From the NCBI GenBank assembly GCA_012519885.1, contig JAAYPI010000113.1, positions 1 to 40,857 of the forward strand: 40,857 nucleotides of DNA, read 5' to 3'. Below are positions 1-40,857 of this stretch, in pieces. The notes beneath the pieces are model-generated. The model worked only from the letters and a program-made list of their open reading frames with translations, searched no databases and was not told where the DNA came from. The first letter of the stretch is position 1; the number at the start of each line of letters is the position of its first letter. Position numbers and translations under genes: made by a program. Source of the DNA: Bacteroidales bacterium (GTDB lineage: Bacteria; Bacteroidota; Bacteroidia; Bacteroidales; Paludibacteraceae).

Positions 1-1
1 C

Positions 2-1120
2 CTACCGCCAAGCGATATGGAGTCGGTTGCGTATGGATTAAAATATTCCAACAACGAAATTTGTTATCCTGCTACCTTGGTTGTGGGCGATTGCATGAAG
101 GCTTTGGCTAGTGGCAAATACAAAAGGGAAGAAATTGCCTTGGGGATATCACAAACAGGTGGTCAGTGTAGGGCAACCAACTATATTTCGCTAATGAAAA
201 AAGCCATGTTATCAGCTGGATATGATGATATTCCCGTTATATCTGTTGGCGTTGGAGGTACGGGGGTGCTCAACGAGCAACCTGGTTTTGAAGTTAAATG
301 GCACAAAGTGCTCAAGTTGATTATTGCAACCATGGGGTATGCCGATTGCTTATCGCAATTATACTATTCAACTGCCCCCAGAGAACGCGTGCAAGGAGCA
401 GCTGAACGCCTTAAAAACAAATACATTTCATTAGCCGTAGAGGCAGTGGAGAAACATCAAACTAGGGTGTTGAATGAGTTATTGGTACAAGCAGTAAAAG
501 AATTTTCAGATAGCAACTCTTTTAGGGATATTCCACGCATGGGTATTGTAGGTGAGATTTATGTTAAATACAATAACTTTGGTCATAAAAATATTACACA
601 TTGGCTTATTAGTCAAGGGATAGAACCAGTATTGCCTCCATTAAGTGCATTCTTTACCGAAACCTTTGCTAGCAAAAAAGCTCGTATCGTAGGAAATATT
701 GAGCATAAAAACAACAAGCAATTCATAATGAATTGGGCTGAAAGATACGTGTTTAGTATTTTGCATAAAATGGAACGTTGTATGGTTGATTATCCATACC
801 ATATCCCATTAACTAATCCTCATCACGATGCCTTAAAGGCTTCGAAAATTATCAATTTGAATACCCAATTTGGTGAAGGATGGCGTATTCCTGCCGAATT
901 TGCTCATTTTGCAGAGCACGGTATCAACCATGTTATTAGTTTGCAACCTTTTGGATGCATTGCCAATCACATCATTTCCAAAGGTATCGAAAAACGTACC
1001 CGCGAATTGTATCCTAAACTACAATTATTGCAACTCGATTTCGACAGTAGCATGGGTGAAGCCAATATCTTTAACCGCCTGCATTTTATGATACGTAATG
1101 CGCAGAAAGAGAAAATGTAG
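2..1120 (+). CDS. Acyl-CoA dehydratase activase, C-terminal part (5' truncated by window)
   Basis: The reading frame is open to the left edge, so only about the last 370 residues are visible; an internal ATG lies at 17. The sequence resembles the C-terminal (HgdB/DUF2229-like) part of the large two-module 2-hydroxyacyl-CoA dehydratase activases of Bacteroidales, usually far longer than this fragment. Recognisable stretches are GGQCRATNYISL, VGEIYVKYNNFG with the following PVLPPLSAFF, and near the end SLQPFGCIANHI and QLDFDSSMGEANIFNR. In the family, an ATP-dependent Fe-S activase donates one high-potential electron to a 2-hydroxyacyl-CoA dehydratase; the activase ATPase module would lie upstream of the window. 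This implies anaerobic metabolism, but whether it activates a fermentation enzyme or another reductase cannot be read here. The gene ends just before a long hairpin. Confidence 0.85.
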   Translation, partial: LPPSDMESVAYGLKYSNNEICYPATLVVGDCMKALASGKYKREEIALGISQTGGQCRATNYISLMKKAMLSAGYDDIPVISVGVGGTGVLNEQPGFEVKWHKVLKLIIATMGYADCLSQLYYSTAPRERVQGAAERLKNKYISLAVEAVEKHQTRVLNELLVQAVKEFSDSNSFRDIPRMGIVGEIYVKYNNFGHKNITHWLISQGIEPVLPPLSAFFTETFASKKARIVGNIEHKNNKQFIMNWAERYVFSILHKMERCMVDYPYHIPLTNPHHDALKASKIINLNTQFGEGWRIPAEFAHFAEHGINHVISLQPFGCIANHIISKGIEKRTRELYPKLQLLQLDFDSSMGEANIFNRLHFMIRNAQKEKM

Positions 1121-1140
1121 GTTCTTTTCTATCGTATAGT

Positions 1141-1192
1141 CCTTTATACACTAATTAAATATGGAAAAGTAAATTTAATTAGTGTATAAAGG
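1141..1192 (+). terminator. 20-bp perfect hairpin after the activase gene
   Basis: Arms 1141-1160 and 1173-1192 are exact reverse complements, with a 12-nt loop. The stem is AT-rich with CC/GG at its base and is followed by GTAAATTTTTG, a weak U-tract. It sits 20 bp after the stop codon and before the next promoter, so a terminator or 3'-end stabilising hairpin is the simplest reading. Confidence 0.6.
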
Positions 1193-1243
1193 GTAAATTT
1201 TTGTTGTACTACAAAAAATCGTTAAATTTTACTATTTTATTTT

Positions 1244-1271
1244 TATAATGAACAAATGTTCATTATATTTG
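1244..1271 (+). promoter_or_regulatory. Promoter with overlapping ArsR/SmtB-like operator
   Basis: Positions 1264-1271 read TATATTTG, a perfect Bacteroidetes -7 element (TAnnTTTG). Overlapping it, 1244-1254 and 1257-1267 form a perfect 11-bp inverted repeat with a 2-bp AA spacer; the core is ATGAACA-AA-TGTTCAT. The spacing and the TGAA-N6-TTCA core match the 12-2-12 operators of ArsR/SmtB metal sensors, although TetR-type repressors also use such palindromes. A protein bound here would block the -7 element. No good -33 TTTG is visible. No ArsR gene lies in the window. Confidence 0.6.
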
Positions 1272-1315
1272 TAGTTCAATTAAAACAATTGTGTAACAAA
1301 ACTACAAATAGTAAT

Positions 1316-1675
1316 ATGAAAAAAACACTCGTAATTGGAGCATCAGAAAATCCTGATAGATACGCATACAAAGCCATTACAGCTTTAGTAGCACATGGTC
1401 ATGAGGTAAAAGCCTTAGGACTAAAAAAAGGAAACGTAGCTGGTATTGAGTTCGATACCGAGCAGCTACCTTATCAAGGCATAGATACAGTAAGCTTGTA
1501 TGTTGGTCCACAAAACCAACCAAGTTATTACGAATTTATTGAAAAACTTCAACCAAAACGCGTATTGTTTAATCCAGGTACCGAAAATTCCGAATTTCAA
1601 GCACGATTAATAGCCAAAGGAATTGAAGTAGAAGAAGCTTGTACATTGGTATTGCTTTCAACCAATCAGTATTAA
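1316..1675 (+). CDS. CoA-binding protein (YccU-like Rossmann fold)
   Basis: This is a 119-aa single-domain protein. Its N-terminus MKKTLVIGASENPDRYAYKA is the glycine-containing loop of the CoA_binding/YccU family, followed by GHEVKALGLKKG and the C-terminal half RVLFNPGTENSEF with EEACTLVLLS. Such proteins bind CoA or a related nucleotide; the physiological role is unsettled. An upstream in-frame ATG at 1256 lies inside the operator and before any plausible transcription start, so 1316 is the better start. It is the first gene of a tight operon: the next gene begins 2 nt after its stop. Confidence 0.85.
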   Translation: MKKTLVIGASENPDRYAYKAITALVAHGHEVKALGLKKGNVAGIEFDTEQLPYQGIDTVSLYVGPQNQPSYYEFIEKLQPKRVLFNPGTENSEFQARLIAKGIEVEEACTLVLLSTNQY

Positions 1676-1677
1676 GT

Positions 1678-2088
1678 ATGCCACGACCACAACAACATAG
1701 AACCTTATTGACCCCGCCAAAAATGAAGGGGTTTAAACCCTTTGGTATCCCCACTAAATCATTGTCTTCTGTGGTGTTGTTGTACGATGAATACGAATCT
1801 ATTCGTTTGTTGGATTACGAAGGACTCACCCAAGAACAAGCGGCAGAAAGAATGGGGGTTTCTAGACCTACATTAACGCGTATTTACGAAAAAGCTCGTC
1901 AAACTATGGCACAAGCTATGGTAGAGGGTAAGATGATTTTGATTGAGGGAGGGAATGTTTCTTTTAATTCGCAATGGTATAGATGTAAAAAATGCTACAA
2001 ACTCATACAAGGCAAAGAAAATCATTTGCATTGCGATAATTGTCCATGTTATGGCGACGACGAATTAGAAAAAATTGGGCAAGAATGA
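1678..2088 (+). CDS. DUF134 family HTH protein with cysteine-rich tail
   Basis: A 136-aa protein beginning MPRPQQHRTLLTPPKMKGFK, the typical DUF134 opening. Residues ~52-80 (LTQEQAAERMGVSRPTLTRI) form a sigma-70 region-4-like helix-turn-helix, so DNA binding is expected. The C-terminus carries CKKC, then C and CPC around residues 101-125, a likely zinc or Fe-S site. DUF134 genes usually accompany NifX/NifB-like cluster-binding proteins, as here. A role as redox- or metal-responsive regulator of the operon is inference. Its stop overlaps the next start in ATGA (2085-2088), indicating translational coupling. The start at 1678 is chosen because the longer in-frame version would overlap the upstream gene. 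Confidence 0.85.
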   Translation: MPRPQQHRTLLTPPKMKGFKPFGIPTKSLSSVVLLYDEYESIRLLDYEGLTQEQAAERMGVSRPTLTRIYEKARQTMAQAMVEGKMILIEGGNVSFNSQWYRCKKCYKLIQGKENHLHCDNCPCYGDDELEKIGQE

Positions 2089-2936
2089 GTCTGTTTGTAA
2101 AAATAATAGTGGATAACCATAGCCAACAGGATAACTTTCTTACGGAGCATGGCATCTGTGTGTATGTAGAAACGCCTACACACAAATGTTTAGTCGATGT
2201 TGGTGCCTCTGATAAGTTTATTCGCAATGCCGAACAAATGGGCATTGATATCGCTCAAATTGATTATCTGTTTCTTTCTCATGGACATGTCGATCATGTT
2301 GGTGGTCTTCCGTTTTTCCTGAAAAAGAACGCGAAAGCAAAGATAATCTTTTCTGACAAGCTCTTTACGCAACAATATTTTTCTAAACGTCATTCCACAC
2401 GCTCTATTAGTATAGCATATACTTTTACCGAAGAGGAGCTGAATCGTTTTATGCCAATTCAACAAACTGCTCACATTGAGGCGGATATAAAAGTAATTGC
2501 ACAGATACAACAGAACTACCCATTGCCACAAGGGAATCGTTTTTTATATACTCAAGCCTTTGATGATAATGAATTTGTACAGGACGATTTCTCGCACGAG
2601 ATAGTGGTGTGTTTTGGGTCAACTTCGTTGCTTGTGTGTACAGGATGTGCCCACAATGGTTTGCTGAATATGTTGCATACAGTACAAAATCAAACATCGT
2701 TGCCCATACATACTGTGTTAGGAGGATTTCATCTGTTAGATGCCGATGGAACGTATGCTTACGAAACACCAAAAGAAATAACCGATATTGCTCTTACATT
2801 AACACAAACATATCCCTCCACCCAGTTTTTTACTGGACATTGTACGGGAGCCAGCTCTATTGAAATACTCCAACAAACACTTTCGAGTCAGTTGGATGAC
2901 TTTTATTGTGGCTGGCAAAAAGAATTAAATTACTAA
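2085..2936 (+). CDS. MBL-fold metallohydrolase (COG1237 type)
   Basis: A 283-aa metallo-beta-lactamase-fold protein. The metal-binding motif HxHxDH is at His66-Gly-His68-Val-Asp70-His71. Later family blocks are TGCAHNGLLN, LGGFHLLDA and FTGHCTG. These match the COG1237 branch, often annotated as 7,8-dihydropterin-6-yl-methyl-4-(beta-D-ribofuranosyl)aminobenzene 5'-phosphate synthase because of an archaeal methanopterin enzyme; that specific activity is unlikely to hold in a Bacteroidales. It is translationally coupled to the DUF134 gene by a 4-nt overlap and followed 18 bp later by the NifX-like gene, so it probably acts with them. The substrate is unknown. Confidence 0.85.
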   Translation: MSLFVKIIVDNHSQQDNFLTEHGICVYVETPTHKCLVDVGASDKFIRNAEQMGIDIAQIDYLFLSHGHVDHVGGLPFFLKKNAKAKIIFSDKLFTQQYFSKRHSTRSISIAYTFTEEELNRFMPIQQTAHIEADIKVIAQIQQNYPLPQGNRFLYTQAFDDNEFVQDDFSHEIVVCFGSTSLLVCTGCAHNGLLNMLHTVQNQTSLPIHTVLGGFHLLDADGTYAYETPKEITDIALTLTQTYPSTQFFTGHCTGASSIEILQQTLSSQLDDFYCGWQKELNY

Positions 2937-2954
2937 TTTTAAAACTATAATCGT

Positions 2955-3317
2955 ATGAAAATTGCCGTTCCTGTAAAATCAACTAATCAAATTGATGCTC
3001 ATTTTGGTCATTGCGAAGGCTACAAAGTATTTACTATTGAGAACAACAATATTATTGCTGAAGAAAATGTTCCTTCCCCCAAAGGCTGTGGATGCAAATC
3101 GGACATTGCCAGTGTTCTTCACCAAAAAGGCGTTACAGTAATGCTAGCCGGTGGTATTGGCGATGGTGCTGTGCAGGTGTTATCAAGCAATGGTATACAA
3201 GTGGTGCGTAATTGCAAGGGAGATGCCAATGCTGTTTTGGTAGAGTATTTACAAGGCAATATTGTGGATGGTGGAGTGAATTGTAGCCACGATCACAACC
3301 ATCAATGCTCTCATTAA
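2955..3317 (+). CDS. NifX/NifB-like iron-molybdenum cluster-binding protein
   Basis: A 120-aa protein of the dinitrogenase iron-molybdenum cofactor biosynthesis fold: MKIAVPVKS at the start, DAHFGHCEGYKVF at ~14-26, then PKGCGCKSDI and GGIGDGAVQVL. Stand-alone members occur in many anaerobes without nitrogenase and are thought to carry or chaperone metal clusters. The last residues (NCSHDHNHQCSH) add a short Cys/His-rich tail able to bind a metal ion. No nif structural genes are nearby, so a nitrogen fixation role is not supported. It is the last gene of the four-gene operon; the next gene has its own promoter. Confidence 0.88.
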   Translation: MKIAVPVKSTNQIDAHFGHCEGYKVFTIENNNIIAEENVPSPKGCGCKSDIASVLHQKGVTVMLAGGIGDGAVQVLSSNGIQVVRNCKGDANAVLVEYLQGNIVDGGVNCSHDHNHQCSH

Positions 3318-3350
3318 GAATATATTTTTTATTTTGATATGTGTTCATTT

Positions 3351-3379
3351 TTTGTAAAGTGAAAATTACCGTATCTTTG
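3351..3379 (+). promoter_or_regulatory. Promoter of the PHP phosphatase gene
   Basis: TTTG at 3351-3354 (-33) and TATCTTTG at 3372-3379 (-7) with a 17-bp spacer match the Bacteroidetes consensus; the start codon follows 17 nt later. Confidence 0.6.
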
Positions 3380-3396
3380 TAGCTAATAGTTTTAGT

Positions 3397-4248
3397 ATGG
3401 CTTGGGTCAATTTTCATTCACACACTTCTTATTGCGATGGGATAGCACAGCCAGAGGCGTATGTGTTGCAAGCTATTGAGCTAAACATGCCTGCCTATGG
3501 ATTTTCTGGTCATGCTCCTATGCCATATAGTACAAATTGGGCGATAAAACAAGATCAACTAACATCGTATATTAATGAAATACAGCGACTTAAAGAAGTA
3601 TATACGTCCCAAATAGATATTTATTGTGCAGTAGAGGCTGATTATATTCCACAAATAACAGGTCCGCATCTGTTTACAAATTATCCCTTAGATTATATCA
3701 TTGGAGCTATCCATTTTGTTGGTTATTTTGCTGATGGAAAACCTTTTAGCGTAGCTGGCAAAGCCTTAGATTTTGATAAAGGACTAAAAGAAATTTATGG
3801 CAACGATATAAAACGCTTGGTAAAAGCCTATTTTTCGCTCAATTGTGAACTAATGCTCGAGGATACACCAACTATTTTAGCACATGCCGACTTGATTAAG
3901 AATGGGTTTCAAGACAGTGGTATTCAACAAGAAAAATGGTATCAACAGGCTTTGTTCGACATGATTGATGTGGCGTCTGAACGAGATGTTATTATCGAAA
4001 TTAATACACGAGGACTATACAAACAACGTACTACAGAACTATACCCCTGCGAACAGGCATTGCGGTATATGAAACAAAAAGGGGTGAGAATGATGCTCAG
4101 TGCCGATACTCATTTACTTACAGAGCTAACTTCGGGTTTTGAATATGCCGTAGGAGTACTACAAAATAATGGGATCAACGAGATTACTGTATTTCGTAAA
4201 GGGCAGTTTGTGGAAATTCCTTTTTCTTCTACCGGGTTTGATTATTGA
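3397..4248 (+). CDS. PHP-domain phosphoesterase, histidinol-phosphatase type
   Basis: A 283-aa PHP-fold protein. The metal-site motifs appear in order: NFHSHTSYCDG (residues ~5-15), FSGHAPMPY, the glutamate of VEADYIP, the histidine of GAIHFVG, ILAHADLIKNG and SADTH near the C-terminus. This set matches HisJ/HisK-type histidinol-phosphatases, which dephosphorylate L-histidinol phosphate in histidine biosynthesis. No other his genes lie in the window, so a different phosphoester substrate remains possible. It is transcribed alone from its own promoter and faces the trkH region tail to tail. Confidence 0.82.
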   Translation: MAWVNFHSHTSYCDGIAQPEAYVLQAIELNMPAYGFSGHAPMPYSTNWAIKQDQLTSYINEIQRLKEVYTSQIDIYCAVEADYIPQITGPHLFTNYPLDYIIGAIHFVGYFADGKPFSVAGKALDFDKGLKEIYGNDIKRLVKAYFSLNCELMLEDTPTILAHADLIKNGFQDSGIQQEKWYQQALFDMIDVASERDVIIEINTRGLYKQRTTELYPCEQALRYMKQKGVRMMLSADTHLLTELTSGFEYAVGVLQNNGINEITVFRKGQFVEIPFSSTGFDY

Positions 4249-4254
4249 TGGTAT

Positions 4255-4326
4255 AAAAACACAAAAGGCAGTCTCGCCTGACTGCCTACTTGCTAACCTT
4301 AAAAATCAAATACTATGAAAAATTCA
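4255..4326 (-). ncRNA. Candidate small RNA, copy 1 of a two-copy unit
   Basis: On the minus strand a perfect -7 element TATTTTTG (4331-4338), with TTG at 4360-4362, would start transcription near 4325. The transcript would run through a conserved ~35-nt AU-rich segment into a hairpin (arms 4280-4287 and 4266-4273, loop 4274-4279) followed by U-rich sequence ending near 4255, the form of a Rho-independent terminator. A second copy lies at 7813-7884 with one compensatory base-pair change in the stem. The hairpin could also simply end the trkH transcript. No coding capacity is evident. Confidence 0.45.
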
Positions 4327-4330
4327 TAAG

Positions 4331-4362
4331 CAAAAATACTATGATTTTGTAGTTTCTGGCAA
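4331..4362 (-). promoter_or_regulatory. Promoter-like element of small RNA copy 1
   Basis: The minus strand reads TATTTTTG at 4331-4338, a perfect TAnnTTTG, with TTG at 4360-4362 about 21 bp upstream. Confidence 0.45.
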
Positions 4363-4443
4363 TACGAGCTTACTCTTTGTCTATAAATTAACAGATTTTT
4401 ATAGAGATTTTACAAAGCTGTTACAATTTGACGTGATGTAGAC

Positions 4444-5912
4444 CTATTTTTTCCAAAAGGTAGGGGTGAAAATTAAGAAAAAGGTAAATAGTTCAAGTCT
4501 CCCAGCCAGCATTGCTACCGATAATATCCATTTACTGCTATCTGAAATAGCGGCGTAATTACCATATGGTCCAACAGAGCCTAACCCTGGTCCAACTCCT
4601 CCCAAGCAAGAAACCATACCACCAATAGATTCTTCAAAATTCATGCCTGTAGCAGCTAATATAAGTGAACCCGCTAGTGCCACTATAAGGTATAAAAATA
4701 AAAATCCTAATACTTTATTCAGGATACTTTCACTTACTAGCAAATTATTATACCGAACAGGCACAATTGCTTGAGGATGTAGTATTCTTTTAAACTCGTA
4801 GAAACAAGCTTTTATGGTAATCACAATGCGTATCATTTTAATACCACCACTTGTCGAACCAGCCGAAGCTCCTGTAAGCATTACAATGAGTAAAATAATC
4901 CATGTAAAAGGAGCCCATAAAACATAATCTGCGGTGCCAAAACCTGTAGTAGTCATTAAACTTGATACCGTAAACAATGCATCTCTAAATGCTTGTTCAA
5001 TAACTTGCCATGTTGTATCTGTGGAGAAAGTAAATAATGAAAACGTAATAATAAGGGTAAAGCTTATTAATACAAGTAAAAAGTAACGTAATTCTTCATT
5101 TTTAGAATTTTATCAAATCGTTTTTTAAAACCAAAGTAATATAAACTGAAGTTAATGCCTGATAATATCATAAAAAGAATAATAATGTACTGGATATAGG
5201 CGGAGTCCCAGTAGGCTATGCTTGATTGTTTTGTGGAGAATCCCCCTGTAGCAATAGTTGCGAACGAATGGCAGATTGCATCAAACCAGCCCATACCTCC
5301 AAAACGCAACAGTATCGTTTCTAAAAATGTAAGTATTACATAAATTAAAACTAAACGCTTTGCTGTTCCATGTATTTTGGGATGTATCTTGTCTTTTGTT
5401 GGTCCAGAAGTTTCTGCCGCAAATAATTGTGTGCCACTTGTACTAAATACAGGCATGATTGCCAACGAAATAACGATAATGCCAATACCACCAATCCAGT
5501 GAGTTAAACTTCGCCAAAATAACATCCCATGAGATAATTCTTCAATATTATTTAAAATGGAAGCTCCTGTAGTTGTAAAACCCGAAATTGTTTCAAAAAA
5601 AGCGTTTGTAAATGAAGGAATGGAGTTGCTTAACCAATAAGGGAGTAATCCAATTAAGGAAAAAAATATCCATGTGAAAGTTACAATAATGGATCCTTCT
5701 CTCTTGCCTATTTTGTCAGCATGATGATGTCCTAACCCAAATAATATAATCCCAATAATAAAACTAATAATGGCAGATACAATGAAATAAAAAGCATCTC
5801 CTTCATTATAGAAGATGGGAACAAGGCTTACTAGAAGTAAAATTATAGATTCTACCAACAATAATGCTCCAATAACTCGTACAACCAATCGAAAATTAAA
5901 TTGAGTATTCAT
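4444..5912 (-). pseudogene. trkH: TrkH-type potassium transporter, disrupted by a single-base frameshift
   Basis: The first frame (5912-5067) holds TrkH half 1 with two selectivity-filter loops, GFTTTGAS and ATGGFST. The rest, with loops MTTTGFGT and GGVGPGLG, continues in another frame to 4444 without an ATG start of its own. Adding one A to the A5 run at 5099-5103 (minus strand) joins the frames through KNEELRYFLL and restores an unbroken protein of ~489 aa, the usual TrkH size, with all four filters. TrkH is the membrane pore of a TrkA-gated K+ uptake system; no trkA is seen nearby. The conserved downstream half suggests either a very recent mutation or a homopolymer sequencing error. Confidence 0.85.
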
Positions 5913-6028
5913 TATCCAACGATTAATAAAGAGTGTTTATTTTACCATTTTTTTTGACAAAAAAGGGTCTTTGGAAACGCTAGAGAGAATGCACAATGTA
6001 TTTCTCTGAGAGCATAAAGAAAGGCTGA

Positions 6029-6059
6029 CAAAGATATTCGTTTTACATTATCTGTACAA
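6029..6059 (-). promoter_or_regulatory. trkH promoter
   Basis: The minus strand has TATCTTTG at 6029-6036 and TTG at 6057-6059, 20 bp apart. The predicted 5' leader is about 110 nt, longer than most in this window. Confidence 0.55.
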
Positions 6060-6092
6060 TAAAAATTGAAATTAATTTGGTCTTTTGACAAA

Positions 6093-6128
6093 AAGAAAAA
6101 CAAGCATGCTAGTATGCCTGTTTTTCTT
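6093..6128 (-). terminator. Terminator of the T9SS cargo gene
   Basis: A 15-bp stem (6093-6107 with 6114-6128, one G-U pair on the minus strand) encloses a 6-nt loop and is flanked by T-rich sequence on both strands. It begins 19 bp after the minus-strand gene ends. Confidence 0.7.
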
Positions 6129-6146
6129 GTATAAATTACAGTGTTT

Positions 6147-7622
6147 TTACTGTTTTATCAATTTACCACGTAATGGTTCGTTGTTGTTCAGTAAGGTGTA
6201 TAGATACGTTCCCGGTGATAATTGAGATATAGATATTTTCCCTGAACCTTCTTGTAAAGTCGTTTGAGTAATCATAGATCCTTTGCTATCGTATAAGTAG
6301 AATCGTATATTGTTTTCAGCATCACTCACCACTTCTATATACTCATTAGTTGGATTGTAATAGACTTTTACGAATGCGTCTGTATCGTTTTCCATGATGT
6401 GTGTTGTGTTGTTGCCAGACGAATAATAATACGTTTGAATCTCAGTTTCCTCGTCTCCATTGTTATTATAGGATGATACTAACGACGTTACTTGGTGTTT
6501 GCTATTCGTAAAATTGGTATAGTAATTGGGTAACACTAACATGGTTAAGGTTACATTTTCATTGTAATTCCATTCATGCGTACTTCTATCTATCCAATTG
6601 TTGGTTGCTGTATTCCAATCAAAATAACGTAATGCCGTAATATCCCCACTGGCATTTACCTGAGCTTCTTGTTTATCAGTAATATCCCAACGCAAATGCT
6701 CAACATTCCATTTATAATTAATGATTGATAAGCTATTTCCATTGTTATCAAATTCAACATTGCTTTTATATAGGTTTTCCCATACTTGCAATATGCTGTT
6801 CCAAAAACTATATGTTTTTACAACTGGTCGTAGTTGATTATCCAGTAGGTATTCCTCTTTTGCCGATGGTTCCCATCTATTGGTGGTGTTATTTGAATAA
6901 AAATCATTTTTGCGGACTAAAGCTCCATTTGCATTGTATGTGTACTCTGTTTTAGAAGCGGGTACATATCCTTCGCTGTACGACACATCTGCAATACGTT
7001 GTTTTTTTATATCGTACACATAATCCGTTGTCCAGTCTACTATCCAGGTATTTGTTATTGTGTTCCAATTAGCATGAGTGCTTTTTGTTATAACACCTGC
7101 ATTGGTATAGGTATAAGCATATCTTTTAATGTTTTCCCATTTTTTTGTGTTACGGTCATATGTGATGTATTGTTCTGTAAGTGTTTGTCCATATACGTTA
7201 TATGTATATACTGTTTTCCATTGAGGAGTCCATTCTCCCAACACAATATTCCACGTATAATTGATAGATGTAGCTACTTTATTCGATTCATTATACAGCA
7301 AATCTACTTGTATTTCTGGTCGCCAAGACACTCCATTCCATTTATATTGTGTAAGCATGATATGTAATCCATTGTCATTATATAGGTATACAATTTTTTC
7401 TTTTCCCGCTACAACAATACTGTCTAGTTGTTGTTTGGGTTCAAGAGAAAGATTGCGTAATCCCGATGCTGCAGAAGGGTTGTTTGGAATGTGAAACCCA
7501 ATTATACTTGGATGTTCAGGTATAGTAGGTAAGGTAGTAAAACTACCAAACGCAATTGTAGGCGAAATAATAAGCCAACTTGCAATTAGTAATTTATGTA
7601 GTATTGTTTTCATGATATTCAT
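6147..7622 (-). CDS. Secreted repeat protein with T9SS type A sorting domain
   Basis: A 491-aa protein with an N-terminal signal peptide (hydrophobic LLIASWLIISPTIAFGS). The middle, residues ~70-400, is made of about nine imperfect ~43-residue repeats with the pattern WNxxTNxW followed by YxYNxxG, resembling YD/RHS-like or DUF3836-type repeats. The last ~75 residues (VVSDAENNIRFYLYDSKG, then SPGTYLYTLLNN and GKLIKQ) form a type IX secretion C-terminal sorting domain, so the protein is expected at the cell surface or outside. Function is unknown; such repeats usually build beta-rich structures. A second ATG at 7613 is an equally good start. It is a single-gene unit with its own promoter and terminator. 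Confidence 0.85.
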   Translation of the reverse strand: MNIMKTILHKLLIASWLIISPTIAFGSFTTLPTIPEHPSIIGFHIPNNPSAASGLRNLSLEPKQQLDSIVVAGKEKIVYLYNDNGLHIMLTQYKWNGVSWRPEIQVDLLYNESNKVATSINYTWNIVLGEWTPQWKTVYTYNVYGQTLTEQYITYDRNTKKWENIKRYAYTYTNAGVITKSTHANWNTITNTWIVDWTTDYVYDIKKQRIADVSYSEGYVPASKTEYTYNANGALVRKNDFYSNNTTNRWEPSAKEEYLLDNQLRPVVKTYSFWNSILQVWENLYKSNVEFDNNGNSLSIINYKWNVEHLRWDITDKQEAQVNASGDITALRYFDWNTATNNWIDRSTHEWNYNENVTLTMLVLPNYYTNFTNSKHQVTSLVSSYNNNGDEETEIQTYYYSSGNNTTHIMENDTDAFVKVYYNPTNEYIEVVSDAENNIRFYLYDSKGSMITQTTLQEGSGKISISQLSPGTYLYTLLNNNEPLRGKLIKQ

Positions 7623-7686
7623 TTTTAGTTTTTTGCTTAATCTAACAAATTATAATTTGTATAGTATTATCGGCGAAATTCTGATA

Positions 7687-7694
7687 CAAATGTA
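7687..7694 (-). promoter_or_regulatory. -7 element of the T9SS cargo gene
   Basis: The minus strand reads TACATTTG, a perfect TAnnTTTG, giving a leader of about 60 nt. Confidence 0.5.
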
Positions 7695-7812
7695 ATAGGT
7701 ATACTATCAAACCAGAATCATTTACACGTATTTTTACATGTTATTTAACATAAATACAGTAAGATTTTACAATCTTATTACAAAATAAATGAATATGTAA
7801 ACAAAACATCCT

Positions 7813-7884
7813 AAAAAAACAAAAGGTAGTCTCGCCTGACTACCTACTTGTTAACCTTAAAATCAAATACTATGAAAAAATCAT
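7813..7884 (-). ncRNA. Candidate small RNA, copy 2 of a two-copy unit
   Basis: This copy aligns with 4261-4328 over ~67 bp with only a few differences. The stem pairs 7838-7845 with 7824-7831 around the same TCGCCT loop, and the one changed stem base is compensated on the other arm. On the minus strand the hairpin is followed by a T7 run (7813-7819), a good Rho-independent end. Upstream, TACTTTCG (7889-7896) is one mismatch from TAnnTTTG, with TTTG at 7916-7919. No minus-strand gene lies upstream before the tRNA, so this copy cannot be just the terminator of a neighbouring mRNA. Confidence 0.5.
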
Positions 7885-7888
7885 ACTG

Positions 7889-7919
7889 CGAAAGTAAGGT
7901 GTTTACTAAACTATTCAAA
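7889..7919 (-). promoter_or_regulatory. Promoter-like element of small RNA copy 2
   Basis: The minus strand has TACTTTCG at 7889-7896 (one mismatch to TAnnTTTG) and TTTG at 7916-7919, with a 19-bp spacer. Confidence 0.4.
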
Positions 7920-8107
7920 AAAATGAACCCATAAATCCGTATTTTTATCCTTATTAAGTGCTGAATGTTACAAATTTATTACAAAACAGTCGTTTCATTG
8001 TTCAATTTTTTTGTTTCCTTGCTGTAGCTATTAGATGGGGAAATAATAAAAGAGGCTATTTTTTTAAGTAAAATGCACTCAAAATAAAGAAAATCAGTGA
8101 ATTTGTT

Positions 8108-8136
8108 TTTGTTTTGAAAATATTTTTATACTTTTG
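8108..8136 (+). promoter_or_regulatory. tRNA-Leu promoter
   Basis: TTTG at 8108-8111 and TACTTTTG at 8129-8136, with a 17-bp spacer, lie 10 bp before the mature tRNA. Confidence 0.6.
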
Positions 8137-8146
8137 CATCGCTTTT

Positions 8147-8228
8147 GCGGCTGTGGCGTAATTGGTAGCCGCGCCAGACTTAGGATCTGGTGCCGAGAGG
8201 CGTGGGGGTTCGAGTCCCTTCAGCCGCA
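8147..8228 (+). tRNA. tRNA-Leu (UAG anticodon)
   Basis: The 7-bp acceptor stem GCGGCTG/CAGCCGC closes a class II tRNA with a long variable arm (around 8191-8203). The anticodon stem CCAGA/TCTGG encloses loop CTTAGGA, giving anticodon TAG at 8181-8183, which reads CUA and other CUN leucine codons. The T-arm has GGTTCGAGTCC. The discriminator is A at 8228 and CCA is not encoded. Confidence 0.96.
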
Positions 8229-8239
8229 CAACAAAAAAG

Positions 8240-8273
8240 AACCGTTGTCTTAGCAAACACAACGGTTTTTTTT
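8240..8273 (+). terminator. Terminator after tRNA-Leu
   Basis: A 9-bp perfect stem AACCGTTGT/ACAACGGTT (8240-8248 with 8259-8267) is followed by a run of T residues. Confidence 0.85.
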
Positions 8274-8323
8274 GCCTATAACAAAAAGTATTTTGCTGAA
8301 TAATAAATTAATTTCGTAGTACA

Positions 8324-9676
8324 ATGAATGTTTCACAAACCAACATCGACCAAGTAAATGCCGTACTTTCAATTCAAGTAAAAAAAGCGGATTATACTGA
8401 AAAAGTAGAAAAATCATTAAAAGATTATCGTAAAAAAGCAAATATGCCTGGGTTTAGACCAGGAACTGTGCCTCTTGGATTAATCAAAAAGATGTACGGA
8501 AAAGCTATTTTGGCAGAAGAAATTAATAAACTTGTTTCAGAATCGCTATACGATCATATCCAAAAGAATAATATACCTGTTTTGGGAGAGCCTCTTCCAT
8601 CGGAAAACGCCCCTGTGCCAAATTTTGACACACAAGAGGATTTCGATTTTTCTTTTGATATTGCTCTGGCTCCTGAAATCAACCTTAATTTAACAACCAA
8701 AAATAAGGTAACATTATACAATATTGCTGTAAGTGACGAAATGGTTGCCAAACAAGTAGATGCTTACAAAGGACGTTTTGGAAAACACGCTCCAGCGGAT
8801 AAGGTAGAAGAAAAAGATGTAGTAAAAGGCGAATTAGTTGAGTTATTGCCTAATGGCGATATCAACGAAAATGGTATTAAAGTAGAAAATGCTCTATTAA
8901 GTCCTGCGTATATGAAAGACAAAAAAGAGCAAGCTAAAGTTATTGGATTAGCTCTTGAGTCGCAATTTAGGTTTAATCCAGCTAAAGCATTTGAAAGCGA
9001 AACAGAAATAGCCTCTTTATTGCAAGTTAGTAAAGAAATTGCTGCCGATTGCAAAGCTGATTTCTTGTTTACCATCAAAGATATTACACGCTATGTCGAG
9101 GCTGAAATGAATCAAGATTTATTTGATGCAGCTCTTGGAAAAGATGTGGTATCTTCTGAGGCTGAATTTATTGATAAAATTAAAGAAAGCTTAAAAGCTC
9201 AATTTGCTGTTGATAGTGAGTTTAAACTGTCTATTGACATGAAGGAGTTGGTGGTTAAACAACTTGAAGGCTTAGCTTTTCCTGATGTATTCTTAAAAAG
9301 ATGGTTGAAAGTGAGCAACGAAAACCTGACCGAAGACGCTATTGAACAAGAATATCCTAAAATGATAGAAGATTTGAAATGGCAATTAGCAAAGGATAAA
9401 GTGGCGAAAGAAAACGAATTGAAATTAGAAAAAGAAGACGTAGAAGCAGTAGCCAAACAAGCAGCTAAAGCTCAATTTGCTCAATATGGCATGATGAATG
9501 TGCCTGATGATGTACTTGATGGCTATGTAAAAGATATGCTTAAAAACAAAGATGCTGCAAAAAATATTACCGAACGTGCCGTAGAACAAAAAACAATTGA
9601 TGCCCTAAAAACAAAAGTAACAATTGTTTCAAAAGAAATATCATTCGAAGATTTTAACAAACTGTTTGAAAATTAA
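8324..9676 (+). CDS. tig: Trigger factor, ribosome-associated chaperone
   Basis: A 450-aa protein. The N-terminal ribosome-binding domain (about 1-110) carries the signature GFRPGTVPLGLIKKMYG at ~43-59. A middle region (~150-250) corresponds to the FKBP-like domain, which looks degenerate as is usual in Bacteroidetes, followed by a long helical C-terminal chaperone region. Trigger factor binds at the ribosome exit tunnel and shields nascent chains. It precedes clpP and clpX, an order common across bacteria that couples folding with degradation. A weak -7-like TAATTTCG lies at 8309-8316; transcription from the tRNA is blocked by the terminator. Confidence 0.95.
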   Translation: MNVSQTNIDQVNAVLSIQVKKADYTEKVEKSLKDYRKKANMPGFRPGTVPLGLIKKMYGKAILAEEINKLVSESLYDHIQKNNIPVLGEPLPSENAPVPNFDTQEDFDFSFDIALAPEINLNLTTKNKVTLYNIAVSDEMVAKQVDAYKGRFGKHAPADKVEEKDVVKGELVELLPNGDINENGIKVENALLSPAYMKDKKEQAKVIGLALESQFRFNPAKAFESETEIASLLQVSKEIAADCKADFLFTIKDITRYVEAEMNQDLFDAALGKDVVSSEAEFIDKIKESLKAQFAVDSEFKLSIDMKELVVKQLEGLAFPDVFLKRWLKVSNENLTEDAIEQEYPKMIEDLKWQLAKDKVAKENELKLEKEDVEAVAKQAAKAQFAQYGMMNVPDDVLDGYVKDMLKNKDAAKNITERAVEQKTIDALKTKVTIVSKEISFEDFNKLFEN

Positions 9677-9698
9677 GCATATAGGATATAAAAAATAC

Positions 9699-9797
9699 TA
9701 AAAAAACTTTCTTTTAAATTTGGGAGTGTAATTTGTTTGTTTTAAAACAAAAAAAAATTATACCTTTGTTTCCCTGATTTAAAAGAAAGTTTTTTTA
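9699..9797. repeat. 21-bp perfect inverted repeat bracketing the clpP promoter
   Basis: Arms 9699-9719 and 9777-9797 are exact reverse complements separated by 57 bp that contain the clpP promoter. A 16-bp palindrome (TTTGTTTTAAAACAAA, 9736-9751) lies between the arms. Read-through RNA from tig could fold the arms together, while RNA starting at the clpP promoter would contain only the right arm. Confidence 0.75.
9732..9768 (+). promoter_or_regulatory. clpP promoter
   Basis: TACCTTTG at 9761-9768 is a perfect -7 element; TTTG copies at 9732-9735 and 9736-9739 are possible -33 elements (25- and 21-bp spacers). Transcription would start about at the right arm of the inverted repeat. Confidence 0.6.
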
Positions 9798-9822
9798 TGT
9801 ACCATATAATTTGGAAAACAAT

Positions 9823-10491
9823 ATGAATACAGAATTTAAAAAATATGCAACAAAGCATCTCGGAATGAACGGATTGGCTTTGGATAAATATGTGGATATT
9901 ACAAGTAGCTATATATCGCCAACTATTATTGAAGAAAGACAACTCAATGTCGCACAAATGGATGTTTTTTCACGTTTGATGATGGACAGAATTATCTTTT
10001 TAGGAACACAAGTGGACGATTATACTGCCAATGTAATTCAGGCTCAATTGTTGTATCTTGATTCTGCCGATCCAGGGAAAGATATTTCTATTTATCTTAA
10101 TACACCTGGAGGTTCTGTGTATGCAGGCTTAGGTATATACGATACCATGCAGTTTATTTCTAGCAATGTAGCTACCATTTGTACAGGCATGGCAGCTTCT
10201 ATGGGTGCTGTACTACTTACCGCTGGTACTGCAGGCAAACGTTCAGCATTAAAGCACTCCCGTATTATGATTCACCAACCAATGGGTGGAGCTCAAGGTC
10301 AAGCTTCGGATATTGAAATTACTGCCCGTGAAATTCAAAAACTCAAAAAAGAATTATACACCATTATTGCCGAACATTCGGGCAATACATATGAACGTAT
10401 CGAACAGGACTCTGACCGTGACTATTGGATGACGGCAGAAGAAGCAAAAGCCTATGGTATGATTGACGAGGTGTTGGTAAAACAAAAATAA
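9823..10491 (+). CDS. clpP: ATP-dependent Clp protease proteolytic subunit
   Basis: A 222-aa ClpP from the ATG at 9823; a TTG four codons upstream would also be in frame but is less likely. The catalytic triad is visible: serine in [11 protein letters not shown], histidine in [12 protein letters not shown] and aspartate in [10 protein letters not shown]. ClpP forms a double heptameric barrel that degrades proteins fed in by ClpX. Other family blocks are [11 protein letters not shown] near the N-terminus and [12 protein letters not shown]. clpX follows 20 bp later, so the two are expected to be co-expressed from the promoter at 9732-9768. Confidence 0.96.
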
Positions 10492-10511
10492 GAGCAAGTA
10501 GGTATAAAGTT

Positions 10512-11732
10512 ATGTCAAAGAAAGACGATAAATGTAGTTTTTGTGGACGAGGACGTCAGGAAGTGCCTCTACTGATGCAAGGACAAACAGGAAATATATG
10601 CAACGATTGTGCCGAACAAGCTGCTACCATTGCCAAAGAGACTTTTTCTAAACAAACGGATAAGTATCAACTCGATAAACAAACCTTGCCTAAACCACAA
10701 GAATTAAAGGCATTTGTTGATCAGTATGTAATTGGACAAGATGATGCAAAAAAGAATCTATGTGTAGCCGTTTACAATCACTATAAACGATTGTTACAAA
10801 AAAACACACATGATGATGTAGAGATTGAAAAATCGAACATCATTTTAGTTGGAGCTACAGGCACAGGAAAAACCTTGTTAGCACGCACTATTGCTAAAAA
10901 ACTGCATGTCCCTTTTACTATTGTAGATGCAACTGTTTTAACCGAAGCAGGGTATGTTGGTGAAGATATCGAAAGTATCTTAACTCGCCTATTGCAAGTA
11001 GCTGACTATGATGTGAAAGCTGCTGAAAAAGGTATCGTATTTATTGACGAAATAGATAAAATTGCTCGCAAAGGAGACAATCCTTCTATTACTCGCGATG
11101 TGAGTGGTGAGGGCGTACAACAAGGATTACTAAAGCTCCTTGAAGGTTCTATTGTAAACGTACCTCCTCAAGGAGGACGAAAACATCCTGACCAAAAAAT
11201 GATTGCCGTAAATACTCAAAATATTTTATTTATTTGTGGGGGAGCATTTGATGGTATTGAGAAAAAAATTGCAGCACGATTAAATACTCAAATAGTGGGA
11301 TATGCGGCTGCAAAAATAACGCATCAAATAGATAAAGATAATTTACTTCAATATATTTCACCACAAGACTTAAAAGCTTTTGGATTGATACCCGAAATAA
11401 TTGGAAGATTACCTATTTTAACGTATCTCAATCCATTAGATAGAGAAGCATTGAGATTAATATTAACCGAACCAAAGAATTCTATTATCAAGCAATATAA
11501 AAAATTGTTTGCCATGGATGATGTTGTATTAGAGTTTGACAAAGATGTTCTTGATTATATTGTAGATAAATCTATTGAATATAAGCTGGGTGCTAGAGGT
11601 TTACGCTCTATCGCTGAGATGATTATGGTAGATTATATGTATGATATACCTTCATCAAATGAACATCAATTACGCATTCCTTTGGCAATAGCCAAAGAGA
11701 AAGTGGAGAAAGGAAGAATGACACCAGTGTAA
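10512..11732 (+). CDS. clpX: Clp protease ATP-binding subunit ClpX
   Basis: A 406-aa AAA+ unfoldase. The zinc-binding domain has Cys8, Cys11, Cys30 and Cys33. Walker A is GATGTGKT at 114-121, the pore loop is GYVGED, and Walker B is VFIDEID. ClpX recognises tagged substrates, unfolds them with ATP and passes them into ClpP. The ClpP-docking loop usually reads IGF or LGF; the corresponding stretch here is QIVGYAAAK, a conservative variant. It follows clpP by 20 bp without a promoter of its own. Confidence 0.96.
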
Positions 11733-11758
11733 TTTATTCAAAATTTTTCTCGCTTTCA

Positions 11759-11789
11759 TTTGATTATTAAAAACAAGTTATTACATTTG
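11759..11789 (+). promoter_or_regulatory. recQ promoter
   Basis: TTTG at 11759-11762 and TACATTTG at 11782-11789, with a 19-bp spacer, suggest recQ can be expressed apart from clpPX. Confidence 0.55.
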
Positions 11790-11837
11790 TTTTATTATAC
11801 AAACAAGAGCAACTAGTTTTAATCTTACATTATTGTA

Positions 11838-14027
11838 ATGTCAACATCGTCTGTACTTACACAAGAATTAAAAAAGAATTTTGGATTCGATTCTTTTAAA
11901 GGGAATCAAGAAGCCATTATTAAAAATCTGTTAGCAGGTAATGATACATTTGTATTGATGCCTACTGGGGGAGGTAAGTCTTTGTGTTACCAGTTACCGT
12001 CGCTTATGATGGAAGGAACAGCTATCGTTATTTCTCCACTTATCGCTTTGATGAAAAATCAAGTAGATGCAATGAAAGCATTTAGCGAAGAAGATGGCGT
12101 GGCTCATTTTTTAAATTCATCACTATCGAAAGCAGCTATCGAAGATGTGAAAAATGATGTTATTTCTGGCAAAACGAAATTGTTGTATGTAGCCCCTGAA
12201 TCTCTTACCAAAGAAGAAAATATTTTATTTCTGAAAAAAGTAAAAATTTCTTTTTATGCAGTTGATGAGGCTCATTGTATTTCGGAATGGGGGCACGATT
12301 TTAGACCAGAATACCGCAGAATTCGTCCGTTAATTAATGAAATAGGTTCAGCTCCAGTGGTAGCTCTTACTGCAACGGCTACACCCAAAGTGCAACATGA
12401 TATACAAAAAAATTTAGGAATGGTAAATGCTACTGTTTTTAAATCGTCTTTTAATAGAGAAAATTTGTATTATGAGGTACGCACAAAGAATCAGCATATT
12501 GATAAAGAAATTATTAAATATATCAAATCGCAACATGGTAAGTCGGGTATTATTTATTGTTTAAGTCGTAAGAAAGTAGAAGAATTAGCTGAAACTCTCT
12601 GTTTAAATGGAATAAATGCCTTGCCATACCATGCGGGAATGGAATCTGCTGTTCGTACAGCCAATCAAGATAGTTTTTTGATGGAAAAAGTTGATGTAAT
12701 TGTGGCAACAATTGCATTTGGAATGGGTATTGATAAGCCCGATGTTCGTTTTGTAATACATTACGATATACCCAAAAGCCTCGAAGGTTATTACCAAGAA
12801 ACAGGTAGAGCTGGTAGAGATGGAGGTGAAGGTCAATGCATTACGTTTTACTCAAATAAAGACTTGCAGAAATTAGAAAAATTTATGCAAGGAAAACCTA
12901 TATCAGAACAAGAAATTGGCAAACAACTCTTGTTAGAAACGGCAGCTTATGCTGAGTCGTCTGTATGTAGAAGGACATTATTGTTACATTATTTCGGAGA
13001 AGAATTCACACAAGACAATTGTGGTAGTTGTGATAATTGTTTGAACCCTAAGAAGCAAATGGAAGCACAGGATTTATTATGTACAGTTTTGGAAACGATC
13101 CTTTCAGTGAAAGAAAAATTTAAGGCTGAGCATATTGTAGATGTAATCGTTGGGAAAGAAACCGCGGAAGTGATTGATTATAAACACCAAGATTTGGAAG
13201 TATATGGTACAGGCGAAAGCGAAAAGCCGACTGTTTGGCATGCTGTTATACGACAAGGTATGTTATCTGGCTATATCGACAAAGAGATAGAAAATTATGG
13301 ATTGTTGAAGGTTACCAAAAGTGGTCGTGCTTTTTTAGAAAAACCTACAAGCTTTAAGATAACAAAAGATAATGATTTTGAGGAAGAAGATGATGATGAT
13401 GCAACCATAAGAAGGTCGGGTGGAGGCACTGGAGCTGCTGATGAGGTATTGTTTTCTATGCTCAAAGACTTACGAAAGAAGATGTCGAAGAGATTGGAAG
13501 TTCCGCCTTTTGTCATTTTCCAAGACCCTTCGTTGGAGGCAATGGCTACAACGTATCCAGTTACTATGGAAGAGTTGCAGAATATACCTGGAGTAGGTGC
13601 AGGTAAAGCCAAACGCTATGGAGAAGATTTTTTGCGTTTGATTAAAACACATGTGCAAGAAAATGAAATTGAACGCCCTGTTGATTTACGGGTGCGTACA
13701 GTGGCTAATAAATCTAAACTAAAAGTCTTTATCATTCAAGCTATTGACAGAAAAATTGCATTAGATGATATCGCTATATCCAAGGGGTTAGAGTTTCCTG
13801 AGTTGTTGGATGAGATTGAAGCCATCATTTATTCGGGTACTAAAATCAATATCGATTATTTTATCAACGAGGTAATGGAGGAAGATCATATCTCGGATAT
13901 ATACGAGTATTTTAGAGAGTCTCAAACAGACGAAGTGGAAACAGCTCTTGCCGAATTGGGAAGCGATTATACAGAAGAAGAAATTCGATTGATACGCATA
14001 AAGTTTGTGTCTGAAATGGGCAATTAA
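11838..14027 (+). CDS. recQ: ATP-dependent DNA helicase RecQ
   Basis: A 729-aa RecQ. Motif I is MPTGGGKSLCYQLP (~41-54), the DEAH box is at ~143-146, and the RecQ signature QETGRAGRDG lies in motif VI. A zinc-binding region has a cysteine in SSVCRR and three in NCGSCDNC, followed by the winged-helix RQC domain. An HRDC domain (from DEVLFSMLKDLRKK to IPGVGAGKAKRYGEDFL) comes next, then a ~120-residue acidic C-terminal extension with a helix-turn-helix look, as is common in Bacteroidetes RecQ. An acidic linker (EEEDDDD) precedes HRDC. It unwinds DNA in recombination and fork repair. Confidence 0.95.
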   Translation: MSTSSVLTQELKKNFGFDSFKGNQEAIIKNLLAGNDTFVLMPTGGGKSLCYQLPSLMMEGTAIVISPLIALMKNQVDAMKAFSEEDGVAHFLNSSLSKAAIEDVKNDVISGKTKLLYVAPESLTKEENILFLKKVKISFYAVDEAHCISEWGHDFRPEYRRIRPLINEIGSAPVVALTATATPKVQHDIQKNLGMVNATVFKSSFNRENLYYEVRTKNQHIDKEIIKYIKSQHGKSGIIYCLSRKKVEELAETLCLNGINALPYHAGMESAVRTANQDSFLMEKVDVIVATIAFGMGIDKPDVRFVIHYDIPKSLEGYYQETGRAGRDGGEGQCITFYSNKDLQKLEKFMQGKPISEQEIGKQLLLETAAYAESSVCRRTLLLHYFGEEFTQDNCGSCDNCLNPKKQMEAQDLLCTVLETILSVKEKFKAEHIVDVIVGKETAEVIDYKHQDLEVYGTGESEKPTVWHAVIRQGMLSGYIDKEIENYGLLKVTKSGRAFLEKPTSFKITKDNDFEEEDDDDATIRRSGGGTGAADEVLFSMLKDLRKKMSKRLEVPPFVIFQDPSLEAMATTYPVTMEELQNIPGVGAGKAKRYGEDFLRLIKTHVQENEIERPVDLRVRTVANKSKLKVFIIQAIDRKIALDDIAISKGLEFPELLDEIEAIIYSGTKINIDYFINEVMEEDHISDIYEYFRESQTDEVETALAELGSDYTEEEIRLIRIKFVSEMGN

Positions 14028-14050
14028 CTTCTTGCAGAAATAAGATTTTT

Positions 14051-14085
14051 AAAGAGATAGCGTTTATTTGTTATCTCTTTTTTTT
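14051..14085 (+). terminator. recQ terminator
   Basis: A 9-bp perfect stem AAAGAGATA/TATCTCTTT (14051-14059 with 14072-14080) and a T-run follow recQ by 23 bp. Confidence 0.8.
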
Positions 14086-14116
14086 GTAAAAAATGGGACA
14101 ACGAAAAGTTGTCCCA
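14086..14116 (-). terminator. Terminator of the TonB receptor gene
   Basis: The stem TGGGACAAC/GTTGTCCCA (14094-14102 with 14108-14116) has a 5-nt loop and, on the minus strand, is followed by a T-run. It stands back to back with the recQ terminator. Confidence 0.8.
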
Positions 14117-14150
14117 CAAAAGAAAAGGCTCACTACTTCATCTTCTTTTT

Positions 14151-16451
14151 TTATAGTTTTAGACTTAGTCCTACGAAAAATGTTCGAGGCAATGTAGGTC
14201 CGTAAATATATCCAGCATCTTTATCCATACCTTTATCTAAGTCAGGCTGAAAGCTATCCAGTATATTTTTTACACCTCCGTTTACTTCAAGTGCATAGTA
14301 TTTGTAAAAAGGTATTTTGTATGCTAGTTTAACCCCCATATCCCAAAATGGAGATGAAATTGTTTCAGTATCTTCGGCTATGTAACCTGCAAAATGTGGT
14401 ACTAGCATACTTCCTGTATATTTACCAGATACTGATGCTGTAAAGTTTTTAGTTGCGTTATAATTCATAACAGCGTATCCATAATGGTCTGGTGTGCGTT
14501 GCATGCGTCTTGTGGCTTCGATAGCAGTATTGGTTGACCAGGTTACTGGTTCATCATATAAGCTACTTTGTAAGGTATAGCCTAGTTGTAGTGATAGTAA
14601 GTTTTTATATCCTAACACTCCTTCGATATTTACTCCCGTTACGGTTGCTCCCGATTCATTAACCCGCAACAATAATAAGTTTCCTTTGCTGTCAAAACCA
14701 TTTTCTTCTAGTGCAAATACATCATTCAGTTTTGTATAGAAGCCATCTACCGTTAAGTTGGTTTCCCAAAAACCAAAACGATGGTATGCATCTGCTGATA
14801 CAGAGAAACTATGCGAATATTCAGGACGAAGGTTTGCGTCTTGTGAGATAATAGACACTTCTCCACCCACAGCCGCTACGTGTAAATCTTCGTTGTATAT
14901 TTGTGGAGCACGGTATCCGCTAGCGTATCCAGTTCTTAGTACAATGTTGTGTGTTGGGTTGTAGCGTAAACTTACACGGGGCGATACCACTGGATTGTTC
15001 ATTAAATTGTGTTTTTCTACACGAGCACCTGCCAATAGGCTTAGTTGATTATTCTTCCACTCATTTTGAAGGTATCCACCAAAGATGCTAACATTTTGGT
15101 TTACATCAATTCCGTGTCCTAACATTTGGTCTTGAAGTTGATTATATGTATATTCAATTCCCATACTAAAATCTGCTGGCATAAACAATAGATTATCCAT
15201 CGAATAGCGGTATTGGGCTCCTGTTACAGAATTAATATCCTTTGATTTTCCATAGGCGTCAAGGTCTTGACCTGTTCCAAAATAACTATTACGCACAATA
15301 TGTTGAAATGCACTATAGGTAGAAATAAAGTGTTTGTTATCTTTGGTATACAAATCAAATTTAACGCTACCTGCATCTATGTTATGTTGAAGTTGCTCTG
15401 CTAAATTGGCTTCATGGGCTGGTAAATCGAGCAAGTCGCCTCCTCTTCTGTATTCAGTTGAATGGTGGTATTCGGTAGTAATTTTTGAATAATTACTAGT
15501 TTTAAAGTACGAGCGAAAGCCTACTACAGAACCTTGCAATGCGGGTATTTCAGAAAACCCATCATTGTCTCTATCGTATGCCTGTCTGTCGCGTAATACT
15601 CCAAATAAAAATACGCCTACGTTGGAATTGTTACCGATAATTGAGGCATTGAACGTAGTATTGGCATCTATTGCAGTATTACCCATGAGTGCAGTATTAT
15701 TGGATAGCTCAACAAAATTGCGTGTAGGTTCTTTGGTAATGATATTTACTACACCTCCGATTGCATTTGACCCATATAATGCAGAAGCTCCACCTCTAAT
15801 AACTTCTACTCTATCTATCATTCCAGTTGGCATTTGTTCTAGTCCGTATACCGAAGCCAACGAGCTAAATAATGGGCGACTGTCTAATAATAATTGGGAA
15901 TAATGACCTTCTAATCCATTAATACGCAATTGCGGAACGCCACAATTACCACATGTCATTTCAGTACGTAACCCAGTTTGATAATCTAAGGCTTCGCCTA
16001 TACTATTTGCCGAAGTACTTGTGAAAATAAGTGGGGTAACGACATTTACAATAGACGATGTTTCTTTTTTCTTTGTTTCATATTTATTCCCTGTTACTAC
16101 AATATTATCCATCATAATGGATGTTTCTTCCAGTTTAATTTTTAACTCAAGTGTTTTGTTGGGTTCTATTGTTATTGTTCTTTCAACGGTTTGGTATCCA
16201 ACCATGGAATATATGATGGTAAAGGTTCCGATAGGTAGATTTTTTAGAAAATAATGACCCGAAGCGTCAGTCATTATACCAATGGTAGTTCCTTTAATTA
16301 CTACGTTAACATAGGGTAAATGATCGCCAGAGTGAGCATCTGTAACGTCCCCTACAATATGTGCATCGGTTACTTTGGATGCTGGAATTTGTGCTGATAA
16401 AATAGCACAAAAAGAAAAGATAAAAAAGCTAAATAGAATTATTTTTTTCAT
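14151..16451 (-). CDS. TonB-dependent receptor with CxxC plug motif
   Basis: A 766-aa outer-membrane receptor. A signal peptide (1-20) is followed by a CarboxypepD_reg-like domain (~31-110), a plug (~125-240, including GGASALYGSNAIGGVVNIIT) and a beta-barrel ending in the aromatic-type FVGLSLKL. The plug carries Cys167-Gly-Asn-Cys170 just before the substrate-facing loop (LRINGLEGHYSQ), a feature of one receptor subgroup and a plausible metal-binding or redox pair. TonB receptors import metal chelates, cofactors or glycans with energy from TonB-ExbBD. No SusD partner is present, arguing against glycan uptake. The upstream neighbour is a histidine-rich membrane protein; together they suggest metal uptake, which is inference. 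Confidence 0.88.
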   Translation of the reverse strand: MKKIILFSFFIFSFCAILSAQIPASKVTDAHIVGDVTDAHSGDHLPYVNVVIKGTTIGIMTDASGHYFLKNLPIGTFTIIYSMVGYQTVERTITIEPNKTLELKIKLEETSIMMDNIVVTGNKYETKKKETSSIVNVVTPLIFTSTSANSIGEALDYQTGLRTEMTCGNCGVPQLRINGLEGHYSQLLLDSRPLFSSLASVYGLEQMPTGMIDRVEVIRGGASALYGSNAIGGVVNIITKEPTRNFVELSNNTALMGNTAIDANTTFNASIIGNNSNVGVFLFGVLRDRQAYDRDNDGFSEIPALQGSVVGFRSYFKTSNYSKITTEYHHSTEYRRGGDLLDLPAHEANLAEQLQHNIDAGSVKFDLYTKDNKHFISTYSAFQHIVRNSYFGTGQDLDAYGKSKDINSVTGAQYRYSMDNLLFMPADFSMGIEYTYNQLQDQMLGHGIDVNQNVSIFGGYLQNEWKNNQLSLLAGARVEKHNLMNNPVVSPRVSLRYNPTHNIVLRTGYASGYRAPQIYNEDLHVAAVGGEVSIISQDANLRPEYSHSFSVSADAYHRFGFWETNLTVDGFYTKLNDVFALEENGFDSKGNLLLLRVNESGATVTGVNIEGVLGYKNLLSLQLGYTLQSSLYDEPVTWSTNTAIEATRRMQRTPDHYGYAVMNYNATKNFTASVSGKYTGSMLVPHFAGYIAEDTETISSPFWDMGVKLAYKIPFYKYYALEVNGGVKNILDSFQPDLDKGMDKDAGYIYGPTLPRTFFVGLSLKL

Positions 16452-16481
16452 ATCTATGAATATTTATACAAAAAATTTTGT

Positions 16482-16510
16482 TACCTGTTTTGATTATAAA
16501 ACAACAGGTA
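16482..16510 (-). promoter_or_regulatory. Hairpin in the TonB receptor leader, possible attenuator
   Basis: Eight-bp arms (TACCTGTT at 16482-16489, AACAGGTA at 16503-16510) lie 31 bp before the receptor start; on the minus strand they are followed by AAAATTTTTTG. It could attenuate read-through from the His-rich gene. Confidence 0.35.
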
Positions 16511-16631
16511 TTCACTGTTTACTGTTTGTGTGTTGAGCTTAAATTAGGTTGTACGGTATGTATTTGATCTAGCCGTTTCATTGACACATTGATATTGTAA
16601 TTATGTGTTTGGGATATCTAGGTCAATATCA

Positions 16632-16967
16632 TTATAAAAAAAGAGGAGGAGGTCTTCGGTGCCTATGTTCTAACTTATGAGAATGTATGTGTATTGAGTA
16701 ATTCCTGTAAAGTAGTAGAAACGTAAGTATACTAAAACATACGAGAGAACTAATGGAGAGTACAATTATTTGCCCTATTTGATGGTGAATATTCCATATC
16801 CAATCTGCCTGGGTATGTGAGTGGGACTTGGAAGAGAATGGATGTGAATGTGTAATAATGGTATTATTAACAATATGCGTATGCGAAAGCAAGGTAGAAC
16901 TTACCCAGTAAGCAATAAATAGGAATGCTAGGAATCCGTGTATAGAGGTTGAGTGCTTGTGTTTCAT
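16632..16967 (-). CDS. Histidine-rich two-TM membrane protein
   Basis: A 111-aa protein with 16 histidines. Predicted membrane segments are ~11-28 and ~64-87; the loop between them carries SHTH, ITHSHPF and KSHSHT, ending in IHH, and the C-terminal tail has IHIHSHKLEHRH. Clustered His of this kind typically binds Zn, Cu or Ni. I recognise the HSHPF loop pattern from short Bacteroidales proteins found near metal-related TonB receptors, but know no defined function. The start at 16967 is chosen because the promoter -7 element at 16980-16987 lies inside the longer upstream version. It precedes the TonB receptor on the same strand by 180 bp. Confidence 0.7.
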   Translation of the reverse strand: MKHKHSTSIHGFLAFLFIAYWVSSTLLSHTHIVNNTIITHSHPFSSKSHSHTQADWIWNIHHQIGQIIVLSISSLVCFSILTFLLLYRNYSIHIHSHKLEHRHRRPPPLFL

Positions 16968-16979
16968 ATTTTTATGGTG

Positions 16980-16987
16980 CAAAAATA
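16980..16987 (-). promoter_or_regulatory. -7 element of the His-rich gene
   Basis: The minus strand reads TATTTTTG; the start codon follows only 12 nt later, so the leader is very short. No clear -33 is seen. Confidence 0.5.
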
Positions 16988-17038
16988 CAACGGAAGAATG
17001 GGAGTATTGTACCATAAAAAAACTATATGTAGTGATAT

Positions 17039-17683
17039 TTATCTGTTTTTATCACTACTTGTAGTGATTGTAGGATGAATGAGAGAGCATTCATACCCTT
17101 TTTCTTTCCAAAATGCTAATGATTTTGGTAGTGCATAGCGTAAGTTTTTTTCAGCCTTCAATGAGTCGTGAAATACAATTATAGAACCGTTTCTAGAATA
17201 TTTTTTTACATTTTGCAATATTATTTCTGGAGGCAACGTAGCATCGTAATCGCGTGTAATAACATCCCAAAGAACAATTTTAAATGTGTGCTTGAGTTTT
17301 TTTATCTGTCGAGGGGTTATATGTCCATGTGGTGGTCTAAATAAATCACTATTGATAAGTTTTTGAGCACGTGCAATATCTTCAAAGAATATTTTTGTGT
17401 CGGTAAACATCCCTCGTTTGTGGGTGTATGCATGATTGCCTACTTGATGCCCTCGTTGTTGAATTTCTAGAAACAAGTCGGGATATTTTTCAACATTATT
17501 GCCAATACAAAAAAATGTAGCTTTTACATTATACATATCAAGCAAATCTAAAATCCAAGGTGTTATTTCCGGAGTAGGTCCATCATCAAATGTAAGAAAA
17601 ATCTTTTTTTCTTTGGCGTTTCCTCTCCATATTACTGGTTGGAAGAAACGCCTTATACATTGAGGAACTTGTTCTATTAGCAT
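17039..17683 (-). CDS. Polysaccharide deacetylase (NodB-type)
   Basis: A 214-aa carbohydrate esterase family 4 protein. Motif 1 is TFDDGP (~30-35), motif 2 is GNHAYTHK with the HxxxH metal ligands, motif 3 is RPPHG, and VFHDS near the end is motif 5. Such enzymes remove N-acetyl (or similar) groups from peptidoglycan, chitin-like or surface glycans using a divalent metal. There is no signal peptide or clear membrane anchor, so it may act inside the cell or be poorly anchored. It starts 8 bp after the DUF2723 gene and is surely co-transcribed with it, suggesting a common envelope-glycan job. Confidence 0.88.
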   Translation of the reverse strand: MLIEQVPQCIRRFFQPVIWRGNAKEKKIFLTFDDGPTPEITPWILDLLDMYNVKATFFCIGNNVEKYPDLFLEIQQRGHQVGNHAYTHKRGMFTDTKIFFEDIARAQKLINSDLFRPPHGHITPRQIKKLKHTFKIVLWDVITRDYDATLPPEIILQNVKKYSRNGSIIVFHDSLKAEKNLRYALPKSLAFWKEKGYECSLIHPTITTSSDKNR

Positions 17684-17691
17684 AATGACTA

Positions 17692-20600
17692 TTACCTCAA
17701 TAAATGATCAAATATACTTGCATATTGCATTAAGCTTGCATAGTATTTTTCAAACGTTTTTTCGTCGTAATTTTGTGTGATATAAGCAATATTTCTGAGC
17801 GAAGATAGTTGAATATGAGCATCATATGCTGCAGAAGCTTTTTTCTGTGGACTCAATTTACTTATCCACTCTAAATAGGCAATGGATCGATTACCAATAG
17901 TATTAATTAAATCAGTTGCTTTCTCTTTTTCTCCAAGCATATAATAATATTCAGCTAATGAGGTAGAAGAAAAGTCGTGAGGCACTGTAGTACCTGGAAT
18001 TACTTTCATACAATAGTCCAATGCTTTTAAAGCCCTAATAGAATCTCCTTCTTCTAGTAAAGCTCCTACTAATGAAGAAAACATTTGACGTTGTACTCTT
18101 GACATACGCAGAATATTTTCGTCTAAATATACAGAAGGGTCGGCAATATTGCCAAATTTAAACTTATTCATCATATTATCATACATCATGTCTGTATGAA
18201 CTGTACCCGTTGGTATAGAGTCGGTACGAGGTACTATACGATAAGCCAAACCTTCTAACTGGAAATATTTACGCAGACCAAGATGCATTTCTGACCCAAC
18301 TGTTACAGCATAATAAATTGGTCGTTCCCAATTGTTTTGTGCTAGCATTTCTAGAATCATTAATTCACTTTTTGTTAGTAATTGTCTATCTTGCAATTTA
18401 AATTCAATAGCAGGCAATACGCTCCCTTTCTCGTCTGCACTAATGGCTCCTTGTTTCACTAAATTATCTGCATTTACAGCTAATGATAGAGTTGTAGCAG
18501 GGATAAAGTCGCGTGTGTCCCCTGTTCTTGGGTCTTGCTTGGTGCGAGGGTCGTCGCTAGCTAAGAAATGTAGAGCGTCTTTTAAGTCGACAGTTCCAGT
18601 CATCAGATTATACGCATATGCATAGTTGCGTTTTCCTTCTCCATATGTTTCTCTTCCCCAAGAAATAGGTAATGGAGCTGATGCATACGCAGGACGTTTC
18701 ATTTGGTCAATATACCAATCTGTGTTTAAATAGCTTAAATTACATACCCGTTTATCAAGAGAAACGGCTGTTCCTTCTACTTCTTGAGTGTACCATAAAG
18801 GGAATGTGTCGTTATCTCCATTCGTAAAAATGATAGCATTGGGAGCTAGCGAATTAAAATAGTTTTGAGCAAAATCGCGTACTACATATCTATTTGAACG
18901 GTCATGGTCATCCCAATTTTGTTGAGCCATAATAATAGGAGCAGGAGCAGCTAATAAAAGGGCTATAATGGCTGCTAATGTAGGGTTTATCTTTTTTGAT
19001 TCAAGCCATTTGGCTATACCAGCAACGCCAAAACCTATCCAAATTGAGAATGCATAAAACGATCCAGCATAGGCATAGTCGCGTTCTCTTGGTTCTGATG
19101 GACCTTGGTTCAGGTACATGACAATAGCGATACCTGTCATAAAGAAAAGCCAACCAATAACCCAAAAGGCTTGATTCCCTTTTTTGTTTGACCACATTAG
19201 TTGATATATTATCCCAATTATTCCTAGTAGTAAAGGAAGCATGAAATAGGCGTTATGAGCTTTATTTTCTGCCAAATCTGGTGGTAGATTTGTTTGGTCT
19301 CCCACCAGATAGTTATCAATAAAATTAAATCCAGTTATCCAATTGCCTCGAGTAACCTCTCCACTGCCTTGTAAATCGTTTTGACGTCCAGAAAAATTCC
19401 ATAAGAAATAACGCCAATACATATAATTGAGCTGGTAAGAGAAAAAGAAACGAAGGTTTTCACCAAATGTAGGCACTACTACATCAATGATTCTGCCACA
19501 TTTATCATATTTTACGGTTTTCCCCTGTATAGTAATCCAACTATTATATGCTTTTATATGACTTTCATTAGAGCTGTGTAGACGAGGAAAAATTGTTTTA
19601 AATTGACTATCGTATTCCAATTCAAATTTGGTTCCTGTAACGATATACCTGTCCTTTTCATTAGGGGATGTTTTTTCTGCTTGACCCCATGTTTTTGCAC
19701 CTTCTTTTACAGATGGTTTACAGTAGCCATCTTCTTCGATTAACTTAGGTTCGGCAGAGTAATATGCTCCGTAAAATAATGGTCGATCACCATATTGTTC
19801 GCGATTTAGATAGCTTTGTAACGCAAAAATATTGTCGGGTGAGTTTTGGTCCATGGGAGGATTGGCGGCTGAACGAATAACAATCAGTGCATAACTTGAA
19901 TAGCCAATTAGCATCATTGTTAACGAAATAATGATGGTGCTCAATAGGCGAATACTAATTTTTTCTTTCAATTTTATAAAATAAAAAATGAGTATACTGA
20001 GTAATACAAGCCCTAGTAACAAACTGCCTAATAGAAAAGGGATACCTAATAAAATGAGAGATCCGATGAATGAAACTTTAATGCGAGTGGCAGATGGTTT
20101 TTTGCTATATAATTCAATGATAGCCCACACTAAAACGGCAATTGTAGTAAAATAATAGAAAAAAGCTCCTGTATTAAAGCTAAAACCTAAGGTATTGACA
20201 AAGAATAATTCGGCAATGCCTGCGTTTGCTATAAATTGAGGGATAAAACCATACATGATGAACCCAAGTATAGCAAATGAAATAAGTAGTGCCCATGTTC
20301 CACCTTTCAACGATACTTTTTCTGTTTTTCTGAAATAATATACCAAAACTAAAGCTGGTATAGTTAATAAGTTAAGTAAGTGAACACCAATAGATAAGCC
20401 CATTAAGTAAGCAATAAGAATTAGGTATTTATCTGAACCTGCTTTATCGTGTTGGTCTTCCCATTTTAATATAAGCCAAAAAACAATAGCTGTAAAAAAG
20501 GAAGAATAAGCATATACTTCGGCTTCAGTGGCTGAGAACCAAAATGTGTCCGAGAAAGCATAGACTAGAGATCCGATTAATCCGCTTCCGATTATTGTAA

Positions 20601-20952
20601 TAGATTGACTTAGTGTTATTTCTGACCCATTTTGAACAATGATTTTTTTTGCAATATGCGTAATTGTCCAAAACAAAAATAAAATAGTAAACGCACTTAA
20701 TGTTGCTGACATTAGGTTTACCATGATGGCTACTTGAGAAGGATCTTTTGCAAATAGCGTGAAAAAATTACCTGTTAAATTAAAGAAAGGAGCCCCAGGT
20801 GGGTGTCCCACTTGCAGTTTAAAGGCGGAGGTTATAAATTCACCACAGTCCCAAAAGCTAGCTGTAGGTTCAATAGTAAGGGCATACACCACCCATGCAA
20901 TTAAGAAACTTATCCACCCAAATAGGGTGTTCATGGTTTTAAATGATTTCAT
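17692..20952 (-). CDS. DUF2723 multi-spanning membrane protein (GT-C-like)
   Basis: A 1086-aa protein. The N-terminus contains the DUF2723 signature TASFWDCGEFITSAFKLQVG and then GHPPGAP (~31-55). About ten hydrophobic segments lie before ~360 and more at ~570-680. The remaining ~400 residues are soluble, with a TPR-like helical stretch (ALKALDYCMKV, YYMLGEKEKATDLI) near the end. The family belongs to GT-C-type polyprenyl-linked glycosyltransferases; its animal relative TMEM260 is a protein O-mannosyltransferase. A role in protein or envelope glycosylation is therefore plausible, with substrate unknown. Length is normal for Bacteroidetes members. It heads an operon with a deacetylase. Confidence 0.88.
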   Translation of the reverse strand: MKSFKTMNTLFGWISFLIAWVVYALTIEPTASFWDCGEFITSAFKLQVGHPPGAPFFNLTGNFFTLFAKDPSQVAIMVNLMSATLSAFTILFLFWTITHIAKKIIVQNGSEITLSQSITIIGSGLIGSLVYAFSDTFWFSATEAEVYAYSSFFTAIVFWLILKWEDQHDKAGSDKYLILIAYLMGLSIGVHLLNLLTIPALVLVYYFRKTEKVSLKGGTWALLISFAILGFIMYGFIPQFIANAGIAELFFVNTLGFSFNTGAFFYYFTTIAVLVWAIIELYSKKPSATRIKVSFIGSLILLGIPFLLGSLLLGLVLLSILIFYFIKLKEKISIRLLSTIIISLTMMLIGYSSYALIVIRSAANPPMDQNSPDNIFALQSYLNREQYGDRPLFYGAYYSAEPKLIEEDGYCKPSVKEGAKTWGQAEKTSPNEKDRYIVTGTKFELEYDSQFKTIFPRLHSSNESHIKAYNSWITIQGKTVKYDKCGRIIDVVVPTFGENLRFFFSYQLNYMYWRYFLWNFSGRQNDLQGSGEVTRGNWITGFNFIDNYLVGDQTNLPPDLAENKAHNAYFMLPLLLGIIGIIYQLMWSNKKGNQAFWVIGWLFFMTGIAIVMYLNQGPSEPRERDYAYAGSFYAFSIWIGFGVAGIAKWLESKKINPTLAAIIALLLAAPAPIIMAQQNWDDHDRSNRYVVRDFAQNYFNSLAPNAIIFTNGDNDTFPLWYTQEVEGTAVSLDKRVCNLSYLNTDWYIDQMKRPAYASAPLPISWGRETYGEGKRNYAYAYNLMTGTVDLKDALHFLASDDPRTKQDPRTGDTRDFIPATTLSLAVNADNLVKQGAISADEKGSVLPAIEFKLQDRQLLTKSELMILEMLAQNNWERPIYYAVTVGSEMHLGLRKYFQLEGLAYRIVPRTDSIPTGTVHTDMMYDNMMNKFKFGNIADPSVYLDENILRMSRVQRQMFSSLVGALLEEGDSIRALKALDYCMKVIPGTTVPHDFSSTSLAEYYYMLGEKEKATDLINTIGNRSIAYLEWISKLSPQKKASAAYDAHIQLSSLRNIAYITQNYDEKTFEKYYASLMQYASIFDHLLR

Positions 20953-20994
20953 TTTTTTCCTGATTAGTTCTGATTTCCCTTAAAAAAAGCCTCA

Positions 20995-21023
20995 CAAAAG
21001 TACTAAATTTTACCCAAATACAA
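20995..21023 (-). promoter_or_regulatory. Promoter of the DUF2723-deacetylase operon
   Basis: The minus strand has TACTTTTG at 20995-21002 and TTG at 21021-21023, 18 bp apart; it is divergent from the rpsO promoter. Confidence 0.55.
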
Positions 21024-21063
21024 GTAGGAAATGAATGATTCTGAAAGTTTTTAAGAAATATTG

Positions 21064-21094
21064 TTGAAAACTAAAAAACTATTATGTATCTTTG
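21064..21094 (+). promoter_or_regulatory. rpsO promoter
   Basis: TTG at 21064-21066 and TATCTTTG at 21087-21094 with a 20-bp spacer. Confidence 0.6.
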
Positions 21095-21129
21095 CGGACA
21101 TTTTTTAATAATCTCTTAGAATAAATTGT

Positions 21130-21399
21130 ATGCAATTAACAAAAGAACAAAAACAAGAAATCTTTGAGAAATACGGAAAGTCGAATACTGATACTGGTTC
21201 ATCAGAAGGCCAGATAGCATTATTTTCAGCCCGTATAGCTCATTTGACTGAACACATGAAGTCAAATCACAAAGATCATAGCACAGAACGTGCTTTAGTA
21301 ATGTTGGTAGGAAAACGTCGTCGTTTGCTTGACTATCTAAAAGCAAAAGATATTGAACGTTATCGTGCCATTATCAAAGAATTAGGTATCAGAAAGTAA
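21130..21399 (+). CDS. rpsO: 30S ribosomal protein S15
   Basis: An 89-aa protein of standard S15 length with the family blocks TGSSEGQIALFSARIAHLTEH, HKDHSTERAL and GKRRRLLDYL. S15 binds the central domain of 16S rRNA early in small-subunit assembly. It is transcribed alone between its own promoter and a strong terminator. No S15 autoregulatory structure could be identified in its short leader. Confidence 0.97.
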   Translation: MQLTKEQKQEIFEKYGKSNTDTGSSEGQIALFSARIAHLTEHMKSNHKDHSTERALVMLVGKRRRLLDYLKAKDIERYRAIIKELGIRK

Positions 21400-21415
21400 A
21401 TGATGTCCTTTTAAC

Positions 21416-21449
21416 AAAAAAAGTCCGAATGAAGATTCGGACTTTTTTT
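21416..21449 (+). terminator. rpsO terminator
   Basis: A 15-bp perfect stem (21416-21430 with 21435-21449), GC-rich core GTCCGAAT/ATTCGGAC, loop GAAG and a T7 tail: a textbook Rho-independent terminator. Confidence 0.93.
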
Positions 21450-21611
21450 ATGCGTTGTTCTCTGTTTTTTGAGGTATTCAACTTGACTGAAAATGATAAT
21501 AAGACCGTTAATATTTGGTGATTGGACTAAGTGTAATGGATTTATCAGTATGATTATACGTTCTTAATTAAATTTGTTTTACTAAAATAACATTTCTTCC
21601 TTGATATTTTT

Positions 21612-21619
21612 TATCTTTG
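21612..21619 (+). promoter_or_regulatory. -7 element of mutS
   Basis: TATCTTTG, a perfect TAnnTTTG, lies 27 nt before the mutS start codon. The -33 is unclear. Confidence 0.5.
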
Positions 21620-21646
21620 TGTTTTGTATTTCAAATGTAAGATTTT

Positions 21647-24259
21647 GTGGCAAAAGTTGTAGAAACCCCTTTAATGAAACAATATAATCAGGTGAAAGCG
21701 AAACATCCTGATGCTGTGTTGTTGTTTCGTGTTGGCGATTTTTACGAAACATTTTCTGATGACGCTATACGTGCTTCTGAAATTTTAGGTATTACGCTTA
21801 CACGTCGTGCTAACGGAGCTGCTAGTTATGTAGAATTAGCAGGGTTTCCGCACCATGCCTTAGATACGTATTTACCAAAATTAGTACGAGCTGGTTTGCG
21901 CGTTGCTATTTGTGAGCAGTTAGAAGATCCAAAAACTGCCAAAGGGATTGTCAAAAGAGGCATTACTGAATTGGTAACGCCAGGAGTTTCGTATAACGAG
22001 ACGACGCTCAATTTTAAAGAAAATACATTTGTAGCTGCTGTTCATTTTGAGAAATCACGTGTTGGCGTTGCCTTTTTAGATATCTCTACGGGAGAGTTTT
22101 TAACGGCAGAAGGATCCTCGGAATATGTAGATAAGCTTCTAACGAGTTTTTCTCCAAAAGAAGTTTTGTACGAACGCGGAAAAACAAGTCTTTTTGAACA
22201 ATCTTTTGGTACCCATTTTCTTTCATTTACATTAGAAGACTGGGTATTTGTATCAGACACAGCAAACGAACGATTACAAAAACAATTTCAAACGAAAAAT
22301 CTAAAAGGTTTTGGAGTCGTTGATTTACCTTTAGGGATTATTGCTTCGGGAGCTATTTTACACTATTTGGAGTTTACCAATCATTTACAAACGGCTCACA
22401 TTACTCATTTGCGTAGAATAGAGGAAGAACGTTTTGTTTGGTTAGATAGATTTACAATTCGTAACCTCGAATTGTATCAAGCCATGCACTATGGTGGAAA
22501 ATCATTATTGGATGTGCTAGATAAAACCTTAACTCCTATGGGTGCTCGTATGTTGAAAAGATGGTTAGCTTTTCCGCTAAAAAATAAAGCAGCCATAGAG
22601 CATCGATTGAGTATTGTCAGTTATTTTTTTAAAGACAAAGATATTCAACAGGTATTGTATCAACAACTTTCGTTAATTGGAGATTTAGAACGTTTGGTGT
22701 CTAAAATAGCCGTTGGACGCATCAATCCTCGTGAATTGGTGCAGCTTAAAATTGCGTTAACAGCTGTTGAAACAATTAAAAATTCAAGTACACTTGTTGA
22801 TAATGAGGCATTAGTATCTATAGCCGAACGTTTGCAGTCGTGTACACGAATGCGCGATAAAATTGAACAAACAATTGCTTCGGATGCTCCTATGTTACTA
22901 CATAAAGGGGGTGTAATTAAACAAGGAATTCACCCTGAATTGGATGAATATAGACGTTTAGCTTATTCGGGTAAAGATTATTTATTACAAATTCAACAGA
23001 GAGAAAGTGAAGCAACCAATATACCTAGCCTAAAAATAAGTTATAACAATGTATTTGGCTACTATATTGAAGTACGTAATACGCATAAAGATAAAGTTCC
23101 CTCAAACTGGATTCGTAAGCAAACCTTAGTCAGTGCAGAACGCTATATAACTGAAGAGTTGAAAGAATACGAAGAAAAGATTGTGGGGGCAGAAGAAAAA
23201 ATTGCCCAGATAGAAGGACAACTTTTCAATGAGTTAGTTGTATCGTTGTGCGATTATATTAGTGCCTTGCAACTGAATGCTTCCTTAATTGCAGAATTAG
23301 ATTGCTTGTTGTCTTTTGCGAATGTGGCAGCTAATAACTCCTATATTCCTCCAGTTATTACTGAAACGGACGTGTTGTCAATCAAACAGGGGCGTCATCC
23401 CGTTATCGAAAAACAACTTCCTATTGGGGAGTCCTATATTGCCAATGATGTGTATTTAGATACCAATACCCAACAGATAATGATGATTACTGGACCCAAT
23501 ATGGCTGGTAAATCAGCTTTATTAAGACAAACAGCTCTTATTGTATTAATGGCACAAATAGGTTGTTTTATCCCTGCCGAGAGTGCCGAAATTGGTATTG
23601 TAGATAAAATTTTTACTAGAGTTGGTGCTAGCGATAATATCTCAATGGGCGAATCTACGTTTATGGTCGAAATGAGCGAAGCATCCAGTATTCTAAATAA
23701 CGTATCGCCCAAAAGTTTAATTTTATTCGATGAGCTGGGAAGGGGAACCAGTACCTACGATGGTATTTCTATTGCTTGGGCTATAGTGGAATACTTGCAC
23801 GAGTATCCTCAAGCAAAAGCCAAAACATTATTTGCTACCCATTATCACGAATTAAATGAGATGGAAAAGACTTTTTCGCGAATAAAAAACTTCAACGTTT
23901 CTGTAAAAGAAATGGATAACAAGATTATTTTTATGCGTAAATTAGTGCCAGGAGGTACAGAACATAGTTTTGGTATTCATGTAGCAAAAATGGCTGGTAT
24001 GCCAAAGAGTGTGGTAAAACGCTCTAACGAAATTTTAGCTCAATTAGAAAAAGATAATCGCAAAACAGGACAACCACAAAAGCATATTGATACAGTGGCT
24101 CATCAACGTGAAGGCTTGCAGATGAGTTTTTTCCAGTTAGACGACCCCGTATTGATACAAATCAGGGATGAGATTAAAAACGTTGATGTAAATAATTTAA
24201 CGCCCTTGCAAGCATTGAATAAATTGAATGAGATAAAAAAAATAATAACGGGAAAATAA
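21647..24259 (+). CDS. mutS: DNA mismatch repair protein MutS
   Basis: An 870-aa MutS1. The start is a GTG codon, chosen because it gives the standard opening before [15 protein letters not shown]. The mismatch-sensing Phe-x-Glu is in VGDFYETF (~30-37). The Walker A is TGPNMAGKS, the Walker B is [13 protein letters not shown], and the ABC signature region is around [18 protein letters not shown]. MutS recognises mismatches and small loops and recruits MutL. The next gene starts 7 nt after the stop, so the two probably share a transcript. Confidence 0.97.
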
Positions 24260-24266
24260 CACTATT

Positions 24267-25445
24267 ATGTTACTGTATACAGATTCGTTTAAAAAAGAAT
24301 TACTCCTACGCTGGTCAAAAATCCAACGTAAATTAAAAGAGCTTGATGTAGAAGCTTGTCTTATTTCTACCAATGTCAATAGTTGGTATGCAGTTGGACA
24401 AATCATTATTGGGTATGTGTATCTTCGTCAAGAAGGCGAACCTTTGGTTTTTGTAAGGCGACCTTCTGATATTACTGGCAACAATGTGTATCCAATACGA
24501 AAAATAGAGCAAATACCAGATATCTTTGCTGATTTACAAATGGAACTCCCTCAATCTATTTTGCTTGAAGGGGATGAAATTTCCTATGCTGAATGGATGC
24601 GGTATAAAGCCGTATTTAATACCGAAAGATGCATAAATGGAACACATGCTTTACGTCAAGTACGAAGCATAAAAACAGACTATGAGGTTGCAGAATTAAG
24701 AGAGTCTGCTCGTTTGCAATCCATAGCCTATAAAGATATTCCTTTGTTGTATCGCCCAGGCATGACAGACCATGAATTTACCGTTGAGGTAGAACGGTTG
24801 TTCCGTTTGAGAGGGAATTTAGGGTTGTTTCGTATTTTTGGTTCTTCCATGGAAGCCTTTATGGGAAGTGTGCTTGTAGGTGAAAATGCAGCAGCAACCT
24901 CACCATACGATTTTGCCCTTGGAGGTAAAGGTATGCACAGTTCATTGCCTTTTGGTCATAGTGGTGTATTGCTCGAAAAAGGGAAGAGTATAATGGTAGA
25001 TATCAATGGCAATTTTAATGGGTATATCGCTGACCAAACACGTACGTTTTCTATTGGAGAACTAAGCGAAGAAGCTTACTATGCTCACAAAGTGTCTCTT
25101 GAGATACAACAAGTGTTGGCAGAAGCAGGCAAACCAGGTGCTGTGTGCGAAGAGCTGTATCAAAAATCCTTACAAATTGTCAAAAAACACAATTTAGAAG
25201 ATTGTTATATGGGGATAGAACAACAAGCCAAATTTGTTGGGCATGGTGTAGGGTTGGTTATCAATGAGTTGCCTGTGTTATGTGATCGGAACAAAGAACT
25301 TTTAGAGACTAACATGACGATTGCTCTTGAACCTAAGTTTATTATCAAAGGAGTAGGAGCTGTAGGCACAGAAAATACCTATGTGGTAACTGATAAAGGG
25401 ATGGAAAAATTGACATTTGCTCCTGAAGACATTATTGAGTTATAG
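24267..25445 (+). CDS. M24 family metallopeptidase (Xaa-Pro aminopeptidase-like)
   Basis: A 392-aa protein with an N-terminal creatinase-like domain (~1-150) and a C-terminal pita-bread catalytic domain. All five metal-ligand motifs can be seen: the two aspartates in VDINGNFNGYIADQTRT, the histidine in VGHGVGL, and the glutamates in ALEPKF and GTENTYV. Family enzymes remove N-terminal residues preceding proline, usually in the cytoplasm. It lies 7 bp after mutS. Its last 14 bp overlap the end of the convergent U32 gene. Substrate specificity (Xaa-Pro or other) cannot be fixed from sequence. Confidence 0.88.
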   Translation: MLLYTDSFKKELLLRWSKIQRKLKELDVEACLISTNVNSWYAVGQIIIGYVYLRQEGEPLVFVRRPSDITGNNVYPIRKIEQIPDIFADLQMELPQSILLEGDEISYAEWMRYKAVFNTERCINGTHALRQVRSIKTDYEVAELRESARLQSIAYKDIPLLYRPGMTDHEFTVEVERLFRLRGNLGLFRIFGSSMEAFMGSVLVGENAAATSPYDFALGGKGMHSSLPFGHSGVLLEKGKSIMVDINGNFNGYIADQTRTFSIGELSEEAYYAHKVSLEIQQVLAEAGKPGAVCEELYQKSLQIVKKHNLEDCYMGIEQQAKFVGHGVGLVINELPVLCDRNKELLETNMTIALEPKFIIKGVGAVGTENTYVVTDKGMEKLTFAPEDIIEL

Positions 25446-26700
25446 AAACATTTTTTGCAGGAACGATTTTAAAAACTTTATCGTTTCTACGTACGATATC
25501 AGTTGTTTTGATAGAAAAGAGGTCTCCTTTTTTTGCTTGATTTACGGATATTAAATTGACACGGATATCATCAGCAATGCTTTCGTAGGCTCCTGTTGTT
25601 TCGCCTGTTATTAGAATTTCGTTCCCTGTTTCGATAGATTGTGTTTCTACTAAGATTTCGGCAACTCCAATATTTTTAAAATAATTGGTAACTTTGCCAA
25701 TATATACTTTTCGGTGTGTAGCTTGCGAACCATAGTTGGCACTCCATTCGCCTAGTCGTTGACCTAAGTAATATCCATCCCAAAATCCCCGATTAAATAC
25801 TTTGCTTAAACGTTTGTCCCAATCAGCAATTTTATCATCTGTAAACGTGTTGTCTATATACGCACGTATGGCTTCCTTGTAGCTACTTACGGTGGCTTTT
25901 ACATATTCTGCACTACGAGCTCTGCCCTCAATTTTGAATACACGCACACCAGCATCAATCATTTTATTTACAAAATGAATTGTTTTGAGGTCTTTGGGCG
26001 ACATTATATATTCGTTGTCAACTTCTAATTCAATGCCGAGCTCTTTATCTTTAACTTCGTAGCTCCTTCGGCATATTTGCATGCATGATCCACGATTTGC
26101 AGATTTGTTCATCTCGTGTAAACTCAAGTAACATTTGCCCGAAACAGCCATACACAAAGCTCCATGACAAAACATTTCGATACGTATTCGGTTCCCACTT
26201 GGTCCACATATATTTCTGTCGTTAATGGTTTTAAAAATATGTGCTACCTGATTCATCGTGAGCTCCCGTGCAAGTACGACTACATCTGCAAATTGAGCAT
26301 AAAATATCAATGCATCCACATTTGAGATGTTGAGTTGAGTCGAAAGATGTACTTCCACTCCTTTGCTACGTGCATACGTTAACACAGCTACATCAGCAGC
26401 TATGATAGCTGAAATACCTTCTTCTTGTGCAGTATCTACTATTTGGTGCATCAATTCGATATCTTCGTCGTAGAGTATTGTATTGATGGTAAGGTACGAT
26501 TTTACCTTGTGCTCGTGGCACAAGCGAACAATCTCTCGTAAATCGTTAATGGTAAAATTATTTGACGAATGGCTACGCATATTAAGGTTTTCTATACCAA
26601 AATATACAGAATCAGCTCCTGCATGTAGAGCTGCATACAAGCTTTCCCACGAACCTGCGGGAGCCATTATTTCAATATCATGTACAGACAAAGAAGCCAT
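25432..26700 (-). CDS. U32 family protein, TrhP-like tRNA hydroxylation factor
   Basis: A 422-aa protein with an N-terminal U32 barrel (IMAPAGSWESLYAAL, ADSVYFG) and the family signature FCHGALCMAVSGKCYLS followed by RGSCMQICRR; these cysteines likely hold a [4Fe-4S] cluster. A C-terminal ~80-residue domain is present (from YIGKVTNYFKNIGVAE), as in TrhP (YegQ), which works in 5-hydroxyuridine formation at tRNA position 34. Length fits TrhP (~450 aa) better than RlhA (~650) or UbiU/V (~300). Older names call the family a peptidase. The start at 26700 is used because a -7 element sits at 26721-26728, inside the longer TTG-initiated version. Confidence 0.83.
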   Translation of the reverse strand: MASLSVHDIEIMAPAGSWESLYAALHAGADSVYFGIENLNMRSHSSNNFTINDLREIVRLCHEHKVKSYLTINTILYDEDIELMHQIVDTAQEEGISAIIAADVAVLTYARSKGVEVHLSTQLNISNVDALIFYAQFADVVVLARELTMNQVAHIFKTINDRNICGPSGNRIRIEMFCHGALCMAVSGKCYLSLHEMNKSANRGSCMQICRRSYEVKDKELGIELEVDNEYIMSPKDLKTIHFVNKMIDAGVRVFKIEGRARSAEYVKATVSSYKEAIRAYIDNTFTDDKIADWDKRLSKVFNRGFWDGYYLGQRLGEWSANYGSQATHRKVYIGKVTNYFKNIGVAEILVETQSIETGNEILITGETTGAYESIADDIRVNLISVNQAKKGDLFSIKTTDIVRRNDKVFKIVPAKNVSITQ

Positions 26701-26720
26701 TGGTGTATTGTAAATGTCTG

Positions 26721-26728
26721 CAAAAATA
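26721..26728 (-). promoter_or_regulatory. -7 element of the U32 gene
   Basis: The minus strand reads TATTTTTG, 20 nt before the ATG at 26700; it decides the start codon. Confidence 0.5.
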
Positions 26729-26796
26729 CTCAAAATGTATTAATTAATGGTGGATGATAGGTTAAAAAGATACAATACAAGAATATGAAAATACTA

Positions 26797-27738
26797 TTAC
26801 TCTTTCATATTTATAGCCTTTTTTTCCAATAAGTAGATAGATAGGAAACCAAGAATAGCGATAATAATAGCGATGAAAAACAATCCATCTATGTGAGGTA
26901 AAATACGTTCATAGCTTATTATTTTTACATCTGTATTCACCAATGCTCCAAATTTATTGGCTTCAACTAGATTTCCAACGGTATCATAAGAGTATTTCCA
27001 TGGCCAAATAACGGCTAAAGAACCTAATATGAAGCCAGTAAGCATTGCAATGGTTTGGTTCTTATAGGTTTTGTATAGCCAAGAAAGCAAATGCGAAAAA
27101 GCAGGAAGTCCTATTGCACAACCAATAGCCACAGCGACCAAGTTGGTAATATTGAATTCATTGATCGAGCGTAAAACAAGTTCGTAATTTCCCATCAGTA
27201 CCAAGACAAAACTACCTGATATGCCTGGTAAAATCATACTACATACTGCTACGATACCACAAATAACAAGATAAAAAAAGGAATCATTTTCACTTGCTGG
27301 ATTTAATATTGTTATTGAGGCGGCAATAGCTGTGCCAAGAATAAGAAATAAAATTACAGAGGTATTGTAGCTAGAAATAGTTTTACCCACCAGCCAAATT
27401 GAAGCAATGATTAAACCAAAAAAATACGACCAAATAAAAATGGGGTAATTAAGAAAAAGGAAGCTTAACAGTTTTGCAACTGTAAAGATACTGACAATTA
27501 CTCCTAACAGTACTACTGATAAAAAACCCAAGTCTGTATGTGTAGCAAATGCTTTAAATTTACCCTTTATCAATAATTTAATAGCCTCGCCATCGAAAGA
27601 TTTTAAGCTATCAATAATTCGTTCAAAAATACCCAATATAAGAGCTATTGTGCCTCCTGATACTCCTGGTATAACATTAGCAGTACCCATAGCAAAACCT
27701 TTAAAGAAAGTAGCGATGTTGTTTTTAAGCAGATTCAT
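26797..27738 (-). CDS. DUF368 membrane protein, PopT-type polyprenyl-phosphate transporter
   Basis: A 313-aa protein with about eight to ten membrane segments. It begins with the DUF368 hallmark FFKGFAMGTANVIPGVSGGT (~10-29), and a second, related motif CSMILPGISGSFVLVLMGNY appears in the second half: an internal duplication with conserved PG(V/I)SG re-entrant loops. DUF368 (PopT) and DedA proteins were shown to return undecaprenyl phosphate across the inner membrane, recycling the lipid carrier for peptidoglycan and surface glycans. The start at 27738 is selected over one 16 codons upstream because it aligns with the family N-terminus. Confidence 0.87.
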   Translation of the reverse strand: MNLLKNNIATFFKGFAMGTANVIPGVSGGTIALILGIFERIIDSLKSFDGEAIKLLIKGKFKAFATHTDLGFLSVVLLGVIVSIFTVAKLLSFLFLNYPIFIWSYFFGLIIASIWLVGKTISSYNTSVILFLILGTAIAASITILNPASENDSFFYLVICGIVAVCSMILPGISGSFVLVLMGNYELVLRSINEFNITNLVAVAIGCAIGLPAFSHLLSWLYKTYKNQTIAMLTGFILGSLAVIWPWKYSYDTVGNLVEANKFGALVNTDVKIISYERILPHIDGLFFIAIIIAILGFLSIYLLEKKAINMKE

Positions 27739-27790
27739 GTGTGTTTTTATTAGAAATGTGGCTGATAGAAACATATTGAAATACAAAGCA

Positions 27791-27820
27791 CAAAAGTAGC
27801 AATAGTTTATTGAAAAACAA
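27791..27820 (-). promoter_or_regulatory. Promoter of the DUF368 gene
   Basis: The minus strand has TACTTTTG at 27791-27798 and TTG at 27818-27820, with a 19-bp spacer. Confidence 0.55.
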
Positions 27821-27867
27821 GTAAATAAAAATGACTTATTATAGTCTATGGACTAATTTTTTAAACA

Positions 27868-28278
27868 TTACTTCTTGTTATCCAATTCGTTGGTTATGTC
27901 GCTTAGGTAGATTTCGAGAGCTTTAACGGATATGTATATTTCCCAAATCGAAGTTCCTAAAGAGAGGATGAGTAAAAATAAAGCTACCCCAAACACATAA
28001 GCAGCTATGAGTTGTAACTGTATGTATATCAGCAACATAGTAACAACGCATAAAAATAAACTTACAATGCCTTGCACTTGCATCGCTCGTGTGAGGTACA
28101 AGCGTTTACGTAAGTTGTTAATTTGTGCCCCCGTAATGGCTGAATGATCTTTGGTGTATTTTTCTTTCAGCGTTCGTACCACTTGGGCATACGACAAAAA
28201 ACGATTGGTATATGCCAACAGCAATAACGATACTGCAGAAAAAAGCAATGAAGGTGTAGTTAATGTAAGTTCTTCCAT
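27868..28278 (-). CDS. DUF2721 membrane protein
   Basis: A 136-aa protein with three hydrophobic segments (~9-25, ~70-88, ~92-112) and a basic stretch in between (NNLRKRLYLTRAMQ). This layout, with LLFSAVSLLLLAYTNRF at the start, matches DUF2721 proteins of unknown function. It is a single-gene unit with an ~80-nt leader that can form a hairpin. Nothing nearby hints at a role. Confidence 0.8.
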   Translation of the reverse strand: MEELTLTTPSLLFSAVSLLLLAYTNRFLSYAQVVRTLKEKYTKDHSAITGAQINNLRKRLYLTRAMQVQGIVSLFLCVVTMLLIYIQLQLIAAYVFGVALFLLILSLGTSIWEIYISVKALEIYLSDITNELDNKK

Positions 28279-28317
28279 ATTTACGTTATAGTAGGTTTAA
28301 CGAAATGAATCCACTTT

Positions 28318-28374
28318 TACCACACTAGTTGTTTTTGTTAACTGTTGTGGTAGTAGTATTTGCTTACAAAAATA
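28318..28374 (-). promoter_or_regulatory. Promoter and leader hairpin of the DUF2721 gene
   Basis: The -7 element TATTTTTG is at 28367-28374 (minus). The leader holds an imperfect 13-bp hairpin (28318-28330 with 28340-28352, two mismatches). Its role is unknown. Confidence 0.45.
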
Positions 28375-28384
28375 CAATTTTTTA

Positions 28385-29464
28385 TTAAACTAGCTCTTTT
28401 TCTCTAGCTTTGTATTCTTCTTGGATAGCATCCATGGTATCTTTTACGGTAACAATTGCTGTAGCCAAGTGTGCATTCGTGCCAGCAAATGCGTAACCCA
28501 TGGTCATATTGCCCTTGTATGCATTAAACAGAGCCAACATAATACAATAAGGGCTTGTTTCTATTTGGCAGGTTTTGATACAATGGAAAGGACAGCTTTT
28601 CGGTTGTTTTTCGCCATCTTTTACTTTTTGTAAAAAATCGCTAAAGATCGCTCTGCCAGGCATTCCCACTGGACTTTTTATTATCTCTACATCCGCTTCG
28701 GTAGCATCAATATACGCTTGTTTAAAAATTTCTGAAGCATCACATTCGGTCGTGGTTACAAAACGTGTTCCTAGTTGAACCCCATCAGCACCTAATTGCA
28801 TGATGTCATACATGTCTGCACCTGTGTAAATACCTCCAGCAGCTATAACGGGAATTTTGCAGTCGTGTGTTGTTTCTATTTCTTTAATTGTAGCTACTAC
28901 TTCTGGAATAATAGTCTCCAATCTGTAAGCATCGTCAGAAAGTTGAGATTCTTTATAGCCTAAATGTCCCCCTGCTTTTGGACCTTCTACCACCACAGCA
29001 TCTGGCAAATAGTTGTATGCAGCTTTCCATTTGTCGCAAATTAATTTGGCTGCTCTAGCTGACGAAACGATGGGAACTAATTTTGTGGTGCTATCTTTTT
29101 GTAAAAATGAAGGTAAATCGAGGGGTAATCCTGCACCAGAGAAAATGATATCTACTTTTTCGGCTATTGATGTTTTAACCATATCAGCAAAATTGGTCAT
29201 GGCGACCATGATATTTACACCAATAATTCCTTTTGTTTTTTCTCGTGCTTTTTTTATCTCTTCACGCAATCCTAATATACATGCTTCGGGATAATCTGAT
29301 GATAAATGTCGGTATAACAATCCTAGTCCTGCAGCAGACATAACGCCTACTCCTCCTTGATTAGCTACTGCTGAGGCTAAGCCTGATAATGAAATACCAA
29401 CGCCCATACCTCCTTGTATAATTGGAACGGGAATAACTAAGCCTCCAATATGTAAATTCTTCAT
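28385..29464 (-). CDS. Nitronate monooxygenase family FMN enzyme
   Basis: A 359-aa TIM-barrel flavoprotein. The family opening PIIQGGMGVGISLSGLA (~15-31) is followed by GVNIMVAMTNF, the active-site histidine region VEGPKAGGHLG, the phosphate-binding AAGGIYTGADM and LGTRFVTTTEC. Members oxidise nitronates such as propionate 3-nitronate; some relatives are FabK enoyl-ACP reductases, so the exact reaction is not proven. The C-terminal part has CPFHCIKTC, an unusual cysteine group that could bind a metal or Fe-S cluster. It is transcribed alone. Confidence 0.85.
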   Translation of the reverse strand: MKNLHIGGLVIPVPIIQGGMGVGISLSGLASAVANQGGVGVMSAAGLGLLYRHLSSDYPEACILGLREEIKKAREKTKGIIGVNIMVAMTNFADMVKTSIAEKVDIIFSGAGLPLDLPSFLQKDSTTKLVPIVSSARAAKLICDKWKAAYNYLPDAVVVEGPKAGGHLGYKESQLSDDAYRLETIIPEVVATIKEIETTHDCKIPVIAAGGIYTGADMYDIMQLGADGVQLGTRFVTTTECDASEIFKQAYIDATEADVEIIKSPVGMPGRAIFSDFLQKVKDGEKQPKSCPFHCIKTCQIETSPYCIMLALFNAYKGNMTMGYAFAGTNAHLATAIVTVKDTMDAIQEEYKAREKELV

Positions 29465-29486
29465 ATAGTATATATAAAATGGTGTG

Positions 29487-29494
29487 CAAAGATA
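29487..29494 (-). promoter_or_regulatory. -7 element of the nitronate monooxygenase gene
   Basis: The minus strand reads TATCTTTG, 22 nt before the start codon. Confidence 0.5.
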
Positions 29495-29614
29495 GTGTTA
29501 ATTTGCGGTATATTACGCATGCGGATTTAATTGGCGTCTATTCGGCAGAAAAAAGCCACAAATAATTGCACAGATAATTTTTGAACGAAAAAATTAATTT
29601 ACGTATATGTTTGG

Positions 29615-31753
29615 TTATGAGTTAGTTTTGTCGTTTTCTTTTGATTGCACAAATTCGCGTACAATTTCAATTAACGCATCGCCAAATTTTGTAACAGTAC
29701 GTTTGCCAAGGTGAGGAATTTGAAGTAATTCTGTTGGCGACAAGGGTAAATGTTGCACAATACCCAACAGAGCTTTTTGGTGTAAAATGGCATAGGCAGG
29801 TAGCTTTCTTTCAGAAGCTTCTTGTAGTCGCCAAGCTCGTAAGTGCTCGTATAGTTGTGCATGTTCAGTTTCTCCACTATTGATGGATACTTTCTGTTTC
29901 TCAGATGCTTTGGCAGTACGTTTTTTTGTAGATGTATGTTCAATGGCAGCTTCTAATTTGGCTTTTTGATAGGCACTAACGCTAAACCCATTGTTTTTAC
30001 AACTGCTTAAACAAGCGGTATGAATTTGTAGAGTTTCACTAAGTTGAGCATGTAAATCGTTTACTTGTTTTTCTGTCTCTTTGTTATCTACATCTACTTT
30101 TATCGCAGCAATAAGTGGTGCTACCAATGTGTTGAGTTGAACCAAAAAATAACTTGCTGCCGACTGTATGCGTTCTTGTAATGCTGCATTGTCTTGATAG
30201 TCGGGTGTGTTGCGAAACATCGAAAAGAAAACAGAAAGAAAACGACTACTTACTTGTTCAATATCTTGTTGTATGTGCTCAATGGATTGTTTTAGTTGTT
30301 CATGAATTGAAGGATACATCCCGATGAGTGGCGATTCTTTAAATAAGTAACTACCACGCACAAGAAGTTTGGTTATGTCAGAAAATTGCACCATTTCTGT
30401 TACTAAATAAGAAAAATACTCTCGTTCTAACACCGCTATTTTACTCTCATCTGGAGCATCTGTGGCTGATTGTTGCACAAAATCATGTATTACAGCGTCT
30501 TTTATTATGGCTCGATGCGAAATAGGAGAATTAAGCACCATTCCATTTAATGTGCGACAACGACTAAGTGCCACGTATGTTTGTCCGTGAGCAAACGAGG
30601 AAGCAATATCTATAATCGCTTTATCAAATGTTAGTCCTTGGCTTTTGTGAATCGTGATTGCCCAAGCCAAGCGAATAGGATATTGCTCAAAAGTGCCTTC
30701 TATATCTTCGCTAATCTCATTAGTTTCTTTGTTCAATACGTATTTTGCATTTGTCCATACGGCTTTTTGCAAACTAAATGGTTCGGGGTCATCGTTTGTT
30801 TGCACTTCGATAACATGCTCATCGATATGTGTTACCTTGCCTATTTTTCCGTTGTAAAAGCGTTTTGGAAAGCTTACATCGTTTTTGATAAACATAATTT
30901 GAGCTCCCTCTTTGATAGTCAACAACTCGTCAGCAGGATAAGCATGTTGCGGGAAATTTCCATTTACTTGTGCCTTATACGAAAATGCAGGACTGCTAAT
31001 TTTTGCTAAATGTTGGTCGTTGATTGTTTGTGCTTGGTGATTGTGTGTAGTTAAGCGAATATACTCTTCGCCTGCTGGAGGAACAAAATTTGGAATATAG
31101 CGTTTGTTTAATTCTTCAAGAGTCGTGGAGGTAGCTTTGTTGTCGCGTATTTGGTTTAATAAATCCAAAAAATGTTTCTCGCTTTGGCGATATACCTGTT
31201 TTAGTTCGATGGTAAGATAAGCTGTTTTTTGCAAGGCTTTGCTGTTAAAAAAATAGCTACTGGGGTAATACGCTTCTAGCAATCTTCTTTCTTCTTCTTT
31301 TATTACAGGAGATAGCTGGTGCAAATCGCCAATAAGTAACAGTTGTACGCCTCCAAAAGGTACGGTTGTGCGTCTGTATCTTCTCAATATGGCATCTACA
31401 CTGTCCAACAAATCGGCACGTACCATGCTCACCTCATCTATTACCAATAAATCTAAACTGCGTATGATGTTTATTTTTTCTTTGTTAAATTGGTATTTTG
31501 TATCTGTGGCAAATTCTGTACCAGGAATATAGGGAGCAAAAGGTAGTTGAAAAAATGAATGGATAGTAACGCCTCCTGCATTTATTGCCGCAATGCCAGT
31601 AGGAGCAAGTACTACCATGCGTTTGGGCGAGGTTGTTTTAAGTTGATGCAAGAAAGTGGTTTTTCCTGTACCCGCTTTACCTGTTAAAAACAAGTGAGTG
31701 CCTGTTTGCACTACACATCGCCACGCTAATTCAAGTTCTGTATTTGTTTCCAT
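29615..31753 (-). CDS. PIF1-like helicase with C-terminal HRDC domain
   Basis: A 712-aa SF1B helicase. Walker A is GKAGTGKTTF (~26-35), followed by LAPTGIAAIN, Walker B VIDEVSMVRADLLD, LIGDLHQLSPV, and the C-terminal helicase motifs IHKSQGLTFDKAIID and VALSRCRTLNGM. An HRDC-like domain closes the protein (LPAYAILHQKALLGIVQHLP to IPHLGKRTVTKFGDALI), the module also found in RecQ. PIF1-family enzymes unwind G-quadruplexes, R-loops and forks. The start at 31753 is chosen because the -7 element 31761-31768 lies just before it; longer versions begin upstream of the promoter. Confidence 0.88.
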   Translation of the reverse strand: METNTELELAWRCVVQTGTHLFLTGKAGTGKTTFLHQLKTTSPKRMVVLAPTGIAAINAGGVTIHSFFQLPFAPYIPGTEFATDTKYQFNKEKINIIRSLDLLVIDEVSMVRADLLDSVDAILRRYRRTTVPFGGVQLLLIGDLHQLSPVIKEEERRLLEAYYPSSYFFNSKALQKTAYLTIELKQVYRQSEKHFLDLLNQIRDNKATSTTLEELNKRYIPNFVPPAGEEYIRLTTHNHQAQTINDQHLAKISSPAFSYKAQVNGNFPQHAYPADELLTIKEGAQIMFIKNDVSFPKRFYNGKIGKVTHIDEHVIEVQTNDDPEPFSLQKAVWTNAKYVLNKETNEISEDIEGTFEQYPIRLAWAITIHKSQGLTFDKAIIDIASSFAHGQTYVALSRCRTLNGMVLNSPISHRAIIKDAVIHDFVQQSATDAPDESKIAVLEREYFSYLVTEMVQFSDITKLLVRGSYLFKESPLIGMYPSIHEQLKQSIEHIQQDIEQVSSRFLSVFFSMFRNTPDYQDNAALQERIQSAASYFLVQLNTLVAPLIAAIKVDVDNKETEKQVNDLHAQLSETLQIHTACLSSCKNNGFSVSAYQKAKLEAAIEHTSTKKRTAKASEKQKVSINSGETEHAQLYEHLRAWRLQEASERKLPAYAILHQKALLGIVQHLPLSPTELLQIPHLGKRTVTKFGDALIEIVREFVQSKENDKTNS

Positions 31754-31760
31754 TCGTATG

Positions 31761-31768
31761 CAAAAATA
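31761..31768 (-). promoter_or_regulatory. -7 element of the PIF1-like gene
   Basis: The minus strand reads TATTTTTG; only 7 nt separate it from the ATG, implying a leader of a few nucleotides or none. Confidence 0.5.
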
Positions 31769-31904
31769 CGATATATCTTTGGTAAACGAGCCATATTTTA
31801 TACTGCTTCTGTATTTTTTATTACACAAGTGTGTTATCATTCGCTAGTATTTTGTATCTTTACACGTAAGAGATAGTTGAACATAGAGGTTTTACGAATA
31901 AAGA

Positions 31905-32381
31905 ATGAAGATGGAAAGTACTAGTTTTATGCAACTTGCTATAGATTTAGCGATAGAGAATGTAAAACAGGGCAAAGGCGGACCCTTTGGTGCCGTAGTA
32001 GTAAAAGAGGGTAAAATTGTAGGTCAAGCAGCCAATTCTGTTACTTCGACCAACGATCCTACTGCTCATGCCGAAGTAAATGCAATTAGGCAGGCTTGTG
32101 CTCATTTAAAAACGTTCGATTTATCAGGCTGTGAGTTGTATGCCAGTTGCGAACCTTGCCCTATGTGTTTGGCTGCCATTTATTGGGCACGTATCGATAA
32201 AGTGTATGTGTCGGCTACTAAATACGATGCTGCGGAGGTTGGTTTTGATGATGCTTTTATTTACGAAGAATTTGCCTTGCCCAAAGAAAACAGAAAAGTA
32301 CTACAAGTACCTCTATTGGTACAAGAAGGCAAAGCTCCATTTAAGGCATGGAAACAGAAAACAGACAAAATTCCGTATTAA
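31905..32381 (+). CDS. guaD: Guanine deaminase (GuaD-like nucleoside deaminase)
   Basis: A 158-aa cytidine-deaminase-fold enzyme. Zinc ligands and catalytic Glu are in AHAEVNAIRQ and CEPCPMCLAAIYWAR. Around them, KGGPFGAVVV, TSTNDPTAHAE, AAEVGFDDAFIYEE and the tail PFKAWKQKTDKIPY match Bacillus GuaD closely, more than TadA, which edits tRNA. It would convert guanine to xanthine in purine salvage. The second ATG at 31911 is an alternative start. A -7-like TATCTTTA (31855-31862) is one mismatch from consensus. It diverges from the PIF1-like gene. Confidence 0.83.
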   Translation: MKMESTSFMQLAIDLAIENVKQGKGGPFGAVVVKEGKIVGQAANSVTSTNDPTAHAEVNAIRQACAHLKTFDLSGCELYASCEPCPMCLAAIYWARIDKVYVSATKYDAAEVGFDDAFIYEEFALPKENRKVLQVPLLVQEGKAPFKAWKQKTDKIPY

Positions 32382-32412
32382 CAAACCTAGATTATTTCTT
32401 GTAGACATAATA

Positions 32413-32459
32413 AATAGGCTGACTCAACATAAAATGGGTCAGCCTATTACACTTTTTTT
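32413..32459 (+). terminator. Terminator after the guanine deaminase gene
   Basis: A 13-bp stem (32413-32425 with 32436-32448, one G-T pair) is followed by ACACTTTTTTT, ending the plus-strand gene where it meets the convergent cysE. Confidence 0.85.
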
Positions 32460-32470
32460 AAGGGTATGGC

Positions 32471-33355
32471 TTATTTTATAAATACTTTTTCGTTTGGTTG
32501 CACATCTTCGGTAATCCATGTATTTCCGCCTATTACAGCATTTTCGCCAATGATGATTCTACCCAAAATAGTGGCACTGGCATAAATAATCACATTGTCT
32601 TTGATAATGGGATGTCTGTCTATGCCTTTAATTGGGATATTATTTTCATCAACAGGAAAACTTTTAGCACCCAGCGTTACCCCTTGATAAATACGCACAT
32701 TGTTTCCAATAATACATGTTTCGCCAATTACCACTCCTGTGCCGTGGTCAATGGCAAATGACTCGCCAATGCGTGCCCCAGGGTGAATATCAATACCTGT
32801 TTCGGCATGAGCCATTTCGGTAATTATGCGTGGAATGATAGGTGTTTGTAGTTTGTGTAATTCGTGTGCAATTCGGTAATTGGTAATAGCCCTAAGTCCT
32901 GGATACGAAATAATGATTTCACCGTAACTTTTAGCAGCTGGATCCATTTTATACATTGCCTCTACGTCTGTACGCAACACTTCTTTTATACGGGGTAATT
33001 GTTTTACAAACGAAAGGGTAATCGTAAATGCTTTTTCGCGTTTAGCTTCCAAGTCAATGTCTTCTTCTTTACAATCAAAACACAAACCAGCATATACTTG
33101 TTCCCAAAGCATAGTAAATAATTTTTCCACATTTACACCAATATGGTATGGCAAGGTTGTTTTGTTGACACTCGCATTGCCGAAAAAACCTGGAAACAAA
33201 ATAGAACGTGTTAATTTGATACTATCTTTCATTATTGCCCGTGACGGAAATGGTTCGCCCTCTTTGTTGGGGTGAAACATATTTTCTGTTGGGCATAAGC
33301 CTGTTAACTCGTCGATAACAGTCTTAATATCGGAGGCGTAATTCTTGTTTTTCAT
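32471..33355 (-). CDS. cysE: Serine O-acetyltransferase
   Basis: A 294-aa protein with a helical N-terminal region and a C-terminal left-handed parallel beta-helix made of hexapeptide repeats. The active site is in GIDIHPGARIGESFAIDHG and TGVVIGETCIIG; IYQGVTLGAKSF follows. It forms O-acetyl-serine from serine and acetyl-CoA, the first committed step of cysteine synthesis. The length is slightly above classic CysE and matches the Bacteroidetes form. It lies 18 bp downstream of the S41 protease gene on the same strand and probably shares its promoter; no functional link is obvious. Confidence 0.9.
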   Translation of the reverse strand: MKNKNYASDIKTVIDELTGLCPTENMFHPNKEGEPFPSRAIMKDSIKLTRSILFPGFFGNASVNKTTLPYHIGVNVEKLFTMLWEQVYAGLCFDCKEEDIDLEAKREKAFTITLSFVKQLPRIKEVLRTDVEAMYKMDPAAKSYGEIIISYPGLRAITNYRIAHELHKLQTPIIPRIITEMAHAETGIDIHPGARIGESFAIDHGTGVVIGETCIIGNNVRIYQGVTLGAKSFPVDENNIPIKGIDRHPIIKDNVIIYASATILGRIIIGENAVIGGNTWITEDVQPNEKVFIK

Positions 33356-33373
33356 CAGTTTACGTTCTTATTC

Positions 33374-34948
33374 TTATTGCAGGGTGTTGTAATATATCGA
33401 TTCGCTTTTTAGTACTTCGATGGCTTTTTTTACAAAATCGTTTGTTTCGTTTATTATTTCAAAATATTCGTTTGTCGACCAAAGATTGCGTGCAATGATT
33501 GCTTTTGCCTGTATTGCTAACAAGTCTTTCGTTTCGTTCCATTCTTCTTCCGTAAACGCGATTTCTTTTGCTAAGGTTTCTTGTTTTATATGGGAGAGAA
33601 CTTCTTGTGTGTCAAATTTCAATTTAAACGCTTCAAAAGTACTAAATTGTTTTGATAAAAGAGCTCTATTTTTTTCAGCATATACAATACTTATTTTTGT
33701 AATGATATGATTGCGTATCAGTTGACGGTGCAAGGTGGTATATTTAGTTGTGTCAGCAGGCACAAAAATATCAGGCATAATGCCACCTCCACCATATACA
33801 GTACGTTGGGTAACAAGGGTTTTGTATGTAAGTGAATCGGCAAATGTAATGCTGTCAGCCGATACAAACTCCCCATGTTTATAGCGATCAAGAATATCTT
33901 CCTCGTATTTTTCTTTTCCTTTTTCGTAAGGACGTTGAATGCTGCGTCCAGAAGGGGTGTAGTAACGAGCTACGGTAAGCCTAATTTCCGAACCATCGGG
34001 CATAGGTATTGGACGTTGTACCAATCCTTTGCCAAACGTGCGTCTGCCAATCACTACTCCTCTGTCCCAATCTTGCAAAGCTCCTGCTACAATTTCGCTA
34101 GCCGAAGCAGAATATTCATCTACTAATACGACTACTTTGCCACTTTCCATAAGTCCATTACGGCGAGTTGTCATTGTTTGTTTGGCATGATTGGCTCCTT
34201 CAGTATACACAACTGTACGTTTATTTGGGAGCAGTTCATCTACTATTTCAATCGCACTTTGCAAATAGCCACCTCCATTTCCTTGTAAATCAATGATAAG
34301 CGACTCCATGCCTTTCTTTTTCAAATTTTTTATGCCATCTACCACTTCTTGGTGGGTGGTGCTGGCAAAACGGTTGACTTTGATATATCCAATTTTATTG
34401 TCTACCATATAAAAAGCATCTACACTAAAAATTGGAATACGGTCGCGAATGATAGTAAACGGAATTGATTCGTTGTTTCGCAAAATAGTTACTTTTACTT
34501 GTGTTCCTTTGGGACCTTTTAAGCGTTTGGTAATGTCGCTAGTTTTCATTTTTACGCCAGCAATCGTGGTATCGTTAACCAAGATTATTTTATCGCCAGG
34601 CAATATGCCTAGTTTTTCGGATGGTCCGCCAGTTATTGATTGGATTACTACTAAGGTATCTTCTACCATATTAAACGATACGCCAATGCCATCAAAACTA
34701 CCTTGTAGTGCTTCTGTCGATTCTTTTACCTCATCTGCTGATAGGTAACTAGAATGAGGGTCTAGCTCATCGAGCATGCCTTTGATAGCCCATTCGGTTA
34801 GTTTACTAGGGTCAACTTTATCTACATAAAAATTGGTAATAGCTCCATACGAAAAGTTGAGTTTTTGCATTTCGAATTGGGCTGATGTTTGTGCAAAAGT
34901 GGCAACCCAACCAACAAGAAGGAGTATAGAAAGGATAGGAGTTTTCAT
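33374..34948 (-). CDS. S41 family C-terminal processing peptidase
   Basis: A 524-aa exported protease. A signal peptide (1-19, ending AFAQ-like TFAQ) is followed by an N-terminal helical part with DELDPHSSYLS, a PDZ domain (~85-165: GSFDGIGVSF, GILPGDKIILVND) and the catalytic domain. The Ser-Lys dyad is Ser282 in YSASASEIVAGALQD and Lys307 in TFGKGLVQ. Family members cleave proteins near the C-terminus in the periplasm, and PDZ binding gates activity. It heads a two-gene transcript with cysE, from the perfect -7 element at 34971-34978. Confidence 0.92.
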   Translation of the reverse strand: MKTPILSILLLVGWVATFAQTSAQFEMQKLNFSYGAITNFYVDKVDPSKLTEWAIKGMLDELDPHSSYLSADEVKESTEALQGSFDGIGVSFNMVEDTLVVIQSITGGPSEKLGILPGDKIILVNDTTIAGVKMKTSDITKRLKGPKGTQVKVTILRNNESIPFTIIRDRIPIFSVDAFYMVDNKIGYIKVNRFASTTHQEVVDGIKNLKKKGMESLIIDLQGNGGGYLQSAIEIVDELLPNKRTVVYTEGANHAKQTMTTRRNGLMESGKVVVLVDEYSASASEIVAGALQDWDRGVVIGRRTFGKGLVQRPIPMPDGSEIRLTVARYYTPSGRSIQRPYEKGKEKYEEDILDRYKHGEFVSADSITFADSLTYKTLVTQRTVYGGGGIMPDIFVPADTTKYTTLHRQLIRNHIITKISIVYAEKNRALLSKQFSTFEAFKLKFDTQEVLSHIKQETLAKEIAFTEEEWNETKDLLAIQAKAIIARNLWSTNEYFEIINETNDFVKKAIEVLKSESIYYNTLQ

Positions 34949-34970
34949 ACAGTATTTTTTTTCGTAACAA

Positions 34971-34978
34971 CAAAGGTA
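34971..34978 (-). promoter_or_regulatory. -7 element of the S41 peptidase-cysE transcript
   Basis: The minus strand reads TACCTTTG, a perfect -7 element 22 nt before the start codon. Confidence 0.55.
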
Positions 34979-35053
34979 CGCAAAACATTTTATTTAACAG
35001 AAATAGAAAAGTAGAGAAATGGTTAAAAAAGTAGAACTAGTACTATTTGTTCT

Positions 35054-36715
35054 TTATCTTACCGCAATTTTGTAACATTCGTTTCCTATACACACAAGGT
35101 AGATACCTGCTTGCGAAACTGGAAATACGCTGTTTTCGCTGCGGGTGTCGTTATACAATGTGTTTCCAACAATGTTGAATATTCTGATGGATGTTTCGTG
35201 TTCCAACAAAACAGTAATGTTGCGATTTTGTGCAAATACTACCTTGTTATCGTTTGATATAGAGGGTATTGCTACTGGTTCGCAAGTAGCATTGAATAGC
35301 AGATTTTTTATTTCCCACGTACCAGCCATGCTTGATGTTGCCATATATTTAAAGGCAAAACGCACGTTTTCTTTCATCCATTGGCTAGGCAGGTTGATGT
35401 TGCCAGAGTTTACGTATGTCCAGCTAGTGCCCAATGGCATTGTAGGAATACTTAGTTGTGTCCAATTGGCATTTTTTGGGTCTCCTTCGGTATAGTTTGT
35501 TGAAATCCATAAGGTGTGATTGCTGGCTCGCTCGCTTGCTTCTTGAGCATAGTTAAGGGCATGCTCAAACGACAAGGAGCCCGATTCTTTGTCGGATAAA
35601 TCAAAAGCAGGCGAAATAAGCCAATCTTCGTTCGGATTATTCGTGCTACTGGCATATCCTGACACGTATGCTCCGTAAATATTTCGCCAATCCCATGTTT
35701 GTGTGCCTTCTACAGAATAGGGGATAAAATCACCCAAGCTACTTGCAAAGCTCTCCGAATAATCTATCGCTTGACAGTCAGTTGGATTGTTGCTTGTGAA
35801 ACGGAACAGTGCACTTATTGGCGTATGATCGGAGGTTGTGTTGCGGTAATTGCTTATCGTATTGGTGGCACTAGTCTCGCGTATGGTGCTATTCGCAACA
35901 TAATGGCTAGCCAGTTCATTTGTAATAATGATATTGTCAATCACAGGGCTACTGTAATAAGGATCGGTTAAGGAAGAGGTAAGACTTTGGTAATTTTCCG
36001 TATCGTCCATAAAGTTTTTATACGGAGAATTGGAGTACGTAGCTGTTTGCGAACCTATTAAATAGTCGTTGAAATCGCCCGTAATTATAATTTTGCTTGT
36101 ATTATAGTTCGTCCCATCTAGTATGCCTTTTAGTCCTTCGGAAGCTCCAAGCCTTCGGCTATAGCTGGTTTCGTCACTCATGGCTTTGGCGTGTATATTG
36201 ATGATGGAAAACGGAATAGTCGTTGAGCCAATAGTCAATACGAAATCATGTATAACAGGATAACGACCATTAGTCCAATTATAGTAGTAACTGTTTCCTT
36301 GGCTATTTGCCCCGTTACTCAGTAGGGAAGAATTAACAAGTTGCAAATGGGATTTTTTGTAAATAATTCCTTGATTTTGACCGCAATTAGTGGGAGTAGT
36401 AGCCACGATACCTCCTGCCCATTCGTTTATTCCAAGTTTTTTCACTAAGGTATCGATGGTTGCATACGTAGTGCTTGTACCTACTTCTTGCAAGGCGATA
36501 ATATCAGGATTTATCGTTTGAATAAGGGAAACAATATTGTTCATTTGCCCTTCCTCATCAGAGGGTCCATTTGTATCACAACTAAGCCATTCAGTATTGA
36601 AAGTGGTAATTTTTAAGTCAACAGTTTGTGCTAATATAGAAACCAGAACTACATGTAGCAGGATGAATAATGTAATCAGTGGGCGGAAAAAGTGGAAGAT
36701 AGTAGGCTTATTCAT
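35054..36715 (-). CDS. Secreted endonuclease/exonuclease/phosphatase with T9SS sorting domain
   Basis: A 553-aa protein. After a signal peptide (cleaved near ILAQT, ~29), an EEP-fold domain runs to ~305: ITTFNTEWLS, IIALQEVG with the catalytic Glu, INIHAKAMS, ITGDFNDYL and the closing TTSDHTPISALF. A middle domain (~315-475) with YSESFASSLGDFIPY, then EDWLISPAFDLS, looks like a choice-of-anchor J type beta-sandwich. The last ~75 residues (SNDNKVVFAQNRNITV, QAGIYLVCIGNECYKIAVR) are a T9SS sorting domain. It is expected to be an extracellular or surface nuclease or phosphodiesterase, perhaps for DNA scavenging. Confidence 0.87.
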   Translation of the reverse strand: MNKPTIFHFFRPLITLFILLHVVLVSILAQTVDLKITTFNTEWLSCDTNGPSDEEGQMNNIVSLIQTINPDIIALQEVGTSTTYATIDTLVKKLGINEWAGGIVATTPTNCGQNQGIIYKKSHLQLVNSSLLSNGANSQGNSYYYNWTNGRYPVIHDFVLTIGSTTIPFSIINIHAKAMSDETSYSRRLGASEGLKGILDGTNYNTSKIIITGDFNDYLIGSQTATYSNSPYKNFMDDTENYQSLTSSLTDPYYSSPVIDNIIITNELASHYVANSTIRETSATNTISNYRNTTSDHTPISALFRFTSNNPTDCQAIDYSESFASSLGDFIPYSVEGTQTWDWRNIYGAYVSGYASSTNNPNEDWLISPAFDLSDKESGSLSFEHALNYAQEASERASNHTLWISTNYTEGDPKNANWTQLSIPTMPLGTSWTYVNSGNINLPSQWMKENVRFAFKYMATSSMAGTWEIKNLLFNATCEPVAIPSISNDNKVVFAQNRNITVLLEHETSIRIFNIVGNTLYNDTRSENSVFPVSQAGIYLVCIGNECYKIAVR

Positions 36716-36740
36716 ATAGGTATGCTATTAGGGTAAACCA

Positions 36741-36748
36741 CAAATGTA
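36741..36748 (-). promoter_or_regulatory. -7 element of the secreted nuclease gene
   Basis: The minus strand reads TACATTTG, 25 nt before the start codon. Confidence 0.5.
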
Positions 36749-36824
36749 TGAAAAAAAATAATATGTCTTTCGATTAAAGTGTTAAATAGCTCATTTTCAC
36801 TGAATACCCACGTTTTATTATACC

Positions 36825-36855
36825 AAAAAACCTTGCTTTTTTCAAGAGCAAGGTT
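36825..36855 (-). terminator. Terminator of the BtuB-like receptor operon
   Basis: A 9-bp perfect stem AACCTTGCT/AGCAAGGTT (36829-36837 with 36847-36855), followed on the minus strand by TTTT, lies 23 bp after the receptor gene. Confidence 0.8.
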
Positions 36856-36878
36856 TAGAGAAAGAATAAGTGAATGTG

Positions 36879-38807
36879 TTACAACTGCACCGCAATACCA
36901 ACTTTCAACATACGTCCAGCGATGGGCACACCGCCATAATCGTAATAATGTTGGTTGAGGATATTGGAGATTTCGGCATACATTTTTGTGTTATTTTGTT
37001 GCCAGTTGATGCGTGTGTCGATGGTGGCAAATGGAGTATAAGCTACTTTGTTTACATCTTTGTTTACATAGTTCCCTTTGCGGTCTTGGTAGCTTACTAC
37101 CCAACTGGCATCTACCTGCTTGCTTATTCCATGCACATATTGCAGGTTAATTTTGTGTTGCAGGTAGTCGAGAGCATATTTAGAAATCATATCGCCCGCA
37201 TCTTTGTTCAGATGAACGTAGGCATACGATGCTTGTATGTTTTTTGCCCAAAAACCACCTGTATATGATGCCGCTATTTCTCCGCCCATAGCATCAATGC
37301 GAGTATGGTTCATGCTTTTCCATTTTTCTGTTTCGAGCGAACGTACCCAGTCGATATTATTGTTGGCTATACGGTAAAATGCGTTTGCATTCCATTGCCA
37401 TGCCTGTTTGGTGTATTTGGCTCCTATTTCTGCGGTGATAGCTTCTTCAGGTTTTAAGTTTGGGTTACTCTCTTGCGTAGCACTTTTGTAGTATAAATCA
37501 GTAAAGGTAGGTAGTCGTAACGATTTATTGATATTGGCAAATACCTGAGAATACGTATTGAATGCATACGAAGTGTTAAGCCCGTAACTATACCTGTTGC
37601 CAAATTGTGTATTATAATTGCCCGACACACCAACAGAAGCCGTAAATGCCTGTAAGTAAATTGTTTGTTCGGCAAAATATTGCACATTGGTACGGTTTTT
37701 TTCGTATAAAAACTGCGTATTGGTATTTTTGGCAAACGGAATGGCTTGCGGTGTTGCTTTCAGTTCTCCCAACACATTGCTGTTAATATGTTCGTTGCGA
37801 CCCTCTATGCCGATGCTTGATTTTCCTAAACTAGTAAACCACGACAGCCTTGAGTTGATGCCACTTACATGACTGAGGTGATAATTGTGAAACGTGTACC
37901 AAGATGCCGCATTTTCATAATTGCGAAAAAGTTCAAACTGATTGAAATGTGCTCTGTAATAGGCAGTTGATTGCCACAATAGGGAATTAATGCGTTTATC
38001 CCAACTGATACTGCTGATAAGGGTTTTTGTTTTTTCAAATTGATTCGGAAAATTTACCGAATAAAATGAATTTGCTCCAAAAGCTTTGTCTTGCACACCT
38101 ATTTGCCATTTCCATGTATCTTGTTCCGTAGCTTGAAATTGTGCTTGAACAAAACCTTGTGTATACCCATAGTCGGTATTCTCGGTATAGCCCGCTGACT
38201 CGTTGTGCGAAGCGGATATTGCCCATCGCCATTTGTTGCTTGCAAATGTACTTGACACTGAGGGGTTAAATAAGCCAAACGAACCGCCAGTGAGGCTTAC
38301 TTTTACGGCATCATCAGCTTTTTCGTTGGTAACAATATTGATAGCACCACTTAGGGCATTAGTTCCAAAGAGACTGATGGCACCGCCTTGCAATATTTCT
38401 ACTCGCTCTACCATATTTAAATCGATAGGCAGGTTAAGCGTATGATGCCCTGTTTGTGGGTTGCTGATAGCTACGCCATTGAGTAAGATTAACACTTGGT
38501 CGAAAGTGCCTCCTCGCATACTGATATCGGCTTGCACACCACTACCACCACGCTGGCGAACGTCCAGTCCGGGCAGGTTGTTAAGTAGCTCTTGAATGGT
38601 TTGTACAGGCATTTGAGCTATTGTGCTCTTGTCTATACTCATCACTACTCGCAGATGGTCTGAATATACTTTGGTTGGCTGAGCGTGAACACTAATCTCA
38701 TGTAGCTGTTGCGTGTCGGTTGTACTGCTTTGTGCCATCAATGCACTATTTGGCAATAGAATGGCAAGTGAAGCGAAGAAAAGAGAAAGAATTTTTTTCT
38801 TGTTCAT
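36879..38807 (-). CDS. TonB-dependent receptor, BtuB-like
   Basis: A 642-aa receptor with a signal peptide (1-25, ALMAQ). A short N-terminal segment with the TonB-box-like LHEISVHAQ leads directly into the plug (~50-165: LLNNLPGLDVRQRGGSGVQ, ISMRGGTFDQVLILLNG, GGAISLFGTNALSGAINIVT), then a beta-barrel ending KVGIAVQL. There is no CarboxypepD_reg domain, as in BtuB-type cobalamin receptors. The substrate may be cobalamin or another cofactor, but no cobalamin riboswitch is present: the promoter lies only ~20 nt before the operon. It begins 1 nt after the stop of a small unknown protein gene, so the two are translationally linked. Confidence 0.85.
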   Translation of the reverse strand: MNKKKILSLFFASLAILLPNSALMAQSSTTDTQQLHEISVHAQPTKVYSDHLRVVMSIDKSTIAQMPVQTIQELLNNLPGLDVRQRGGSGVQADISMRGGTFDQVLILLNGVAISNPQTGHHTLNLPIDLNMVERVEILQGGAISLFGTNALSGAINIVTNEKADDAVKVSLTGGSFGLFNPSVSSTFASNKWRWAISASHNESAGYTENTDYGYTQGFVQAQFQATEQDTWKWQIGVQDKAFGANSFYSVNFPNQFEKTKTLISSISWDKRINSLLWQSTAYYRAHFNQFELFRNYENAASWYTFHNYHLSHVSGINSRLSWFTSLGKSSIGIEGRNEHINSNVLGELKATPQAIPFAKNTNTQFLYEKNRTNVQYFAEQTIYLQAFTASVGVSGNYNTQFGNRYSYGLNTSYAFNTYSQVFANINKSLRLPTFTDLYYKSATQESNPNLKPEEAITAEIGAKYTKQAWQWNANAFYRIANNNIDWVRSLETEKWKSMNHTRIDAMGGEIAASYTGGFWAKNIQASYAYVHLNKDAGDMISKYALDYLQHKINLQYVHGISKQVDASWVVSYQDRKGNYVNKDVNKVAYTPFATIDTRINWQQNNTKMYAEISNILNQHYYDYGGVPIAGRMLKVGIAVQL

Positions 38808-38808
38808 A

Positions 38809-39219
38809 TCAAAAAGGGTTTAGTAAATAAAAAGAATGTGCAAAGAAAAACGCTGTTGAAAATACCATCAGGTACAACAACAGCGTGTATAAACAATCCG
38901 AGCAGGAAATACGAGCTTCCTGACCCTCAGTAGTAGAATAAGTGGTAGGGATTACAGCAACACACCCCAACGGCAACACATCAAAAGCAAACATCTCATT
39001 GTCCACAAATGATTCATCAGAAAATACTGGTGTATAAAAAGCCAAACAATCAGCCGAACTTGTATGTGATAGTTTGCTTTTAGCCAATTGTTTGTCGCAA
39101 AGTGCTGTGGCAAGTTTACCAATGGTAATGTGCTTGTGCATCGAACAAAAAGCAGCATACGCCTTACGCGAGTATCGCTTAAAACGAATAACTTGTGTTT
39201 GTGCTTGTGCTTTGTTCAT
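38809..39219 (-). CDS. Small protein of unknown function preceding the BtuB-like receptor
   Basis: A 136-aa protein I cannot assign. The N-terminal ~45 residues (RFKRYSRKAYAAFCSMHKH, ITIGKLATALCDKQLAK) are basic and look conserved; I recall this kind of leader on short Bacteroidetes proteins upstream of TonB receptors but cannot verify it. The middle is polar. CSDC precedes a single hydrophobic helix (~116-133) at the C-terminus, so it may be tail-anchored. Six cysteines are spread along the chain. The start at 39219 is chosen because the -7 element 39239-39246 falls inside the longer version. It is coupled to the receptor by a 1-nt gap. Confidence 0.68.
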   Translation of the reverse strand: MNKAQAQTQVIRFKRYSRKAYAAFCSMHKHITIGKLATALCDKQLAKSKLSHTSSADCLAFYTPVFSDESFVDNEMFAFDVLPLGCVAVIPTTYSTTEGQEARISCSDCLYTLLLYLMVFSTAFFFAHSFYLLNPF

Positions 39220-39238
39220 AGGATGTAAATTTTCGCTA

Positions 39239-39277
39239 CAAAGGTAATGCAAAAAATTAAATGACGAGGTTTGTCAT
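39239..39277 (-). promoter_or_regulatory. Promoter of the BtuB-like operon with nearby dyad
   Basis: The minus strand reads TACCTTTG at 39239-39246. A dyad ATGAC-N7-GTCAT (39261-39277) sits in the -33 region and could be an operator, though short. Confidence 0.5.
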
Positions 39278-39349
39278 CAGAATTTTTTACTTTATGTGTT
39301 CTTACACTGCCCCAAGTCGTTGGTTCTCAGAAAAGTCTTCCGAACACTC

Positions 39350-39430
39350 TTAATTGAGAAGTCCGTCCTGAGAAAATTCTTTCCAAGGGGCATACTCTTG
39401 CCACTTTGCTATATAGGGTTTTGGGATCAT
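39350..39430 (-). pseudogene. 5' remnant of an AbiEii-type toxin gene
   Basis: An ATG overlaps the antitoxin stop in ATGA (39427-39430), the usual coupling of AbiE pairs. The frame reads MIPKPYIAKWQEYAPWKEFS and ends after 26 codons. This opening resembles AbiEii/AbiGii nucleotidyltransferase toxins, which begin with a similar K-x-Y-I-x-x-W and A-P-W pattern and continue for ~250-300 residues. Nothing recognisable of the catalytic domain follows before the next operon's promoter. I infer a deletion of nearly the whole toxin. The match is from memory and short, so it remains tentative. Confidence 0.5.
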
Positions 39431-40218
39431 AAATCGTTTTCTAATTTTACATTAATAGCCACTTTCCACCTATTATTAACTGCTCCTGGTTTCTCATTTG
39501 ATTTTGGACTTAATAAAATAGGAAAGAAGTTTTTTGCCTTTAGCTGTGAATAAATCATTTCTTGAAACTCTTCTTTAATGTCAAGCTCCTCAAGCAAGAA
39601 TCCAAATCTTTGCAAGGTACTTTTATTAGGATACCAGCTTAAGAGTGCTGATAAATCAGATTTTGTTAATTCTTCGGTCAGTTCCTCAATTGTCGCAAGC
39701 ATTCTATTTATTCCGCCCAATTTTGTCTGATGATGGATTAAATCAACAATTGTCAATGCAGGGCTAGATATTAGAAAAATTCCTGCATCTGACTTCTTTT
39801 GCTGAATATTTTTTTCACACCAGTTGGTGGCTGTGAAAAAACGGATGTCTAAAGTGTTTTTTGAAATGTCGTTAAGCTTTGGTTTTTCAGTAATTAAATA
39901 ATCACGTTGAACTTGTTGGTGACTTGCTCCATGAAATTTTGCGGCGGAGAATAAGCCTACATAATAATTTCTATTTAGATGATTAAACAGTTTCTCACAA
40001 TATAGTTGAATTGGAAGTTTTTTTGCTGAAGAATATCGAGGTGGAATAATTAAATAAAAACCTTTACGGAGATTTACTATTTCTCCTTTATTTGACAATC
40101 TAAGGAGTTCAAATTTTAAAGAATTACTGCTAGCTGCTGTTACTTGAGCAATCTCATCCAATGAAAATGAGTAGTTCTCGATAGATAACAGATACTTTAT
40201 GTATTCTTTTGCATTCAT
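39427..40218 (-). CDS. AbiEi-type antitoxin (type IV TA)
   Basis: A 263-aa protein. The N-terminal ~80 residues form a winged helix (SFSLDEIAQVTAASSNSLKF, LLRLSNKGEIVNLRKGFYLI) typical of AbiEi transcriptional antitoxins, and the rest (YYVGLFSAAKFHGASHQQ, ALTIVDLIHHQTKLGGINR) matches the AbiEi C-terminal region. In intact systems it represses the operon and counteracts the AbiEii nucleotidyltransferase toxin, often as phage defence. Here the toxin gene is reduced to a fragment. The start at 40218 follows a perfect -7 element at 40236-40243; the longer version would begin upstream of it. Confidence 0.82.
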   Translation of the reverse strand: MNAKEYIKYLLSIENYSFSLDEIAQVTAASSNSLKFELLRLSNKGEIVNLRKGFYLIIPPRYSSAKKLPIQLYCEKLFNHLNRNYYVGLFSAAKFHGASHQQVQRDYLITEKPKLNDISKNTLDIRFFTATNWCEKNIQQKKSDAGIFLISSPALTIVDLIHHQTKLGGINRMLATIEELTEELTKSDLSALLSWYPNKSTLQRFGFLLEELDIKEEFQEMIYSQLKAKNFFPILLSPKSNEKPGAVNNRWKVAINVKLENDL

Positions 40219-40235
40219 TTTTAGTAAATAGTATA

Positions 40236-40267
40236 CAAAGGTATCAAAAAATAATACTAATCTCAAA
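40236..40267 (-). promoter_or_regulatory. Promoter of the AbiEi gene
   Basis: The minus strand has TACCTTTG at 40236-40243 and TTTG at 40264-40267, with a 20-bp spacer. Confidence 0.55.
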
Positions 40268-40411
40268 ATATTTCTAAGATTTTTTTTTGTAAAGGAACAA
40301 ATTAGTACAATTCCTTAATCTAAGTCCTTAGGATTTGTAATCTCAACTTTTTCTGTTATAAGGTTTAATAATTCGAAACGGGTATTATTAAGCCACTTCC
40401 ACCTTTAAAAA

Positions 40412-40448
40412 AAAATTGCTCCATTTCTTCACAGAACCGTCCCGACAC
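40412..40448 (+). repeat. Direct repeat, copy A
   Basis: It starts AAAATTGCTCCATTTCTTCA and ends GAACCGTCCCGACAC. Copy B at 40812-40847 differs by one substitution and one base indel; copy starts are exactly 400 bp apart. Confidence 0.8.
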
Positions 40449-40452
40449 TAGC

Positions 40453-40645
40453 GGATTAAAAATCCTGATAGTATCTTACAGGTCGGATTTGGAAATCCGA
40501 CCTGACGGGAATTATTTCTATCATCGCTCAAGTGGATTATTGTCGTTACAAACGACAAACCATAAACCCCTCGTTGTGAAAACGAGGGGTAGGGATTTCT
40601 TATGTCTTTTTTGTTTGGTTCGAATATGGAAAGCTGGAGCTTTCC
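40453..40645. repeat. Cluster of five REP-like hairpins
   Basis: Perfect palindromic stems lie at 40453-40465 (5 bp, loop AAA), 40479-40504 (12 bp, loop GG), 40540-40558 (8 bp, loop ACA), 40566-40590 (10 bp, 5-nt loop) and 40628-40645 (8 bp, loop GG). Dense short-loop hairpins of this kind resemble REP elements mobilised by TnpA-REP transposases or the ends of IS200/IS605 elements; no transposase is in view. Confidence 0.6.
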
Positions 40646-40811
40646 TTTTAACTTCGACATAGCGAGACGCTTTGCCGAACACCCAGATTGTCAAACTACA
40701 CGCTACGGCTAACAGGGGGGAGCAGTAGCCTGTAGCCCCATATTACTAACTACCATTACTGTAGAACGTTTACAAAAACGTGGTTACGAATCTATGTCAA
40801 CGTATTATCTT

Positions 40812-40847
40812 AAAATTGCTCCATTTCTTCATGAACCGTCCCGACAC
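40812..40847 (+). repeat. Direct repeat, copy B
   Basis: The second copy of the 40412-40448 sequence, at the extreme right of the window; whatever follows it lies outside. Confidence 0.8.
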
Positions 40848-40857
40848 CACGTGATCG

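Follow-up and report, generated by a model that had tools for sequence, protein, structure and literature searches.

The window, a stretch of 40,857 nucleotides covering positions 1 to 40,857 of contig JAAYPI010000113.1 in a Paludibacteraceae genome (Bacteroidales bacterium, GCA_012519885.1), carries two copies of a short repeat unit that are very probably paralogous genes for trans-acting small RNAs (sRNAs) of the FopS type. Each has a promoter motif, a terminator and an antisense seed of its own, with which it would be expressed and would regulate other genes. The two units closely resemble FopS (family of paralogous sRNAs), a known group of Bacteroidales RNAs that turn off the translation of particular surface-protein genes, and are divergent extra members of it, not something new.

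Family assignment of the two repeat units

The copies are 92% identical over 74 bp (E = 6.9e-24). The sequence-only reading had placed them at 4261–4328 and 7819–7885; both exist with this identity, but the limits given by the covariance model are a few bases off those positions. Copy 1 occupies 4255–4325 (71 nt) and copy 2 occupies 7813–7882 (70 nt), both on the minus strand. A catalogued Bacteroidales RNA family had been foreseen as a possible match, with a covariance-model search as the check, and both copies do match RF04319 (BTncRNA_FopS). In a permissive cmscan of short stretches the match spans the full model in each copy (1–71 of 71 in copy 1), at 47.2 bits (E 5.4e-6) for copy 1 and 55.2 bits (E 1.2e-7) for copy 2. 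At the gathering threshold, a cmscan of the window returned no RF04319 match, only tRNA. The standard search is silent on both units because both score below the curated gathering cut-off of RF04319, 56 bits, a value set for the database, not a biological trait.

A search of the whole genome with RF04319 found the two copies of the window (on contig C50), two more at intergenic sites of contig C186 (at 10556 and 15487), and two weak matches. Four copies are clear at E < 1e-5, and there is a possible fifth at 26 bits, so that what had been described as a two-copy unit is present in at least four copies. All four clear copies fall below 56 bits (47.2, 55.2, 53 and 47.7). The 26-bit match, at C72:29207 (L123 9207–9272), has a strong terminator hairpin and a disrupted seed and is a possible degenerate fifth FopS copy. 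The other weak match, C38:10570, was rejected as an sRNA: its opposite strand looks like a genuine initiation region, which makes it a candidate target.

The units share with the FopS sRNAs of B. thetaiotaomicron and its relatives a full-length model match at 70–73 nt, a 3’ Rho-independent terminator hairpin, a sigma-ABfr-type promoter motif, several paralogues per genome, and an unpaired 5’ seed of the R1/R1’ type with the common pattern UUUUUCAU.GUAUU.GAU.UUAAGGUUA. An RRM protein in the genome is also common to both; two RbpB-like single-RRM proteins, of 81 and 104 aa, are encoded here. The seed reads CAUAG and UUUGAU in this genome where FopS has CAUGG and UUAGAU, the linker to the hairpin is shorter, the stem is different and the loop has 6 nt. 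There are 4–5 copies, compared to 12–15 in the FopS genomes, this genome has only one true SusC, and the units score under the curated RF04319 cut-off.

Two other families are more distant. GibS (RF04182) has the same R1 seed at its 5’ end (CAUAGUAUU), but against its model, which spans 142 positions, the units reach only 19.0 and 23.2 bits where the cut-off is 115, and an RNA of 70 nt is too short to accommodate the second GibS seed, R2. The likeness to BTnc231 (RF04180) is weak, though on the same strand: the scores are 19.7 and 21.6 bits, the cut-off is 80.4, and the model has 154 positions.

Promoter, terminator and seed

On the minus strand each unit consists of an AU-rich 5’ part of ~37 nt, an 8-bp hairpin with the loop AGGCGA, and a U-rich tail. 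In copy 1 the hairpin lies at 4266–4287, with the stem AGGCAGUC/GACUGCCU, and the tail (UUUGUGUUUUU) at 4255–4265; in copy 2 they lie at 7824–7845, with the stem AGGUAGUC/GACUACCU, and at 7813–7823. The stems differ by one compensatory change from C-G to U-A and the loop is identical (TCGCCT on the plus strand), which bears out the C-G to T-A change with a conserved loop that had been noticed from the sequence alone. The terminator-like U-tract that had been read on the minus strand is likewise there, as part of a terminator-like site found at 4287–4266. Each 81-nt minus-strand stretch folded with a lower energy than any of its 200 dinucleotide shuffles (z of -3.0 and -3.7).

A Bacteroidota-type promoter motif, TTG-N19/21-TAnnTT[T/C]G, ends 5–6 nt upstream of the units; it is a motif, and the start site is predicted. 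In copy 1 the -7 element (TATTTTTG, 4331–4338, minus strand) ends 5 nt upstream of the unit and is separated by a 21-nt spacer from the -33 TTG at 4360–4362. In copy 2 the -7 element (TACTTTCG, 7889–7896, minus strand) ends 6 nt upstream, with a 19-nt spacer and the TTG at 7916–7918. The offsets of the -7 element, previously described as the same in both copies, are thus nearly equal. All of the 38 members examined have TAnnTT[T/C]G ending 4–7 nt before the predicted 5’ end (shuffle mean 0.28), and 30 of the 38 also have TTG 17–23 nt further upstream (shuffle mean 0.03). Together with the terminator on the minus strand, the promoter element in these relatives supports the proposal that each copy would be a complete minus-strand RNA gene of ~70 nt.

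The seed of copy 1 (UUUUUCAUAGUAUUUGAUUUUUAAGGUUAG, 4293–4322, minus strand) is R1/R1’-like, is antisense to an AUG-containing initiation-region sequence, and is largely unpaired within the 71-nt body. In an alignment of 32 members its columns are near-invariant, with two clade-specific changes, and the hairpin is variable with compensation. Across 21 distinct hairpins, stem positions 1–9, counted from the loop outward, each show several standard pair types; as the search that yielded these hairpins selected for pairing, the stem covariation is descriptive and does not test the structure independently. The hairpin covaries while the 5’ seed is near-invariant, so the covariation belongs to a Rho-independent terminator, and the changes in the hairpin support selection for termination and stability. 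Selection on RNA structure had been read from the change between the two copies; the change is real, but the structure under it is the terminator, and the near-invariant part of the RNA is the seed, which on the evidence of the alignment is presumably the functional part.

The good terminator formed by the hairpin and U-tail, and the position of copy 1 on the same strand as trkH, ~119 nt past the end of its frame, could mean that the units are no more than Rho-independent terminators belonging to upstream genes (trkH in the case of copy 1) that were duplicated along with some flank. This is very unlikely and was rejected: conservation is highest in the 5’ seed, not in the hairpin; all 38 members carry the promoter element at a near-fixed offset; and copy 2 precedes a gene, and on its strand no frame of at least 80 aa ends just before it.

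A functional plus strand, with a leader and start codon (CTAACCTTAAAAATCAAATACTATGAAAAA) followed by a short peptide or gene remnant, is scarcely credible and was also rejected. The plus strand does resemble a Bacteroidota initiation region, with ATGAAAAA after an A-rich leader, but a seed that is antisense to such regions accounts for this. The frames that follow the ATG are short and unlike between the copies (4 and 20 residues), and it is the minus strand that bears the promoter element and U-tail. The units are better read as minus-strand sRNA genes.

Genomic context

The trkH gene (4444–5912, minus strand) is split into two frames, 5912–5067 and 4977–4444. The syntenic gene of a congeneric genome, G001, is an intact frame of 489 aa, and the split is a frameshift that is either real or an error in the MAG sequence.

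Directly downstream of copy 2, the gene at 6147–7622 (minus strand) encodes a 491-aa protein with a match to DUF3836 and a T9SS C-terminal sorting domain. As this gene is on the same strand and begins ~190 nt after the copy 2 terminator, copy 2 might be its cis-acting leader or attenuator. The other copies are in unrelated contexts (copy 1 follows trkH and is convergent with a hisJ-like gene, and two are at the intergenic C186 sites), so a cis role is extremely unlikely and was rejected in favor of trans-acting sRNAs. On the other side of copy 2, a tRNA gene (8147–8228, plus strand) is found 265 bp beyond its 5’ end.

Proposed mechanism and predicted targets

In B. thetaiotaomicron, FopS sRNAs use R1’ to pair with susC-type mRNAs at the initiation region and block translation in vitro, and RbpB antagonises FopS (PMC11697453). 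The units of this genome have the same anatomy. Transcription of each would start at its own sigma-ABfr-type promoter, of the kind found in Bacteroidota, run along the minus strand and end at the Rho-independent terminator hairpin. The unpaired 5’ seed (UUUUUCAUAGUAUUUGAUUUUAAGGUUA) is antisense to A-rich regions of translation initiation with the pattern UUAACCUUAAA...AUGAAAAAA. By pairing with such regions it most likely keeps ribosomes from loading on mRNAs that encode exported or surface glycan-handling proteins, and an RbpB-type protein with a single RRM is a probable competitor for the sRNA. We infer both pairing-based repression and RbpB antagonism in this genome from the published system.

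Target prediction by duplex energy covered 503 predicted genes in 616 kb, 27% of the genome. The same three genes ranked first to third for all four copies. The first was a lipoprotein with a Cthe_2159 carbohydrate-binding domain on contig C38 (-24.4 to -28.7 kcal/mol), and the other two were an FGE-sulfatase-domain lipoprotein (C188) and a 140-aa protein with a signal-peptide-like start (C57). For the copy 2 seed, 22 genes were at or below -18, compared to 8.6 ± 4.4 for shuffled seeds. Of the 60 shuffled seeds, one or more had an equally low best energy (-28.9), and one or more matched the count of 22 genes; the predicted enrichment is modest, a lead and not proof. Initiation regions resembling the complement of the seed (TAACCTT...ATGAA) were in no excess in a pattern search, with 16 found and 20 in the reversed control, and are thus not evidence for many targets. 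The gene for the best predicted target (L140 10615–11667) is followed by one for a T9SS-tail protein; the initiation region of this second gene, too, gives one of the better pairings with copy 2.

The one clear SusC of the genome (C96) was not a strong predicted target, ranking 21, 135, 201 and 173 of 503 for copies 1–4. The FopS system of the Paludibacteraceae may have been re-aimed, so that the branch with the altered seed would control other surface glycan-binding or exported proteins, such as the Cthe_2159 lipoprotein, in place of SusC transporters; we regard this as doubtful. A FopS-type pair is ordinary in this order, and different targets are a possibility.

Distribution in relatives

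Of 150 genomes from the same family, 137 have an RF04319 match at E ≤ 0.001, and 121 have one that exceeds the 56-bit cut-off. In a wider sample of 198 genomes from across the order, matches at E ≤ 1e-4 occur in 39, which represent more than twenty families. FopS-type sRNAs have been described as conserved within the Bacteroidaceae; the present matches add Paludibacteraceae-like gut bacteria to their range, which within the sampled genomes takes in more than twenty families of the Bacteroidales. The current RF04319 cut-off misses likely divergent members. With about four copies in a small genome, deletion of the whole family would be easier here than in B. thetaiotaomicron, which has 14.

Both copies are found at the same places in G001. 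The window region 3397–5714 aligns to 6235–8556 of that genome at 71% identity, and 8061–14210 aligns to 10928–17069 at 81%. Copy 2 and its counterpart are 97.5% identical over 81 bp, compared to the 71% and 81% of these two blocks.

Matches to the exact pattern of this branch are confined to MAGs named Paludibacteraceae, Bacteroidales or Bacteroidia, several of them from ruminants and horses, a hint at the host; to judge by its relatives, the genome is a Paludibacteraceae-like MAG of gut origin. A phage-borne copy of FopS has already been noted (PMC11697453). The seed pattern is present in 31 IMG/VR stretches, and a FopS-like sequence is found in Bacteroides phage BX-TP2 (PQ571285.1 44777–44851) and in four other phage records.
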